Assembly: GCA_910574345.1 (NCBI GenBank)
Contig: CAJSZV010000007.1
Coordinates: forward strand, 124,001 to 188,000
DNA length: 64,000 nucleotides
From: Clostridiaceae bacterium
GTDB taxonomy: Bacteria; Bacillota; Clostridia; Lachnospirales; Lachnospiraceae
Direction of reading: 5' to 3'
This document shows, piece after piece, positions 1 through 64,000 of the stretch; within the stretch, counting starts at the first letter, position 1, and each line of letters starts with the position of its first letter. A model generated the notes under the pieces. It was given only the letters and a program-made list of their open reading frames with translations, was not told the origin of the DNA and searched no databases. Both the position numbers and the translations under genes were made by a program.

Positions 1-124
1 TGTTCATGGACACCTGACTGCTGATCTCAATAAGCCCCATGCCCTCCGGTTCTTTGCTCAAAACCTCTAAAATTGTCAGTGCCTTGCTGACAGAAGCCAC
101 TTTATCTTCGAATCGATTCGCCAC
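1..124 (-). CDS. IclR-family transcriptional regulator, N-terminal fragment
   Basis: Only the 5' end is in the window; the gene runs off the left edge on the minus strand. The visible ~41 residues read like the winged helix of IclR-type regulators: a VSKALTILEVL helix followed by KEPEGMGLIEIS, where the usual pattern is (A)L.IL..L...PEG..L.E(L/I). The GTG at 124 is preferred because AGGTGG lies 5 nt upstream; GTGs at 133 and 139 are alternatives. IclR proteins are usually local repressors or activators of carbon catabolism, but the effector domain is not visible, so no ligand can be proposed. A terminator for the next upstream gene lies at 208-248, so this gene probably has its own promoter. 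Confidence 0.6.
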   Translation of the reverse strand, partial: MANRFEDKVASVSKALTILEVLSKEPEGMGLIEISSQVSMN

Positions 125-207
125 GTTTTCCACCTGCACATTGCCTATAATGATTCTATCATACCCCAGACAGGAAAAGATTGCAATCTCTATTCTCAGC
201 CAAACAT

Positions 208-248
208 AAAAAACAGACGGCCTCCACCCTCCCGGTTTCCGCCGCCTG
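208..248 (-). terminator. Intrinsic terminator after the duplicated-domain lipoprotein gene
   Basis: Read on the minus strand, CAGGCGGC (248-241) pairs with GCCGTCTG (221-214) with one G-T wobble, and a run of six T follows. It lies 15 nt past the stop codon at 263, so it should end that transcript before the IclR-type gene. Confidence 0.6.
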
Positions 249-262
249 CTTTCCCTATTCTT

Positions 263-1408
263 TTATTTTGCATTCTCCATTGCCTTTACGGCCGCTGTCT
301 GATATCCGTCCACAGAGATGGTAACGCTTGTCAGAAGATCAGGATCCGTGGCCTTTCCGTCTCCGTCCACGGCAATCCCCGTCACCTCACCGGAGGTCTT
401 TCCTACCAGGTAGTCCTCCATATCCCCTGCCTGCTCAAACCACTCCCTGCCGATACCGGAAGCCTTTCTCATACCGTAGTCCTCGCCCAGCTGTCTCTTG
501 GTCTTCACGCCGGAAGTCAGATCCGAGGTGATCTTTCCGGAAGCGTCGAATTTAACGGTTCCCTGGGTAGCATCAATGACAGCGGCCGTTATCTTCCCGT
601 CTTTGTCCGTGGTAACGGCCACATAAGTGGAATAAGCCTGGCACTGTCCCTCTTTGTCTCCCTCTGCATCTTTGGACTTATGCATGTCTGTGATGATGCC
701 AAGGCCCAGTTTGTCCCCCGGCTGAGTTCCCACAGCCTCTGCATTCTGAACAGCCTCCACAATGGCTTCCTTATACTGGCCAATTTTAATGGTAACGCCT
801 GCCACAAGATCCACATCCGTAGGTTTGGTGGTATCGTCAACAGCAATGCCTGCCACTTCTTCGGCAGTTTTGCCGATTACATATTCTTCCAGGGCCGCCG
901 CCTGCTCGTCCCACTCTTTGCCAATACCGGAAGCCGCCTTCATTCCGTATTTTTCTCCAAGTTCCTTCTTGGTCTGGAAGTCCTCTTTTATCACCGCTTT
1001 TCCCTCAGCAGTGAATCCCATCTTATTCTGAGCCGTATCTATGTAGCAGTTCACAATCTTTCCGTCCTCGTCCACTACCACTGCCACCGCTACGGAATCC
1101 ACCTGAGCCGTGCCGTCTTTTCCGTCCGCCGGCTCTTTTGAACTGGCCATGGAAGATACGATGGCAAGGCCTGTCTTGTAACCGCCCTCAGCCCCTTTGG
1201 ACTCCTCCTTCGCAGCCGTTGTCTCCTGGGCTTTTGTGGTCTCCTCAGCCTTTGTGGTCTCTGCCGCCGTAGTGGCAGCTTCTGTGGTAGGTGCCGCTGT
1301 AGTCGGCTCAGCCGTAGTAGCCGATGCCTGAGCTTCCTTCTGTCCGCAGCCCGCTGCAAGTGCCATAACCATAAATGATGCCGCTATCATTCCTGCTTTT
1401 CTTTTCAT
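263..1408 (-). CDS. Secreted lipoprotein with two tandem copies of one domain
   Basis: 381 residues. The N terminus is a lipoprotein signal peptide with lipobox LAAGC (Cys at residue 21), followed by a low-complexity Thr/Ala/Glu linker (about residues 28-75) that should hold the rest away from the membrane. Two homologous ~150-residue domains follow (about 76-228 and 229-381). Both contain VDEDGKI/TDKDGKI, a YID/VID strand, a K(K/R)(E/Q)LGE.YGM.KASGIG.EW motif, an E(E/D)Y(V/L)(I/V)GKT motif and a C-terminal T(I/V).(I/V)..Y..A(I/A)V.A segment. I do not recognise the family. The strand pattern loosely resembles FMN_bind domains, but the threonine motif that carries covalent FMN is not evident. 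It is divergent from the two-component pair at 1604, which makes it a possible target of that pair. Confidence 0.75.
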   Translation of the reverse strand: MKRKAGMIAASFMVMALAAGCGQKEAQASATTAEPTTAAPTTEAATTAAETTKAEETTKAQETTAAKEESKGAEGGYKTGLAIVSSMASSKEPADGKDGTAQVDSVAVAVVVDEDGKIVNCYIDTAQNKMGFTAEGKAVIKEDFQTKKELGEKYGMKAASGIGKEWDEQAAALEEYVIGKTAEEVAGIAVDDTTKPTDVDLVAGVTIKIGQYKEAIVEAVQNAEAVGTQPGDKLGLGIITDMHKSKDAEGDKEGQCQAYSTYVAVTTDKDGKITAAVIDATQGTVKFDASGKITSDLTSGVKTKRQLGEDYGMRKASGIGREWFEQAGDMEDYLVGKTSGEVTGIAVDGDGKATDPDLLTSVTISVDGYQTAAVKAMENAK

Positions 1409-1513
1409 GAAATAAATCCTCCGCTTTTTTCATTTGAGCCGAAACGCTCATAATAACCGTTCCTTCTTATCATACTGACAAATCATACCGAAATTATGTT
1501 ATAAATGGTTCTA

Positions 1514-1587
1514 TTTTGTAACAAAACAGAATGAAAAAGGCATAAAAAAGACACAATTTTGTGGTAAATTTATACCGTAACAAAATT
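1514..1587 (+). promoter_or_regulatory. Repeat-containing control region ahead of the two-component operon
   Basis: GTAACAAAA occurs twice on the plus strand (1518-1526 and 1577-1585). The first copy sits in a near-palindrome, TTTTGT-AA-CAAAA (1514-1526). The second is the right arm of an inverted repeat, AATTTTG (1555-1561) with CAAAATT (1581-1587). OmpR-type regulators bind direct repeats, so autoregulation by the product of 1604-2299 is plausible. No consensus -35/-10 pair is convincing here. Confidence 0.35.
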
Positions 1588-1603
1588 TACAGGAGTAATC
1601 AGT

Positions 1604-2299
1604 ATGGATAAGATTTTGATTGCAGACGACAATCTTCAGATAACGAAAATTCTCAGCGAATTCGCCAAAAAAGAGGGCTACGAACCTGTGACTGTCCACA
1701 ACGGGGACGAGGTTCTGGAATTATTCAGACAGGACCAGTTTTCCATGATTCTTTTAGATGTGATGATGCCCAAAAAAGACGGCTTTGAGGTATGCCGGGA
1801 GATTCGGAAGGTTTCCAATGTCCCCATTATTATGATAACGGCCAGAGGGGAAGACTTTGAACGGATTATGGGCCTGGATATCGGGGCGGACGATTATATC
1901 GTTAAGCCCTTTTCACCCATTGAGGTCATGGCCAGAGTCCGGGCTGTTCTGCGCCGGGTGGATGTCTCCAGACAGGAAACCCAGCGATGCCTTGCCTACG
2001 GCAGCCTTACTATCTCCCTGGACAATGCCCTGGTAACCATTGACGGCCAGAGGGTTGCACTGACCAAAAAGGAACTGGAGATTCTCTGGACCCTTTTGGA
2101 CAACCGGGGAAAGATCTTTTCCAGAGACAACCTGTTAAGTACCCTGTGGGGATATGACTATCCCGGAGACAGCCGTACCGTTGACAATCATATCAAACGG
2201 CTGAGAGCCAAACTGGACAAATTTCCCCACCCTGACTGGCAGATCAAAACCGTCTGGGGCATGGGGTACAAGTTTGAGGGGGCACAGCATGAAGTATAA
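1604..2299 (+). CDS. OmpR/PhoB-type response regulator
   Basis: 231 residues. The receiver domain (about 1-115) has the acidic pair in IADDN, the phospho-acceptor Asp in LLDVMMPKKDG, the Thr switch in IMITA and Lys in VKPFSP. The winged-helix output domain (about 130-228) ends with the family signature DNHIKRLRAKL followed by VWGMGYKF. AGGAG lies 8 nt ahead of the ATG. The 3' end overlaps the kinase start by 11 nt, so the two should be translationally coupled and form a cognate pair. The signal cannot be read from the regulator. The divergent lipoprotein gene at 263-1408 and the repeats between them suggest local envelope control, but that is inference. Confidence 0.93.
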   Translation: MDKILIADDNLQITKILSEFAKKEGYEPVTVHNGDEVLELFRQDQFSMILLDVMMPKKDGFEVCREIRKVSNVPIIMITARGEDFERIMGLDIGADDYIVKPFSPIEVMARVRAVLRRVDVSRQETQRCLAYGSLTISLDNALVTIDGQRVALTKKELEILWTLLDNRGKIFSRDNLLSTLWGYDYPGDSRTVDNHIKRLRAKLDKFPHPDWQIKTVWGMGYKFEGAQHEV

Positions 2300-3776
2300 G
2301 ATCACTTACCGCCTGGTGGCATATTTTTCCGCCGTTCTTATCCTGTTCTCCATAAGCATCGGCGCCTTGTTCGCCGTTCAGTTTACCCGGCACACGGCCC
2401 GAATCCACGAGGAAGAATTAAGGGAGCAGGCGGTCTCCATAGCCGATACCCTTTCCATTTTTCTTCAGAGACACCCCGGACGGTCAAGCGGCGGCCAGGG
2501 GTTCGGCGCCTACCTCCGGTTTATTGACGATATCTCCGATGCCCAGGCGTGGCTGGTGGACGAAGACGTCCAGACCATTGAACTGAGCACACCCAACTAT
2601 TCCCTGTCCTACGAGACCCTTCCCCCCGGCGCCGAAGAACTGATACGGCAGATTTTCAAAGGCAATGTGGTGTCAAGCAGGGTGTTCTCCTCTGTTTTAG
2701 GCGTCCCTTCCATCACCGTAGGCGCACCGGTATATGACAAAGAAGGGACGGTCTCCGGCGCTTTCCTTCTTCACAGCCCGATAAACGGCATCAAAGACGC
2801 AGAACAGCAAAGCCTTGTCATTCTGACGGCCTGTATTTTTTTCGCCCTTGTCCTTGCCTTTGCCCTCTCCATTCTCCTTGCACGCCATTTTATCACTCCC
2901 TTAAAGGAGATCGGCCAGGCCACGGAACAGGTTATGGCGGGAGATTACTCCGCCCGGGCCCGCGTAAACCAGAATGATGAGATCGGAGACCTTGCCGACA
3001 ATATCAATGAACTTTTTGCCCAGCTCTCCGACATCGAAAAAGGGCGGAAAAAACTGGATAAAATTCAGCAGGATTTCACATCCAACATCTCCCACGAACT
3101 GCGCACCCCCATTACTGTAATCCGGGGGTCCCTGGAAGTTCTGAAAGAAGGATTGATCCGTGACCCCGGAGAGATTAACGAATATTATGAGCAAATGTTA
3201 TCTGACACCCTCCACTTACAGCGCCTGGTCAACGACCTTTTAGAACTTTCCAGGCTTCAAAACAGCGATTTTAACATCATTAAAACCGACTTAAGTCTCA
3301 CGGATCTTTTGACCGATACCGTTCGGTCCATGCAGCGGATAGCCGGGGGAAAGCATGTGGGTATCCAACTGGACAACCAGGCCGGGCTGGTGGTCATTTC
3401 CGGCGATTACAACCGGCTGCGGCAGATGTTCATTACCATCCTTGACAACTCCATCAAATTCTCACCTCCGCACACGGTCATAAATGTAAGGATGTATTGC
3501 GAAAATTCTCTCTGCATAATCTCCTTTACCGATTATGGCAACGGTATTCTGCCTCAGGACCTTCCTTATATCTTTAACCGGTTCTACAAAAAGACTTCGG
3601 AACAAAACGAAAGCGGAAGCGGCCTGGGCCTCCCCATCGCCAAGCAGATTGCCGACCGCCATAATATCACCATCACATGGGAAAGCGAACTTGAGGACCA
3701 CACTACATTTTTCTTCGCCTTCCCCCAGGGAACATGGGAAAGATTCACGGAAACGATACGGGAATCTCTTTCATAA
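2289..3776 (+). CDS. Membrane sensor histidine kinase (HAMP-HisKA-HATPase)
   Basis: 495 residues from the ATG at 2289, chosen because GAGGGGG lies just upstream; this overlaps the regulator gene by 11 nt. The order is TM1 (about 10-30), an extracytoplasmic sensor of ~140 residues, TM2 (about 175-198), HAMP (to ~250), HisKA with the phospho-His in SNISHELRTP, then HATPase_c with N box LDNSIKFSPP, G1 box DYGNGI and G2 box GSGLGLPIAK. It should phosphorylate the regulator at 1604-2299. Its last 32 nt overlap the 3' end of addA on the other strand. The sensor domain is not one I recognise, so the stimulus is unknown. Confidence 0.92.
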   Translation: MKYKITYRLVAYFSAVLILFSISIGALFAVQFTRHTARIHEEELREQAVSIADTLSIFLQRHPGRSSGGQGFGAYLRFIDDISDAQAWLVDEDVQTIELSTPNYSLSYETLPPGAEELIRQIFKGNVVSSRVFSSVLGVPSITVGAPVYDKEGTVSGAFLLHSPINGIKDAEQQSLVILTACIFFALVLAFALSILLARHFITPLKEIGQATEQVMAGDYSARARVNQNDEIGDLADNINELFAQLSDIEKGRKKLDKIQQDFTSNISHELRTPITVIRGSLEVLKEGLIRDPGEINEYYEQMLSDTLHLQRLVNDLLELSRLQNSDFNIIKTDLSLTDLLTDTVRSMQRIAGGKHVGIQLDNQAGLVVISGDYNRLRQMFITILDNSIKFSPPHTVINVRMYCENSLCIISFTDYGNGILPQDLPYIFNRFYKKTSEQNESGSGLGLPIAKQIADRHNITITWESELEDHTTFFFAFPQGTWERFTETIRESLS

Positions 3777-6700
3777 GGCTCAGGGAATAGATGATGGTCT
3801 CCTTCACCTTCCCCTTCCTCATCTGTTCCAGAGCCCCCTTGTAATACTCAAGCTGCACTTCATATCTCTTTAGGAGAATCTCCTCCTGTCCCTCACCCAC
3901 ACGGTCCGTCTTATAGTCGATGAGCACCAGCCCGTCCTCTTCCTCCATCCAGGCGTCGATAATGCCCTGGATCAAAACCAGCTCTTTTGAATCTCCAAGG
4001 CCCATGTCCTTTGCCGGCACTCCCATGACAAACTGCTGTTCTCTGTGAAGTCTTCCCTCCCTCTGGGCCTGTGCCATTCTCTGTCCTAAGGAAGTGCTGA
4101 GAAAGGTCCATATTTTCTCCGATTTTACCATACGGCCCATATCCTTTGTAATCCTTCCCTCTGACACTGCCTCCTTCAGCCACCTGCCCACATCCTCTTT
4201 GCAGCCTATTTTGCAAAAATCCAAAATCTCCAGAACACGATGGTAAGCGCTGCCCCGGACAGCTCCCCCGCCATAGCCTGCCTTCTTCTTTCCTTGGGCG
4301 TCCTCCTTCAAAAACTCAGGTATTACCGGCTGAAAAAGACTGTTCCTGTCGTCCATGTCCTGGCCCTGCTTTTTCAGTTCCGACACGGACATCTTGGTGT
4401 GAAGGCTGATATCCTCCCGGTAAGGATACTCATAGGAAAGTTTCTCCTCCAGAAAAGCCTGCATTCCGGGATCATAGGAGCGGGAAAGGTCCAGATTCCT
4501 TAACTCTTCCCGAGACACGCTCTTTTGTATCCTTCTCTCCACTGTGTCTCCCACCAGTTCTTGTGCGGTGATCTCCTGAACGGAAAAAAGGGGGCTACAT
4601 GCCGGATCGGTCATGAGAATCCAGTCCAGATAAGAGCCGGCGGATGCCAGGATCGTGTAGGGAATCTCCCTGGATTCCCAGGTCTTTATCCGCCATTTCT
4701 CCAGCTTTTTGGCAAGATTCCGGTCCGTCGCGGTCATGATCAGCTTTTCCTTTGCCCTGGTCATGGCCACATACAGGACGCGAAGTTCCTCCCCTGTATT
4801 GTCCAGATCCATTTTCCGCTTCAGAACATTTTTCTTGAGAGTGGGGGTTTTGACCCTGGTCTCCACATTCAGATCGTCGGTTCCGATTCCCAGATCCGAA
4901 TCAATTAAAAGTTTCCCCCTTATATCCTGCCTGTTAAAAGGCTTTCCAAGGCCTGCCAAAAATACGATGGGAAACTCCAGGCCCTTGCTCTTGTGGATGC
5001 TCATAATCCGCACCATCTGCCCCGAAGTCCCTCCTGCCGTGGCCTCCCCGAAATCCGTGTCATACTTTTTCATCTTCTCGATATACCGGATAAAATGAAA
5101 CAGCCCTCTGTAACTGGTCTTCTCATACCCCCAGGCTTTCTCCATAAGCATGTCAAGGTTGGCCTTCCTCACTTCCCCGGCAGGCATAGCGGACACATAG
5201 TCATAGTATCCTGTCACAAGGTACATCCGGTGAATCAGTTCATGGATGGGAACATACTTAGCCTCCCTGCGCAGGTTTGCAAGGAGCTCGAAAAAGGCTT
5301 TGGCCTTGGCCTTTAAAGTGTCTCTTATGGGGGCCGGAACCCCTGCTGCCTCCCCCAGCTCTTCCCATGTAAGCTCCCTCTCCCCGGCCCGGCATCCGAA
5401 AAGGACCAGCTTTAAGGCACCGTAGATTCCTCTGTCCTGCCCCTGGGCGCTGTTTTTCTTTTGCACCGCCATAAGCCAGGCCAGTTCCTCCTCCGTCATA
5501 CGGGCTACCGGAGATTTTAAAACCGCAGCCAGAGGAATATCCTGCATGGGATTGTCTATGACAGCCAGCATGGCCAGGACAGTCTCCACCTCAACCGTGT
5601 CAAAATACCCGGTTCCCGTCTCGGCAAAGGCAGGAATGTCCTCATGGGCCAGGACGTTGAGAAAGGAATCGGTCCACCCGGCCACACTTCGAAGGAGAAT
5701 CACCATATCCCCGTACCGGGCCTTGCGGTAACACCCTGTCTCCTTATCCCACACAGACAGGCCATCCGCCGGATCCGTCAGCTGCCGGATCCGCATGGCG
5801 ATCATCTTGGCCTCCATCTCCCGGCTTGTGTATTCCTCCAGCTCTTCATCGGCCGGCCCCATGACTTTGGAGCCTGTGTCAGCCATGAGAAGTTCCGTGG
5901 GAGTGCCCGCTCTCTCTTTGGTCTCGGCAAACGCTGCCCCTGCATAGAGGGCTGTCCGGTCCGTGTACTGGATGTTCCCCAGATTCTTCGTCATAATCTG
6001 ATAAAACACATAGTTAATACTGTCAAGAACCGACGCCCTGCTGCGGAAATTCTGCTGCAGTTCAATCTTTCTTCCCAGGACTCCCTCCTTTTCCGTCTCC
6101 TGACCTTCCTCCTGGCTTTCCCCTGGACCTTGTTCATCATATTCTTCAAAACAGTCATACTTCTTCATAAACAGCTCCGGCCTGGCCAGGCGGAACTTAT
6201 AGATGCTCTGCTTCACATCCCCCACTAGGAACACATCGGGCCTGCCGAACCTCTCGGCGGAAAGGCTCTGAATCAAAGTCTCCTGCACATCGTTGCTGTC
6301 CTGGTACTCATCTACCAGAATCTCTGCATACCGTCTGCTCAGTTCATCGGCCACAGGCGTGTAGGAAAGGATACCGTCCTCCTTTTTTACCAGAAGCTTA
6401 AGGGCCTCGTGCTCCAGGTCATTGAAATCCACAATGTTCTTTTCCCTCTTGCTCTCCTGATACCGCCTGTGGAATTCCTCCGCCAGCTCCAGAAGTTTGA
6501 GGGTCACATCCCGGCTGCCCCAAACGCTCTCCCCGGCCTCCTTTAAGGACTGCTGGCCGTAGAGATTTTTCAAGTTCCCCACTGCCTTTTTCACCCTGTC
6601 CCTGGAGGCGGCGGCATACTCCTTTTTCTCCGGGTCTATATTCTTTCCCCTGGCAGCCGGAATCCTTCCGAAAGAGGCGCCGGCAAGCCTCTCATAAAGC

Positions 6701-7500
6701 TCGTCATAATCCTTTGCCCTTCCAAACTCCTTAAGCATCTGAATCTCCGCCATAAGGGTGGGAATATAGACTTCCGGCCCCCCTTCCTGGCTGCAGACCC
6801 TTACCGCCGCCCCAAGCTGGCCGGCCAGTTCCTCCGCCTGGTTTCGGACATCCCTCATGAGGTAACCCATCCACTCCGTCCGGTTAAGGTCCTTATCTTT
6901 TGCCTCCTCAAGTTCCCGCCGGCACTCCGCCAGCCATTCCTCAGGAAAGGGATTGCTCTGGGAAAAGGTGTAGACCTGCATAATGTAATCTTCAATGCCG
7001 CTGTCCGACTTTCCCGTGGCATAGGTCTCCACAAACCGCCCGAAGACCTCATCTCCCCTTTCATAATAGTCTTCCAGCATAGCGGCCATGACATCGGCCC
7101 GCAGAAGCATGAGCTCCCCCTCATCCCCGATCCGAAAGGCAGGATCCAGATCCAGAAGATTAAAATGATCCCGGATCAGGCTTAAACAGAAACTGTCGAT
7201 GGTGGTGATCTGGGCCCGGTGGACCAGGGCGGCCTGAACCTGAAGATGCTCCCTGTCTGGTTCCTCATAAACCTTTCTCTCAATGGCCTGGCCGATCCTC
7301 TCCCGCATCTCGGCGGCGGCGGCATTGGTAAAGGTCATTACCAGAAGCCGGTCAATATCCACAGGGTTCTTCTCATCGCAGATCAGTCCGATGATCCGCT
7401 CCACCAGCACAGCAGTCTTTCCGCTTCCCGCCGCAGCCGACACCAAAAGATTGCTTCCCCTGGCATCAATAACCGCCTTCTGTTTCCTGGTCCACTTCAT
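3745..7500 (-). CDS. addA: ATP-dependent helicase/nuclease subunit A
   Basis: 1251 residues, the normal AddA length. UvrD-type helicase motifs run through the protein: Walker A SAAAGSGKTAVL near residue 25, Walker B region LVDEYQDSND near 400, motif IV/V MSIHKSKGLEFP near 840 and motif VI VAMTRAKEKL near 920. The C-terminal RecB-like nuclease has LIDYKTD near residue 1200. With AddB it forms the AddAB complex that resects double-strand breaks until it meets Chi and then loads RecA. The ATG at 7500 is preferred over one 21 nt upstream because AAGGAG is well placed. It overlaps the end of addB by 35 nt, indicating one operon addB-addA. Confidence 0.95.
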   Translation of the reverse strand: MKWTRKQKAVIDARGSNLLVSAAAGSGKTAVLVERIIGLICDEKNPVDIDRLLVMTFTNAAAAEMRERIGQAIERKVYEEPDREHLQVQAALVHRAQITTIDSFCLSLIRDHFNLLDLDPAFRIGDEGELMLLRADVMAAMLEDYYERGDEVFGRFVETYATGKSDSGIEDYIMQVYTFSQSNPFPEEWLAECRRELEEAKDKDLNRTEWMGYLMRDVRNQAEELAGQLGAAVRVCSQEGGPEVYIPTLMAEIQMLKEFGRAKDYDELYERLAGASFGRIPAARGKNIDPEKKEYAAASRDRVKKAVGNLKNLYGQQSLKEAGESVWGSRDVTLKLLELAEEFHRRYQESKREKNIVDFNDLEHEALKLLVKKEDGILSYTPVADELSRRYAEILVDEYQDSNDVQETLIQSLSAERFGRPDVFLVGDVKQSIYKFRLARPELFMKKYDCFEEYDEQGPGESQEEGQETEKEGVLGRKIELQQNFRSRASVLDSINYVFYQIMTKNLGNIQYTDRTALYAGAAFAETKERAGTPTELLMADTGSKVMGPADEELEEYTSREMEAKMIAMRIRQLTDPADGLSVWDKETGCYRKARYGDMVILLRSVAGWTDSFLNVLAHEDIPAFAETGTGYFDTVEVETVLAMLAVIDNPMQDIPLAAVLKSPVARMTEEELAWLMAVQKKNSAQGQDRGIYGALKLVLFGCRAGERELTWEELGEAAGVPAPIRDTLKAKAKAFFELLANLRREAKYVPIHELIHRMYLVTGYYDYVSAMPAGEVRKANLDMLMEKAWGYEKTSYRGLFHFIRYIEKMKKYDTDFGEATAGGTSGQMVRIMSIHKSKGLEFPIVFLAGLGKPFNRQDIRGKLLIDSDLGIGTDDLNVETRVKTPTLKKNVLKRKMDLDNTGEELRVLYVAMTRAKEKLIMTATDRNLAKKLEKWRIKTWESREIPYTILASAGSYLDWILMTDPACSPLFSVQEITAQELVGDTVERRIQKSVSREELRNLDLSRSYDPGMQAFLEEKLSYEYPYREDISLHTKMSVSELKKQGQDMDDRNSLFQPVIPEFLKEDAQGKKKAGYGGGAVRGSAYHRVLEILDFCKIGCKEDVGRWLKEAVSEGRITKDMGRMVKSEKIWTFLSTSLGQRMAQAQREGRLHREQQFVMGVPAKDMGLGDSKELVLIQGIIDAWMEEEDGLVLIDYKTDRVGEGQEEILLKRYEVQLEYYKGALEQMRKGKVKETIIYSLSLMKEIPVSFP

Positions 7501-10500
7501 CCTCTTTCTCTCCTTTTTCAATGATCTCCTCCCATACCTGTTCCGGCTTCATACCGGGAAAACGCCTGAACCGGTATCCCGGAACTTTCAAGTCAAAGCC
7601 GCAGACACCGTGATAAGGACAGTAATCGCAGGCCGTGCGGTTACCCTGCTTGTAGGGAAGTACCGCCATGCTGCCTGCCAGGATTTCCTGCCCATCCTCC
7701 CTTACCTTACCCCTCACATACTGCTTCAGGGCCTCAAAGTGCCTGCTGCTGGCTATGGAAGAATAGTGCTCCTGAATCATTCCGTCCTTCATGGACACAG
7801 GAATAATCTGGGATTTGGACTTGATCTCCCTGTCTAAATGGCTGATGGCCTCTAAGTCGCTGTTGACCAAGCCGTTCATGCGCAGCTGTTCCAGAATCAG
7901 CCTTTCCACGTCCTCAGGCTCCACCGCATCCTCCCTGTCAATGACCGGATCCTTAATATTGTAATAGAAGATTCCTGCGGGAACCACTTCCTTGTCAGGG
8001 AAACGGCGTTTTTCAAGCTCTGTCACCGCATCCATATACACCACCAGCTGCAGCTGAAGGCCGTAGTAAATGGCGGCCAGGTCAAACCTGGTGCTGCCGG
8101 ATTTGTAGTCAATGATCTTCACATACACATGGCGTTCGTCCTCACACAGATCCAGACGGTCAATGCGGCCCCGAAGATGAAGGGCCTCATCTTCCGACAG
8201 ACGGATTTTCATGGCTTTCAGGTTGTCAATGGCGGAAAAGGACACCTCAAACCCTACAGGCACAAAGTCCCCTTTTTTCAGCTGTTCTGACAAGGCCCAC
8301 ATGGTTCGGTCCGTCATTCTCTCGATCCGGCCTGCCAAGTACTGGTTCCTGGCGCTGCTTTTTAAGATAGTATTTCCATATTCTTCCGTAACCCTGGCCA
8401 CACAGGATTTCACCAGAGCCTTTCGCTCTTCCTCCGTAATCCCGGCGGCGCTCCTGTGATTCTCCCTCAGCTCTTTAAAACATAAGTCTATGGAGCTGTG
8501 GAAGAGATTTCCCATGTCCACTGCCCCGATCTGGTACTCCTGCCGCTCCATAAGCTCCATTCCGTAACTTAAAAAATGTGCGTAGGCGCAGGAGGCATAC
8601 TGTTCCAGACGGGTGACGCTGCCTTCCAGAATCTTTCCGTACAGGGCTCTGGCCGCCGCCCGGCTGATTCCTCTCTCCTCGTAGGCATAAAAAGCCGCCT
8701 CCGTCAGTTTTTCCACCTGCTCCCTGTAATCGTCCCGAAGGGCGAAATACCGGTACAGCTCTATGAATACAGGATCCTCTCTTCTGTCCTCATAGCTGCG
8801 CAGGCCTTCCATGAGCCGTTCCAGCCCCTCTGCTGGGGAACCGATGCCTTTCTTCTCCTCTTTTAACTCCTTCACCTTAAGATGGGGGAACAGATTTTTA
8901 AGCTCCCCGATAAGGGGAGAAGGCCTTCTGGCTTTCCCGGACTGGCTGAATGCCGCATAGGATATCACCAGAAGCCTGGAAGGCTTTGTCATCATAAGGT
9001 AGAGATAAAATCTCTGCTGAAAGCTGTCCTCCCTGGCCGTGGGCGCCAGTTCCACAGACATTTCTTTTAAGAATTCCCGGTCCATATCCGTGAGAATCCC
9101 GCCGCCATCCTTTTTGGAAGGCACGATTCCCTCATTGACCCCCATAAAAAACAATACCTTGATCTGGTCCAGACGGGTTCTTGTGATATCGCCTACCACC
9201 ACCCGGTCAACCGTAGCCGGGATAACGCCTACGTTTATCTCCCCGAAACCTGCGTCCAAAATCTGGCCGTACTCTCTAAGGCTCACCTTCTCCTCTCCCA
9301 GCAAGTGTACCAGACGGTCAAAAAGCCCCATGACCAGTTCATATACCTGCCCATACTCCTTGGCAAGCCGGTATTCCCCCGCCTGTTCAAAACAGGCCCT
9401 GTAATCCTCCATCTGCTCCTGAACCCGGCATTCTTCCAGGAAAGAGACCACAGCCGCCGTCATGGAGCGGATGGTTTTCTCCTTGTCTTTCAGGCAAGTC
9501 CGTAAGTCCTCCAGTACAGACACCAGGCTCTGGCGGAACTCGTTGAGCTCCTTTAAGTTCAGATTCTTTCCGCCGCGGTAAGTGTACTCCCAGGTCTCAC
9601 ACCACCTCTTATATCCTCTGATGCCCAAGGCCACCACATAGTTTTCCAGCCGGTCCGTCTTCTCCTGCTCAGAGGACACCAGCCCTGTCTTAAGCAGGCG
9701 GAATACGCTCTCATAATCAAAATCCTTCTGAATGACCTCCAGGGCCGCCCGGATGAATTCCACCATAAGGTTTTCCATAATGCTCTTCTTATCGTCCATA
9801 AAATAGGGAATATTCTCAGCCTGAAACCGGTTGGCGATCTCATATCCGTACTCCGAGAGGGCTCCGGTTATGACTGCAATCTCACGATAGCGGACCTGGT
9901 GGTTCTGAACCAGATCATGGATTCGGGCGGACACTGCCTCCGTCTCCTGCCCCGGTGTGGCCCCTGCCATAATCTCCGTCTCTTTTGGTTCCCCCTCATA
10001 CTTAGCCGTGCTGAACCGGTAGAGATGGTTCTCAATAAAGGCAATGGACGGACTGAGCACAAATCTTCCCTTTCCTTCCCCGGCCAGGTTCATAACCACA
10101 TCCTTTTCTCTCGGCACATTCTGCCTTTGGGCCAGCTTGATCAAATGGCACACCATGTGCTTACTCATATGAAACAGGTTCTGGATTCTGGCCTCCCTGT
10201 AGGGATTCTCCCCAGGATCCACGGTGACCGTGACAATCACTTTCCGGGCATGGATCATGAAAAGTTCCAAAAGCCGGTACTGCACCGGCGTAAATCCTGT
10301 GTAGCTGTCCAGAGTTATGATGCTGTTCTTAATCAGCCGGGAGTCGGGAAGCACCCGGCACAGCACGTCTAAAATCTCCTCGGCAGTAATGTATCTCTCG
10401 GCGATCTCCCTCTGGAATGCCTCATAGATCACTAGAAGATCTCCAAGCTTTTCCGAAAGCAGAGGGCTTTTTGCCTGGCAAACCGCCTCCTTTAGCCTGT

Positions 10501-10909
10501 CAGGGCTGATGCCGTACTGGTACAGCTCCGAAAGCATGGATTTCAGCTGATTGATAAACCCGGTCTGGTTTAAATGGCCGGAGAACAAATTCAGCCTCTT
10601 TCTCTCCCCGGAAGCCACTTTTCGAAGGACCATGGATTTGCCCATGTCATCCAGTACTTCCAGATGTTCCACGGCCAGTTCCTCAAACACCCGGTAGGCC
10701 AGGCGCTGAAAACTGACAATATCAATATTCATGGTGCCATGGTCCGGGTGAAGGCTTACGATCTCTTTCTGGGTCTGCATGGTAAACTGCTCCGGCACAA
10801 TGGCAATATACTGAAGCTCCGGCTGATCTAAGGACTGACGGATTAAATCCTCATACAGACGCCTGGTTTTTCCTGAGCCGGAACTTCCTATTATAAATTG
10901 AAGGGACAT
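7466..10909 (-). CDS. addB: ATP-dependent helicase/nuclease subunit B
   Basis: 1147 residues from the ATG at 10909. The first residues, MSLQFIIGSSGSGKT, are the characteristic AddB start with its Walker A motif. The C-terminal nuclease domain has KIIDYKSGSTRFD. The four Fe-S cysteines are recognisable: one in YASCAYAHF near residue 775 and three in CDYCPYHGVC near 1110; together they clamp the nuclease domain with a 4Fe-4S cluster. AddB supplies Chi recognition and the 5'-strand nuclease of AddAB. The frame stays open upstream to 11035, but those codons look unlike AddB and cross the promoter region, so the later start is used. It is first gene of the addB-addA operon. Confidence 0.95.
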   Translation of the reverse strand: MSLQFIIGSSGSGKTRRLYEDLIRQSLDQPELQYIAIVPEQFTMQTQKEIVSLHPDHGTMNIDIVSFQRLAYRVFEELAVEHLEVLDDMGKSMVLRKVASGERKRLNLFSGHLNQTGFINQLKSMLSELYQYGISPDRLKEAVCQAKSPLLSEKLGDLLVIYEAFQREIAERYITAEEILDVLCRVLPDSRLIKNSIITLDSYTGFTPVQYRLLELFMIHARKVIVTVTVDPGENPYREARIQNLFHMSKHMVCHLIKLAQRQNVPREKDVVMNLAGEGKGRFVLSPSIAFIENHLYRFSTAKYEGEPKETEIMAGATPGQETEAVSARIHDLVQNHQVRYREIAVITGALSEYGYEIANRFQAENIPYFMDDKKSIMENLMVEFIRAALEVIQKDFDYESVFRLLKTGLVSSEQEKTDRLENYVVALGIRGYKRWCETWEYTYRGGKNLNLKELNEFRQSLVSVLEDLRTCLKDKEKTIRSMTAAVVSFLEECRVQEQMEDYRACFEQAGEYRLAKEYGQVYELVMGLFDRLVHLLGEEKVSLREYGQILDAGFGEINVGVIPATVDRVVVGDITRTRLDQIKVLFFMGVNEGIVPSKKDGGGILTDMDREFLKEMSVELAPTAREDSFQQRFYLYLMMTKPSRLLVISYAAFSQSGKARRPSPLIGELKNLFPHLKVKELKEEKKGIGSPAEGLERLMEGLRSYEDRREDPVFIELYRYFALRDDYREQVEKLTEAAFYAYEERGISRAAARALYGKILEGSVTRLEQYASCAYAHFLSYGMELMERQEYQIGAVDMGNLFHSSIDLCFKELRENHRSAAGITEEERKALVKSCVARVTEEYGNTILKSSARNQYLAGRIERMTDRTMWALSEQLKKGDFVPVGFEVSFSAIDNLKAMKIRLSEDEALHLRGRIDRLDLCEDERHVYVKIIDYKSGSTRFDLAAIYYGLQLQLVVYMDAVTELEKRRFPDKEVVPAGIFYYNIKDPVIDREDAVEPEDVERLILEQLRMNGLVNSDLEAISHLDREIKSKSQIIPVSMKDGMIQEHYSSIASSRHFEALKQYVRGKVREDGQEILAGSMAVLPYKQGNRTACDYCPYHGVCGFDLKVPGYRFRRFPGMKPEQVWEEIIEKGEKEDEVDQETEGGY

Positions 10910-11053
10910 GGCACGCCTCGTTTCTCTTTTTCTGGTGTTTTCTATTGTATCGGATAAAAAAAGGAGGGTCAAGCATTTAATCAAGCATAATCCGGCAGGC
11001 CGGGCAATAGACTGTAACAAATCATTATGCACCATTATCGCCGGAGGTTCCCT

Positions 11054-11491
11054 ATGAGTTCAAAGACAAAAATTGTAGTTCTCAGAATGAAAGAATTGAT
11101 CTATACTGCCGTGTTTCTCGGTCTTGCAGTGGTTTTAATCACCTTGTTTTTGGTTATGTTCCGCCCGAAACCCGATGCTGCTTCCCCCTCCCAGCCCGCC
11201 TCCTATGTTCCCGGAATCTATACTTCCTCCATCACCCTGGGAAGCCAGAACCTGAATGTGGAGGTGGCAGTAGACGCCCAGCAGATTCAGTCCGTATGCT
11301 TTGTGTCCTTGGATGAGGCAGTGACCACCATGTACCCTCTCATGCAGCCTGTCATGGAAGACCTGGCGGACCAGATTGTGAAAAACCAGTCCACCCAGAA
11401 TCTGTCTTACTCCCTTGAGACGCGCTACACTTCCCAGTCCCTGATCGGAGCCATTGACAGGGCTTTAGAAAAAGCAAAAGTAAGAAATTAG
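11054..11491 (+). CDS. Membrane-anchored FMN_bind-like protein
   Basis: 145 residues from the ATG at 11054, with CCGGAGG 5 nt upstream. A single N-terminal transmembrane helix (about 10-36) is followed by a Pro/Ser-rich hinge and a small domain. That domain starts PGIYTSSITLG, continues with an alternating V.V...Q(I)QSV strand pair, and ends with TSQSLIGAIDRAL. This layout resembles extracytoplasmic FMN_bind domains (PG.Y...V.V..G.I..V...S.A...A). The usual SGAT-like flavinylation motif is replaced by YSLETRYTSQ, so covalent FMN is doubtful. It stands alone between addB (divergent) and the MATE gene. The family assignment is tentative. Confidence 0.55.
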   Translation: MSSKTKIVVLRMKELIYTAVFLGLAVVLITLFLVMFRPKPDAASPSQPASYVPGIYTSSITLGSQNLNVEVAVDAQQIQSVCFVSLDEAVTTMYPLMQPVMEDLADQIVKNQSTQNLSYSLETRYTSQSLIGAIDRALEKAKVRN

Positions 11492-11577
11492 ACAGTTGTT
11501 TTCCCATATGGCTTGTGCTATAGTATCCATTACATATCAGTTGATTTGCCAAAACAGGCCAAAGAGGAGGCAGGAAA

Positions 11578-12966
11578 ATGATGACGGAACAAAAGACAAA
11601 AGAGACAGAGATTACGGAAGGACAAAACCAGATTACGGAAGGCGTGATCTGGAAGCAGCTTCTGCTGTTTTTCTTTCCCATTCTGTTCGGAACTTTTTTT
11701 CAGCAGCTCTACAACACCGTAGACGCCATTGTAGTGGGACGGTTTGTGGGAAAAGAAGCTCTGGCCGCCGTGGGAGGGCCTACGGGAACTCTGATCAATC
11801 TCCTGGTAGGCTTTTTTGTAGGTCTCTCCTCCGGCGCCACCGTGATCATCTCCCAGTTTTACGGGGCCAGACGGGAGGACAAGGTAGGCTTCGCCGTCCA
11901 CACCTCCATAGCCTTCTCCCTTCTGTGCGGAGCCGGCATTATGGCGGTGGGCATCCTTTTTGCTCCCTGGGCCTTGTCCGCCATGGGTACGCCCCGGGAC
12001 ATTCTTACCTATGCCATCCTCTATATGAGGATCTTTTTCCTGGGAACCATTCCCAACTTAATCTATAACATGGGTTCCGGTATCTTAAGAGCTGCAGGCG
12101 ACTCCAGGCGTCCCCTCTTTTTTCTGATTACCGGCTGCGTCACCAACATTGTTCTTGACGTAGTTTTGGTCGTATACCTGCATATGGGGGTTGCCGGCGC
12201 CGCCGCTGCCACAATCTTGTCCCAGACGGCCAGCGCCCTTTTTGTGATCATTGTGCTGACCCGCACAGAGGAAATGTACCGCCTTAGGTTCTCCCGCATC
12301 CGCCTGGACCGGCGTATGTTAAACCGCATCATCCGCATCGGCCTGCCTGCCGGTCTCCAGTCCGTAATGTACTCCCTGTCCAATGTGATCATCCAGTCCG
12401 GCGTCAACAGCCTGGGCACGGACACCATTGCCGCCTGGACTGCCTACGGCAAGATCGACAGTGTCTTCTGGATGATCATCAATGCCTTCGGCATCTCTAT
12501 CACCACCTTTGTGGGCCAGAATTACGGCGCCGGCAAGATGGACAGGGTAAAGAAGGGCATCCGCCAGTGTCTTATGATGACTTTGGCATCCTCTGTTATG
12601 CTGTCCTTCTTCCTGTATCAATTCGGATTCTATATATTTGAAATCTTTACCACGGATCCTGCTGTCCTTGAAAAGGGAATGGAGATCCTGAAATTCCTGG
12701 TGCCCACCTTCATCACCTACGTCACCATCGAGATCTATTCCGGCGCTTTGAGAGGCATCGGCGATTCCTGGGTTCCCATGGTCCTTACCATGCTTGGAGT
12801 ATGTGCCCTCCGTGTTCTGTGGATTGTAGTGGCCGTGCCCTTAAGAAGAGACATTACCACTGTGGTGTTCAGCTATCCTCTGACCTGGACTGTGACCACC
12901 ATTCTTTTCATTGTCTACTTCCACCGGTTCAGCAGACTTGGAGAACGGAAAAGGAAATTATCCTGA
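11578..12966 (+). CDS. MATE-family multidrug/cation antiporter
   Basis: 462 residues with about 12 hydrophobic segments in two homologous halves, as in MatE proteins. Recognisable stretches are QLYNTVDAIVVGRFVG near residue 45, an AAGDSRRPL loop ending the first half, and the second-half LGTDTIAAWTAYGKID and RGIGDSWVPM. AGGAGG lies 9 nt before the ATG at 11578. MATE exporters of this NorM/DinF-like group extrude toxic organic cations or signalling molecules using a Na+ or H+ gradient. The next gene, 12 nt downstream, is a TetR-type regulator, which suggests substrate-responsive control of efflux. The substrate cannot be named. Confidence 0.9.
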   Translation: MMTEQKTKETEITEGQNQITEGVIWKQLLLFFFPILFGTFFQQLYNTVDAIVVGRFVGKEALAAVGGPTGTLINLLVGFFVGLSSGATVIISQFYGARREDKVGFAVHTSIAFSLLCGAGIMAVGILFAPWALSAMGTPRDILTYAILYMRIFFLGTIPNLIYNMGSGILRAAGDSRRPLFFLITGCVTNIVLDVVLVVYLHMGVAGAAAATILSQTASALFVIIVLTRTEEMYRLRFSRIRLDRRMLNRIIRIGLPAGLQSVMYSLSNVIIQSGVNSLGTDTIAAWTAYGKIDSVFWMIINAFGISITTFVGQNYGAGKMDRVKKGIRQCLMMTLASSVMLSFFLYQFGFYIFEIFTTDPAVLEKGMEILKFLVPTFITYVTIEIYSGALRGIGDSWVPMVLTMLGVCALRVLWIVVAVPLRRDITTVVFSYPLTWTVTTILFIVYFHRFSRLGERKRKLS

Positions 12967-12977
12967 AAGGAATTACT

Positions 12978-13652
12978 ATGGAAAAAAACGAGAAATACCG
13001 TCATATCTTTCTGGCATCCCACGCCCTGTTTTTGTTCCAGGGCTATGAGGCCGCTACCATACGCCGGATTTCAGACCAGGCAGGTGTAAGCCTGGGACTG
13101 ACCAACCATTTTTTTCATTCCAAACAGGAACTGGCCGGCCTGGTTCTTGACATGCTTTTTGCCTATGGGGAATACCAGTGCAGGATTCATTATTCCGGTT
13201 CCGATCCTCTCCTCAGCGCGGCTCTGTCCGTCCGGGTTAACACCCTGTATCTCACCAGAGGAATGTATCACCGGTTTTATGTGGACTGCCTGAAACACGA
13301 CATTTTTTTCCACAGGCTGGAGAAAACCTCCGACACATGCCTCTATCAGCTGGCCGAGACCTGCCATTTTCCTGTAGATCATGACCTGTTCCTTCTCTAC
13401 GGCAGATATGTACCTTACAACTGCGAAAAAACTCTGATTCTCAACAAGGAAAAGGGCATGTTTTCCACCATCTCCTATGATGAGATTCCGGACTACATCA
13501 TGATCAGCAAGTTTGAACATTTCCTGGACGGACAAGTGTTAAATCAGGCCCTTCAAAAAGCCCGCCAAGAGGCTGAGGGGATTCTTAACCGGATGCCTGA
13601 TGTGGTGCCTGAGACCTTTCTTCTTGATTTTTTAGATGAGCTGACTGACTGA
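12978..13652 (+). CDS. TetR/AcrR-family transcriptional regulator
   Basis: 224 residues from the ATG at 12978. The open frame upstream overlaps the end of the exporter gene and is not used. Residues ~8-55 form the TetR DNA-binding domain (FLFQGYEAATIRRISDQAGV then LGLTNHFFHSKQEL). The C-terminal ligand domain is aromatic-rich and unassigned. AAAGGAAT precedes the start. Co-transcription with the MATE gene makes this the probable regulator of the efflux operon. Its 3' end overlaps the 3' end of the TROVE-protein gene by 68 nt on the opposite strand. Confidence 0.88.
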   Translation: MEKNEKYRHIFLASHALFLFQGYEAATIRRISDQAGVSLGLTNHFFHSKQELAGLVLDMLFAYGEYQCRIHYSGSDPLLSAALSVRVNTLYLTRGMYHRFYVDCLKHDIFFHRLEKTSDTCLYQLAETCHFPVDHDLFLLYGRYVPYNCEKTLILNKEKGMFSTISYDEIPDYIMISKFEHFLDGQVLNQALQKARQEAEGILNRMPDVVPETFLLDFLDELTD

Positions 13653-15309
13653 CGGCCTCCTGACTATCCCAAAACTTTGCCATCTCTTTTGCAAAGAGAA
13701 GCTCCTTCCCTGTCCATCCGTAGAGGATGCAGGTGCGGTATGCATATTCGGGAATACATATGTTGTTATAGCCTGCCGTCTGGATGGAGAACACATTGAC
13801 TGCCGGGTTTACCTGACGCCGGTATTCCAAAATCAGTTCAAACACATTGATATACCGGCCTTTGGCCTTCGCTCCCGGACTGCAGCTAAATCCCATGCTC
13901 CCATATCGTTCCAGCTGTTTCGGCGTTCCGTACAGTCCGCCGTGGCCGGCCTGCTGGTCCGAATAGATAAAGATCTGATCCCAATGCTCCTTCTTCTCTA
14001 TGGCATGGAGGAAAAACTCCCAGATGCCGCCTTCCGTGGCTGCCCCTACGTCCCCGTTCCTTCCGCGGCAGATATCCCGGCACTGGCTTAAGATTCCTCT
14101 CTTCTTCGATATGGGGAAGACCTTAAGGGTATCCCCAAACTTGCCCACATATCCTTCTTCAGAGACGGCGGCGGCTATGACCGATGACAGGTTGTCAATC
14201 ACCGCCACCTGTACAGTGCCGTATTCAGAGGGAATGAGGCCCCAGGCGGAACCGGAATTGTCGGAAAGGCACATAGTCTTTCCCTTAAACCTGGGAAGAT
14301 TCTCCATGGACAGATCCACGCATTCTTCCAGAGCTTCCAGGATCTGGGGGCGATGATAGCAGCCGCTTTTCTCCACAGCCTCATGGGCGCTGTAATAGCG
14401 GAAGGGGAACTGTCCGCCGCCTGCCACGCCCTCCTTAAGCCGCTTAAGGTAGTCATCTAAGAACTGCCGGTCCTCGGTCTCCTCAAACACACCTCTCAGA
14501 TTCCTCACAAGAGCCATGTGTCCCATGGATATGCCGTAAAAAATATCTTTCCACGGTTTTCCCTGAGATCTAAGGTTCTCCCATGTCTTCTTTTCTTCCG
14601 GAAGGGTAATGGAACCTGTCTTCATAAACTGGTCTATTACCGGAGATTTGGCATGGGTGATACGGACAGCATCTCTTAAGCCCATCTCTCCGTGTTTATA
14701 TTTGGCTGCCTCGTAGGGTGAGAGACTGCCAAGCTTTTTGGCTATGGCCCGCTTTAAGATACTGGGCATATGTTTCTTGCCCTTATTCATATATAAATAG
14801 TAAGCCAGCTGAGACAGGGCATCATCTCCCCTCCTCATAACCTGATCTTCAAACCAGCCAAACCGACCCGGATGCTCCTTAGTAAAATCTTCTCTCCCCT
14901 CATGAACAGCAGCACGCACCATAATCACCTGAGGATTCAATCTCATAAGAAACGTATTCCGCAAAGCCGCGGCCCACTCAAGGGTTCCTTCAAAATCCTC
15001 TCCCAGAGCATGGTCTATGGTTTGTTCCATAATCTCTGTAGTAGTCTTCCCTTCCCAGAAATCTTTATGTATCAGGTATCCTTCCAAAAGTCTGCAGGCT
15101 CTGTAAGGCATATCCCTGCCTTTCTCCTTAAATCCTGCCTGGCGGTAATACGAAGGCTCCCCGAAAACAGAGGAAGCAGTAACCATCTTTAGTGTGTCAA
15201 GGGCATTGATCTCATAAGACTCCCCGCCCATGAAATTCATTACGGTTTCCCCTTTTCTGGCTGCCTCTCCCTCACGGTTTTGCTGCAATACTTCCCGAAA
15301 ACGGCTCAA
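13585..15309 (-). CDS. rsr: TROVE-domain protein, bacterial Ro60 orthologue (Rsr-like)
   Basis: 574 residues. An N-terminal HEAT-like TROVE ring (about 30-330) is followed by a von Willebrand A-like domain whose metal site is DNSGSAWG near residue 351. Ro60 and its bacterial orthologues bind misfolded or structured RNAs through the ring and Y RNAs on its outer face; bacterial Rsr with Y RNA tethers or gates exoribonucleases such as PNPase. The TTG at 15309 is chosen because AGGAGG sits 8 nt upstream; a later ATG at 15240 is possible. The match to this module is reinforced by the Y RNA gene directly upstream (15339-15531). The 3' end overlaps the TetR-type gene by 68 nt. The symbol is by analogy with Deinococcus rsr. 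Confidence 0.88.
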   Translation of the reverse strand: MSRFREVLQQNREGEAARKGETVMNFMGGESYEINALDTLKMVTASSVFGEPSYYRQAGFKEKGRDMPYRACRLLEGYLIHKDFWEGKTTTEIMEQTIDHALGEDFEGTLEWAAALRNTFLMRLNPQVIMVRAAVHEGREDFTKEHPGRFGWFEDQVMRRGDDALSQLAYYLYMNKGKKHMPSILKRAIAKKLGSLSPYEAAKYKHGEMGLRDAVRITHAKSPVIDQFMKTGSITLPEEKKTWENLRSQGKPWKDIFYGISMGHMALVRNLRGVFEETEDRQFLDDYLKRLKEGVAGGGQFPFRYYSAHEAVEKSGCYHRPQILEALEECVDLSMENLPRFKGKTMCLSDNSGSAWGLIPSEYGTVQVAVIDNLSSVIAAAVSEEGYVGKFGDTLKVFPISKKRGILSQCRDICRGRNGDVGAATEGGIWEFFLHAIEKKEHWDQIFIYSDQQAGHGGLYGTPKQLERYGSMGFSCSPGAKAKGRYINVFELILEYRRQVNPAVNVFSIQTAGYNNICIPEYAYRTCILYGWTGKELLFAKEMAKFWDSQEAVSQSAHLKNQEERSQAPHQASG

Positions 15310-15338
15310 TCACGCCACCTCCTTTGAACGTCAATTGC

Positions 15339-15376
15339 AAAAACACCCTGAACAGCTGTTGTCAGTTGCACAGGGT
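15339..15376 (-). terminator. Intrinsic terminator of the Y RNA
   Basis: On the minus strand ACCCTG (15376-15371) pairs with CAGGGT (15350-15345), followed by GTTTTT (15344-15339). The loop holds a palindromic AACAGCTGTT. It lies between the Y RNA body and the ribosome-binding site of the TROVE gene, so most transcripts should stop before the protein gene. Confidence 0.7.
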
Positions 15377-15531
15377 CTGAAAGTTATCCTTATGATTCAA
15401 ATGAATCCCCGAGAAAAAGCGGAAACGGTATATGCGCTCTACCGCTTGAGCTACTGCCCCAAAGGGCAGGCAGGTCTCGAACCTGCAACAACATCTTTAA
15501 TCGAAGTAACCGTATCCTACGCATCGGGGAT
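15339..15531 (-). ncRNA. YrlA-like bacterial Y RNA with permuted tRNA-like domain
   Basis: All parts are visible on the minus strand. The predicted 5' end AUCCCCGA (15531-15524) pairs perfectly over 8 bp with UCGGGGAU (15412-15405). Inside lie, in order, a canonical T arm (GCAGG-UUCGAGA-CCUGC, 15486-15470), a hairpin CUGCCC-UUUG-GGGCAG (15469-15454) equal to an acceptor stem closed by a tetraloop, and a D arm (GCUC-AAGCGGUA-GAGC, 15451-15436). T arm before D arm is a circularly permuted tRNA, the signature of YrlA RNAs that partner Rsr. A terminator follows. It is not a real tRNA: it lacks free acceptor ends and CCA. Confidence 0.85.
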
Positions 15532-15537
15532 AACCTT

Positions 15538-15566
15538 ATTATCGCTCTTGCCGCTCCAATTGTCAA
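15538..15566 (-). promoter_or_regulatory. Sigma-70-type promoter of the Y RNA gene
   Basis: On the minus strand TTGACA (15566-15561), a 17-nt spacer and GATAAT (15543-15538) form a near-consensus vegetative promoter. The expected start, 7 nt downstream at about 15531, is exactly the first base of the 8-bp closing stem of the Y RNA. It starts 10 nt past the stop of the XRE gene. Confidence 0.8.
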
Positions 15567-15575
15567 CCTTTCTTT

Positions 15576-15908
15576 CTATTTTTCCAGCAGTTCCGCCATG
15601 GTAAACATCATAACGCTCACTTTCCGGCGCATATCCGGGTCCAGATTGTTCCACCACTCCGTGGGAAAATCCGCGATGATCCGCTCATTCTCCTTATGGT
15701 CCTCCAACATAGCAAAAAATTCCGATAATGTCAGATTAAATGCGCCGCAGATCAGGTATAAATTGTTTAAGCTTACTGTACTCCTTTTGTTGAATATCGT
15801 TGTAATTGTGGATTTGCTGATTCCGCTTAATCTGGCCAGCTTGTACCTGGTATACCCATGCAGCGCCATTAGTTCTTCTATCTTTTCCAGCACTCTTTCG
15901 TTATCCAT
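15576..15908 (-). CDS. XRE-family helix-turn-helix regulator
   Basis: 110 residues. Residues ~8-62 form a Cro/CI-type HTH: KLARLSGISKSTITTIFNKR is the turn and recognition helix, and LNNLYLICGAFNLTLSEFF matches the closing helices. The C-terminal ~45 residues are acidic and helical and not a known ligand domain. The gene lies 10 nt ahead of the Y RNA promoter on the same strand. It may regulate itself, the Y RNA or the TROVE gene, but no clear operator is visible. Confidence 0.85.
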   Translation of the reverse strand: MDNERVLEKIEELMALHGYTRYKLARLSGISKSTITTIFNKRSTVSLNNLYLICGAFNLTLSEFFAMLEDHKENERIIADFPTEWWNNLDPDMRRKVSVMMFTMAELLEK

Positions 15909-16004
15909 AATACTTCTCCATACAAAAATACTGATATTATATTATTGGATTTTCTACATGGATTACAGATTTAAAATATTGATATGTTATATCAATTATA
16001 TGTC

Positions 16005-16286
16005 CTACTCCACATTTAGATACGACTGGCGGTAAAAATCTATGATGCCTTCCTTCAGCCGAATCCGGATACCATAAATTTTGTTGTCCGGTTTTTCTGA
16101 GCCGTCATGGAATTGATAGATTATGACTTCATTATGTTCGCTGATTTCAATGGCCGGAACAGGCAGCAGATGATTTGTGCTGAAAATAATCAGCTCTGCG
16201 AGGAAAATCAGAAGACAGAGAAAGGAGATGAGACGATTTGAGGCACGGTGTTTTCGGAAATTTCTCCAGGGTTTTCTTTTTTTCAT
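16005..16286 (-). CDS. Small membrane protein of unknown function
   Basis: 93 residues. A basic N terminus (MKKRKPWRNFRKHR) precedes one transmembrane helix (about 18-38, LISFLCLLIFLAELIIF) and a ~50-residue extracytoplasmic domain with IYQFHDGSEKP and YGIRIRLKEGIIDFY. It would sit in the membrane with the C terminus outside. The ribosome-binding site is weak. I do not recognise the family. A strong hairpin (16309-16341) separates it from the next upstream gene. Confidence 0.5.
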   Translation of the reverse strand: MKKRKPWRNFRKHRASNRLISFLCLLIFLAELIIFSTNHLLPVPAIEISEHNEVIIYQFHDGSEKPDNKIYGIRIRLKEGIIDFYRQSYLNVE

Positions 16287-16308
16287 TATTTATTCTTACT
16301 CTTATTTC

Positions 16309-16341
16309 AAAATGGCTGCGGCCCCTCATGAGGCCGCAGCC
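16309..16341 (-). terminator. Strong hairpin terminator after the Ser-rich lipoprotein gene
   Basis: A perfect 10-bp stem, GGCTGCGGCC (16314-16323) with GGCCGCAGCC (16332-16341), has an 8-nt loop. On the minus strand it is followed by ATTTT. It should end the transcript of the lipoprotein gene at 16386-16733. Confidence 0.7.
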
Positions 16342-16385
16342 TGTTGACTGTTATCACATGTCGTACATACGGATCAAATTCAGAC

Positions 16386-16733
16386 TTACCTGGACTGGTC
16401 AGAGGCGGATGTGGCACCAGGACCATTCATGAGATCATCCATTCCGTCTTCTATATCATCGCCCAGCTCGTCAAGGACACCTGTACTCTCATCTGAACTG
16501 CCGTTTTTCGTGGAATTGCTGCTTTTTGAGCTGCCTGTGCCTGCAGAACTGCTTCCCTCCGTGTTCGCAGTGCCGTTGGTGGAAGCGCCGCTTGTCTCTC
16601 CCTGAGATGAGGATGAGCTTTGGGTGCTGCCCGTCGGGTTGTTTCCCTGATCCTTATTGCTCCCGCATGCGGTCAGCCCAAACAGGGACACAGCTAACAT
16701 CATTGCAAATATACAGATCTTGATCTTTTTCAT
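16386..16733 (-). CDS. Short Ser/Gly/Thr-rich lipoprotein
   Basis: 115 residues. The signal peptide ends in lipobox LTAC (Cys at residue 23). The mature part is almost wholly low-complexity Ser/Gly/Thr/Asn, then a short acidic segment, LDELGDDIEDGMDDLM, and a polar tail. It is probably a surface-exposed tether or spacer on the outer face of the membrane. No catalytic domain is visible. AAGGAG lies ahead of the ATG. It lies 59 nt downstream of dapB on the same strand and could be read through from that operon. Confidence 0.7.
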   Translation of the reverse strand: MKKIKICIFAMMLAVSLFGLTACGSNKDQGNNPTGSTQSSSSSQGETSGASTNGTANTEGSSSAGTGSSKSSNSTKNGSSDESTGVLDELGDDIEDGMDDLMNGPGATSASDQSR

Positions 16734-16792
16734 AATGGCATTCTCCTTTCTTTTTTCTGTGCTTATTATGCACGCAAGGAGAATGATTTATT

Positions 16793-17548
16793 CTATCCGA
16801 CCACATCTGCCATATTGTAAAGTCCTTCCGTTTTTCCTGCCAGGAATTTTGCCGCCTCAATGGCTCCTTTGGCAAAAATTGCCTTTGAATAGGCTGTGTG
16901 GCTGAAGGTGACCACCTCATCCTTTCCGGCGAAGATCACATCATGCTCACCCACAATGGAGCCGCCCCTCACCGCCGAGATGCCGATCTCCTTTTTGCCC
17001 CGCTTCTCATGTCTCTTCGTGCGGTCATACTCATAGTGATACCGGCTGTCCATGGCTTCGTTGACGGAATCTGCCAGAGCCAAAGCGGTCCCGCTTGGAG
17101 CGTCCAGTTTCTGATTATGGTGCTTCTCCACGATCTCAATATCAAAATCCGCGGCCGCCAGGGTCTTAGCCGCCTCTTTTACCAGCTTCAAAAGAAGATT
17201 GATGCCCAGGGACATGTTGGCGGAGCGAAGAACCGCCGTCTCTTTCGCTGTCTCCTTCACTTTTTCAATCTGCCTGTCGGAAAGTCCTGTGGTACACAGC
17301 ACCACGGGCACCTTTTTGGCGGCGCAGTACTCCAGCAGATGGTCAACAGCTGCAGCCGACGCGAAATCCACCACAACGTCAGCCTCCTCCCTGCATTCCT
17401 CCAGGGAAGTATATACGGGGTAATCCTGAGAGATGCTGTCGTTCTTGTCAATCCCTGCCACAATCTTAATATCTTCCCGGCCTGATACCAGCCCGGTTAT
17501 GGTACGGCCCATGGCTCCGCTGCAGCCATGCATGATCATTCTTACCAT
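16793..17548 (-). CDS. dapB: 4-hydroxy-tetrahydrodipicolinate reductase
   Basis: 251 residues, typical of DapB. The NAD(P)H-binding start MVRMIMHGCSGAMGRT, the substrate-site motif EKHHNQKLDAPSGTA near residue 135 and RGGSIVGEHDV near 195 are diagnostic. It reduces the DapA product to tetrahydrodipicolinate in the lysine and meso-diaminopimelate pathway; the preceding intermediate also feeds spore dipicolinate. GGAGGAG precedes the ATG. It lies 37 nt after dapA and shares the lysine riboswitch. Confidence 0.97.
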   Translation of the reverse strand: MVRMIMHGCSGAMGRTITGLVSGREDIKIVAGIDKNDSISQDYPVYTSLEECREEADVVVDFASAAAVDHLLEYCAAKKVPVVLCTTGLSDRQIEKVKETAKETAVLRSANMSLGINLLLKLVKEAAKTLAAADFDIEIVEKHHNQKLDAPSGTALALADSVNEAMDSRYHYEYDRTKRHEKRGKKEIGISAVRGGSIVGEHDVIFAGKDEVVTFSHTAYSKAIFAKGAIEAAKFLAGKTEGLYNMADVVG

Positions 17549-17585
17549 TGTTCTCCTCCATTCTGCGTGTCAGCCAGAACCGATA

Positions 17586-18467
17586 TCAGATGCCGTATTC
17601 TTTCATGGCGGCAGCCAGATTCTTCTGGTTGGCAGCCTCCATTTCTGTGAGAGGCAGACGGAGAGGTCCCACTTCTTTTCCCATAAGATTCATGGCGGTT
17701 TTTACGGGAATGGGATTCACCTCACAAAACAACTGGGTGATCAGGGGAACTGCTTTTAACTGAAGCTCCAGGCTTCTCTTCACATCGCCGTCAAAGAAAA
17801 ACTGACAGATATCGTGGGTCTGTCTGGGAGCTACGTTGGACAGAACAGAGATCACGCCCTTTCCTCCCATAGCCAGAAGAGGCACGATCTGATCGTCGTT
17901 GCCGGAATACAAATCCACACAGCCATCAGCCAGATGCATCATCGTGGCTATGGAGGAAAAATTACCGCTGGCCTCTTTCACTCCTACGATATTAGGTACT
18001 TCCCTGCACAGTGTCACTATGGTCTCCGGCTTCATGGTAACGCCGGTCCTTCCAGGAATATGATACAGAAGAATGGGAATATTTACGGCTTCTGCAATGG
18101 CTTTATAGTGGGTGATCAGTCCGTTCTGCGTCGCCTTATTATAGTAGGGAGTCACCAGAAGAAGTCCGTCCGCCCCTGCCTTCTCGGCCTCTTTCGACAG
18201 ATGGATGGCTTCTTTTGTACAGTTGGACCCTGTTCCTGCAATCACGGGAATTCTGCCCTTTACCGCTTCACATGTATAGCGGATCACCTCAACATGCTCC
18301 TCGTGGGACATGGTGGAAGACTCTCCTGTGGTTCCGCAGGAAATAATAGCATCTGTACCTCCCGCAATCTGTTCCTCGATCAGCTCTGATAATTTAGGAA
18401 AATTCACCTCTCCCTTATGGTCAAAGGGGGTCAGCAGTGCAACTCCTGCGCCTTCAAAAATAGCCAT
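17586..18467 (-). CDS. dapA: 4-hydroxy-tetrahydrodipicolinate synthase
   Basis: 293 residues. Class I aldolase fold with GTTGESSTMS near residue 45, catalytic Tyr in YHIPGRTGV near 135 and the Schiff-base Lys in VGVKEASG near 163. It condenses pyruvate with aspartate semialdehyde, the committed step to diaminopimelate, lysine and dipicolinate. AGGAGG lies ahead of the ATG. The long leader upstream is an L-box, so expression should fall when lysine is plentiful. Confidence 0.97.
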   Translation of the reverse strand: MAIFEGAGVALLTPFDHKGEVNFPKLSELIEEQIAGGTDAIISCGTTGESSTMSHEEHVEVIRYTCEAVKGRIPVIAGTGSNCTKEAIHLSKEAEKAGADGLLLVTPYYNKATQNGLITHYKAIAEAVNIPILLYHIPGRTGVTMKPETIVTLCREVPNIVGVKEASGNFSSIATMMHLADGCVDLYSGNDDQIVPLLAMGGKGVISVLSNVAPRQTHDICQFFFDGDVKRSLELQLKAVPLITQLFCEVNPIPVKTAMNLMGKEVGPLRLPLTEMEAANQKNLAAAMKEYGI

Positions 18468-18501
18468 AAAAAATCCTCCTTCTATTCATTGGTATTATTT
18501 G

Positions 18502-18529
18502 AAAAAAAAGAACCAGCCGGAGCCGGTTC
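18502..18529 (-). terminator. Riboswitch attenuator terminator
   Basis: GAACCGGCT and AGCCGG(T)TC-type arms (18529-18510) form a GC-rich hairpin followed by eight T (18509-18502) on the minus strand, 34 nt before the dapA start codon. This is the expression platform of the L-box. Confidence 0.85.
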
Positions 18530-18717
18530 TTAAAGTCGTCTTTAAGTAGCTCCCCATCTGTCCCCAGATGACAGTCATAAGGCTCTTCACCTTATGCCCA
18601 GATTCGTACTGTCAGGCGGTACTCTTCTTCGGCGCTCTCCCTTTCCTCCATCCTCCCCTGCACCTGCTGCATCAGACGGCGTACTCTTGATTCGCGCAAC
18701 CTCTACTCTCCATTCAT
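18502..18717 (-). promoter_or_regulatory. Lysine riboswitch (L-box) with attenuator
   Basis: The dapA leader carries the L-box landmarks in order on the minus strand: AGAGGUUGCG, UCAAGAGUACGCC, GGGAGAGCGCCGAAG, a CUGGGCAUAAGG helix and GGGGAGCUACUU. A strong terminator hairpin and eight T follow. Lysine binding should stabilise the aptamer and favour the terminator, switching off dapA-dapB. Bounds are set from the predicted transcript start to the end of the T run. Confidence 0.9.
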
Positions 18718-18723
18718 GTATCT

Positions 18724-18752
18724 ATACTATCATTCCTGGTTCTGTTTGTCAA
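18724..18752 (-). promoter_or_regulatory. Promoter of the L-box-dapA-dapB transcript
   Basis: TTGACA (18752-18747), a 17-nt spacer and TAGTAT (18729-18724) on the minus strand. The -35 box and most of the spacer lie inside the last codons of the corrinoid adenosyltransferase gene. Confidence 0.75.
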
Positions 18753-19239
18753 CTTCAACATATTGAATGCTGGAAACGGCATCCACATAGGGGCGCAGCT
18801 GCTCCGGAAACACTCTTCCCGTAAGTACAAGTCCCATGCCGTCTTCCTTGCCCTCAATGAGCTTTTTAAACTCCTCAAAGGTCACAATATTTTTCTCCAG
18901 GATCCCCAGGACTTCATCCAGAATCAGAAGATCGCACTCTCTCGTCGCCACTACTTTCTTGGCAAAATTAAATCCGTTTCGGATATTGAGCAGTTCCTCC
19001 TGTCTCTCCTCCTCAGAAAGATTCTCAAAATGCATATCCGCCTTCTCAAACCGAAACACTTTAAACTGAGGCTCCATACATTTTAAAACCTCAAGACCTT
19101 CCTGTTTGGGACTGCCTTTCAAAAACTGGATCATAATCACACTTTTCTGCCTGGTGAGAGCTATGACTCCTTTCCCTACGGCTAAAGCCGTCTTTCCCTT
19201 ACCGTTCCCGCAGATCACTTCTATATTGCCATGTTTCAT
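18730..19239 (-). CDS. CobO/BtuR-like ATP:corrinoid adenosyltransferase
   Basis: 169 residues from the ATG at 19239, which has AGAGGTG 7 nt upstream; an ATG 18 nt earlier is possible. The P-loop is CGNGKGKTALAVG, the Walker B region is CDLLILDEVLG, and the C-terminal LVLTGRVFPEQL matches the CobA/CobO/BtuR family (usual TGR...L). Such enzymes move the adenosyl group of ATP to Co(I) corrinoids to give adenosylcobalamin precursors. No other cobalamin genes are near, so a salvage role is plausible. The L-box promoter overlaps its 3' end. Confidence 0.8.
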   Translation of the reverse strand: MKHGNIEVICGNGKGKTALAVGKGVIALTRQKSVIMIQFLKGSPKQEGLEVLKCMEPQFKVFRFEKADMHFENLSEEERQEELLNIRNGFNFAKKVVATRECDLLILDEVLGILEKNIVTFEEFKKLIEGKEDGMGLVLTGRVFPEQLRPYVDAVSSIQYVEVDKQNQE

Positions 19240-19437
19240 TCTTTTGCACCTCTTCATCTTCCGGCTTCCATATTCTTCCTGGAATGTACGCCTCGTGCCA
19301 TAGATTACATTGTCCGCATATCGTAGCATAAAATTTTAAAATTTGCAAGGTTTCTTATGATTTTTCTGTTGGTATTCCCCAAATTCCGGTAGTCATTGAG
19401 ACGGTCCATCTCCTTGCCCATCTTTGACGGGCAAAAT

Positions 19438-20088
19438 TCACATCTGATCCCTGCCGTCCGAACTGTTGCCGAATTCCAGCTTGCTTACGGAAACTTCATA
19501 AGCAGTGCGCTTCTCGCACTCGCTGTCATTGAGTTTTTTTGTATATTCCCGGCTCTGGACTCTTCCCCAGATGCGAACCCTGACTCCCACTTCAAAACCG
19601 GCGGCATACCTGGCATTCCTTCCCCACGCGATGCAGGGAATATAATCGGATTTCCCGTAAGGACGGTTGACGGCCAGAAGAATATCGGCGATCTCTCTCC
19701 CAAGGGGCGTCTTTCTGTAAATCGGCACTTTGCAGATATAACCGTCCAAAAAGATCTGATTGGTTTTGGTGTAATCCGTAAATTCCTCCATAAAATTAAT
19801 CTCCCTCACAAACACGGACAAAACCAGACGGTTTTTCGCTCCCTCATGGCGGTTGTAAGACCTAAACTGGCCTATGGCTTCCACGGTACAGCCTATGTAA
19901 TCCTCATCTATATTCAGGAGCCGCTCCGATATCATAAGGGGTATAATATCCGACTGTTCGCTGAGCCGGCTCACCTCCAGGTCAACCACATAAAATCCCT
20001 CTCCAAACACTTCATGGCTGAATGTAAATCCGGACACGATTTTTCCAATTACCGTTACTTTGTTGTTTTCAATGGCTTTTTCTGACAT
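19438..20088 (-). CDS. Single-stranded DNA-binding-like protein with two OB folds
   Basis: 216 residues from the ATG at 20088 (GAGGAG 8 nt upstream). Two OB-type halves are visible. Residues ~10-100 include NKVTVIGKIVSGF and FYVVDLEVSRLS; residues ~110-205 include FLDGYICKVPIYRKTPLGRE, then ADILLAVNRPYGKSDYIPC and RVRIWGRVQSREY, the last being very like SSB (GR.QSR.Y). It lacks the acidic SSB tail. It is probably an accessory ssDNA-binding protein of the type found in Clostridia rather than the main SSB. It is monocistronic as far as can be seen. Confidence 0.7.
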   Translation of the reverse strand: MSEKAIENNKVTVIGKIVSGFTFSHEVFGEGFYVVDLEVSRLSEQSDIIPLMISERLLNIDEDYIGCTVEAIGQFRSYNRHEGAKNRLVLSVFVREINFMEEFTDYTKTNQIFLDGYICKVPIYRKTPLGREIADILLAVNRPYGKSDYIPCIAWGRNARYAAGFEVGVRVRIWGRVQSREYTKKLNDSECEKRTAYEVSVSKLEFGNSSDGRDQM

Positions 20089-20300
20089 AGTATTTCTCCT
20101 CTTCAATCCCTTATTAGTTTTTTGCCTTGCAGCTAATAATAAATGTATGCGGGGGAAAGGGAAACCATGATAAAAAGACGTCGTGAAGTTTCGACAGAAA
20201 GAGACGCCAAAAAAGTTCCGGCATGTTATGCCATTGAAAAATCATGAATTTTGCTATAATGAAAACAGCATAGAAATATCCGGAAGGGAGATGCAGCGAA

Positions 20301-20480
20301 ATGACAGATAAACAGCTTGAAGTTATTATGAATCTGGTGTACTGACACGTTCATTTGGCGAAATATGAACATGTCAGCACATTAGTAGCAGACAAATCTG
20401 CCGGGTGTAAAGATATGGAAGAAGTCAGAAAAACCATGGAGGAAATAAGAGCCATGGCCGGAAAGGATAAGGAAGAATAA
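20301..20480 (+). other. Small reading frame interrupted by an in-frame TGA within a hairpin
   Basis: ATG at 20301 with GGGAG upstream opens a 60-codon frame ending in TAA at 20478, but codon 15 is TGA (20343-20345). Before it the frame reads MTDKQLEVIMNLVY; after it comes HVHLAKYEHVSTLVADKSAG and then CKDMEEVRKTMEEIRAMAG, which is protein-like. The TGA lies in a long hairpin (20337-20382) of 6+6+4 bp with a 10-nt loop; a second hairpin, GCAGA-CAAA-TCTGC, follows at 20388-20401. Possible readings: a small gene split by a structured insertion, a recoded TGA, or two overlapping small frames. TATAAT lies about 45 nt upstream. The function is unknown. Confidence 0.35.
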
Positions 20481-20491
20481 GGAATCCTGCC

Positions 20492-20535
20492 CCTCCTCCC
20501 CCAAGGGAGGGGGATATCCCCCCGCCCCGATATCT
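20492..20535. other. GC-rich palindromic gap between convergent genes
   Basis: GGGGGATATCCCCC (20509-20522) is a perfect 14-bp palindrome within a C/G-only stretch; a second GATATC sits at 20529-20534 on the plus strand as CGATATCT. It separates the small plus-strand frame from bipA, which ends at 20552. No T run follows on either strand, so a standard intrinsic terminator is not supported. Confidence 0.35.
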
Positions 20536-20551
20536 CCCCTTGATTCGGCCC

Positions 20552-22384
20552 TTAATTTTTCTTAAAAGAAGCCCTCTTCCTCAAAGTAGGATCCAGTATT
20601 CTCTTACGAATCCTTAAGTTCTTAGGCGTCACCTCCAAAAGCTCATCCGTATCAATAAAATCAAGGCACTGCTCCAGGCTCATGTCCTTTGGAGGGGTCA
20701 GCTTCAGAGCCTCGTCCGCGCTGGAGGAACGGGTGTTGGTCAGTTTCTTGGTCTTGCACACATTGATCTCAATATCCTCCGCCTTAGGATTCTGTCCCAC
20801 CACCATGCCGGCATAGACTTTCACCCCTGGTCCGATAAACAAGGCTCCTCTCTCCTGGGCGCCGAAAAGACCATAGGTAATGGACTCCCCGCTTTCATAG
20901 GCGATAAGTGAACCTGTCTTTCTGTAGCTTAAGTCTCCCTTATAGGGCCCGTAGCCGTCAAAAATAGTGTTCATAATCCCGTTTCCCTTGGTGTCCGTCA
21001 TAAACTCACCCCGGTATCCGATGAGCCCTCTTGCGGGAATGGAAAACTCCAGCCTGGTGTAACCGCCGTTGGCCGGGCTCATGCCCTGAAGCTCTCCCTT
21101 TCTTGTGGTCAGTTTCTGGATAACAGCTCCGGCAAATTCCTCCGGCACGTCAATATAAGCCAGCTCCATAGGTTCCAGCTTCTGGTTTCTCTCATTGTAT
21201 TTGTAAAGCACCTCCGCCTTGCTGACGGCAAACTCATAGCCCTCCCTGCGCATATTCTCAATGAGCACGGACAGATGAAGCTCGCCCCGGCCCGATACCT
21301 TGAAGCAGTCAGGGGATTCCGTCTCCTCCACCCGAAGACTTACATCCGTGTTAAGCTCCCTGAAAAGCCGCTCCCTTATATGCCTGGAAGTCACATATTT
21401 TCCCTCCTGTCCCGCCAGGGGACTGTCGTTGACCATAAAATTCATGGCGATAGTGGGCTCGGAGATCTTCTGGAAGGGAATGGCCTCAGGCTTCCCCGGA
21501 TCGCACAAGGTATCTCCGATATGGAGATCCGTAATGCCGGAGATGGCCACGATGGAACCGATGCGGGCCTCCTGGACCTCCACTTTGCTCAGGCCGTCAA
21601 ACTCGTAGAGCTTTCCGATCTTCACCTTTCTCATCTTGCCGGGATCGTGGTGGTTCACCAGGGCGCATTCCTGATTCACCCGGATTTTTCCGTTGTCCAC
21701 CTTGCCTACGCCGATGCGTCCCACATACTCATTGTAATCAATGGTGCTGACAAGCACCTGAGTTCCCTGATCAGGATCTCCCTCAGGAGCCGGAATATGT
21801 TCAATGATGGTCTCGAAAAGAGGCCCCATATCCACCTGGGGATCATCCAGGTTCTTCTTGGCATACCCCTCCCTTGCGGAAGCATACAAAAAGGGGCAGT
21901 CCAGCTGTTCGTCGGAAGCGTCCAGATCCATAAGAAGTTCCAGAATCTCGTCCACCACTTCCTCAGGCCTGGCTTCGGGGCGGTCGATCTTATTGATGCA
22001 CACGATTACCGACAGGTCCAGTTCCAGGGCTTTCCTCAGCACAAACTTCGTCTGAGGCATGGCTCCCTCATAGGCATCCACCATAAGGATCACGCCGTTT
22101 ACCATCTTAAGCACACGCTCCACCTCGCCGCCGAAATCCGCGTGTCCCGGAGTGTCGATGATGTTGATCTTCGTATCCTTATAAAATACGGCTGTATTTT
22201 TAGATAAAATAGTGATTCCCCGCTCCCGCTCAATATCGTTGGAATCCATGACTCGTTCCGCCACTTCCTGGTTGGCACGGAACACGCCGCTCTGCTTTAA
22301 CAGCTCATCCACCAGAGTGGTCTTGCCGTGGTCAACGTGGGCAATAATCGCAATATTTCTTACATCATCTCTCTTCATCTTCAT
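20552..22384 (-). CDS. bipA: Ribosome-associated translational GTPase BipA/TypA
   Basis: 610 residues, normal length. G1 is [15 protein letters not shown]2 RERGITI, G3 [16 protein letters not shown] and G4 [13 protein letters not shown]-like domains and the BipA-specific C-terminal domain follow, including [17 protein letters not shown] and [12 protein letters not shown]. It binds the 70S ribosome and helps 50S assembly and growth under stress or cold. Monocistronic; a MITE-like element lies just upstream of its leader. Confidence 0.96.
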
Positions 22385-22449
22385 AGCAGCTGTTCTTCCT
22401 TTTCTATTGTGATTCCCGGGTTTATGCCCTGAATCCTGTATTGCAAAAA

Positions 22450-22632
22450 ACTAAGGACCTAGTACTGCTTTGCGGAAATAACGGTGAATATCAGTGCCCG
22501 ATATTTGTGTCAGGGCAAGGCGGAGGAAGGAGACGATGCGGTGGCATCGTTGACTGACGACAACGCGGCACTGGCGCAAAGAGTGGGTGCTGAATTCATC
22601 GAAATTTCCGCAATGTAGTACTAGCCCTTAGT
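22450..22632. mobile_element. MITE-like non-coding element with ~30-bp inverted ends
   Basis: The 343-nt gap between bipA and the YigZ gene is mostly taken up by a 183-bp element. Its left end ACTAAGGACCTAGTACTG continues to GCGGAAAT; its right end is ATTTCCGC through AGTACTAGCCCTTAGT. The two ends are inverted repeats over about 30 bp with few mismatches. The interior has smaller palindromes such as CGATGCGGTGGCATCG and no useful reading frame. This layout fits a miniature inverted-repeat element or a REPIN-like intergenic repeat. No flanking target duplication is certain. Confidence 0.6.
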
Positions 22633-22727
22633 CTCTGTCTCTTCTTAACAGTTCTCTACTATAGCATTATCCGAAAGCGAATGCAAGAAATTTTGAAAAA
22701 AATATGGTCCGTCTTAAAGATTCCGAC

Positions 22728-23378
22728 TCAAAAGACCAGAACCTCCCCATCAATCATTCCATAATACACAGGGGGAATCTCTTCCAGAACAGCTCTGCCT
22801 CCTGTTGCTTCCGTCAGCTGAGATTTCAAGCGTTCCGTCTCTGAAAAGGGGGACATAACCGTAATCACTACTTTGTCTGTATACTGGCTGTCCAAAACAG
22901 GAATTTTGTTCTGACCCAGAATATACTGGATTTTTCCTACTCCCGTATAATCCGTGGTAATGGCAATCTGCACGCCCAGACACTTTTCCACAATGGTGCT
23001 TCCCTTCAGTCCCTCCTGGGCGGCTCCGGAGTAAGCCCGTACCAAACCGCCGGTTCCCAGAAGGGTGCCGCCGAAATACCGGGTCACCACCAGACAGATA
23101 TTGTGAACCTCTGCCCCCAGAAGCACATCCAGCATGGGCCTTCCCGCGGTCTGACTCGGCTCCCCGTCGTCGCTGCACCTCTGAATCTGGTTCCTCTCCC
23201 CGATTACATAGGCAAAGCAGTGGTGTCTGGCATCCCAATACTGCTTTCTCACGGCCTCGATAAAGGCAAGGGCCTCCTCCTCTGACTCCGCCGGTCTTGT
23301 CTGGGCGATAAAGCGGGATTTCTTCTCCACCAGTTCTCCCCTTCCTCCCTCCCACAGAATCTTATATTTTTCCGTCAT
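22728..23378 (-). CDS. YigZ/IMPACT (UPF0029) family protein
   Basis: 216 residues from the ATG at 23378 (GGGAGGAGG 7 nt upstream; the open frame upstream is ignored). The UPF0029 N-terminal domain shows KKSRFIAQ, DARHHCFAYV and CSDDGEPSQTAGRPML, then VVTRYFGGTLLGTGGLVRAY; a ferredoxin-like DUF1949 domain closes the protein. Relatives of mammalian IMPACT are thought to bind RNA or ribosomal factors; the bacterial role is not settled. It is probably monocistronic. Confidence 0.9.
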   Translation of the reverse strand: MTEKYKILWEGGRGELVEKKSRFIAQTRPAESEEEALAFIEAVRKQYWDARHHCFAYVIGERNQIQRCSDDGEPSQTAGRPMLDVLLGAEVHNICLVVTRYFGGTLLGTGGLVRAYSGAAQEGLKGSTIVEKCLGVQIAITTDYTGVGKIQYILGQNKIPVLDSQYTDKVVITVMSPFSETERLKSQLTEATGGRAVLEEIPPVYYGMIDGEVLVF

Positions 23379-23451
23379 GTGATCCCCTCCTCCCTGCAAG
23401 GCTGTAAGTCCGCCTGCTGTCATGTATGACCATTATTATAACAGAATCCCC

Positions 23452-24234
23452 TTACCCTTTTATCATTCCAAGCAGCTCATCCTTAAACTGCCCGGCACAG
23501 CATAACACGTCGGCATTGGTCAGATAGGAAAGACGTTCCCCTTTCCAGCCGCACACACAGCCGCCGGCTTCCTCAAGAATCAGAGAACCTGCGGAATAAT
23601 CCCATGGTTTCAAGTTCCTCTCCAAATATCCCTCTACTCTGCCGCAGGCCACATAACACATATCCAGCTCTGCGGAACCGGACCGGCGGAAATCCGCGCA
23701 TCCTTTGAATATCCGGCAAAAAAGGGGGAAAAGCTCATCTGCATACTCCTTTTCGTAGGGAGCAGAACCATAGGAGATCACAGCATCTTTCAATTCCGGG
23801 ACAGAGGACACATGGATAGGCTCCCCGTTAAGATATGCGCCGCAGCCCTTTGCCCCATAAAACAACTCGTCATAAAAAGGATTATAGACCACTCCCAGAG
23901 TGATCTCCCCCTTTTCGTACAAAGCCAGCGCTACTGCACTTAAGCCGTAGTGGTGTATCAGATTGGTGGTTCCGTCAATGGGATCCAGAATCCAGTAGGT
24001 GCCGTCCGGGGTCCGCTCCAAGTCCCCGCCCTTTTCCTCCGCAATCATGCCGATCCGGGGAAACAGCTCTGCCAGTCTCCTTTTTAGATGCTCCTGCACT
24101 GCAAGATCCACATTGGTCACATAATCGGCGGCACCCTTTACCGTCACTTTGGAACGCTTCATCTCATCCAGAATCAATGGCTTGGTCTCGGCAACGGCTT
24201 TTATTACCTGCTGTCTCTCCTGTTCTTTCAACAT
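23452..24234 (-). CDS. Inositol-monophosphatase-family phosphatase
   Basis: 260 residues from the ATG at 24234, which has AAGGAG 9 nt upstream; several in-frame ATGs lie further up. Metal-binding motifs are IAEEKGGD (Glu), WILDPIDGTTNLIH (Asp-Pro-Ile-Asp) and, near the C terminus, KPWDYSAG. These are the Li-sensitive phosphatase signatures. Members hydrolyse inositol phosphates, PAP (CysQ) or fructose 1,6-bisphosphate; the substrate here cannot be decided from motifs. The Cys-rich C-terminal segment (VCGWKGERLSYLT, VLCCAG) is a detail not tied to function. Confidence 0.88.
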   Translation of the reverse strand: MLKEQERQQVIKAVAETKPLILDEMKRSKVTVKGAADYVTNVDLAVQEHLKRRLAELFPRIGMIAEEKGGDLERTPDGTYWILDPIDGTTNLIHHYGLSAVALALYEKGEITLGVVYNPFYDELFYGAKGCGAYLNGEPIHVSSVPELKDAVISYGSAPYEKEYADELFPLFCRIFKGCADFRRSGSAELDMCYVACGRVEGYLERNLKPWDYSAGSLILEEAGGCVCGWKGERLSYLTNADVLCCAGQFKDELLGMIKG

Positions 24235-24361
24235 TTGCATACTCTCCTTATTCATCTGTCTAAACGCCCGTTTATATGATGCCAGGGCCAAAAGGTCATA
24301 TATTCATTATACAAAATCGCCGTAAAAAGTAAAGACAAGAAAGCCTTAAGAATCCCTTCTA

Positions 24362-24390
24362 TTGAATTGACAGGAAAATTTTGTTATAAT
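24362..24390 (+). promoter_or_regulatory. Promoter of the class A PBP gene
   Basis: TTGAAT (24362-24367), a 17-nt spacer and a perfect TATAAT (24385-24390). The expected start is near 24397, leaving a short leader with AAGGAGG ahead of the ATG at 24412. Confidence 0.75.
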
Positions 24391-24411
24391 GATGTGGCAA
24401 GGAGGACTTCT

Positions 24412-27111
24412 ATGAATTACGGAAAAAAAGCTACGGAAAAAAAGCTGAAAGAGTCAGCTTCCAATACTCACAGATATGCCAGTAAGCTTTTCCTGGGTTT
24501 CTTCAAGACTCTGCTGCTGTGTATGGTTATGGTCATAGCCGTGGGAACCAGCATTGGAGTCGGTATGATCAAAGGCATCATAGACAGTGCGCCTGAGATC
24601 AATATAGAGAGTATCGTTCCCCAGGGATTTGCCACTACGGTGTATGACAGCGCTGGCAACTTAACGGACACCTTGGTGACCGCCGGTTCCAACCGGGACC
24701 CTGTTACCTATGAGGAACTGCCCCAGGATTTGATTGATGCCTTTGTGGCTATTGAGGATGCCCGGTTCTGGACTCACAACGGCATTGACCCCCGTTCCAT
24801 TGTCCGGGCCGTGAAAGGCGTTCTCACCGGCGATTCTTCCGCCGGAGGCGGCAGCACCCTGACCCAGCAGCTCATTAAGAACAATGTCTTTAACGGGGGG
24901 CGGGAGCAGAGCTTCGGCGAAACTCTGGAACGAAAGTTCCAGGAACAGTACCTGGCCGTGCAGTTAAGCAAGACCATGAGCAAGGAGACAGTACTGACCA
25001 ACTACCTCAACACCATCAACTTGGGCAAGGACTGTCTCGGAGTCAAGGTTGCGGCGCGGCGATATTTTGACAAGGAAGTTTCCGACCTGACTTTATCGGA
25101 ATGCGCCGTCATCGCCGGTATCACCCAGAACCCTTCCCGGCTCAATCCCATCTCCGGCCAGGAGAGAAACGCGGAAAAGCGCAAGGTAATCCTTCAGTAC
25201 ATGTTCGATCAGGGCTACATCACCAAGGAGGAACAGGAGGAAGCTCTGGCTGACGATGTGTACTCCAGAATCCAGACCGTGGACTCTGTCATCGAGACTT
25301 CCATCCCTTACAGCTACTTTACCGACGAGCTGGTGGGACAGGTTCTTGACGCCCTTATGGACAAACTGGGGTACAGCTCCACCCAGGCACACAACCTGCT
25401 CTACAGCGGCGGTCTCCAGATCATAACCACTCAGGACCCTGTACTTCAGGCCATTGTGGACGAGGAGGTAAACAATCCGGAGAACTATAATACGGTAAAA
25501 TATTCCATGGAATACCGCCTGTCCATCACCCACAGCGACGGCACCACCATCCACTATTCCCAGGAGAATCTGAAGGCATGGCACCGTCAGAACGGCAACA
25601 CGGGATTTGACGCTCTTTACGACAGCGAAGACGAAGCCAGGGCTGACGCGGAAAATTATAAGGCGTCCGTGCTCCAGGAAGGAGATACGGTCATCGGAGA
25701 AAACGTCACCATGACTTTACAGCCCCAGGTATCCTTTGTCCTTATGGACCAGGCCACAGGCCAGGTAAAGGCCATAAGCGGCGGGCGGGGCCCAAAGACC
25801 GCCAGCCTTACGCTGAACCGGGCCACAGGCGTGCCCAGGCAGCCCGGCTCCACCTTCAAGGTTATCACCGCATTCGCGCCGGCCATTGACACCAGAGGCG
25901 CCACCCTGGGAACGGTTTACTATGACGCGCCCTACACCATCGGCACCAAGACCTTCCGCAACTGGTACTCCAGCGGGTATCAGGGCTATTCCAGTATTCG
26001 GGAAGGCATTATCTACTCCATGAATATCGTGGCGGTCCGCTGTCTCATGGAGACCGTGTCCCCACAGCTGGGAGTGGAATATGCCAAGAATTTCGGCATC
26101 ACCACCCTGACGGATACGGACTACAACCCGTCCACTGCCCTTGGAGGTCTGACCGAAGGCGTCACCAACCTGGAATTAACAGCCGCTTACGCTTCCATCG
26201 CCAACAACGGCGTGTACACCAAACCTATTTTCTTTACCCAGATCCTGGACCGCAACGGCAAAGTGCTGATCAGCATGGAACCGGAGACCCACAGGGTGTT
26301 AAAGGATTCCACCGCATTCCTTCTCACTGACGCTATGTCCGAATCCATGATCAGCAACCGGAAGTTTTCAAGAGCCGGCTCCGGCCCCTCTTCCACCAGC
26401 ACCAGAGCCAAGGTTTCCGGCATGTCCTGCGCAGGCAAGAGCGGTACTACCACCAGCAACAATGATGTGTGGTTTGTAGGCTACACGCCTTACTACACGG
26501 CCGGCGTGTGGGCCGGATACGACCGGCACCAGAAACTGGTCCAGGGAGCCGAGACCTCCTTCCACAAGGACATCTGGAGAAATATCATGACCAGAGTCCA
26601 TGAAGGACTTGCCGACCCCGGCTTTACTCCTCCCGACAGCGTAGAGACCGCGCAGATCTGCCGCAAGTCCGGCAAGCTGGCTGTAGCCGGCGTGTGCAGC
26701 GGAGATCCCAGAGGCAATGCGGTCTATACCGAATACTTTGCAAAAGGAACCGTGCCCACAGAGGTGTGCAACAATCACGTATCGGCGACAGTCTGTGCGG
26801 AGTCCGGCATGCTTCCCACAGAATTCTGCCCGGAGAAGCGGACGGGAGTCTTTCTGTCCATTCCTGCAGGAGAGTCAGGGGAGACCGATGATTCCGTATT
26901 CTCCCTTCCCGGAACGTGTACCATCCACTCAGAATCTTCCATGATTCTGGATCCTAATACGGAGGAAAGTCCCTCCTATCCTATAGGGCCGGCTTATGGT
27001 CCCGGATATGTGTCGCCGCCCTCTGTAACCCCATCAGGGGATTCAGCATCAGCACCCACTGTACCGGCGCCTCCGTCTTCCGTGCAGTATATAAATCCCT
27101 ATGGACATTGA
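24412..27111 (+). CDS. Class A penicillin-binding protein (glycosyltransferase-transpeptidase)
   Basis: 899 residues from the ATG at 24412. A short cytoplasmic segment and one TM helix (about 27-55) anchor it. The GT51 domain has EDARFWTHNGID near residue 113 and GGSTLTQQLIKN near 145. The transpeptidase domain has the catalytic SxxK in PGSTFKV near 480, SMN near 537 and KSGTT near 677. It polymerises and crosslinks peptidoglycan outside the membrane. The last ~90 residues are Pro/Ser/Gly-rich and low complexity, and six or more Cys in the region before them (for example QICRKSGKL, CNNHVSATVCAESG) are typical of Clostridia PBP1a-type tails. Confidence 0.95.
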   Translation: MNYGKKATEKKLKESASNTHRYASKLFLGFFKTLLLCMVMVIAVGTSIGVGMIKGIIDSAPEINIESIVPQGFATTVYDSAGNLTDTLVTAGSNRDPVTYEELPQDLIDAFVAIEDARFWTHNGIDPRSIVRAVKGVLTGDSSAGGGSTLTQQLIKNNVFNGGREQSFGETLERKFQEQYLAVQLSKTMSKETVLTNYLNTINLGKDCLGVKVAARRYFDKEVSDLTLSECAVIAGITQNPSRLNPISGQERNAEKRKVILQYMFDQGYITKEEQEEALADDVYSRIQTVDSVIETSIPYSYFTDELVGQVLDALMDKLGYSSTQAHNLLYSGGLQIITTQDPVLQAIVDEEVNNPENYNTVKYSMEYRLSITHSDGTTIHYSQENLKAWHRQNGNTGFDALYDSEDEARADAENYKASVLQEGDTVIGENVTMTLQPQVSFVLMDQATGQVKAISGGRGPKTASLTLNRATGVPRQPGSTFKVITAFAPAIDTRGATLGTVYYDAPYTIGTKTFRNWYSSGYQGYSSIREGIIYSMNIVAVRCLMETVSPQLGVEYAKNFGITTLTDTDYNPSTALGGLTEGVTNLELTAAYASIANNGVYTKPIFFTQILDRNGKVLISMEPETHRVLKDSTAFLLTDAMSESMISNRKFSRAGSGPSSTSTRAKVSGMSCAGKSGTTTSNNDVWFVGYTPYYTAGVWAGYDRHQKLVQGAETSFHKDIWRNIMTRVHEGLADPGFTPPDSVETAQICRKSGKLAVAGVCSGDPRGNAVYTEYFAKGTVPTEVCNNHVSATVCAESGMLPTEFCPEKRTGVFLSIPAGESGETDDSVFSLPGTCTIHSESSMILDPNTEESPSYPIGPAYGPGYVSPPSVTPSGDSASAPTVPAPPSSVQYINPYGH

Positions 27112-27115
27112 AGAT

Positions 27116-27160
27116 CAAAAAATAAGAGCGGACCTTCAGGTTTTTCCTGAGTCCGCTCTC
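27116..27160 (-). terminator. Hairpin terminator between convergent PBP and spoVAE genes
   Basis: AGAGCGGAC (27125-27133) pairs with GTCCGCTCT (27151-27159), and an inner TTCAGG/CCTGAG pair extends the stem. On the minus strand it is followed by TATTTTTTG, so it should end spoVAE transcription; it may also slow plus-strand polymerase leaving the PBP gene. Confidence 0.75.
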
Positions 27161-27177
27161 ACCCTATGGTGAAACTT

Positions 27178-27534
27178 CTATCCTTTCATCTTCGGCTTGA
27201 ATATCTGGGCTCCCAGATATCCGAACACCAGAGCGCCGCAGATTCCCGCTGCGCCTGCCGTAAAGCCGCCTTTAAAAACACCTAAGAATCCATCACTTCC
27301 AATTCCTTCCTTAACCCCTTTCCACAGGGTATTGCCAAATCCCAGAAGAGGAACCGTGGCTCCTGCTCCCGCCCATTTGGCAAAGGGCTCATAAATCCCT
27401 AAGGCTCCCAGAATACTTCCCGAAATCACCAGGGTTACCATGACTCTTCCCGGCATCATCCTGGTCTTATCCAAAAGGATCTGAGCCAGACCGCATATAA
27501 TGCCTCCTATTATGAACGCTTTCACATAATCCAC
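27178..27534 (-). CDS. spoVAE: Stage V sporulation protein AE
   Basis: 118 residues, nearly all hydrophobic, with about four membrane segments and the conserved stretch LLDKTRMMPGRVMV near residue 22. It starts at a GTG with GGAGAG upstream. SpoVA proteins form the inner-spore-membrane channel that loads dipicolinate-Ca into the forespore and releases it in germination. It lies 18 nt behind spoVAD. Expression would be expected in the forespore under sigma-G, but no promoter could be assigned. Confidence 0.92.
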   Translation of the reverse strand: MDYVKAFIIGGIICGLAQILLDKTRMMPGRVMVTLVISGSILGALGIYEPFAKWAGAGATVPLLGFGNTLWKGVKEGIGSDGFLGVFKGGFTAGAAGICGALVFGYLGAQIFKPKMKG

Positions 27535-27552
27535 GTCTTCACACTCTCCTTC

Positions 27553-28566
27553 CTACTGACAAGTCTCAAGCACAACGCCATGGGCAATACCCGGAATACT
27601 CTGTCCCTCGTTAAAGCTCACAGTGGACAGAAGGGCTCCCGTAGGAAGAAAAAGAACCCTCTTCCACTCCCCTGACCGTATCCTTGGAAGGATCAATGCA
27701 CATAGAGTCACAGCCGCGCAGCCGCAGCCGCTTCCTCCGGCATGGGTGTCCTGTTTCTCCTTCTCATAGATCTCGATTCCGCAGTCCATATGGACAGATT
27801 CCAGGCTGCTTCCGGACTGCTTCATCATATCAAGAAGGATCTTGCTTCCCACTTCTCCCAAATCTCCGGTGATGATCTTGTCATAGTAAGTCTCATCTAC
27901 CCCAAAATCTTCAAAATTCTGTTTGATGGTGTGAAAAGCCGCCGGCGCCATGGCCGCGCCCATATTCATGGAATCCCGGCTTCCGAAATCCACGATTTTC
28001 CCGGGAGTAATGCCGGTGATTTTTGCGATTCCTTTGCCGCCTCCTTTTGCCAGCACCACAGCTCCTGCCCCGGTTACTGTCCAGGTGGCAGAAAAGGGCC
28101 GCTGATTACCGTAAGCCAGGGGAAACCGAAACTGTTTCTCCGCCGTGGCAAAATGACTGGATGCCACGGCAAGGACCTTATCTCCATATCCGCCATGAAC
28201 CGTCATAGCGCCCAGGCAAAGGGCCTCCGCCATAGTAGAACAGGCTCCGTACAGACCGAACAGGGGAATCTCCATATCCACAGTTCCAAAGGATGTGGCG
28301 ATCAGCTGTCCCAACAGATCCCCGGCAAAAAGATAGCGGATCTCCTGACGGCGGATTCCTCCCTTCTCCAGGGCCAGATCCGATGCCTGCTTCTGCATGG
28401 CGCTTTCCGCCTGCTCCCAAGTCTCCGTGCCGAACATCTCATCCTGCTCTACCACGTCAATCAGTTTTCCCAAAGGCCCTTCGCCTTCCTTTTTCCCGGC
28501 TACAGAAGCGAAACTGGCCACAATGGGCGGAGTCTCGAACTCAATACTGGATTTTCCTTTCTGCAT
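27553..28566 (-). CDS. spoVAD: Stage V sporulation protein AD
   Basis: 337 residues with the thiolase-like SpoVAD fold: GLYGACSTMAEAL near residue 120, ASSHFATAEKQFRFPLAYG near 150, DFGSRDSMNMGAAMAPAA near 210 and HAGGSGCGCAAV near 288. SpoVAD binds dipicolinate directly and delivers it to the SpoVA channel. It is normally third in spoVA operons, after spoVAC; here spoVAC is absent and a sensor kinase gene precedes it. Confidence 0.95.
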   Translation of the reverse strand: MQKGKSSIEFETPPIVASFASVAGKKEGEGPLGKLIDVVEQDEMFGTETWEQAESAMQKQASDLALEKGGIRRQEIRYLFAGDLLGQLIATSFGTVDMEIPLFGLYGACSTMAEALCLGAMTVHGGYGDKVLAVASSHFATAEKQFRFPLAYGNQRPFSATWTVTGAGAVVLAKGGGKGIAKITGITPGKIVDFGSRDSMNMGAAMAPAAFHTIKQNFEDFGVDETYYDKIITGDLGEVGSKILLDMMKQSGSSLESVHMDCGIEIYEKEKQDTHAGGSGCGCAAVTLCALILPRIRSGEWKRVLFLPTGALLSTVSFNEGQSIPGIAHGVVLETCQ

Positions 28567-28644
28567 ATTCTTCTCTCTGCTCCTTTTGCTTTGTTTTCAC
28601 TGTTACTATCTCCAAAGCAAAGACAGAATATGCAAAAGCTGCGG

Positions 28645-32574
<3,930 letters not shown>

Positions 32575-32581
32575 CTCATCC

Positions 32582-34036
32582 CTACTTGCCTGCTGCTGTT
32601 TTCAGTGCGTCACAAAAAGATTGATACCATGCTTCAAAAGCTTCCTCCGTCACATAGTCTTTGGAGGCTTCTTCCAGGCTTTTGCCCTGTTCCATGGCAG
32701 TTATAATCTCCCCTCGGTCCTCCGCTGCCTGATCCGCCAGATGATACTCCAAAACCTTTCTTGCCCCGGAACCGCCTGCAAAGCTCTTGTTGGTGTACAG
32801 CGTCAGGCCGTCCATCTCCTGGAATATGGTGGTGAGACAGTCATAGGTCTTGGGAGCCACGGTCAGTTCCTCGGCTTCAATGACCTGCTTTAGTTTCTCT
32901 GTGCTGTTGGCTTCCTTTAACACCGGCAGATAACCGGACACACATCCAAACTGCAGGTTGTTTTCTGCCTGAGTAAACCATTTCAAAAATTCCACTGCCG
33001 CATACTCATGCTTTTCATCGGACTTGCTGACCACCATCCCTGCGCCCTGCTGGACGGCATAAGAGCGGCCGCCCTCAAACACAGGCGCCGTCATCACAAT
33101 ATAATCAATGGCATAGCTCTTGTCGTCCAGTTCCACCTGATTGGGAAAATACATGGCGGAAGACGTGGAACCTGTATAAGCCAGAATCTCTCCTGTCTTC
33201 ACATCGTCGGACCGAAAGGAACCGTAAGCGCCGAAATATCCCTTAACCATGGGCACATAATAATTCTCCCACAGACGGTGCAGTTCTTCCCTGGGCACAT
33301 TGAGAGTCACCTGACCGTTCTCCACCTGAAAAATCTCCACTCCCAGCTGCTCCATGCCGATGATAAAATAGTTGGCCACTGCATCCCGGCCATAGAATGC
33401 CTTTCCGTCTCCGGCCACCTCCGGAGTCTGACTGTCGGTCCACTCATAATAGGCTTTCGCGGCGGCGGTAACGCCCTCCATGGTCTTTAAGTCTTCAAGG
33501 GTTGTGCCTGTGGCCTCTGCAAAAGGTTCCCAGTCAGTCTTGTTAATCATCATAATCTCTGTGGATTTGGCTGTGGGAAAGATCCGCAGACTGCCGTCAG
33601 AAGCGATCCTGCCCTCCTCTATATAAGAGTCCACAAAGGGTTCCAGTTCTTCCTTGCTGAGATAATCCGACAGATTGGCCAGGGCTCCTGCCTGTTCGAT
33701 CTCATAGGCTGTATCTGCATAGGAAGAAAAGATATCGGGCATGGGATCGGCCCCAACCTTGCCTTCTATGGAATCCCTCACTGCAGACTCAAGATCCGAT
33801 ACGGAACCCTGGCTGTAGCTCTGCACATAGATCCCCTTCTCTCTTCCTTCGGTATCGTTAAATTCCTCCACCAGAGAGTCGAACGCGGCCTGTTGGGAAC
33901 CATTATAATAATGCCACACGGTCAGGGAAACCGGATTGTCCGGATCCAATGGAGTCTTTTTCCCGCACCCTGCCAAAGCCAGTGCCAAAACTGCCGCTGA
34001 CCATAAATAATAAATTCGTTTCTTACTTGTCTTCAT
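32582..34036 (-). CDS. Extracellular solute-binding lipoprotein (family 1)
   Basis: 484 residues. The signal peptide ends in lipobox LALAGC (Cys at 24). The mature part is a periplasmic-binding-protein fold of the sugar-binding family: LTVWHYYNGSQQAAF near residue 40, IFPTAKSTEIMMINK near 155 and YAAVEFLKWFTQAE near 345. No ABC permease or ATPase gene is adjacent; the neighbour 7 nt downstream is the hybrid kinase. That suggests a ligand-sensing co-receptor rather than a transport component, with a carbohydrate the likeliest ligand. AGGGAGG precedes the ATG. Confidence 0.88.
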   Translation of the reverse strand: MKTSKKRIYYLWSAAVLALALAGCGKKTPLDPDNPVSLTVWHYYNGSQQAAFDSLVEEFNDTEGREKGIYVQSYSQGSVSDLESAVRDSIEGKVGADPMPDIFSSYADTAYEIEQAGALANLSDYLSKEELEPFVDSYIEEGRIASDGSLRIFPTAKSTEIMMINKTDWEPFAEATGTTLEDLKTMEGVTAAAKAYYEWTDSQTPEVAGDGKAFYGRDAVANYFIIGMEQLGVEIFQVENGQVTLNVPREELHRLWENYYVPMVKGYFGAYGSFRSDDVKTGEILAYTGSTSSAMYFPNQVELDDKSYAIDYIVMTAPVFEGGRSYAVQQGAGMVVSKSDEKHEYAAVEFLKWFTQAENNLQFGCVSGYLPVLKEANSTEKLKQVIEAEELTVAPKTYDCLTTIFQEMDGLTLYTNKSFAGGSGARKVLEYHLADQAAEDRGEIITAMEQGKSLEEASKDYVTEEAFEAWYQSFCDALKTAAGK

Positions 34037-34134
34037 ATGCTGTCCCTCCCTTTTGCGCTTCTTTCTTATTTTAATATCTATTCTAGCATAGGAAATTTAT
34101 ATTTTCAACCAAGACCTGCCCTGTCATCAAGGCA

Positions 34135-34162
34135 CATAAGATATACTTATGTCTACTATAAT
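34135..34162 (+). promoter_or_regulatory. Candidate purA promoter with palindrome
   Basis: CATAAG-ATATA-CTTATG (34135-34151) is a perfect inverted repeat, and TATAAT (34157-34162) follows six bases later. A -35 box cannot be placed because the palindrome occupies that stretch, so an activator or repressor site is possible. The leader to the purA ATG is then about 95 nt. Confidence 0.4.
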
Positions 34163-34262
34163 TAATATTGATTTTACTTATGACACTTTTCCATGTATGC
34201 TAATAGTGTTGTGTTTGTTCCCAATTGCAAGACAAAGGATTTCCAAAGGAGGATTTGGACAA

Positions 34263-35540
34263 ATGGTAAGAGCAATCGTAGGCGCCAACTGGGGCGATGA
34301 GGGGAAAGGGAAAATTACGGATATGCTGGCAAAGGAATCTGACATTGTCATCCGCTTCCAGGGCGGCAGCAATGCAGGCCATACAATTATCAACAACTAC
34401 GGCAAATTCGCCCTCCATCTGCTTCCGTCCGGCGTATTTTATGGACATACCACCAGTATTATCGGCAACGGAGTGGCACTGAATATCCCCTATCTGTTCA
34501 ATGAGATCAAGTCTATCACGGACAAGGGCGTGCCTGCTCCCAGAATTCTGGTGTCCGACAGGGCCCAGATCATGATGCCTTACCATGTGCTCTTTGATGC
34601 ATATGAGGAGGAGCGCTTAGGCGGCAAGTCCTTCGGCTCCACCAAATCAGGCATCGCTCCCTTCTATTCCGATAAATACGCAAAGATCGGGTTCCAGGTC
34701 AGTGAATTATTCGACGAGGAAACCTTGAAAGAGAAAGTGGCAAGAGTCTGCGAGATGAAAAATATTCTCTTGGAGCATCTCTACCACAAGCCGGCCATTG
34801 ATCCCGAAGAGCTGTTTAAGACTCTGCTTGAATACCGCGATATGGTAAAGCCCTATGTCTGCGATGTGTCCAAATTCCTCTATGATGCCATCAGGGAAGG
34901 CAAGAATATTCTTCTGGAGGGACAATTAGGCTCCTTAAAGGACCCGGATCACGGTATCTATCCCATGGTAACTTCCTCCTCCACCCTGGCTGCCTATGGA
35001 GCCATCGGCGCAGGGATTCCGCCCTATGAGATCAAGAACATTACCGCCGTGGTAAAGGCCTACTCAAGCGCCGTGGGCGCAGGTGCATTCGTCAGCGAGA
35101 TCTTCGGCGAGGAGGCTGACAAGCTGAGAAAGAGAGGCGGCGACGGCGGAGAATTCGGCGCTACCACCGGACGTCCAAGACGTATGGGATGGTTTGATGC
35201 AGTGGCCACCCGCTACGGCTGCCGGATTCAGGGTGCCACGGAAGTGGCGCTTACGGTTCTGGATGTTCTGGGATATTTAGACGAGCTGCCTGTCTGTGTG
35301 GGATATGATATTGACGGTCAGGTGACAAGGGATTTCCCGACTACAGTTCAGCTTGAGAAGGCCAAACCGGTATACGAAAAGCTTCCGGGATGGAAATGTG
35401 ATATCAGGGGAATCAGGAAATACGTGGAGCTTCCCAAAGAATGCCGGGACTATGTGGAGTTTATTGAGAAGGAGATTGGTGTAAGAATCACCATGGTCTC
35501 TAACGGACCCGGAAGGGATGAGATTATTTACCGTGACTGA
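34263..35540 (+). CDS. purA: Adenylosuccinate synthetase
   Basis: 425 residues from the ATG at 34263, with AAAGGAGG 9 nt upstream; the open frame before it is ignored. The P-loop start VGANWGDEGKGKITD and the IMP-binding loop QGGSNAGHTI are diagnostic, as are GSTKSGIAPFYSDKYAK and TGRPRRMGWFD. It joins IMP and aspartate using GTP, the first step from IMP to AMP. It stands alone here, divergent from the solute-binding gene. Confidence 0.97.
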   Translation: MVRAIVGANWGDEGKGKITDMLAKESDIVIRFQGGSNAGHTIINNYGKFALHLLPSGVFYGHTTSIIGNGVALNIPYLFNEIKSITDKGVPAPRILVSDRAQIMMPYHVLFDAYEEERLGGKSFGSTKSGIAPFYSDKYAKIGFQVSELFDEETLKEKVARVCEMKNILLEHLYHKPAIDPEELFKTLLEYRDMVKPYVCDVSKFLYDAIREGKNILLEGQLGSLKDPDHGIYPMVTSSSTLAAYGAIGAGIPPYEIKNITAVVKAYSSAVGAGAFVSEIFGEEADKLRKRGGDGGEFGATTGRPRRMGWFDAVATRYGCRIQGATEVALTVLDVLGYLDELPVCVGYDIDGQVTRDFPTTVQLEKAKPVYEKLPGWKCDIRGIRKYVELPKECRDYVEFIEKEIGVRITMVSNGPGRDEIIYRD

Positions 35541-35612
35541 TTAAAAATGTTTTCGGAAAGGCTGTCGGGACATAGACAGCCTTTCCCTTTGGCATATCAA
35601 GTATGTTATTTC

Positions 35613-36467
35613 TTACTTTCTGATCTGCTGCAGAACCCATTCCATATCCCCGTCTATGCATATAGACTGCCCTGCAATCTCCTTCGGGCAGACTGCCTCC
35701 CCGTTATTCACGCAAGAGTACACCGCCTCCGGATTCGCCGCCGTCATTTGCCAGAAGGGATACTTGATAATCCCCGGCGTATTATATCCAACCCCAAGTT
35801 CTAAAAACAGAATCCGCAGATTTTTCCTGGTGCGTATAAAATCCCTGTATCTCTCCGCCGCCAGATGCCACCCTTCATCCTCCACAAATCTGCCGTCCGA
35901 ACGCAGGTTCATGGTCAATGGTCTTTTGCAGCGGGGGCAGACTGGCAGAAGTTCGGAGGGAATTCTCATGCTTTTCTGTCTCTCCATCATTTTGCGTACC
36001 ATATCCTCATTTTCAAAAGTTTCCTGGCAGCAAGGTTCGCTGCATTGGAATAAACCATAATCCCCCTGGGTATAAAACAATCTTTTCTTGTCAAATCCCG
36101 CTTTCTGGAAACAGTGGTCCACATTGGTGGTAATCACAAAATAATCCTTATCCTTCACAAGCTGCAAAAGCCTGTCGTATACGGGTTTTGGCGCATCCAT
36201 ATATCGGTTGATATAGATATAACGGCTCCAGTACGCCCAATGCTCTTCCATGGCGGGATAGGGGTAAAATCCTCCCGAATACATATCGTGAAACCCATAC
36301 TTTTCTTCAAAGTCTGAAAAATAGCGCTTAAATCTCTCTCCGGTATATACAAAACCTGCAGCAGCAGAAAGGCCTGCGCCGGCTCCGACAACCACCGCAT
36401 CCGCCTGTGCAAGTTCTTTTTTCAATTTTTCAATCTGCTCCAAGCAGTTTTCTGTAGATTGCTTCAT
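35613..36467 (-). CDS. Sirtuin of the macrodomain-associated (SirTM-like) type
   Basis: 284 residues from the ATG at 36467 (GAGGTGG just upstream). The NAD-binding motif is GAGAGLSAAAGF, not the GAGIS.(E/A)SGI of classical deacetylases; YSGGFYPYPAMEEHWAYWS and ITTNVDHCFQKAGF follow, the latter with the catalytic-site Asn-Val-Asp-His. Zinc ligands are plausible in CSEPCC and CPRCKR. SirTM relatives act as protein ADP-ribosyltransferases together with macrodomain, GcvH-L and LplA2 proteins; none of those is next to it here. The partner overlapping its start (36464-37087) is a flavin/ferredoxin protein. Confidence 0.78.
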   Translation of the reverse strand: MKQSTENCLEQIEKLKKELAQADAVVVGAGAGLSAAAGFVYTGERFKRYFSDFEEKYGFHDMYSGGFYPYPAMEEHWAYWSRYIYINRYMDAPKPVYDRLLQLVKDKDYFVITTNVDHCFQKAGFDKKRLFYTQGDYGLFQCSEPCCQETFENEDMVRKMMERQKSMRIPSELLPVCPRCKRPLTMNLRSDGRFVEDEGWHLAAERYRDFIRTRKNLRILFLELGVGYNTPGIIKYPFWQMTAANPEAVYSCVNNGEAVCPKEIAGQSICIDGDMEWVLQQIRK

Positions 36468-37087
36468 TTCCCACCTCGTTTCTGAACTGCCTTTACAGGA
36501 CAACTTTCATAACAGCTTCCGCAGTGCAGGCAGTGTTCCTGCTGGATATAATAGGGTTTTCCCTGGTGTATGCACCTCTGAGGGCAGTTTTTTTGGCATT
36601 TTCCGCAGCCGATGCAGTTATGGGCAATGAAATACCCTTTTTCCGAAATCTTCCCCGCCCCAAGACTATAACTTTCCCGGAAAATTGGATTTACACCGAG
36701 ATGAAAATATTCCATTTCGCCATGTTTCACCTCAAAGATAATCCCGATTTTTCGGGTGTCTCCCGGATAAACATTTGCCAGATAGGGCTGTTCGGAAAAG
36801 ATCGTGTCAATCTTTTCTTTCTGCTCCGACTCAGGGGCAGGCACAGCTTTTGCGGACAGCCGTATCATTTCCTTGAAGCGTGTATAAGCCAGTATCTGAA
36901 CCTTTCCGTTTCCAAGGAGTTCATGGCAGAAATTTTTTCCTCTCGCAGTAAAAAAGTAAAAGCTGTCTTTATCAAAATGAATCGCACTGATACACCGAAT
37001 CTGCGGATTGCCCTGACCGTCAATTGTTGCAAAAGATAAAACACCTACAAGCTTTAATTTTTCCAGACAAGTTATTGCATCCATCAA
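36464..37087 (-). CDS. Pyridoxamine 5'-phosphate oxidase-like flavoprotein fused to a 2[4Fe-4S] ferredoxin domain
   Basis: 207 residues. Residues ~1-135 form a split-barrel flavin domain (VGVLSFATIDGQGNPQIR, FYFFTARGKNF). The C-terminal ~60 residues hold two 4Fe-4S motifs, CIGCGKCQKNCP and CLHCGSCYESCP. Such fusions are small redox proteins that probably bind FMN and pass electrons through the clusters; the partner is unknown. It overlaps the sirtuin start by 4 nt (ATGA), so the two are translationally coupled. Confidence 0.85.
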   Translation of the reverse strand: MMDAITCLEKLKLVGVLSFATIDGQGNPQIRCISAIHFDKDSFYFFTARGKNFCHELLGNGKVQILAYTRFKEMIRLSAKAVPAPESEQKEKIDTIFSEQPYLANVYPGDTRKIGIIFEVKHGEMEYFHLGVNPIFRESYSLGAGKISEKGYFIAHNCIGCGKCQKNCPQRCIHQGKPYYIQQEHCLHCGSCYESCPVKAVQKRGGK

Positions 37088-37352
37088 TTATCCTCCCGTA
37101 CTCCTTATTTTAAATCCTTACTTTCTGAACAGACCGCTGTCCTCTGTGATTCTTATTATAAGAATTTTTTTCTCTCCCGCAAGTACGCACTTTTTTATAA
37201 CCCAGGTTACTTTTTGGTAACTTTTGCAGATTTGCAGGCCGGTCATTGTATTTTAATTGCAGAAAAATCTTGATGGTATCAGCCGGAAAGTTCCGACAGG
37301 CAGCCTGGGGGCCATGGAAGCAGATTGGAAATTGGTTTTGCAAACCGGAAAT

Positions 37353-37838
37353 TTATCTATTTTCCATAATCAATTCTTTGCACTTCCATTCTTCATCAAG
37401 AATACGATATTTTTCTGTTGTATCAAGAACTGCATCTCTAAAACCGATTGATTTATAACAGTAATAAGCTGGAAGATTATTCTCAAAAACACCTAATGAT
37501 ACTTTTTTTGCTCCATATATTTCAAAGGCAAATTTCAGACCCAGCTGGAGCATAGCCTTTCCATGGCCTTTTCCTCTTTTGTGAGAATTTACAATAACAA
37601 ATCCAAAGCGCAATTCATCCAATGATTCATCAGGGTTCCTCAGTGTAAAGAAGCCGACAATTCCTGTTTCATCAAACGCAGTAAACGGCATTAGAGATTC
37701 AACAAAAGAAAATTCTTTTGGGGTTATAGGGTAATTACCGAGTATACCCGCTGTCCATTGGTAAAATGATTTTTCTTCTTGACACCACGATAATACCGTA
37801 TCTGCATCCGAAGCTTTATATGGTCTTATTCTAATCAT
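37353..37838 (-). CDS. GNAT-family N-acetyltransferase (RimJ/RimL-like)
   Basis: 161 residues from the ATG at 37838 (GAGGAAAAATAT upstream). MIRIRPYKASDADTVLSWC is the usual GNAT start; the acetyl-CoA loop is VNSHKRGKGHGKAML, then FGAKKVSLGVFENN-type motif and YKSIGFRDA. It would acetylate an amine on a protein N terminus or small molecule; the substrate is unknown. More AT-rich than its neighbours. The 265-nt gap to 37087 holds nothing I can support. Confidence 0.88.
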   Translation of the reverse strand: MIRIRPYKASDADTVLSWCQEEKSFYQWTAGILGNYPITPKEFSFVESLMPFTAFDETGIVGFFTLRNPDESLDELRFGFVIVNSHKRGKGHGKAMLQLGLKFAFEIYGAKKVSLGVFENNLPAYYCYKSIGFRDAVLDTTEKYRILDEEWKCKELIMENR

Positions 37839-37944
37839 ATATTTTTCCTCGCAAATTCTGATTTGTACAAAATTATACCATAGTTTATACAATTCCAAAA
37901 GCAGAATGTGTATTCGTTATATTCAGGTGAGATATCATGCCTAT

Positions 37945-38055
37945 ATGGGCATTATCCCCCAGCGCAAATGGCACACCATCAAGCTCTCCGCCAAAAATTT
38001 TGGTTTCGGGGATGGGAAGAAGACGGTTCCTCTCTTTGCCGCGTTCTGCATCTGA
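37945..38055 (+). pseudogene. Possible gene remnant
   Basis: A 36-codon frame reads MGIIPQRKWHTIKLSAKNF and on to VPLFAAFCI before TGA. The composition is protein-like and the codon use is GC-rich like the chromosome, but no ribosome-binding site or upstream extension is visible. It lies in a 402-nt gap that otherwise holds the three direct repeats at 38106-38186. It may be the C-terminal scrap of a lost gene. Confidence 0.2.
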
Positions 38056-38105
38056 ATTCTCCCTCTCTTTGCACCACCCAGCCGCCTTTCTCGGCGGCCG
38101 GGCGG

Positions 38106-38186
38106 AAAAGTCCCTTGAAAAATATTATATTTTCGTCAAAAGTCCCTTGAAAAAGTTTATATTTCTGTTAAAAAGTCCCTTGAAAA
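38106..38186 (+). repeat. Three direct repeats of AAAAGTCCCTTGAAAA
   Basis: The 16-bp motif occurs at 38106-38121, 38138-38153 and 38171-38186, perfectly conserved, with start-to-start spacing of 32 and 33 bp. The intervening 16-17 bp are AT-rich and unlike each other. It lies 55 nt upstream of the AAA ATPase start codon. Spacing near three helical turns puts all copies on one DNA face, which fits cooperative binding of a regulator. Confidence 0.8.
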
Positions 38187-38240
38187 TTTTTGCAATCCCA
38201 TATATACTGACCTTAATACCAAATAGGAAGGAGTATTTTC

Positions 38241-39128
38241 ATGCTAAAAAGAAAGATCGAGCAATGCCTTACAGACTGGAAAAACAGGCCTTCCCATAAA
38301 CCTCTGATCATAAAAGGGTGCCGGCAGTGCGGAAAGACTTTTTCTGTCTTGAATTTTGCGAAAAGACATTATAAGCATGTTGTCTATCTGAATTTTTTTG
38401 AGAATCCCGACTATGCATCGGTTTTTTCCGGTTCCCTGGATATTGATCATATGATTATGATGTTATCCGCTCTGTTCCCTGATACTGCAGTATTTGAAGC
38501 CGGTCAGACCGTGCTGATTCTTGATGAGATTCAGGACTGTCCGGAAGCAAGAACAGCCCTGAAATTTTTCCATATAGATGGCCGGTTTGATGTTATTGGC
38601 ACTGGCTCTCTTCTTGGTGTAAAAGGTTATGGAAAAGAGCCAAAGTCTATCCCTGTAGGCTCTGAGACAGTAATTGACATGTATCCCCTGGATTTTGAGG
38701 AATTTCTGTGGGCCAATGGTATTACAAAGCCCATGATAGCCATGCTAAAAAAATATCTGGAGGCATGTACGCCCATACCGGATGCCCTCCACAATCGGAT
38801 GCGTCAACTGCTTCTGCAATATACGGTTGTCGGGGGAATGCCGGAGGTTGTACAGACCTTCGTGGATACTAAACAGATGAATGAAGTACTTCATATCCAG
38901 CGGGATATTGTCCGCTCTTACAAAGATGATATGATAGAAACAAAAAATCCAGTATTTTCAATGCTTTCATCGGTGAAGTGTAGGAATAGTCAAGAAATAA
39001 ACGACTTTTCTACACTTTCCGATACATTGTTTTACCCTTTATTTCAGAGCCGGAAATATCTTCAATGTTGTTCCCATTCAAATCCTGAAGGGTATCGTAA
39101 AAGCACTGTTCGTCCGGATAATTGCTGA
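38241..39128 (+). pseudogene. DUF4143-type AAA ATPase, 3' part replaced by prophage
   Basis: The frame starts with AAGGAGTATTTTC ahead of the ATG. The first ~230 residues match the N-terminal AAA domain of this family: KGCRQCGKTFSVLNFAK (Walker A, with Cys where Ala or Ser is usual), LILDEIQDCPEARTALKFF (Walker B), then the family motif PLDFEEFLWANG and VVGGMPEVVQTFVDTK. After SYKDDM (about 38,934) the sequence stops looking like the family and runs into prophage DNA, so the C-terminal DUF4143 region is missing. In many bacteria these ATPases occur in multiple copies; their cell role is unclear. Confidence 0.8.
38930..39017. other. Prophage left junction (candidate att region)
   Basis: Between the last ATPase-like codon (about 38,934) and the first phage stop codon (39,010) lies a junction containing AAGTGTAG (38976-38983) and CTACACTT (39010-39017), a perfect 8-bp inverted repeat 26 nt apart. 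The exact core cannot be set without the right junction, which is outside the window. Confidence 0.5.
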
Positions 39129-39261
39129 ACAACGTTCCGGTAACTATTGTACCATCTGCCAGGTGTGCAGTGCAACCCTTGAATAAGGTATCGGGAGTAA
39201 CCGTATCGTTCGTGAGGTCGATTAGAATCTCTGTACCGTAAACGACCTTATTTACAGCCAT
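39010..39261 (-). CDS. Small phage appendage protein, paralogue of its upstream neighbour
   Basis: 83 residues, the last phage gene before the junction. MAVNKVVYGTEILIDLTNDT matches the first residues of the 192-aa protein at 39266-39844 (MAINKV.YGG..LIDLTGD), and both go on with V(T/K)..(T/K)L..G.TAH. The tail has NGNNIEDISGSEIKGKTMY, like the phage tail-fibre end motif at 44947-46455. GGGGTGATTAG precedes the ATG. The role is unknown; it is probably a virion surface or baseplate accessory. Confidence 0.65.
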   Translation of the reverse strand: MAVNKVVYGTEILIDLTNDTVTPDTLFKGCTAHLADGTIVTGTLFSNYPDEQCFYDTLQDLNGNNIEDISGSEIKGKTMYRKV

Positions 39262-39265
39262 CTAA

Positions 39266-39844
39266 TCACCCCGCAATCGTTACCGTTGTACCCCCTGCCG
39301 AATTAGCAGACTCAACGTAGGCAATAGGATTTATCACAACCTGGGACAGATAATCAACTCCGTCATCAGGAAGGATTGTTTGCTTTACCGTAGAAGGCGT
39401 CGCGGTCTTTGCCTGCGCCGTAACGTCCGAAGATGGTTCACAGTCACCCTCTACTCCCAGAACATTGACACCCTTCTTAATATTGCCGGGTATGAGCTTA
39501 GCCCTTTCAGTTGCATCAAGCTGTACCGTTCCTGAGCCGTCATGATAACCGATTGGAATCGTATAGACCGAATCTTTGTCCGTAATCTCCTCGGAAACGG
39601 CTCCGTTGTTCTTCATGGTACCGGAAACTTTGTTACCTCTTGCATATGCTGTTTGCCCGCTGAGGACTTCAGCAGCGGTTGCAGTAGCATCCGTAGAATC
39701 CACATCAAACAGGCAAGTGCCTTCGATTACTTCACCACTCTTGTCGTGGGCAGTATAACCGGCCAGCAGTTTATCTTTTGTAACACTGTCACCGGTCAAA
39801 TCAATCAAAGTATTGCCCCCGTAAATCACTTTATTGATCGCCAT
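39266..39844 (-). CDS. Phage structural protein of unknown role
   Basis: 192 residues from the ATG at 39844 (AAGGAGG 7 nt upstream). The N-terminal ~45 residues recur in the next gene. The middle has YARGNKVSGTMKNNGAV and IPIGYHDGSGTVQLDATERAKL, a pattern common in small phage tail-fibre or decoration proteins. It overlaps the upstream gene by 14 nt. Location after the holins and before the junction suggests an accessory virion protein; this is inference. Confidence 0.6.
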   Translation of the reverse strand: MAINKVIYGGNTLIDLTGDSVTKDKLLAGYTAHDKSGEVIEGTCLFDVDSTDATATAAEVLSGQTAYARGNKVSGTMKNNGAVSEEITDKDSVYTIPIGYHDGSGTVQLDATERAKLIPGNIKKGVNVLGVEGDCEPSSDVTAQAKTATPSTVKQTILPDDGVDYLSQVVINPIAYVESANSAGGTTVTIAG

Positions 39845-40136
39845 TTGCATCCACCTCCTTTGCAATATAAGCGGTCGTGCCGTTGGATTCGTTGCTGGTT
39901 TCCCAATAGGGAACCTCCGTAACCAAAATATCCTCCTTCAGCACCTTATTTGCGGTGTTCAAAATCTGAGAACCGTATGCTCTGGGAACGACCTTATAAT
40001 CCCCGGAGTAAGTGTCATATTCCCTTGTCACGCAGATTGACCCATTCAGACTTTCAACCCCAGAAAGAGTCCCTTTCAGAACAGATTCTCCCGATATTTT
40101 TCCGCTTAACGAATCCAGCGCCCGTATACCGCTCAT
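39831..40136 (-). CDS. Small phage protein of unknown role
   Basis: 101 residues, starting MSGIRALDSLSGKISGESVL with GGAGGTGTGCTGAT before the ATG. It is rich in Ser/Gly and beta-type residues; EYDTYSGDYKVVPRAYGSQIL appears midway and the C terminus is acidic. It resembles small tail accessory proteins next to BppU-like genes. No catalytic motif is visible. It follows the BppU-like gene by 1 nt. Confidence 0.6.
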   Translation of the reverse strand: MSGIRALDSLSGKISGESVLKGTLSGVESLNGSICVTREYDTYSGDYKVVPRAYGSQILNTANKVLKEDILVTEVPYWETSNESNGTTAYIAKEVDANGDQ

Positions 40137-40137
40137 A

Positions 40138-40470
40138 TCAGCACACCTCCTCTGTTATTTTAATTTTAGAGGCAGTGATGAACGTATCCACTTCGCCGGA
40201 CGCCTTCGTCAATTGGACATCGTACACATAAGTTCCAAAAGCGAGGTCTTTTGTATCTTCCGGGTTCAAAACCAGTTTCAGCGTATCAATCGGAATATCT
40301 TTTACCAACAAAGTATCTTCATCCGTATAGTTGGCTTTCATCGCGAAACGAACAGAATCCCCTTCGGATGGCACATATGGATCTCCATTTGATTGGCTAA
40401 TAGAAATCTGAGCCATGAAAGTGTCGCCTCGCGTAAGAGTAATGGTTGTTCCGGAAACCTTATAGCTCAT
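40138..40470 (-). CDS. BppU-like baseplate upper protein
   Basis: 110 residues from the ATG at 40470 (GGGAGGAG upstream). SGTTITLTRGDTFMAQISI then EGDSVRFAMKANYTDEDTL and FGTYVYDVQLTKASGEV follow the pattern of the BppU N-terminal domain (I.L..GD...F.M, V..A...G.Y.Y.V.....DG), which attaches receptor-binding proteins to siphophage baseplates. Its place after the holins is unusual for a baseplate gene. The C-terminal receptor-binding part of classical BppU is absent, so this is a single-domain version. Confidence 0.55.
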   Translation of the reverse strand: MSYKVSGTTITLTRGDTFMAQISISQSNGDPYVPSEGDSVRFAMKANYTDEDTLLVKDIPIDTLKLVLNPEDTKDLAFGTYVYDVQLTKASGEVDTFITASKIKITEEVC

Positions 40471-40595
40471 AGCTCTCCTCCCATTTCTGTCTGGCAATCG
40501 AAAACGGCTATACCCTCTACAATAATAAAAGCCGCCCACACACGATAGGCAGCAAATCATAGACGAGTATAGCCGTAAAGATTGCGTTTGCGATA

Positions 40596-40802
40596 TTACT
40601 TGGTGTCCTTGTTGTAGTTTGCGGCGCTGATTCCCAGAAGAACGCCCAGGAAAGTGTCAACAGCCGTAATGGTACCGACTACCTGCTCACCACAAGGCAG
40701 ATTCCAGATGCCGGCCAGCGCAAAATATAAAGTGCCGGCTGCCGGAAGCAGATACTGCGCAATCCATTTCAGGGTATCGTAGGTTTTGTTACTCATCTTC
40801 AT
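40596..40802 (-). CDS. Phage holin
   Basis: 68 residues with AGGAGG 9 nt before the ATG. MSNKTYDTLKWIAQYLLPA is the classic phiLC3-type holin start; two hydrophobic segments (about 12-32 and 40-60) follow with a polar NYNKDTK tail. Holins make the membrane lesion that lets endolysin reach the cell wall. It overlaps the preceding gene by 14 nt. The lysin it would serve is 14 kb away at 55444-57003. Confidence 0.85.
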   Translation of the reverse strand: MKMSNKTYDTLKWIAQYLLPAAGTLYFALAGIWNLPCGEQVVGTITAVDTFLGVLLGISAANYNKDTK

Positions 40803-41124
40803 GATTGGTTTCCTCCTTGTATTGTGACTTGTGTATAGGTAATTTGTTTACCTCGTTCATGATCCGTTTGGCGGAGCCATTTCCGCCCATCTTTTCATAA
40901 GGCTTATAAAGATATTCGTAGAGATTTTCATACTCATCCGAGGTAATGTAGCCTCTCTCTATGTAGACCATGCCCAAATACATAATCCGGTCATGTCCAA
41001 GCCCTATGAGCATTTCCGTTTTCACGTCTTTTTTCTCAAGCCGCTTTGTTATATAGGCCCACAGCCCAGAAGACGCAAGAACTGAGCTAAATATGGTAAG
41101 TAATATTTGAAACCATTGTTCCAT
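40789..41124 (-). CDS. Phage membrane protein, second holin-like candidate
   Basis: 111 residues from the ATG at 41124 (CAGGAGG 7 nt upstream). One N-terminal TM helix (MEQWFQILLTIFSSVLASS, residues 1-25) is followed by a long cytoplasmic part with DRIMYLGMVYIERGYIT and YEYLYKPYEKMGGNGSAKRIM, a pattern common in phage proteins placed just before holins. It begins 1 nt after the reverse transcriptase stop and overlaps the holin by 14 nt. It may be an antiholin or holin partner. Confidence 0.65.
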   Translation of the reverse strand: MEQWFQILLTIFSSVLASSGLWAYITKRLEKKDVKTEMLIGLGHDRIMYLGMVYIERGYITSDEYENLYEYLYKPYEKMGGNGSAKRIMNEVNKLPIHKSQYKEETNHEDE

Positions 41125-41125
41125 C

Positions 41126-42343
41126 TCATACCTCCTGTAAAATATTTTGTGGCGACCTATCAAATATAACCAGCTTCTTGTTTACGACTGTTACTGTCTT
41201 GTCGAATAGGTCTTCATACAACCGCATAAGATTTTGACGCTGCTGCCTGGATAAAATCTTGTAGAAACTACCCATCCAACCACGGAACATATTCTCCACA
41301 TTTTCATAGAGAACTTCTCCGTTTGCAACTTTAACAGCCAGTTTCTTCAATTTTCTGCGCATAGTCGTAACCCTATCCGGATTGATTCTTTTGATGATTT
41401 TTCCATCCTTGGTAAGTGTGTATTTCACTTGCAGGAATTTGTATGTACTGGATATTTTAACGATGTGAGTCTTCTTCTCGTTGATGTGAATACCCAGTTC
41501 TTTGGCGATTACACGAATATGCTCAAGCAAGTCTACCAGCTCTTCTTTGCTTGGATTCATGACGTACCAGTCATCCATATAACGACCGTAAAATTTCTGG
41601 CTTCTTACATATTTCACATAGTTGTCAATGCGGTATGGATAGTAAATCCCGATGACTTGTGAAAGTTGATCACCAATGTTTACCGATTTTTCCATCCACT
41701 TCTCGCCGGTTAATTGTTCCTTGGGTATTTCCCTGTAATCCAGCTTGTTAAACGTTTCGGTCATACAATTGGCGTATTCTTCATCTGTCATGTAAGAAAC
41801 ATCAATTTTGAACCCGTCAAATATAAGTGTTAGAAGCCAGTCAATAAACTCGTCATCGTCAAAGAGCTTTAACAGTTCCCGTTTCGCTATCTCATGAATG
41901 ATATTGTCGTAGAATTTTGAGAAGTCTCCGAACAGAATCCATCCTTCGTTGCCATACTGCTTGTAGTACCGTCGGAGATGCACCTCAAAACGCTCTCTTT
42001 GGTGTGAAATTCCTCTACCTTTGATGGAAGCGCCATTATCATAGATAATATGCTTCTTGACCTCTGGTAACAAAATCTCGTCACATAAAGCATGGCGAAC
42101 AATACGGTCTCTGATTCGGATACTTGATATAGGTCTTACTCGGCCCCGTTCAGACAGAGAAAACTCATCAACAGGACCATTTTCTAAAGTCCGGTTAAGA
42201 AGGTCTTCCTGGATAGAAAATATGTACCTTAGAAAGTTCATCATGAACTTCTGCGTCGTTTCTTTCCATTTACTGCCTTTTACGGAAGCCTTGTAAGCCC
42301 TATACAAGTTGTTGGCGTCAGACAAAATCTCTTCATACGTCAT
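41126..42343 (-). CDS. DGR reverse transcriptase
   Basis: 405 residues. RT motifs in order: fingers RGRVRPISSIRIRDRIV, motif A FGDFSKFYDNI near residue 140, motif B with IGDQLSQVIGIYY near 230 (the (I)G...SQ box that marks DGR-type enzymes), and motif C YGRYMDDWYVM near 253, followed by thumb-like GWMGSFYKIL. It lacks the intron maturase and endonuclease domains and retron motifs. It copies the template repeat (42453-42541) RNA into adenine-mutagenised cDNA that replaces VR in the target gene. The TR is 110 nt upstream on the same strand, as in typical DGRs. The ribosome-binding site is weak. Confidence 0.93.
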   Translation of the reverse strand: MTYEEILSDANNLYRAYKASVKGSKWKETTQKFMMNFLRYIFSIQEDLLNRTLENGPVDEFSLSERGRVRPISSIRIRDRIVRHALCDEILLPEVKKHIIYDNGASIKGRGISHQRERFEVHLRRYYKQYGNEGWILFGDFSKFYDNIIHEIAKRELLKLFDDDEFIDWLLTLIFDGFKIDVSYMTDEEYANCMTETFNKLDYREIPKEQLTGEKWMEKSVNIGDQLSQVIGIYYPYRIDNYVKYVRSQKFYGRYMDDWYVMNPSKEELVDLLEHIRVIAKELGIHINEKKTHIVKISSTYKFLQVKYTLTKDGKIIKRINPDRVTTMRRKLKKLAVKVANGEVLYENVENMFRGWMGSFYKILSRQQRQNLMRLYEDLFDKTVTVVNKKLVIFDRSPQNILQEV

Positions 42344-42452
42344 AATTATTCACCGTGATAGCAATACTTACCGTAGTAAATTGCGTCCAGCTTTGTCATT
42401 TATCCTTGACGGAAAGGACAACGTCTCCTTCTCGGTTGGTTAGACAGAGAAT

Positions 42453-42541
42453 CCGGACGAACCCCGTTAGAGTTCGAAGCGTTGTTGTAGTTCGTATTGC
42501 CATTGTTGTTCACATTAGCGAAATTAGCCGAAGAAACGACG
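42453..42541 (-). repeat. DGR template repeat (TR)
   Basis: 89 nt between avd (ending 42546) and the RT gene. Read in the frame of the target it would encode ..SSANFANVNNNGNTN.. and so on: 11 AAY codons, one ACG and one TAC carry all 24 adenines. AAY codons randomised at A can give 15 residues but no stop. The 3' part CGGGGTTCGTCCGG matches the VR end and is the probable IMH* region. TR begins 4 nt after the avd stop. Confidence 0.95.
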
Positions 42542-42545
42542 CGAT

Positions 42546-43037
42546 TTAGACATTGCCCTGTAGGTATGCTTTGATTTTGTTGTCACGCTGACGCCATTTC
42601 TTTATCAAACCGATTTCTCGGTCGATAGCATTAACATATCTGCCATAGGTATTAACGTTCACCTCGAAGATTTCCACAATTCGCTGAAGCTCTTTGAGAA
42701 TCTGCTCGCAATTTATAATTGCATTGTTCTGGTAGTCCCGCCGCTGTTCATACTCACGCATAGAAGTGGGGTAAGTCGAATTAGCCGCCCTCACGTTGCT
42801 CGTCAATTGGGATGCTAACTGGTCGATTCGATTTTTGAAATTAGTCATCAAATATCGATACTTCGCAAAGTCTTCCGTCTCATCCTTCCCATAGGCATAA
42901 CGGACCCGTACCAGATGGTCTAAATCTTTTACCCCAAAACTTCTCTGCATGAAGTCAAGCAGCATGTCATGTAAATCTATCGAGAAGGTAATGGCCTCAA
43001 ATTTGGATTCCTTCCGTTTGCTTGCCAGAACACTCAT
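42546..43037 (-). CDS. avd: DGR accessory variability determinant
   Basis: 163 residues from the ATG at 43037, which overlaps the XkdX stop by 1 nt. Predicted four-helix bundle, basic, with LHDMLLDFMQRSFGVKDL near residue 20, RYLMTNFKNRIDQLASQL near 60 and AIDREIGLIKKWRQRDNKI near the C terminus. Avd pentamers bind the RT and the TR RNA and are needed for cDNA synthesis. Its stop is 4 nt ahead of TR. Identification rests on position, size, charge and helix pattern rather than a motif. Confidence 0.85.
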   Translation of the reverse strand: MSVLASKRKESKFEAITFSIDLHDMLLDFMQRSFGVKDLDHLVRVRYAYGKDETEDFAKYRYLMTNFKNRIDQLASQLTSNVRAANSTYPTSMREYEQRRDYQNNAIINCEQILKELQRIVEIFEVNVNTYGRYVNAIDREIGLIKKWRQRDNKIKAYLQGNV

Positions 43038-43177
43038 CAATAAGCGGCTCCGGTAATCTCAGCAAACTCTTCCTCGGTAATCCAGCCCTTTACTACGGCA
43101 TTACGAACGCGGGTCAAATCCCACAGCTTTCTGTTGTAGAAACCCTTTACTTTGTCGTAATTCTTGCTATGTTCCAT
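43037..43177 (-). CDS. XkdX-family small phage protein
   Basis: 46 residues, MEHSKNYDKVKGFYNRKLWD and then LTRVRNAVVKGWITEEEFAE, which is the XkdX pattern (K..YD.G.W....V...V..G.IT.EE...ITG). XkdX proteins sit next to tail-fibre genes of many Firmicute phages; the role is not known. AAGAAAGGAGAGCACC precedes the ATG. It ends overlapping the avd start (TGATG). Confidence 0.85.
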   Translation of the reverse strand: MEHSKNYDKVKGFYNRKLWDLTRVRNAVVKGWITEEEFAEITGAAY

Positions 43178-43196
43178 GGTGCTCTCCTTTCTTTTC

Positions 43197-43505
43197 TTAA
43201 AGCTCGACGTCGCACATCATAGCGAGATATTCGAGGTCGGACTTGAGCTTTGCCTGTTCCAGTTCTTTCTGCGGAATATCCCGAAGGACAAACCACGACT
43301 TTTCATCAACAGTCGTCACCTGAACCAAATCCATGTGTTCATGAATTTCTTCATTGGTTCCGTCGTTGATGATGACAGGGGAACACGTTCCGTCGAAGAT
43401 GGAAGCGTCAATAGCCTCCTCGGAAATGAAATTGTTCCCGTTCATGGTAAGGTTGTCAAGGACAGTTCCATCGGCAAGGGTGATTCTATAAGTTTTCTCA
43501 TCCAT
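43197..43505 (-). CDS. Small phage tail-region protein of unknown role
   Basis: 102 residues from the ATG at 43505 (AAAGGAAGAATCAAA upstream). MDEKTYRITLADGTVLDNLT, NGNNFISEE and FDGTCSPVII are typical of a family placed between tail-fibre genes and XkdX in gut phages. The C terminus is helical and charged (KELEQAKLKSDLEYLAMM). No catalytic motif. It lies within the DGR cassette but is not known to be part of mutagenesis. Confidence 0.7.
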   Translation of the reverse strand: MDEKTYRITLADGTVLDNLTMNGNNFISEEAIDASIFDGTCSPVIINDGTNEEIHEHMDLVQVTTVDEKSWFVLRDIPQKELEQAKLKSDLEYLAMMCDVEL

Positions 43506-43588
43506 TTTGATTCTTCCTTTCACTTAATTTTTTACTGTTATAACACAAGATTCTGTCACCTGAGTATGGTGTTTTCTTTCGGAGCGAG

Positions 43589-43605
43589 GGGGGCACGAGG
43601 CCCCC
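43589..43605 (-). other. DGR hairpin downstream of VR
   Basis: GGGGGC (43589-43594) and GCCCCC (43600-43605) form a perfect 6-bp GC stem with a 5-nt loop, ACGAG on the plus strand. It starts 4 nt after the target stop codon. No T run follows on the minus strand. In the Bordetella phage DGR a hairpin/cruciform at the same place is needed for efficient retrohoming. Confidence 0.75.
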
Positions 43606-43609
43606 AGAT

Positions 43610-44590
43610 TTAGCCAACCAACCCGAAGACCGGACGAACCCCGTAAGAGAGCGAAGCGAGGTAGTAGTCCGCATTGCCACCGGCGTGCACAAAAGCGAAA
43701 TACGCCGAAGAAACGACGTCTCTCAGCCAATACCAGTATCTCCCAGGATTGATAAATCTCGGATACATCTTCATCAACGCCAACTGGGTCTTGTCGATGG
43801 TGTAACGGTTCGGAATGAAAGAACCGTCTCCGGCAGGGGTAAACACCAGACTCCCATACATCATGATTTCATTCGGAAGTTCAACCGTAGAATCGTACCA
43901 GGCGCCGGCAGAAGGATAACCATTGGTTACGGCATTAGTCAGATATTCCCTGTGTGTGAGAATATTGGTAGAACCGAAAGCCGAGTTCACCAAAGTCTTT
44001 GCATTGGCCAGATTAGCCGTATACATCAGTGAGCCGACATAACCGCCGGTGGTGATATTGGTTTCATTCATCTTGGCGTTATACAAAGCGGCATCCGGCA
44101 TAATTACCAGATGAGGAGTTGTACAGGAAGTGTCGCCAGAATTCAACCAATAGTTGATATCGACAATTCTCCAAATCCTGTCTCCGATGCTCCAATAATC
44201 CCCGATGAAGAACCCTTTGAATGTGCCAGCCCTGATCTGGGCTTTCTGAGCCGTAGTCAAAGCCGTTCCAAGATTCTTTCCACGGAAAATATTCCGGCGC
44301 TGCTCTACAGAGATGACAGCATCCAAAATCCCCCAGAAAGCATCGTTGACCGTAATGCCCTTATTGCCGTCCGCAGCAGAAACCATCAGCTTGTCCGTCG
44401 CAGAAACCGACGAAACCTGGGTGAGCTGCGAGACATCCATCTTGGCAAGATAGTCCTGGGAAGAACTAACCGCCACGAGTGCCGCAAGCAAATCCCTTGC
44501 GAGAATTGTTTTTGTCCCGCCGTCCCCGTCCACAAGCAGAACATTGTTGGCGAGGAGCTGCGTTACTTTTTCGTAGTCTGTAATTTTCAT
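43610..44590 (-). CDS. DGR target: variable tail-tip protein with C-lectin-type C terminus
   Basis: 326 residues. The N-terminal ~100 residues (MKITDYEKVTQLLANNVLLV) look like a tail attachment and coiled-coil part. The rest has the C-type-lectin layout used by DGR targets: FFIGDYWSIGDRIWRIVDIN and PHLVIMPDAALY midway, then RYWYWLRD and, after the variable part, YGVRPVFGL. VR spans residues ~291-320. This protein probably binds the host receptor, and DGR action varies the binding surface. The 3' end carries VR and a hairpin follows. Confidence 0.9.
   Translation of the reverse strand: MKITDYEKVTQLLANNVLLVDGDGGTKTILARDLLAALVAVSSSQDYLAKMDVSQLTQVSSVSATDKLMVSAADGNKGITVNDAFWGILDAVISVEQRRNIFRGKNLGTALTTAQKAQIRAGTFKGFFIGDYWSIGDRIWRIVDINYWLNSGDTSCTTPHLVIMPDAALYNAKMNETNITTGGYVGSLMYTANLANAKTLVNSAFGSTNILTHREYLTNAVTNGYPSAGAWYDSTVELPNEIMMYGSLVFTPAGDGSFIPNRYTIDKTQLALMKMYPRFINPGRYWYWLRDVVSSAYFAFVHAGGNADYYLASLSYGVRPVFGLVG
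43630..43718 (-). repeat. DGR variable repeat (VR)
   Basis: 89 nt at the 3' end of the target gene. Relative to TR, codons changed at A are AAT to TAT, AAT to TTT, AAC to CAC, AAC to GCC, AAT to GGT, ACG to GCG, AAC to GAC, AAC to TAC, AAC to CTC (twice) and AAC to TAC. One AAT codon is unchanged. The only difference away from A is a silent GCT to GCG. The 3' flank, from GTCTTCGGG on, is not in TR. Confidence 0.95.
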
Positions 44591-44608
44591 TACTTAATCC
44601 GCCTTTCT

Positions 44609-44935
44609 TTAATTTCTAACAAATATAGCCTGACTGAAAATCGGGTTGTTCCCGCTGTCAAGAATTTGTTCGGTTGAATAAGACCGACCGTTCAAGCCCC
44701 TGGAATCGCTGTCTTTTACAGCATCCTCCACCGAGTCTAATACAGAATATAAACCTCTTCTTGCATTATCTCTGAGGTGTCTGGACACTTGAAATTCTTT
44801 CGGTATGCCTTCCATGAATTTAGCCAACAGGTCAGAGTAGGTCCGGCTCTCAATTGGATTCTCATTGTTATCCATAACCGGATTCTTCTCCGCATCTGTA
44901 ATTGCTGATAAGAACACAAAGACGTTATCAAACAT
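44609..44935 (-). CDS. Small phage tail protein with fibre-end motif
   Basis: 108 residues with GGAGGAGCCT before the ATG. The C terminus EQILDSGNNPIFSQAIFVRN matches the C terminus of the 502-aa fibre-like protein upstream (EQLLDDKGDVIRGKTIFVTK), and both proteins hold a second copy of the motif further in. It lies 12 nt after the fibre gene and 18 nt before the DGR target, so it is probably a small baseplate adaptor or fibre cap. No catalytic motif. Confidence 0.6.
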   Translation of the reverse strand: MFDNVFVFLSAITDAEKNPVMDNNENPIESRTYSDLLAKFMEGIPKEFQVSRHLRDNARRGLYSVLDSVEDAVKDSDSRGLNGRSYSTEQILDSGNNPIFSQAIFVRN

Positions 44936-44946
44936 AGGCTCCTCCT

Positions 44947-46455
44947 TTATTTCGTGACAAATATGGTTTTGCCTCTGATGACATCACCTTTATCATCAAG
45001 GAGCTGCTCTGTCCGATCTGCCTCCGGATTGTTCACATACAGCCATGTACCGCCATCGGTCAGAATCTGATAAACCGTGAATTCGTTGGCGAGTCCGTCA
45101 AACGCCCGTTCAATAGCTGCTAACCGTCGTTTTACATCTTCGAGTTCTTCGTCTACATCAGCCCCCTTTTTGACAACGAACGTAACCCGTTTCCCCTCAA
45201 TCGGCTTATTATCGCCATCCAGAACTGATGAATCGGAAGAGTCATTAAGGCTGTCATAAATTGAGTGGGTATTTGTAAGCTCATTTTGAAAATCCACAAG
45301 CTTATTTATCCGTTCATTGAGAACGACAAGTTCGTTGGCAAATGCCGAAACGTCCTCTCCATCAATGAGATCCTTAATGGAGTCCCACCAGTCCCGGAAG
45401 TCCTTGTCGATGGAATTCTTCCAATCAGTGAACTCTTTGGTATTAGCATTCACATAATCGTAGAACCAACCGCTCCAAAGCGCTTTCCAATTGGCGTTCG
45501 CTTCCTGCATTTCGGTGGTCTGGCTGCTGAAAAACTCCTCCCACTGATGTTCCCAGTTCAGATAGGCTTCCTGAATCTCTGTTGTCTGAGCTTCAAACCA
45601 TATCCTCCACTGATTTTTCCAGAAAGAGCTGTACTCCGTGAAATCATCGGTTACAAGCTTTTTCCAGTATGCCAGCTCCCGGCTGCTGTTGTTGACGTAG
45701 TCGTAAAACCACTTTTGCCACATATCTTTCCAGTAATCAGCAGTGTCGGTAATTTCATTCACATGTGCGTTATAAAACTCCTCCCACTGATGTTCCCAGT
45801 TCAGATAGGCTTCCTGAATCTCTGTTGTCTGAGCTTCAAACCATATCCTCCACTGATTTTTCCAGAAAGAATTTGCAGACTCCATATCGGCAGTCTGAGC
45901 ACCATAGAACGCTTTCCACTGGTCCCCCCACTGCGCCACCAAAGCATCGATAGACATCTTTTCAAGTGGGGCTGTGACAAACGGACACGCCGATGTACCG
46001 ACACAGTTTGTAATGTTCGCCTGCCTGATTGCTGTCACGCCGGCATTCACACGAATATAAGCAAGCGGGTACTGCCAGCGGTCATTCGTCTTTATCAGCG
46101 TCGGATTCTTCGGGCTGGATGCGGGAGTCCCTTTGACAATCTTTATCGAATTTGCCCGCACCGATTCCCTAGCATCGACTTCCAACACAACCACGTCAAT
46201 CCGGTTCAGAATTACTTCCGATAAGGGAAGGGTCAGAGGCAATAGGGCGTCGTTCAATGTCCATGTGTGATTAAACCATGCTCTGCCGATTCCGACATTC
46301 ACCGTCATGCCTTCAGATTCCTTAACCATCATGGCGGTGCCGTAATGCTGCAATACACCGTCCCGGATAATCCCGTCAAAAATACTGGACATCTGAATTG
46401 CATCGTATCTTCGATCACGGTTTTTGGAATTGTAAAATCCATAGGTAACACTCAT
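44947..46455 (-). CDS. Phage baseplate/tail-fibre protein with repeated W-rich modules
   Basis: 502 residues. The N-terminal ~160 residues (YDAIQMSSIFDGIIRDGVLQ, GRAWFNHTW, RIDVVVLEVDARESVRA) form a module widespread in gut siphophage baseplate proteins. A helical Trp-rich region (about 170-370) contains QWRIWFEAQTTEIQEAY blocks, one pair encoded by exact 97-bp DNA repeats. The C terminus ends with TIFVTK after LLDDKGDVIRG. It overlaps the preceding tail gene by 1 nt and is probably an attachment platform for the receptor-binding protein. Confidence 0.75.
   Translation of the reverse strand: MSVTYGFYNSKNRDRRYDAIQMSSIFDGIIRDGVLQHYGTAMMVKESEGMTVNVGIGRAWFNHTWTLNDALLPLTLPLSEVILNRIDVVVLEVDARESVRANSIKIVKGTPASSPKNPTLIKTNDRWQYPLAYIRVNAGVTAIRQANITNCVGTSACPFVTAPLEKMSIDALVAQWGDQWKAFYGAQTADMESANSFWKNQWRIWFEAQTTEIQEAYLNWEHQWEEFYNAHVNEITDTADYWKDMWQKWFYDYVNNSSRELAYWKKLVTDDFTEYSSFWKNQWRIWFEAQTTEIQEAYLNWEHQWEEFFSSQTTEMQEANANWKALWSGWFYDYVNANTKEFTDWKNSIDKDFRDWWDSIKDLIDGEDVSAFANELVVLNERINKLVDFQNELTNTHSIYDSLNDSSDSSVLDGDNKPIEGKRVTFVVKKGADVDEELEDVKRRLAAIERAFDGLANEFTVYQILTDGGTWLYVNNPEADRTEQLLDDKGDVIRGKTIFVTK
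45531..45870 (-). repeat. Exact 97-bp direct repeats in the fibre gene
   Basis: 45531-45627 and 45774-45870 are identical over 97 bp, offset by 243 bp (81 codons), so the reading frame is kept. Both code for ..QWRIWFEAQTTEIQEAY.. modules. The flanks diverge at once on both sides. Loss or gain of one 81-codon unit by recombination would leave the gene open. Confidence 0.95.
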
Positions 46456-47528
46456 TATTCATCGCCTCCTTCCGTTGTTTTAAATGTCGGGTATACAGAT
46501 GCACCATCGGAATCTTCAGTCATAACGATTTCGACAATCCGGGCTTTCGTTTCATGCCCATACTCGTTCGCAATCTGAACGACATCACCATTGAAGAAAT
46601 CTTCACCGTATTTGAACATAACGGTGGTTTCCACTTGGCCCTCAAACGATGTGACATCCGTATTCTCCGCTAACTTTTCTCTCCCCCTTTGTTGCAGCAA
46701 TGCCGTATATTCAGCATCGGTTAAGGTGACATCGTTGCCGACATCCGAAGAAATATCTCTTGCATCTGTAAAAAGTTCCCGGCGATTCAAACCGCTTCCG
46801 CCGCCAACCGTCGTGTATCTTCTTGCAGAGCCTTCTCCCTCCCCGCCAACCAGCGTAACGTTTTTCAACGCTGACTTTGACTCAACATAATTACTGTTGA
46901 TGATGTTTTCGAAATTGGGGGAAAAGACCACATATGGATTCGCAGTCTGGTCATAAGACCTGTCAACACCGGCATAAAGTTTAAACACGAACTGCTTTTT
47001 ATCATTCAGTGTAATCTTGAAACCGATATCACGTTCGCTGCAAATCTTGTTTATCACATCGTATAGATTGTCCCCCGTATACTGAGCATCAATTGTCAGC
47101 TTTGTAATCGCCGGATCCGTAGATGCTTCAAAAATGAAATTGCTGATTCGGCGGCTACTGTCGGAAGGGGAGATGATGTTTTCGTTCAGGAGTGTCTGGA
47201 TTCCATTTTGAAGATTTCCTCTTATGGTCCGTTGCCCCCAGACAATTCTCCTGTCCAGGATGGATTCCAGCGACCTACCGGTTACAGTAATATGATTTCC
47301 GTCCTCGGAATCCGAAGTGATTCTTATCTTTTCAATAATCATGCAATGCTCCGATTCCCGATTCTGCAAATAGTAATCCTGCCGTATGTAGCTGAGAATC
47401 GTGCTTGTCATAGATGTGAAAAGCTCGAAATCACCATACTCGTAATACCGATCTGTCCAGATAAAGGACTCGTACACATCCACGATGGAGACTGCATCCA
47501 GATTTGTGTTTAAAACTATCAAATCCAT
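46455..47528 (-). CDS. Siphovirus Gp37-like tail protein
   Basis: 357 residues from the ATG at 47528, 6 nt after the distal tail gene with GAGGGGG upstream; a GTG one codon before is possible. DVYESFIWTDRYYEYGDFEL, ITVTGRSLESILDRRIV near residue 85 and GDVVQIANEYGHETKARIVE near the end match the ReqiPepy6 Gp37-like family, the baseplate hub relative in many Firmicute siphophages. It probably caps the tail tube below Dit. No peptidase motif is visible, so it is the structural kind. Confidence 0.8.
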   Translation of the reverse strand: MDLIVLNTNLDAVSIVDVYESFIWTDRYYEYGDFELFTSMTSTILSYIRQDYYLQNRESEHCMIIEKIRITSDSEDGNHITVTGRSLESILDRRIVWGQRTIRGNLQNGIQTLLNENIISPSDSSRRISNFIFEASTDPAITKLTIDAQYTGDNLYDVINKICSERDIGFKITLNDKKQFVFKLYAGVDRSYDQTANPYVVFSPNFENIINSNYVESKSALKNVTLVGGEGEGSARRYTTVGGGSGLNRRELFTDARDISSDVGNDVTLTDAEYTALLQQRGREKLAENTDVTSFEGQVETTVMFKYGEDFFNGDVVQIANEYGHETKARIVEIVMTEDSDGASVYPTFKTTEGGDE

Positions 47529-47530
47529 CA

Positions 47531-48445
47531 CTATACCCCCTCGTAAATGATTCGATTCTCTATCTTGAACTGTAAGTTACTGCTTCCTTCTTCCGCCGTA
47601 TACGCAAACACGTTATCGCCTTTCGCAAGCTGGAACCAATCGGCCGCTTTATCCAAACAGTTAAGAATGTTGGTTGTTTTTCCGTTCCGCAGAAGGGTAA
47701 TCGACTTTTTCCCTTTGACCGTACAGATAGTAATTTCATCGCCCGCTACAATTCCGGAACCCGTAAAAGCCTTCATCTTATCAGTATCAATGCGCATAAT
47801 CTCACGAGTTCCGGTATTGTATATGGTGATGTTGCGGGCTTCGCCGATAGCATGAATAGTAATTGTCACACCAATCTCAGCATCTCCGCTATACACAACC
47901 GTCTTTTCCATCTGGTTCTGAATCTCTCCCATTTCCAGCAAACATTCATACAAGGATTCGTTGCTGAAAGGGAACTCAAACAATGGTTCTACGCCATAGA
48001 AAATAGTGGTATTGATCCCATCTTCTCCGGCAGAGTAAAAGAAAGGATTCGGACACACAATGGAGACATCCGAACCCTCATCTTTACTGAATATATCCGG
48101 TTCATTCGATTCGGTATACCCGTCAATTTCTGCCGAACGGTTATCCGTTTCAATCAGCAGCGTAAGTTTCTTCTTTATCGGAAAATACTTATACGATAAC
48201 TGACGAACATCCTCAATCGAATCTTTCCAGAGATACTTCAAAGAAATAACTATGTTCCGTTTCTGGAGCCTGGCAGAATTGAACAAATCCCCGTCAGTTG
48301 TAGCAATTTCGGTGGTATTGATGTTCGCTTTTCCAGACCCCAGACCGGTTACAGAGGTAACTACGAAACCGGATTCCTCCGGCCTCGCAAGTACCAGCTT
48401 GATACTATCGCCAAGATAGTTTGTAACGGTGATTGACTTAATCAC
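47531..48445 (-). CDS. Distal tail protein (Dit-like)
   Basis: 304 residues from a GTG that overlaps the tape-measure stop (GTGA). MIKSITVTNYLGDSIKLVL, RNIVISLKYLW, a DNRSAEIDGYTESNEPDIF segment and SIVCPNPFFYS near residue 130 follow the Dit pattern. The protein hexamer joins the tail tube to the baseplate. The gene lies between the tape measure and Gp37-like protein, the standard place for Dit. Confidence 0.82.
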   Translation of the reverse strand: MIKSITVTNYLGDSIKLVLARPEESGFVVTSVTGLGSGKANINTTEIATTDGDLFNSARLQKRNIVISLKYLWKDSIEDVRQLSYKYFPIKKKLTLLIETDNRSAEIDGYTESNEPDIFSKDEGSDVSIVCPNPFFYSAGEDGINTTIFYGVEPLFEFPFSNESLYECLLEMGEIQNQMEKTVVYSGDAEIGVTITIHAIGEARNITIYNTGTREIMRIDTDKMKAFTGSGIVAGDEITICTVKGKKSITLLRNGKTTNILNCLDKAADWFQLAKGDNVFAYTAEEGSSNLQFKIENRIIYEGV

Positions 48446-51400
48446 GCTTTCACCATCCTTTCCATCGCCGAGAACTGATTCTTTGTCTGCCGATAAATCT
48501 CAACTCTCGACAGTGCTTTAGGCGAATAGTTGTTTTGTGTAAATGTAAATGTGTTACCTGCATTCGGAGAATTTTCTCCATTTTGAACATCTGCGGTATC
48601 CTGCCGGTTCATGCCGGTACTGATGGACAACGCCTGCGTTCTGCTGAACATCGCATTCAGTCTGCTCGTTCCGGCTTCCACATTCGACAAATCAAGAACC
48701 GGACGAATGGTCGGCTGAGTATCGATGTCGCTGTCAATGAAATCTTTGACTTTGGAGATCGCATTACTGAGTCCTGTTCTCGCGGCTTTCGCCATTCCGG
48801 AACCGGCTTTATACGCTTTCTCTGTGTAATCGCCAATCGCATTTACAAACGCCACACCGAAGAAGTCACCAATCCGATACCCCACCTTGGAAGGGGAGTG
48901 CTCGTCAAGTTCTTTCTCCGCCGCCCTTGCTGCCGCTGCCGCCATAGCTCTTGCTTTTGCCTCGGCTTTGTATGTGTTCTCACTGATACCATTTGCAAAC
49001 CCGTCTACAAGATACGAACCCGCATCATAGAACTGGCTATGGTAATCCTTAACTCCAGAGATAGCCCCACCAAGACTGGACGTAAATGCATTCTTTGCGT
49101 CAGCATCTTTACTCTTCACTCCGGCAATGAATTTCACCATGCACTGTTCGCCTGCGCTTTGGAACTCTGAATACTTGTTCTTAATCGCCGTTAGACAGCC
49201 GCTGATGATGTTCGTGAATGTGTTTCTGGCATCCGTATCCTTTGCTCGAACACCTGCAATGAATTTCACCATCGTCTGCGTTCCAACCGACTGAAACTCT
49301 GAATACTTGTTCTTAATCGCTGTTAAACAGCCGCTGACGATATTCGTGAATGTGCTCCGAGCACTGTTATCCTGGGTTTTTACCCCTGCAATGAATTTCA
49401 CCATCAGAGTAGAACCAGCAGTTTGGAAATCCCGCTGCTTCGCATTGATAGCCGTAAGTACCGCCTGAACCAACGCTGTGAATGTTATTGTCAACGTACC
49501 TTTCTTGGCGTTTGCAGCATTTGCAAATGTTGTCAACATATTAGACGCAGCCGCCGTCACCTTTGAATTTGCGCTATTAAACGCATTGATGAATCCGGTA
49601 ATCCCAGCCTCTCCGAGTTTTGTCAGTGCGGAACTGAACGATGTCATTCCACTGGTATCTAATCCAGCCATACCGTTTGCCATATCAACCAATCTGTTTG
49701 TCTGTGTAATCACGCTGGATAACAGTCCGGTATCAATGCTGCTGATATAACTGTAGTATGAACTGAAATACGAACCGAAAGAGCTCATATCCTTGCCGAA
49801 ATCAGCAAGCGTTTTGTCGTCGGAGAACCAGCCACCTTCTTTCGGCAAACTCTTTTGAAGCTCAACAATCGAAGTTGCAGCATTGGTAGTTGATGTTACG
49901 ATACCGGCATCAACATTCTTCATGTAATCGGAGTATTTTGAAAAGTTCTCGCCAAACAGTACCAAGCTTTCACCAAACGCTCCGATATCGTTATCTCCGG
50001 TAAACCAACTGACAACGCCGCCGGTATTCGGTAATGTGTTCGCCAACTCGACCAAAGACTTTCCTGCCGTTGCCGAATTTGTTATAGCATCTACGTCAAT
50101 TCCGGATATTGCATCCGAGTAAGACTTCATTGCCTTTCCAAACGGAACAAGCTGTTCGCCAAACATATCCATGTCGTTCTCACCAGCGAAGAAACCAACC
50201 ACACCACCGCTGTTCGGAACCGTTTTTGCCAATTCAACTAAAGCTTTACCCGCCGTTGCCGAATTAACAATAGCATCAGCATCCAATCCCTTTACAGCCG
50301 TTGAGAAGTCCATCATAGCCTCGCCAAACGGGATTAACTGCTCTCCGAACGCCTTCATATCATTATCGCCGGCAAAGAAGCTGACAACGCCGCCTGTATT
50401 CGGAATAGTAGTAGCCATTTCAGCCATTGCTTTTCCGGCAATCGCCGCCGCTGTTACTGCATCAGCATCCAATCCTTTCACAGCAAGAGAGAAGCCCATC
50501 ATCGCCTCGCCGAACGGAATAAGCTGATCGCCGAACTCCTTCATGTCGTTTTCACCGGCAAAGAATCCTACTACACCGCCGCTATTCGGAAGTGTTGCGG
50601 CCATTTCAGCCAGAGTCTTGCCTGCGGTCGCGGCATTTGCCACGATGTTTCCATCCATACCAGCGATTACTACCGAAAACTCTTTCATTGCTTCGCCAAA
50701 TGGCACCAGCTCTGTCGCGAACTCCGATAATGATGAGCCGCCAGTAATCCAAGAGGTCAATCCCTGCAAAATATCCGCTGCTGTGAGAATGAGAATGGTC
50801 TCGGCAAGGGCTTTAACCCCATCCATCGTAGACGGACTAATCTGGCTCGCACCCTCGATAAACGGCTGGATATTTGTCATAAAAGCAGACAAATCTGCTC
50901 CGATTTGAGGGAACTGGCTTGAAACGCCGCTCATGAATCCGCCGACGATACCGCCGACAAACTGACCGATTGCTGTCCCAATACCTTCCAGCAATTTACC
51001 GCCTTCACCAATCAGCCAGGACAATCCTGGAATCTGCGCTAACGCGCCAACTGCTGCCAATACAAGAGCCAGTTCAGCAATAATCACACCCATGCCCAAC
51101 ACACCAGCCATAGCACCGGGAACTAAAGACGCCACAGCGCTCAATGCCAGCATAATAGCAGAGAGTAATCCGACTCCAACAATGCCTTTCAGCAGGACAT
51201 TTACATCAATACCGCTAAGCGCATCGACAATACCTGAGAAGAAAGACATAAGAACATCTATCGCAACTTTTATGAGTTCCGGCAGATTCTTTGCAATTCC
51301 TTCCAGAACCTTGATTAAAAACTGGAAGATAGAATCGACAATCGACGGTGTATATTTGACAAGCGCCGCTAATGCAGCGTCAATCAGTGCAAGCGCACCG

Positions 51401-54400
51401 TCTGCAATCTGTGGAACGCACTCTAAGAGAACATCCAGCAGAGACAGAACGACAGCTTTGATAGCCTCTCCAATAGCTGGAGCACTCTCTGCAATTACAC
51501 GGCAGAATGCGATAATCCCCTCGCCAATTTTCTCAATCACAGCCGGAATAAGCGCCGCTACCCCTGTAATAATAACCGTCAGGGACGCGACGATAGCAGT
51601 AGCACCGGCAGCTCCAGCCGCAGCCAAAGCAGTAAATCCTACTGCCAAAGCCGATAACCCTGTTCCGGCAGCCAAGAGCCCTGCTCCGATAGCGAGAACA
51701 CCGACGCCAATAAGTGCGAAAGCACCGCTCAATCCCAAAATTGTCGGGACGAGCGGAGTAAGGACGGCCCCAGCAACACCGAGAACCGCAAAAGCTCCAG
51801 CGATTGTAACCAATCCCTTTGCAATGGACATCCAGCTCATAGCGCCCAGAACAGAAAGAACCGGAGTTAATACTGCCAAAGCAGCCGCTGCCACAAGCAT
51901 TGCCGCGGAACCGCCAAGCGTGCCTTTCATAAAGTTCAGCCCGACTGCAAGTTCAGCCAACGCAACGCCCATCGTTACAAGTCCTTTGGCAATCTGCTCC
52001 CAAGAGAAATTGCCCATTTTTCCAAGAACGTTTGCTACGATTTCAAGCGCTGCCCCGACAATAACCAAACCCGTTCCGATACCAACCATGTTTTTAGGCA
52101 TCAGTTTTGTAGCGATTGCAACCTCTGCCAAAGCGCCGCCCATTGAAACCAATCCTTTGGCAATCTGTTCCCATGAGAACTTTGCGAAGTCCGACATAGC
52201 CGAAGCAAATATCTTCATCGCTGCTGCAATCTCTATCAATGCGAGACCGGAAGAAATAACATGCTTTGCATTTCCTGTAAGATTGGTAAACGCTGCTACT
52301 TCAAGAAGAAGTGCTCCGACAGCAGCGAGACCCTTACCGATCTCTTCCCACTTCATTTCTCCGAAGTCTTTACAAACAGATGCGAGAATCTTCATCGCCG
52401 CCGCAAGAATAACCATACCCGTTGCCGTAGTCATGGCTTTACCGCCAAACTTGGCTGTGTTTAGAAACAAGTCAACCTCAGCAAGCAACACACCGACTCC
52501 AACTAGACCTTTTGCTAACTGCTCCCATTGCAATTTTGCAAGGTCACTTACAACAGAAGCAAGAACCTTGATAGCTGCGGAAAGAATCAGCATTCCGGTT
52601 GCGGTGGAAATGGCCCCTTTGCTAAACTTTGCGGTAGCCATAAAAGCGTCTAATTCGGCAAGCAGAACCCCAACTCCGACAAGACCAGCAGCCAGTTGTT
52701 TCCAACTTAAATCTGCCAGTTTCTTTACGGCGCTTGAAAGGATGAGAACCGCACCAGCAAATACAATTAACTTTGTAGAGCCCTTTCCAGTAACCCCATC
52801 AAGTTTATTAAACACCGCCATAGCTCCCATCAAATTTGCAAACATGACGGTGATTGCTCCAAGCGATGCTGAAAGTTTCTCACTGTCAATTAACGAAATC
52901 GCAACGATAGAAGCCGCCAGAATTGCAATTGCAGTTGCTATCTTAATTAACGCCCCCGCCTTTAATTGTGTCTGATATGCTTCAAAACAACCTCTGACAC
53001 CGTCAAGAATTCCGGTCACGCCATCCAAAATCCCCTGCAATCCTTCAAGCGGTTCGGTAAAGCTCTTTAGGAACTTGGTTATACTGAGAGCAATTCCGCC
53101 AATGGAAAGTCCATTCAGCAGATCAATAATCCCGCTAAAATCTGCATTGCCCATCTTTTCGATGAGAGTATCCGCTAAGCCGCCAAGAGCACTTGCGATG
53201 CCGCCGACAATTGCCTTGACCCCATTCCATAAAGCCTGAAGAACCTGCAAGAGTTTACAGTTTGCCAAGGCATTCCCCATCGCTTCCACAGCATTAAGGA
53301 ACCCACTTTTCATACTCCCGGTAGATTCTCCAACCTGTGACATTCTTTCATGAATCCGTTCAAGCATAGAATGAATGAACTCCATGCCCGGAAGTTTAAT
53401 TTTTTCTTTGACAAGGTTCAAGAATTCTTTTACTGATTCCTTTACCTTATCTAAATCTGGAAGATTGAATCTATCCTTTACTTCTTTGGCAAAATCCTTA
53501 AAAGCACCCGCTGCCTTTCCTACGAAACCGATAACACCCTGAATCGCTTTGTTGAAAATATCGTTTTTCTTGATAAATTCATCGAGACATACAAGCCATT
53601 CTCCGATACCGCCGGTAACAGTCAGGATGCCGCCTCCAAGATCGTCCAATCCTCCGAACAACGGAACTATTGCATTAAATATTGCTGAAAAAGCCTGCTT
53701 CACAATATCCAGAATCGCAAACAATCCCTTGAAGGTATTTTTCAGATTTTTGGATGCGGATTCGCTAAGTTTCAGATGAGAGGTAAATTCCTTTAGTCCA
53801 ACTGTAAGGTTATAAAGCCGCTCTGAAGTTATGGGTGGAAATATCTCACGGAATCCCTCAGATATCGGTTTGACAACACTGGCAAGACCCTCAAAAGCAT
53901 TTTTAGCCGCCTCAATCAAAGCAGTACGTCCGCCCATGTCTTTCCATCCTTGCAGCATGGAATTACGGGCATCTGACTGAGCATCAATAAACCCTCCGAT
54001 TGCATTACTCAGGCTTGTCCAAAGGGTTTTCGCTTCTTCAAAGTCACCGAACAGAATTTCCCAGGTCATGGCCCAACCAGAGCCGACAGCCTCTTTCAGC
54101 GTATCCATCAACTGGCTAAAAGTTTTTACTTCCTGAGCGGCAGCAAAAGCCTTCTTACCAATTTCAGTAGTCTCATCAGCATAATCTCGCAAGGTATTGA
54201 CAAGAACATCTGTGGTCATCCACTGATACTGCAAGCTGTCGTTGAAATTCTTCGTGGCGTTGATAGCCTCGTCCATGGTGGAGCCCTGATTGTTTTCGGT
54301 CAACACACGATACATTCCATCAGCGGTCTTTTCCACTGTTCCTGCCGCAACAGCCGCTTCCAAAAGCTGTGTCTTGAATTCCACTGTTGCCATGTTTGCG

Positions 54401-55056
54401 TTTTCAATGGATTTCCAGTCAATCAGCTTTACATAACCAGCCGATAAAGCCTGCGCAAAGTTATACATGGCTCTGGAAGCCTCATTTGCATTCGCGCCGG
54501 AAATGGCAGCTTCGTTCGATATACCCTGAATCGCCATTACAGCATCTTCCAGTTTAACACCAGCATTTGTGAATTTACCGATATTCGAAGTCATATCCTG
54601 AAACGAATAAATCGTTTTATCTGAATACGTATTCAACTCCTGGAGATATCCATTCACTTCTTCCAAAGAAGCGCCGGTACTCATCATGATTGTCTGAATC
54701 GAACCCATTTTCAGTTCGTATTCTTCAAATCCCTGAGAGATTGGTTCTATAGTAAGCGAATGAAGCATCTGCTTTCCGGTATTGATAACCGAATTGGTAA
54801 TGTTGGCAAGAGCGGTTACAGCCATGACTTCAAACGCCGAGAATTTAGCGTGGACGGTTTCCACCGCACTGGTAAGCCCTGACATATTGCAGTTTTTTGC
54901 CGCAGAATTTACATTCTCCAAGCCCTTTGCAGCACCGTCCAAATTCAGACTGCGCTTTAGCTTGTCAAGAGTCGAGAGGCTGGTCTGAACATTCTGCTCG
55001 AACTGTTTATTGTCGAACCGCATCTCGACAACTCTTTCGTCAACTGTCTTGCTCAT
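48442..55056 (-). CDS. Phage tape measure protein
   Basis: 2204 residues from the ATG at 55056 (ATGA overlap with the preceding gene). The N-terminal ~270 residues match siphophage tape measures (MSKTVDERVVEMRFDNKQFE, YSFQDMTSNIGKFTNAGVKL). Hydrophobic helices repeat with a W(E/K)(Q/E)(I/L)(A/G)KGL box every ~60 residues near 770-1100. A second repeat, F(F/W).G(E/D)ND...FG..L..FG, recurs near 1500-1760, and K(F)IAG(V)(K/R) repeats near 1870-1975. The C terminus has EKELDEHSPSKVGYRIGDFF. It sets tail length; at ~0.15 nm per residue the tail would be about 330 nm. No lytic domain is visible. Confidence 0.95.
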   Translation of the reverse strand: MSKTVDERVVEMRFDNKQFEQNVQTSLSTLDKLKRSLNLDGAAKGLENVNSAAKNCNMSGLTSAVETVHAKFSAFEVMAVTALANITNSVINTGKQMLHSLTIEPISQGFEEYELKMGSIQTIMMSTGASLEEVNGYLQELNTYSDKTIYSFQDMTSNIGKFTNAGVKLEDAVMAIQGISNEAAISGANANEASRAMYNFAQALSAGYVKLIDWKSIENANMATVEFKTQLLEAAVAAGTVEKTADGMYRVLTENNQGSTMDEAINATKNFNDSLQYQWMTTDVLVNTLRDYADETTEIGKKAFAAAQEVKTFSQLMDTLKEAVGSGWAMTWEILFGDFEEAKTLWTSLSNAIGGFIDAQSDARNSMLQGWKDMGGRTALIEAAKNAFEGLASVVKPISEGFREIFPPITSERLYNLTVGLKEFTSHLKLSESASKNLKNTFKGLFAILDIVKQAFSAIFNAIVPLFGGLDDLGGGILTVTGGIGEWLVCLDEFIKKNDIFNKAIQGVIGFVGKAAGAFKDFAKEVKDRFNLPDLDKVKESVKEFLNLVKEKIKLPGMEFIHSMLERIHERMSQVGESTGSMKSGFLNAVEAMGNALANCKLLQVLQALWNGVKAIVGGIASALGGLADTLIEKMGNADFSGIIDLLNGLSIGGIALSITKFLKSFTEPLEGLQGILDGVTGILDGVRGCFEAYQTQLKAGALIKIATAIAILAASIVAISLIDSEKLSASLGAITVMFANLMGAMAVFNKLDGVTGKGSTKLIVFAGAVLILSSAVKKLADLSWKQLAAGLVGVGVLLAELDAFMATAKFSKGAISTATGMLILSAAIKVLASVVSDLAKLQWEQLAKGLVGVGVLLAEVDLFLNTAKFGGKAMTTATGMVILAAAMKILASVCKDFGEMKWEEIGKGLAAVGALLLEVAAFTNLTGNAKHVISSGLALIEIAAAMKIFASAMSDFAKFSWEQIAKGLVSMGGALAEVAIATKLMPKNMVGIGTGLVIVGAALEIVANVLGKMGNFSWEQIAKGLVTMGVALAELAVGLNFMKGTLGGSAAMLVAAAALAVLTPVLSVLGAMSWMSIAKGLVTIAGAFAVLGVAGAVLTPLVPTILGLSGAFALIGVGVLAIGAGLLAAGTGLSALAVGFTALAAAGAAGATAIVASLTVIITGVAALIPAVIEKIGEGIIAFCRVIAESAPAIGEAIKAVVLSLLDVLLECVPQIADGALALIDAALAALVKYTPSIVDSIFQFLIKVLEGIAKNLPELIKVAIDVLMSFFSGIVDALSGIDVNVLLKGIVGVGLLSAIMLALSAVASLVPGAMAGVLGMGVIIAELALVLAAVGALAQIPGLSWLIGEGGKLLEGIGTAIGQFVGGIVGGFMSGVSSQFPQIGADLSAFMTNIQPFIEGASQISPSTMDGVKALAETILILTAADILQGLTSWITGGSSLSEFATELVPFGEAMKEFSVVIAGMDGNIVANAATAGKTLAEMAATLPNSGGVVGFFAGENDMKEFGDQLIPFGEAMMGFSLAVKGLDADAVTAAAIAGKAMAEMATTIPNTGGVVSFFAGDNDMKAFGEQLIPFGEAMMDFSTAVKGLDADAIVNSATAGKALVELAKTVPNSGGVVGFFAGENDMDMFGEQLVPFGKAMKSYSDAISGIDVDAITNSATAGKSLVELANTLPNTGGVVSWFTGDNDIGAFGESLVLFGENFSKYSDYMKNVDAGIVTSTTNAATSIVELQKSLPKEGGWFSDDKTLADFGKDMSSFGSYFSSYYSYISSIDTGLLSSVITQTNRLVDMANGMAGLDTSGMTSFSSALTKLGEAGITGFINAFNSANSKVTAAASNMLTTFANAANAKKGTLTITFTALVQAVLTAINAKQRDFQTAGSTLMVKFIAGVKTQDNSARSTFTNIVSGCLTAIKNKYSEFQSVGTQTMVKFIAGVRAKDTDARNTFTNIISGCLTAIKNKYSEFQSAGEQCMVKFIAGVKSKDADAKNAFTSSLGGAISGVKDYHSQFYDAGSYLVDGFANGISENTYKAEAKARAMAAAAARAAEKELDEHSPSKVGYRIGDFFGVAFVNAIGDYTEKAYKAGSGMAKAARTGLSNAISKVKDFIDSDIDTQPTIRPVLDLSNVEAGTSRLNAMFSRTQALSISTGMNRQDTADVQNGENSPNAGNTFTFTQNNYSPKALSRVEIYRQTKNQFSAMERMVKA

Positions 55057-55430
55057 AGCTTCGTAACCTCCCTCCATGCTTCATTTGCGATTTTGTCAAA
55101 AATAGGCTGGATAGCAGGATTGATGTAATCTCGCCCCTGTACCCAGCCGCCGTTTCTTGTTCCATGCCCGTATTGCAGGATGATGGCAATCGGAACTCCA
55201 TTTTGAATATTTGAGTTGTAAAACGAAATCGTTACCGACCCGTTCTTGTTCTTAATCTCGTATCGCCATGAACTGGCGGTTTTTCCCGAATCGACAGGTG
55301 TTGCAGACGCAAGGGCGGCTACTCCCTCTCGACCGTACTTATCAAGGTCTCCGAGTTTAACGACCTCTTTTGCCCTCTCTAAATACCTTGTCAATTTAGA
55401 GAAGTCGCCCTTTTGTCTGAACGTTATCAT
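55053..55430 (-). CDS. HK97 gp10-like neck/tail-completion protein
   Basis: 125 residues with GAGGAGAATTTTAT before the ATG. LTRYLERAKEVVKLGDLDKY then ATPVDSGKTASSWRYEI is the gp10 motif (A.A..TP..TG....SW); RDYINPAIQPIFDKIANEAW ends it. These proteins finish the tail-head joint. It lies between lysin and tape measure, rather than with the connectors at 58.8-59.4 kb, where this family is usual. Confidence 0.75.
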   Translation of the reverse strand: MITFRQKGDFSKLTRYLERAKEVVKLGDLDKYGREGVAALASATPVDSGKTASSWRYEIKNKNGSVTISFYNSNIQNGVPIAIILQYGHGTRNGGWVQGRDYINPAIQPIFDKIANEAWREVTKL

Positions 55431-55443
55431 ATAAAATTCTCCT

Positions 55444-57003
55444 CTACATAAGCGCGTTTACCCTGCTCTGAACCACAGAGTAGTCATAGCCGGCTTTGGT
55501 GAGCGCCTCTTTACGGGCATCACCGTTGCCCCATTTTCCCTGTATGACCTCACGAGCCACAGCATCAACCGATTTCTTGGAAGAAGAGACGAGAGCGTTG
55601 ACGCGGTTCTGGACCTCACTGTAGTCATAGCCGGCCTTGGCGAGCGCCTCTTTACGGGCATCACCGTTGCCCCATTTTCCGGCGATTACTTCCTTCGCAA
55701 CTTCGTCTACGGACTTCTTGGAAACTCCAGCCTTTCCGGAAAGGATAGCGTTTACACGCCCCTGGACCTCAGCGTAATTGTAACCAGCCGCAGTAAGGGC
55801 GTTTTTACGAGCATCGCCATTGCCCCAAGCTCCATGAATCACCTCGTTGGCAATCTCATCTACGGTCTTCTTCGTTTCCGGAGAAACAACGGTTGAAGTG
55901 CCGGCGGCATATTTCGGACGGGCGAACCCACGGATATACCCCCAGCCGACATTGATGGTACGGCGGTCAACCTTTTCGCCCTTATTACCCTCGATACAGA
56001 CAATCGTGTCGCCGTATACCTGCTCCACATAACCGATATGGTCTGCATAACCGTCATTCGGCTGCGTGGAATCGTCCCAGTTGAACAGGATTACGTCCCC
56101 GACCTCAGGCTTCACAGAACCATCCTCAATCCAGATGCCCTTTTTCTTAAAGATCTCGATGTGCTTCTCGCAGCCCACTTCGGTCCCGATCAGATCGACA
56201 GCCCCTGCCTTAATTGCACAGGCGGATACGAATGCATCACACCATTCATCAGTGGTCTGTATTGCATAACCGCGGGCAAGCGGCTTATGGGAGTTGTATG
56301 TATCCAGAATCTCTTTGAACTTCCCATTTGCTTCGGAATATCCAAGCCAGCCGCGGGCAACATCCAATACAGTGTTTGCCGTTATCCCGGTTTTGACAGT
56401 ATTGCTCTCCTCTGAAAAATAGTAGTTCATATCAACATTTCCGCTGATTCCGGGAACGCTGCCCTTGCTGCTGTACTGATGGAAAGAGCACGGATAATCT
56501 GCATCGCCGCTCCAGTCAGCAAGCCATTTGATATACTTGTCGAGAAGAGCGTGGTCGTACCAGTTCCGGTAGTAGTCAATGTTAAAATAGACTCCAGCCT
56601 TATATCCGAGAGATTCCACCGTTTCACAGAACGCTTTTGTATGTGCATTGCATTCGGCTCTCCCAAGCGTCACACCGGAAGCCGCTGCCTTTGTGACTGT
56701 GTCATACTCGAAGTCGAAGAACACGATGGTCTCTTTACCGAGACCGGCTTTCTGAAGATTCGCGATGCATGACCGCGCCTCCTGCTTCGCCTCTTCGACA
56801 TTGAGTGCATAAGAAAAGTGGTACACACCCATAATGGCGAGACCCGCTTCCTTACACTTCTTTACATTTTCAAAGAATCTGGAATCTACTGTATGTCTGT
56901 AACCCTCTCTGAGAATTACAAACTCGATTCCACTATTCTTAACCTTCCCGGCATCAATATTTCCTTGCCAGGTTGAGATATCTATTCCGCACTTTTTAGG
57001 CAT
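55444..57003 (-). CDS. Endolysin: GH25 muramidase + CHAP + three Cpl-7 repeats
   Basis: 519 residues from the ATG at 57003 (AAGGGG 8 nt upstream). Residues ~1-205 form a GH25 lysozyme with CGIDISTWQGNID, an FFDFEYD acid pair and VDMNYY. Residues ~215-375 form a CHAP amidase/endopeptidase with catalytic Cys in DEWCDAFV and His in YADHIGYVEQVYGD. Three 42-residue CW_7/Cpl-7 cell-wall repeats follow, each with (E)VI.G.WGNGDARK.AL..AGY(N/D)Y. It can cut both glycan and peptide bonds. It lies inside the tail operon, far from the holins. Confidence 0.93.
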   Translation of the reverse strand: MPKKCGIDISTWQGNIDAGKVKNSGIEFVILREGYRHTVDSRFFENVKKCKEAGLAIMGVYHFSYALNVEEAKQEARSCIANLQKAGLGKETIVFFDFEYDTVTKAAASGVTLGRAECNAHTKAFCETVESLGYKAGVYFNIDYYRNWYDHALLDKYIKWLADWSGDADYPCSFHQYSSKGSVPGISGNVDMNYYFSEESNTVKTGITANTVLDVARGWLGYSEANGKFKEILDTYNSHKPLARGYAIQTTDEWCDAFVSACAIKAGAVDLIGTEVGCEKHIEIFKKKGIWIEDGSVKPEVGDVILFNWDDSTQPNDGYADHIGYVEQVYGDTIVCIEGNKGEKVDRRTINVGWGYIRGFARPKYAAGTSTVVSPETKKTVDEIANEVIHGAWGNGDARKNALTAAGYNYAEVQGRVNAILSGKAGVSKKSVDEVAKEVIAGKWGNGDARKEALAKAGYDYSEVQNRVNALVSSSKKSVDAVAREVIQGKWGNGDARKEALTKAGYDYSVVQSRVNALM

Positions 57004-57008
57004 AATCA

Positions 57009-57554
57009 TCACCCCTTCGAATTTAATTGTTTTCTTCGTGCTGCATTTAAAGCGGCATTGCGTTTCATAATTTCTCTCCTGCTTCTCTTTTTAGGTGGCG
57101 AATTCTTAATGTTGCACACCTTAATAAGAGTAAGAAGACGATTAAGATGCCACTTCTGACACTCAAACGGAATATTCAGAGCAATCATCCAGTAGTAAAT
57201 AATCTCTGCCGTAACTTGTTCTCTGCTGGCTTTTACTGCCTTTTCCTCCGTAAAATGAGTAGCAGTCATCGGAGCATCGATGTATCGGTTAATTTGGTCG
57301 ATACAAGATGTTGTCAGATAGTTATACACTTCCGGATTCACATTCTGCGTGAGTGTCATACATTGCACATAATCCAATGTTTCCTCAAGCGTCTTTTCCT
57401 GTTTGGTAAGAAAGGGCTTGCACCATTTGGATTCCCATTTTGAAAGGGAGACAAGGGAATGCTCCAACTGCAATGTTTGCTCTTTGGGGTAGATAAACAT
57501 CTGGTTTATTTCATCCCATTGTTCCTCGCCAGCAGGTATTGTAATTCGCAACAT
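57009..57554 (-). CDS. Tail-chaperone-region protein of unknown role
   Basis: 181 residues from the ATG at 57554 (AGGAGG 8 nt upstream). ITIPAGEEQWDEINQMFIYP and LEHSLVSLSKWESKWCKPF are typical of a family next to tail assembly chaperones in Firmicute siphophages. The C terminus is very basic (KKRSRREIMKRNAALNAARRK). It follows the first chaperone gene by 27 nt in the same frame, without a visible slippery site. It may be the second chaperone, made as a separate protein. Confidence 0.65.
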   Translation of the reverse strand: MLRITIPAGEEQWDEINQMFIYPKEQTLQLEHSLVSLSKWESKWCKPFLTKQEKTLEETLDYVQCMTLTQNVNPEVYNYLTTSCIDQINRYIDAPMTATHFTEEKAVKASREQVTAEIIYYWMIALNIPFECQKWHLNRLLTLIKVCNIKNSPPKKRSRREIMKRNAALNAARRKQLNSKG

Positions 57555-57581
57555 TCCCTTCACCTCCTCTTGCTTTCAGAT

Positions 57582-57980
57582 TTAATTCGCTACCGGAGTC
57601 AATGCCGGCGCTGCCCCCTGTCTGGAGTTCGGAACAATACCGTTCACAAACTTTGCCGCCGCATCAGCGTTGGTTGCCAGCTCCATAAATAGGACAGAAT
57701 AAGCTTCCGTTTCGGAAAAAGCCTTGGACAGTTCATCAGATTTGATAAACCGCTTCCCGTCGGGGCTCTTCTCGCCGTATGCTTTGAGAATCAGTTCCTT
57801 GAAAATCTTGATGATGGCCGGAGTATCCTGTGCTGCCACAATTCTCCGAATCATCTCAGACAGCCCGCCGGTAGTCCCCATTTCCATCTCCATACATTCC
57901 GCCTCGGAAAGATTGAAGTAATGGTCTTCCGTGCGCTCAGTTCCGTTGTAATCCTTGTAGGTTATCGCTTTCTTTAACAT
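57582..57980 (-). CDS. Tail assembly chaperone (gpG-like)
   Basis: 132 residues from the ATG at 57980 (AAAGGAGAAAACATT upstream). MLKKAITYKDYNGTERTEDH then YFNLSEAECMEMEM, LILKAYGEKSPDGKRFIKSD and ALATNADAAAKFVNGIVP-like text fit the tail chaperone family that coats the tape measure before tube assembly. It follows the tail tube gene by 91 nt, its usual place. Confidence 0.78.
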   Translation of the reverse strand: MLKKAITYKDYNGTERTEDHYFNLSEAECMEMEMGTTGGLSEMIRRIVAAQDTPAIIKIFKELILKAYGEKSPDGKRFIKSDELSKAFSETEAYSVLFMELATNADAAAKFVNGIVPNSRQGAAPALTPVAN

Positions 57981-58071
57981 AATGTTTTCTCCTTTCGACA
58001 ATAAAAAAAAAAGGAGCCGCCAGCTTTTACACTGAAACGGCTCCCAATCTACTTAAATATGAAGTTGTGAA

Positions 58072-58779
58072 TTAGCCCGCTGTCTGGAACTCCTGATAAA
58101 GCTTCAGAATCTCATCCGGCAGCGGCAGCCTTGCGTCAACGCCATCCGTACCGCCCTCGGTGGTAGGCTCTGTACCGTACAGAATCTCCTCCAGCTTAGC
58201 CATGAACTTGGCGTCAAACTTGGTGGAATCGAAAGTAAGACATGCCGTCGGCTTGAGCTTCTTACCATCGATAACCGTGTTGATAGCCACCGGAGTCGTG
58301 CTGATCTCCCAGGAGAGGGTGATAGGTTCCGGGCTGTCGTTGATGGTAGAATAGCCTTTTTCGGACGGAGCAGCCAAAGCACCGTAAATCAGATGCAGCT
58401 TATAGCCGTAGTCGTTGTTGTCCACATCGTTGCCCAGAATAGTCCGGTAAGAGAGACCGAACGTCTTTCTGGACTGCTGACCTGCAAACATACCGGGCAC
58501 AACCTCGACCGAGCCATCGCACTCCGCAAATTCATCAGGGTACATATACGCCTCGACAGTAGCCCCAAATTCCTCCGCCGACATCAGATTCAGGTACTTG
58601 ATGTTATCTGCGTAAATCGGAGAAGCTTCCGCTCCGGAAGGACTTTCCGATACAGCACTCAGACCATTCCATGCGACACCTTTACTGTAAACGCCGCCAG
58701 CCTGAATAGGGTAAAGAACGCCGCGATCCACACCGGTCTCATACAGACGCTCGCCAGTTTTATCCCAAACAAGTTTCAT
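58072..58779 (-). CDS. Major tail tube protein
   Basis: 235 residues with AAGGAGG before the ATG. MKLVWDKTGERLYETGVDRG, NIKYLNLMSAEEFGATVEAY near residue 65 and GLSYRTILGNDV near 115 match the phi13/TP901-type major tail protein. Subunits stack as hexamers around the tape measure. An AT-rich 91-nt gap with a run of A follows before the chaperone gene. Confidence 0.9.
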   Translation of the reverse strand: MKLVWDKTGERLYETGVDRGVLYPIQAGGVYSKGVAWNGLSAVSESPSGAEASPIYADNIKYLNLMSAEEFGATVEAYMYPDEFAECDGSVEVVPGMFAGQQSRKTFGLSYRTILGNDVDNNDYGYKLHLIYGALAAPSEKGYSTINDSPEPITLSWEISTTPVAINTVIDGKKLKPTACLTFDSTKFDAKFMAKLEEILYGTEPTTEGGTDGVDARLPLPDEILKLYQEFQTAG

Positions 58780-58793
58780 AGATTTGTTCCTCC

Positions 58794-59105
58794 TTAAAAG
58801 AATATGGTAAAGACATCATGATTCAGGTTGTCTTTTTCGTAATGCCGGATAAACCGACAAGTAGGCAAAGCAGCTACTTTACCTACGAGTAGACTATCCG
58901 GATCTTTATCAATGACTGTTACCGAATATTTTCGATGAGACAAATAAACCCCGTCATTCGCATACGTGTTCTCGATACCGTCAAGACCGTATACGATGGC
59001 GGGGTAATTCATCTTAACCGATTCTGGGGGTTGAAAATAAGCATTCCTCGTTCCAAGGATCTCACAGAATATCTCATGTAGCAGAAAACGTCTGTTCGTC
59101 GCCAT
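58794..59105 (-). CDS. Phage tail terminator/head-tail joining protein
   Basis: 103 residues from the ATG at 59105, chosen because AGGGGG lies 8 nt upstream; a GTG three codons before is possible. Short beta-rich fold: NYPAIVYGLDGIENTYAND, SHRKYSVTVIDKDPDSLL, CRFIRHYEKDNLNHDVFTI. The pattern (PAIVY..........Y.VT..D.DPDS) is that of the tail completion/terminator family. It overlaps the preceding connector by 32 nt. Confidence 0.7.
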   Translation of the reverse strand: MATNRRFLLHEIFCEILGTRNAYFQPPESVKMNYPAIVYGLDGIENTYANDGVYLSHRKYSVTVIDKDPDSLLVGKVAALPTCRFIRHYEKDNLNHDVFTIFF

Positions 59106-59412
59106 GATATACACCCCCTATTGTCAGAATCAGCCTTGGGTACTGAACTTCTACATTTGAAATTTTCCATTTAGCGCCCATAAACCCAACGTACCGCATC
59201 GAATGAAAATTCTCATTGGCAAACGGATCGGCAACGATGCTGATCTCATTTGCAACATTGATGTCGTCGTTGAGCGTTTCAGCGCTTTGGAGCCTGCGCA
59301 TATTACGAGTCAAATCACCATAGTACATACGCTCGGTAATCTGCTCTTCCCACACACCAGGTCTCGTTTCCACTGTTTCAGCATAGCCGATTGGTCCGTA
59401 AAATTTCGCCAT
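59074..59412 (-). CDS. Head-tail connector protein
   Basis: 112 residues. MAKFYGPIGYAETVETRPGV and RMYYGDLTRNMRRLQSAE then GFMGAKWKISNVEVQYPRLI are of the short head-closure family of HK97-type siphophages. GGAGGTGAAAATTC precedes the ATG. It follows the capsid gene by 22 nt and overlaps the next gene by 32 nt. Confidence 0.68.
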   Translation of the reverse strand: MAKFYGPIGYAETVETRPGVWEEQITERMYYGDLTRNMRRLQSAETLNDDINVANEISIVADPFANENFHSMRYVGFMGAKWKISNVEVQYPRLILTIGGVYHGDEQTFSAT

Positions 59413-59434
59413 TTTGAATTTTCACCTCCGAACA

Positions 59435-61306
59435 TTAGCCGCTGACAGACGCATTCGTCTCTTTCTCCTCGATGACGATAGCAGACTTAATTCTGGTAAG
59501 CTGACCGGACTTGCGCGTCTCCAGCAGCGACTGAAGCTGATTGAACTTGATATCGAAGTCGGTGAAGTGCGTCACATCCCCACCCTTGGAAGCGCCGTAT
59601 CCGTAGTCAGCCATATTCACGCAAATCGCGTGCAGCTTGTGCTTGACGCCGTCGGAATCGGTACGAACCTTCCCCTCGAACTGCGTAACCTCATAGATAT
59701 TGGCAACGCCCAAAGCCGCAGCAAGCTCGGTATCCGTCTCGTAAATACGGCGGCCATTACGGTCACGAGCGAGAATCATGGTGTTGTGCATATCAGTGGT
59801 AATGAACAGATCCGGCTTACCGGTACCACGGAAGTCCTTGCGAGCCTTACGCAGAGCCGTAACCATAGCCTCTGCATAAATGAAGCTTTCGCCGAAATAC
59901 TGCTCGGTGTTGGCACCCTGAAGCTCTTTTGCCATGGCTGCAAAGTCCACATCCTTGTGGATGGTGTACAGCTCATCGTCAGTCCAGATTGGACGAATCT
60001 TGTCCGGGAAGATTTTCTCAGGGTCACTGTTAGGACGCTCATCACCCAGCATGGTAGCAACAGCCAGCGTTTCTTTCAAAGAAATCTGGTCGATGCTATA
60101 CTGGAACTGAACGTAATCGAAATCCTCGATATCCACCACATCATCACGATGCAGTTCGGAAGTGACATATACAGTCTGCGGGTCCGTGGTACGCCTTACC
60201 AGCTCGTAGTTGCCGGTGATTTTCTTCTCGTTTCCTTTCTGATAACCCTTGGCGGACAGTGCGTCGATGTTCCGAATATCTACATGAGAAGTACGAACCC
60301 GACCGTGAGGGATTTTCTGAGTCTTGGCCATGATAGCGTCAACCCATCCCATATCATTGGTGATAAGTTCGGGAGTGCGGCTGGGATGCGCCTCAACATA
60401 CTCCGGGAACATGGTGGTGATGTTTCCGTTGCCGGTCTGAATAAAGCCACTGATATCGGCGTGCTGAAGACCATGCTCCTCGCTATAAATTTTCATAGCA
60501 AGCTTGAGCGAACCAACGTTGCTGGATTTAGCGATCTCCAGAATTTCACTCTGAGCCGCGTGAGAGAGAACATTCTCCTGAGTCTCACCCTTGTTGTCAA
60601 ACACATTATGTTTCATATCTTCGTTTCCTCCTTTAGAATCGTCATTGTTATCTTCCGGCTCCCCATTTTCACTGAGAGCCATCCCGACCATAGCCAACAT
60701 CACGTTCTGCTCCTTTTCGTCGAGCTTCTTACAAATCCGGTCAAAGACCTCGCCGACGGTTTCGTCGTCTTCAGACGGTTTGTCGTCCGGTTTCTTGTCC
60801 TTGGATTCGCCTTTATCGTCCGGCTTCTTGTCTTTGTTTTCGCCCTCATCAGAGTGATAGAGCATGATGTTTTCGTTGTAATTGATAATCAGCTCATCCT
60901 CGACGGCAACGCCGTGATTCATAACAGTGTCAATGTAGGCTCCGGGATTTGCACCCGCCAGAACAAGGCTCACCTCACGGATGATACCGTGAACGACATC
61001 TTTCCCCATCTGCTTCAACTGATTTGCCGCGATGGACAAGGAAACAACGTCCCCGTGCTGAACCAACTTTTTAGCCGTCTGTCCGGATTCCGTATCGTTA
61101 AACGTACAGTAGGCATAAACCCCATCATCCCTGTTTTCCAACAATGCGTGCCCCAAAACATTATTCTGGGAATCATGCTGATGGTTCCAAACCAGGCTTA
61201 CAGTCTCGCCGTCCTGCTGTTTAAAAGCATTCTTACGGATAATTCTTCCGTCGGCGCACTGCAAATCATTTCTCGTGGCCCAGCCACTGAAATCATATTT
61301 TGCCAT
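59435..61306 (-). CDS. Fused prohead protease-major capsid protein (HK97 type)
   Basis: 623 residues. Residues ~1-135 form a prohead protease domain: LVWNHQHD near residue 37, HGDVVSLSIAANQL near 90 (with a plausible nucleophile Ser) and REVSLVLAGANPGAYID near 120. An acidic, Lys/Asp-rich linker (about 155-240, EGENKDKKPDDKGESKD) follows, serving as a delta-like scaffold. The HK97-fold capsid protein covers ~250-620, with GNYELVRRTTDPQTVYVTSE and PDLFITTDMHNTM. Most phages carry protease and capsid as separate genes. The protease probably cuts itself and the linker away during maturation. Confidence 0.85.
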   Translation of the reverse strand: MAKYDFSGWATRNDLQCADGRIIRKNAFKQQDGETVSLVWNHQHDSQNNVLGHALLENRDDGVYAYCTFNDTESGQTAKKLVQHGDVVSLSIAANQLKQMGKDVVHGIIREVSLVLAGANPGAYIDTVMNHGVAVEDELIINYNENIMLYHSDEGENKDKKPDDKGESKDKKPDDKPSEDDETVGEVFDRICKKLDEKEQNVMLAMVGMALSENGEPEDNNDDSKGGNEDMKHNVFDNKGETQENVLSHAAQSEILEIAKSSNVGSLKLAMKIYSEEHGLQHADISGFIQTGNGNITTMFPEYVEAHPSRTPELITNDMGWVDAIMAKTQKIPHGRVRTSHVDIRNIDALSAKGYQKGNEKKITGNYELVRRTTDPQTVYVTSELHRDDVVDIEDFDYVQFQYSIDQISLKETLAVATMLGDERPNSDPEKIFPDKIRPIWTDDELYTIHKDVDFAAMAKELQGANTEQYFGESFIYAEAMVTALRKARKDFRGTGKPDLFITTDMHNTMILARDRNGRRIYETDTELAAALGVANIYEVTQFEGKVRTDSDGVKHKLHAICVNMADYGYGASKGGDVTHFTDFDIKFNQLQSLLETRKSGQLTRIKSAIVIEEKETNASVSG

Positions 61307-61321
61307 TTTGAATTTTCCTCC

Positions 61322-62161
61322 TTACTTCTTTTTCTGTGATGATTTACGCTTGCGCTTGGACACCTTCGGCATCTCGGCGGCAATCTTGTCAAACTCCTTT
61401 TGATAAATTTCCTCATAAGAAGAGTCCAAAGACTCCTTTGCGGCTTTATAGGCTTCCCTCGCTGCGGAGATTGCCGATTTTAACCTGCTGGCAACCTGTT
61501 TTCGTTCAGCCGAAGCATTGGCAGAATTAGCCGCGCGGTCTTCTTTTGTTTCTTCTGACACCTGTTGCTTTCTCGCAGTGGCATCGGAACGGACACCTTC
61601 TTTACTGGACTGGGATTCTTCGCTTACTTTCGATTTTGCCGCTTTCGAATCCGAACGCAACTTGGCAATTTTCTCGTTACGCTCGGCTATCCGTTTTGCT
61701 CGTTCAGCTTTTGGCAAACTGTCCGGAATCTTTTCAGCCATAAGACGTTCTATCGCAGAATTAGTCTTGGATGTTATCCTTTCCTTCTCTGCCGTCGAGG
61801 TTTTTTCGATATCTTCCAAATCGGATTTTTTATCCGAATCGATTGCCTCTTTTTTACGAGATGCCCTTTTGGTTAGAGCATCGTTCAACTCCTTCAGACG
61901 TGCAGAGATTTGTTCCCTTGTGGCCGATGCTCTTTCTCTAAGCGCTGTTATAGTCTGTTTTCGCTTTTCCTGTTCCCCCTCAACCTTGGCCTTTTTCTCG
62001 GCTTTGATTTCGTTTTTGGTATAGGACCAGACTTTCTTTCCTTCATCCGAAAGCTTGGTAGCTGAGCGGCGTCCTTTCAATTCCCTGGTTCGCATGTAAT
62101 ATTCATGAGCTTTTTGGGGGTCGTAATAGGGAGAGGCATAATGCTGAAGATTATTGTCCAT
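61322..62161 (-). CDS. Coiled-coil, highly charged phage head protein
   Basis: 279 residues, start ATG directly after the portal stop. The N-terminal ~35 residues, NNLQHYASPYYDPQKAHEYY then MRTRELKGRR, are a recurrent N-terminal module in Firmicute phage head proteins. The rest is a long Lys/Arg/Glu/Ser coiled coil ending in KRKRKSSQKKK. It lies between portal and protease-capsid. Position and charge suggest a scaffold or minor internal head protein. Confidence 0.6.
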   Translation of the reverse strand: MDNNLQHYASPYYDPQKAHEYYMRTRELKGRRSATKLSDEGKKVWSYTKNEIKAEKKAKVEGEQEKRKQTITALRERASATREQISARLKELNDALTKRASRKKEAIDSDKKSDLEDIEKTSTAEKERITSKTNSAIERLMAEKIPDSLPKAERAKRIAERNEKIAKLRSDSKAAKSKVSEESQSSKEGVRSDATARKQQVSEETKEDRAANSANASAERKQVASRLKSAISAAREAYKAAKESLDSSYEEIYQKEFDKIAAEMPKVSKRKRKSSQKKK

Positions 62162-63520
62162 CTACGAATCCTCCTCCTCTTCCTCATCATCGGAAATATA
62201 ATCGCCGATTATCTTTTCTATTTCAGATTCAAGACTATCCAGCAATTCATTTACGATGCGGTCCTGTTCGCTCTCACCAGTTGAAGTTCCTTCGTCAGCC
62301 ATCGTCGGATTTCCGGAATTAACCTCGCCTTCTGTCTGGTTAAGATTTTTATTCCGAAGTTCATCCGCTTTCGGGTCTTTTGACGGTTTCCATCCAATCG
62401 TCTGCCGCATTTCATTCGAAGTCGCAATCTCATTACGAGTCAGCTTATCAGAGATTTCAGCCAATTCCGTAACAGGCACCAGTTTGAACGGGTCTCTGAA
62501 GAACATAATTGACTGCTTCTGAGATCGGGCAGTTTTGGTCAGAAACTTCCGTTTCATCTCGTCAACGATAGCAGAAACAATCGGCTCAATCGTTCGGTTG
62601 TAGTAATTGAGCATTGTCGTTTCGTCGGCTGTACCATCTAAAATACTCTGAGTGATTCCCAACTGGCTGTATAGCATACTCGTTAAGTATTCAATCTGAG
62701 ACATTAGATTGTTTCCAACGGAACGATTTAGCTGCGTGATATGCTCCGTACCATCGGTATAAGCGATACCATACTTAGAACCGGACAATTGCTGCTCAAT
62801 ATCTTTACGCCGTTTTTCGGCCTGTTGACGCCTTGCATCCGTCTTGATAACATACGGAAGCTGAATGATTAAATCCAACTTTCCGGAACTGCTTTGCTCA
62901 TCGACAACGTCCAAGAGATTCAATTTTCGGATTAACCGCTGCATCGTGGAATTCGGTTCGTTGATAACCGCATAAAGCGGATTTTCAATAATCGCAACCG
63001 CTTCCTTTGGCATAAGAATGTCTTCTTTCAAACCGGTGTTTTCATTGTAAACCTGAACACGAACATGCTTCGGGTACCATTCGAGAATTTTTCCAGTTCG
63101 CATCTTGTCAATATCGAATGAACCTGCCACTCCGTCTTCCGGATCATCATCGGTGTCGGTAGGTACGATGGCTACGCATCCTTCATCCAACATTGACATG
63201 ACAATATCCTGAATAAAAGAACGCCCAGTTTGATCTATATTGGCTTCCAAAGAAAGACAATTGTTCAAACTGGACTTTATAACTTCAAGAAATCGTTCAT
63301 TATCATCCAAACGGACGTGCTGAATGTTGATGGCAGCCGCATCCAATGCAATACGATTGTATACGGAAGTGACAATAGACCTCTCGTTTCCTCTGGTAAG
63401 ACGGGGGCGATCTGGTCTGTAAGAATATCCCGTTCCGATATCGCGGTAATAGTTTTGCTGACCGTTACTTCGGAAAGCGTTCCAGGCATGTTTAAACCTG
63501 GAACCAATCGCTATATCCAT
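62162..63520 (-). CDS. Phage portal protein
   Basis: 452 residues, AGGGAGGTGATG before the ATG. YNRIALDAAAINIQHVRLDD near residue 55, VSMLDEGCVAIVPTD-like text near 110, EWYPKHVRVQVYNENTG, and SMLYSQLGITQSILDG near 285 match the HK97/SPP1 portal group, and the C terminus is acidic (SDDEEEEEDS). It forms the dodecameric DNA entry ring at one capsid vertex. The terminase gene should lie beyond the right edge. Confidence 0.9.
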   Translation of the reverse strand: MDIAIGSRFKHAWNAFRSNGQQNYYRDIGTGYSYRPDRPRLTRGNERSIVTSVYNRIALDAAAINIQHVRLDDNERFLEVIKSSLNNCLSLEANIDQTGRSFIQDIVMSMLDEGCVAIVPTDTDDDPEDGVAGSFDIDKMRTGKILEWYPKHVRVQVYNENTGLKEDILMPKEAVAIIENPLYAVINEPNSTMQRLIRKLNLLDVVDEQSSSGKLDLIIQLPYVIKTDARRQQAEKRRKDIEQQLSGSKYGIAYTDGTEHITQLNRSVGNNLMSQIEYLTSMLYSQLGITQSILDGTADETTMLNYYNRTIEPIVSAIVDEMKRKFLTKTARSQKQSIMFFRDPFKLVPVTELAEISDKLTRNEIATSNEMRQTIGWKPSKDPKADELRNKNLNQTEGEVNSGNPTMADEGTSTGESEQDRIVNELLDSLESEIEKIIGDYISDDEEEEEDS

Positions 63521-63535
63521 TTTCTCATCACCTCC

Positions 63536-63988
63536 CTATGCCTTATCCAGCACTGTCTTTTTGTAAGCAACCCGACCGGAAGCCCATACACCATTTCGGA
63601 GCTGCGCCATGTTGTAACCTTCATCGGCAAGCGCCATCATAACGCCAACTTCCCCACGTTTTGCTACAAACTGAACGACTTTTCCAGACGGAGACCGAAT
63701 CTTTGAAGCCGACTGACTCATAAGTTCGGCCATTTTCTTGTTGTAGGCATTGATCGCCGAAGAACTCAATTTTCCGGATTTATTTACAGCTCCGGGAGTC
63801 CGAAGTATTTCATTCGCATATCGGCTCATTTCTTTTGAAGATTTTCTGCGAGCTTGCTCCGTAATCTTCTCGCTTTTCTTCTTGACCCAATTTGCGTCTT
63901 TTTTACTGAGATTTCCGAGTTGAGCCGGGGTTCGGCGAATGCCCCATTTCTGTCCCAAAATCCCATGGTGTTCCATCATCTCTGACAA
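63536..63988 (-). CDS. Small phage head-module protein (HGILGQKWGIRR type)
   Basis: 150 residues. MEHHGILGQKWGIRRTPAQL is a recurring N-terminal tag of small head-module proteins in Firmicute phages. The C-terminal ~40 residues have GKVVQFVAKRGEVGVMMALA and DEGYNMAQLRNGVWASGR. The TTG at 63988 has AGGTGAG 7 nt upstream; ATG at 63979 is the alternative. It lies 15 nt before the portal gene. The role is not known. Confidence 0.65.
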   Translation of the reverse strand: MSEMMEHHGILGQKWGIRRTPAQLGNLSKKDANWVKKKSEKITEQARRKSSKEMSRYANEILRTPGAVNKSGKLSSSAINAYNKKMAELMSQSASKIRSPSGKVVQFVAKRGEVGVMMALADEGYNMAQLRNGVWASGRVAYKKTVLDKA

Positions 63989-64000
63989 ACGCGCTCACCT

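Follow-up and report, generated by a model that had tools for sequence, protein, structure and literature searches.

A diversity-generating retroelement in a Lachnospiraceae prophage with one template repeat and two variable repeats, the second in a remote DUF6273 gene

Introduction

Which genes does the diversity-generating retroelement (DGR) of this prophage rewrite? The window, a stretch of 64,000 nucleotides from contig C7 (CAJSZV010000007.1) of a Clostridiaceae bacterium, carries a reverse transcriptase (RT) gene, an avd gene, a template repeat (TR) and a variable repeat (VR1) next to phage tail genes, and an initial annotation made from the sequence alone had described a complete DGR in a prophage tail module. 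Surveys centred on RTs overlook remote targets, as PMC8144416 states of its own method in the part used here, and published work on other gut phages already describes second DGR targets at a distance. The DGR analysed here is a further such case.

Results

The DGR core and its tail-module target

The RT (405 aa, 41126..42343, minus strand) contains the motifs IGDQLSQ (with the SQ first annotated) and YMDD and matched PHROG 1423 (E 6.5e-63) and Pfam RVT_1; its best sequence match in the PDB was 8ub7 'Reverse transcriptase' (E 2.2e-10). An SQ in RT motif 4 is a hallmark of DGRs. In a tree built without a retron reference, and in which the SP-motif rows were seven RTs from the same genome, the 12 SQ-motif rows, including this RT and those of BPP-1, Roseburia phage Shimadzu and Acutalibacter phage Fontainebleau, stood apart from the seven SP-motif rows (100/98). 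The proposed check that the RT should fall among DGR enzymes was borne out by its grouping with the BPP-1 RT in this tree. Two other RT classes were considered and rejected: the NCBIfam group II intron profile group_II_RT_mat scored 61.2 bits against a cut-off of 300, with the SP-motif RTs separate in the tree, and the sole NCBIfam retron match, retron_St85_RT, scored 19.8 bits against a cut-off of 235. A search of the phage collection by DNA gave no match, and all matches to the RT protein in that collection were below 60% identity.

The neighbouring accessory protein, Avd (42546..43040, minus strand; at most 164 aa), previously called Avd-like, matched the 'Avd protein of DGR' family, PHROG 3206 (E 1.6e-13); it had no Pfam match at 0.01, and a sequence search of solved structures returned nothing useful. 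Its listed reading frame begins with TTG, with an ATG immediately next. A small ORF of 108 aa (43197..43523, minus strand) with no family match above cut-off lies between avd and the local target gene.

The TR (42453..42541, minus strand, 89 nt with 24 adenines) is located between avd and rt, about 1.2 kb from VR1 (43630..43718, minus strand), and the two repeats aligned without gaps over 89 nt with 17 differing sites. Sixteen of the 24 TR adenines were altered in VR1 (7 to T, 5 to G and 4 to C), compared with one of the 65 other bases (T to G), which is an adenine bias on the coding (minus) strand of Fisher p = 6e-11, and the likeness between the repeats dropped on both sides of the 89-nt stretch. 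VR1 is the final coding portion of the 326-aa local target ORF (43610..44590, minus strand). No stop codon could arise from random bases at the adenines of the in-frame TR stretch, which would allow about 1.4e14 protein variants. Our recomputation therefore returned the figures and placements of the initial annotation, and its reading of the adenine bias as that of a DGR was upheld by the TR/VR1 pair, the RT motifs and tree, and the Avd family. The gene order and strand arrangement are those of the BPP-1 DGR (mtd-avd-TR-brt), which shares the adenine-specific TR/VR difference and a G+C-rich hairpin after the VR.

The local target gene closes a siphovirus-type tail module. Upstream of it, genes matched Dit, Gp37-like, tape-measure and portal families, and those on the minus strand nearest to it encode a 502-aa virion structural protein (44947..46455; PHROG 1220 'head protein', E 3.6e-80), a Gp37-like minor tail protein (46455..47531; Pfam Sipho_Gp37, E 9e-85), the distal tail protein Dit (47531..48445; PHROG 33, E 1.1e-25) and the tape measure protein (48442..55077; PHROG 4372). 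The placement of the DGR in a tail module accordingly stood, but the set first called complete was not, as there is another VR beyond the limits of the window. The local target itself matched no Pfam family at E 0.01, PF19789 (DUF6273) included; profile and structure comparison linked its C-terminal part to the DUF6273-type domain of the remote target described below. Foldseek gave no match under 0.001 for the local target, sequence searches of solved structures with the profiles of both targets gave nothing useful, and none of the structure matches listed was a chain titled as a C-type lectin. The target may nonetheless be C-lectin-like, as first annotated, given its DUF6273-type fold and the resemblance of DUF6273 to C-type lectins reported in the part of PMC10743442 used here; our comparisons gave no direct C-lectin match. 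Given the position of the gene and the precedent of BPP-1, variation at VR1 most likely diversifies receptor binding, and the protein may be a receptor-binding protein whose changes alter host range.

The same TR matches a remote gene

We searched the 5.6-Mb genome with a masked TR, in which non-A bases were fixed and up to 3 mismatches were tolerated, and obtained three matches (TR, VR1 and VR2), each with 0 mismatches; the reversed masked TR gave none in the same genome. As a positive control, our scan of known phages recovered the TR/VR pair of BPP-1, for which it gave one VR, compared with two for the TR of the window. VR2 (C7:215706-215794) lies on the same contig, about 49 kb from the TR, where it forms the 3' end of a gene for a 188-aa protein near the prophage integrase (C7:215686-216252; PF19789, DUF6273, 52.1 bits against a cut-off of 23.5). 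It differed from the TR at 19 sites, of which 16 were TR adenines and three were non-A bases, all at the 5' edge; these three, like the lone non-A change in VR1, may stem from ordinary mutation or from an exchange cut short at the 5' side.

The explanation that we judge best, and very probably correct, is that a DGR (RT, Avd and TR), carried by a prophage of roughly 60 kb, rewrites the VRs of two genes. The RT would copy the TR transcript, placing random bases at adenine positions, and the resulting cDNA would replace VR1 in the tail-module gene and VR2 in the DUF6273 gene, the latter about 11 kb from the TR if the phage genome were circular. The DGR anatomy, the two templated VRs, the hairpin and the variation of remote VRs are apparent from sequence comparison, and mutagenic homing may also take place in this strain today. 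Exact repeats of at least 13 bases between C7:219.5-232 kb and 140-167 kb amounted to eleven 13-mers with no convincing core, and no tRNA was present in the window or in L054. Because att sites were not found, we only infer the prophage ends and circularisation.

DUF6353 genes adjoin the remote target near the integrase, and DUF6353 was found in 36 of the 40 downstream neighbours of remote targets that were scanned. None of 53 remote targets had a hydrophobic segment of at least 1.6, and the predicted structure of a remote target (that of the L189 protein, not of this genome's) was of middling confidence, weakest at the N-terminus and the VR. We regard the remote target as most likely a binding protein of the cytoplasm, presumably made early, that would act on variable host or rival-phage factors. 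It is unlikely to be a virion protein, packaged or ejected, such that both targets serve entry or adsorption. Its fold is common to the tail-side target, and at four loci (L111, L147, L149 and L154) it has a C-terminal extension with the peptide RRSGRYPWG, which the 908-aa RNA-polymerase-like protein of the prophage also carries at its N-terminus; however, its gene is distant from the structural module, and comparable genes in other phages have neighbours of a similarly non-structural kind. Shimadzu and Fontainebleau, whose RTs fall in one clade with that of the window (32% and 41% identity, respectively), each carry one VR locally on the tail side and another, remote, in a gene that resembles the remote target here. 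The neighbours of this gene are different ones, with roles in replication or methylation: in Fontainebleau, DNA polymerase I on one side and, after one further gene, a helicase on the other; in Shimadzu, a DNA methyltransferase and an Erf recombinase.

A pentaloop hairpin follows the VRs

Just beyond the stop codon of the local target lies a hairpin (43589..43605, minus strand) with a 6-bp stem, GGGGGC/GCCCCC, and the loop CTCGT, which we propose as a putative target-recognition element of VR1; a G+C-rich pentaloop hairpin likewise follows VR2, and the TR has none downstream. A hairpin of this type followed 48 of 50 distinct VR1 downstream stretches and 43 of 48 distinct remote VR downstream stretches (91 of 98 VRs in all) and none of 36 distinct TR downstream stretches, while shuffled controls gave 51 in 4900 under a looser loop rule. 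The loops are of 5 nt, mostly CTTGT, and the stems mostly of 5-6 bp, whereas the BPP-1 hairpin has an 8-bp stem and a GAAA loop; the BPP-1-type hairpin, with its 4-nt GRNA-consensus loop and 7-10-bp stem as given in the part of PMC3240598 used here, was therefore rejected as a description of those found here.

Target choice most likely depends on the common 3' end of the VRs together with this hairpin. That the hairpin is an ordinary transcription terminator with no part in targeting seems improbable to us. G+C-rich stem-loops near stop codons are typical of terminators, and T-rich DNA follows several of the hairpins, but the hairpin of VR1 in the window has no T run, genes on the same strand come closely after the hairpin, and in several relatives it lies inside a reading frame. 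Furthermore, the loop is nearly constant despite two unlike stems (GGGGC/GCCCC and CCGCCC/GGGCGG), and the hairpin resembles the one shown to be required in BPP-1 (same part of PMC3240598).

Remote VRs vary in nature

Comparisons among relatives indicate that remote VRs, as a class, vary in nature at TR-adenine positions beside unchanged flanks. VR2 and its counterpart in contig L189 have identical flanks (540/540 and 135/135) and 16 VR differences, 15 of them at TR-A sites, and L197 and L207, with flanks identical at 1040/1040 bases, differ at 20 sites, all 20 at TR-A sites. After wholly identical sequences had been removed, all 32 near-identical VR pairs (flanks of at least 396/400 and at least 194/200) differed in the 68-nt core, with 429 of 444 core differences at the 24 wildcard positions and 22 differences in 19,200 flank bases; the core was unchanged in 5 of 7 near-identical TR pairs. 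VR1 of the window had no relative within these limits, the closest (L014) sharing 395/400 upstream bases, differing at 18 of 68 core sites and giving no ungapped alignment on the downstream side. The even spread of differences over all bases in relatives, which the earlier reading had named as counter-evidence, was not seen; VR differences sat on TR adenines.

Each of the 10 related viral records of at least 50 kb has one or two remote VRs. Compared with the TR of their own phage, 18 remote VRs from 16 records differed at 251 of 394 TR adenines and at 10 of 830 other bases; this comparison left out G017 and G036 (the same phages as G018 and G027), G288 (remote VRs the same as in G001), and G356 and G177 (no TR, or a TR on another contig than the remote VR). 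In a test in which shared ancestry remains, the 10 non-A mismatches compared with a mean of 52 to shuffled TRs, and 0 of 10,000 shuffled TRs reached as few. Remote VRs thus mostly follow their own phage's TR at bases other than the variable adenines. Not every remote VR has been renewed from its TR as it now stands, since VR2 and the remote VRs of G010 and G019 each have three non-A differences, and the identical VR2 and flanks in L169 and L188, from different samples, mean that VR2 is not always changing.

It is very improbable that VR1 is the sole live target and the remote VR an old domain duplicate, spread by recombination or gene conversion and varying passively, because, although the homologous domain of the two targets makes a past duplication likely and both the retained non-A mismatches and the VR2 common to L169 and L188 would fit, where the DNA is identical apart from the remote VRs, their differences are confined, entirely or almost so, to TR-adenine positions, and remote VRs mostly agree with their own TR at the remaining bases and retain the hairpin with two unlike stems.

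Discussion

Several described phages resemble this two-target DGR. In the part of PMC8008677 used here, Quimbyviridae DGRs have, like this one, a second target besides the tail-side one that is distal and probably non-structural, in their case a C-lectin, and the hosts named include Lachnospiraceae. The case described is a Bacteroides phage whose RT is frameshifted and whose second target lies among methyltransferases on the opposite strand, and the same part names neither DUF6353 nor DUF6273; overlap with the present lineage is possible, the comparison being by description. Gut prophages in PMC12629997 are likewise described, in the part used here, with one TR and a second distal VR. DUF6273 targets are given for Faecalibacterium phages Lelie and CP11 and for phages nd4 and nd12 in the parts of PMC11792537 and PMC10743442 used here, and the RTs of nd4 and nd12 share 25% and 29% identity with that of the window. 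That Shimadzu diversifies two proteins has already been cited in PMC11792537 (same part), and the main text of the one paper found for Fontainebleau (PMC10197239) does not contain 'diversity-generating', 'DGR' or 'reverse transcriptase'.

We tentatively raise the possibility, which we think less likely than not, of a broad clade of gut Firmicutes phages in which a single TR would re-arm a tail protein and, in addition, an early protein of lectin fold in the cytoplasm that would work with membrane DUF6353 against intracellular defences or rival phages, and in which a clade-specific pentaloop hairpin, even within coding sequence, would pick the target.

The hairpin signature may help to detect remote targets. 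Remote targets are the norm among the long related records, are visibly re-diversified in nature and do not obviously belong to the virion. According to the part of PMC10197239 used here, Fontainebleau is listed as an induced prophage of Acutalibacter muris in a mouse-gut model consortium, and because this phage has the same layout, the question of why some phages hypermutate a non-structural protein may now be tractable.

The DGR cassette and its reverse transcriptase

The initial annotation described a diversity-generating retroelement (DGR) with an 89-nt template repeat (TR; window 42453-42541, minus strand) and an 89-nt variable repeat in a tail-side gene (VR1; 43630-43718, minus strand), and its positions and counts proved exact on recomputation: TR and VR1 differ at 17 of 89 nt, comprising 16 of 24 TR adenines and 1 of 65 other bases (Fisher p = 6e-11). 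The components it named are also present, namely a 405-aa reverse transcriptase (RT; PHROG 1423) carrying IGDQLSQ (the SQ motif) and YMDD, an Avd-like protein (PHROG 3206), and a TR placed between avd and rt. The coding-strand order, target gene, 108-aa ORF, avd, TR and rt, resembles the mtd-avd-TR-brt order in the record of Bordetella phage BPP-1. In-frame randomisation of the TR adenines never gives rise to a stop codon.

A tree was built from 19 RTs, those of BPP-1, Roseburia phage Shimadzu, Acutalibacter phage Fontainebleau and four relatives, and 12 from the genome under study, including the window's. The 12 SQ-motif RTs (BPP-1, Shimadzu, Fontainebleau, the window's RT, four others of the genome and the four relatives) stood apart from seven SP-motif RTs of the same genome with support of 100/98, the branching order among the SQ-motif RTs being only partly settled. 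The window's RT thus falls with that of BPP-1, among the DGR enzymes, where the initial annotation had expected it. Judged from its sequence, the element is almost certainly a DGR. The four further SQ-motif (DGR-type) RTs of the genome lie on contigs C6, C10 and C27; adenine-biased TR/VR pairs were found at C6:168500-177500 (L228), C6:227000-236000 (L229) and C10:113500-122500 (L232), and none within 9 kb at C27:46300-55300 (L231).

A probable second target of the same TR

The TR with its adenines masked as wildcards matched three places in the 5.6-Mb genome, each with 0 mismatches and on the same strand: the TR, VR1 and C7:215706-215775 (C7 is contig CAJSZV010000007.1), while the reversed pattern had no match in this genome. 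The third site, VR2, forms the 3'-terminal part of an ORF of 188 aa (C7:215686-216252). Compared across all 89 nt, it departs from the TR at 19 sites, namely 16 adenines and 3 positions at the extreme 5' edge. The genome has 14 RVT_1 matches, only one of them on C7. VR1 and VR2 are very likely two templated targets of one TR. The VR2 gene (DUF6273; PHROG 21980, a family of unknown function) is located near an integrase (C7:221890-223128) and is flanked by DUF6353 genes. The recognised genes all run on one strand from the VR2 region to the DGR, with helicase, exonuclease, terminase, portal, tape-measure and tail genes lying in that order between them; we therefore took this stretch as one prophage of ~60 kb (C7 ~163-223 kb, with presumed ends). 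This prophage also encodes a 908-aa protein (L053:5290-8016; C7:192290-195016) that contains a DFDGD motif and shows an end-to-end match to PHROG 4291 ('RNA-dependent RNA polymerase'); its N-terminus includes the peptide RRSGRYPWG, which some remote DGR targets also have in their C-terminal extension.

In Fontainebleau, 15/23 TR adenines and 0/64 other bases are changed in the remote VR, and 16/23 and 3/64 in the local VR; the values for Shimadzu are 15/30 and 0/75 (remote) and 16/30 and 1/75 (local). In the BPP-1 record, the early-side gene bbp36 is annotated with a 'variable region 2' (L235:33229-33558); no VR was reported there when the BPP-1 TR region was used in an adenine-biased scan.

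Viral records that encode a related RT numbered 41; 38 of them matched the pattern with ≤3 mismatches, and an adenine-biased TR/VR pair lay inside 34 of the 41 fetched loci. One or more remote VRs accompanied TR and VR1 in 15 of the 41 records, two pairs among these being near-copies of one phage, and in all ten records of at least 50 kb, two of which had two remote VRs. In the host's family the pattern was present in 6 of 397 genomes, including the genome under study. Exact scans yielded 67 stretches in viral contigs and 52 in named genomes, which were for the most part Lachnospiraceae or other Firmicutes and included a few MAGs labelled otherwise. Cuneatibacter caecimuris DSM 29486 carries four such stretches on one contig (NZ_SGXF01000005.1; L116, L132, L141, L142), with at least two remote VRs and one VR1 identical to those of viral record G001. 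When both elements were on one contig in the viral-record and host-family scans, TR-remote VR distances formed two groups, ~48-51 kb upstream and ~5-12 kb downstream, the latter being expected if those contigs represent a circular genome of ~60 kb opened at a different point.

Rewriting of the variable repeats

Comparison of relatives indicates that the remote VR is being rewritten in nature. VR2 and its counterpart on contig L189 have identical flanks (540/540 bases upstream, 135/135 downstream) and differ at 16 VR sites, 15 of them TR adenines. Contigs L191, L197, L207 and L214 are alike in their flanks, with no more than 1 change over 540 bases upstream and complete identity over 311-500 bases downstream, yet any two of them have 11-20 differing VR sites, every one a TR adenine. 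Conversely, L169 and L188 come from different samples and agree in both flanks and VR2. Among pairs with near-identical flanks, drawn from 168 distinct pattern sites after removal of wholly identical ones, the 68-nt core differed in 32/32 VR pairs; 429 of 444 core differences fell at the 24 wildcard positions, against 22 flank changes in 19,200 bases (these pairs are not independent). The even spread over all bases that the initial annotation had named as contrary evidence was therefore not seen. Five of seven such TR pairs shared the core, and two differed at 9 sites, all wildcard positions.

Across 16 records, 226/350 TR adenines and 5/738 other bases were changed in VR1, and 251/394 and 10/830 in 18 remote VRs. 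Shuffled TRs gave a mean of 52 non-adenine mismatches to the remote VRs, none of 10,000 as low as the 10 observed with their own TRs, with kinship still present in this comparison. The remote VRs of G010 and G019 are counter-cases with 3 such mismatches each; VR1 of G010 has none. The nearest relative of the window's VR1, L014, has 395/400 upstream bases in common and differs at 18/68 core sites; no ungapped alignment was obtained on its downstream side.

In L026 (at 5821) and L027 (at 5820), the copy in the TR place is short of adenines, retaining 4 and 9 at the 24 wildcard positions, and partial loss was also seen in L148, L156 and L107. Several changed residues of the L026 copy also occur in its VR1. 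It looks as though a mutated copy had been written over the TR in these loci.

A hairpin downstream of the VRs

A hairpin with a G+C-rich stem and a loop of 5 nt lies just 3' of the repeat in 48/50 distinct VR1 and 43/48 remote downstream stretches, and in 0/36 distinct TR downstream stretches; shuffled downstream DNA contained such stems in 51/4900 cases, under a looser loop rule. The loop is CTTGT in most, with CCTGT and CTCGT also found, and the stems are of two unlike types, GGGGC/GCCCC or CCGCCC/GGGCGG, so that pairing has been kept while sequence changed. Fontainebleau has 5-nt-loop hairpins 3' of both VRs, and in Shimadzu the hairpin loop is CTCGT at the local VR and 6 nt long at the remote one. 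In several relatives the VR is non-terminal and the hairpin lies inside coding sequence: remote targets of L111, L124, L147, L149, L154, L167 and L172 have an internal VR with the hairpin translated as SRGPVPR, followed in complete ones by an extension of ~90-110 aa. According to passages of the BPP-1 report, a hairpin after the VR is required there, and its stem sequence may vary while the loop matters; that loop is GRNA, of 4 nt (PMC3240598), in contrast to the 5 nt of the present lineage, in which the pentaloop hairpin would likewise serve targeting.

Relation to known two-target DGRs

Passages of published reports describe distal or second DGR targets in gut Quimbyviridae (PMC8008677), Faecalibacterium phages, with mention of Shimadzu (PMC11792537), tentaclin phages (PMC10743442) and four gut prophage species (PMC12629997), and on this basis we place the lineage among already known two-target DGRs. 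It may overlap the published Lachnospiraceae-infecting Quimby-like phages. Among the open-licence papers listed by our searches, none named this lineage or such a pentaloop in its title or abstract opening, and a few particulars of the present lineage were not found there. The product of the VR1 gene would have a role in host range, and that of the VR2 gene an intracellular one.
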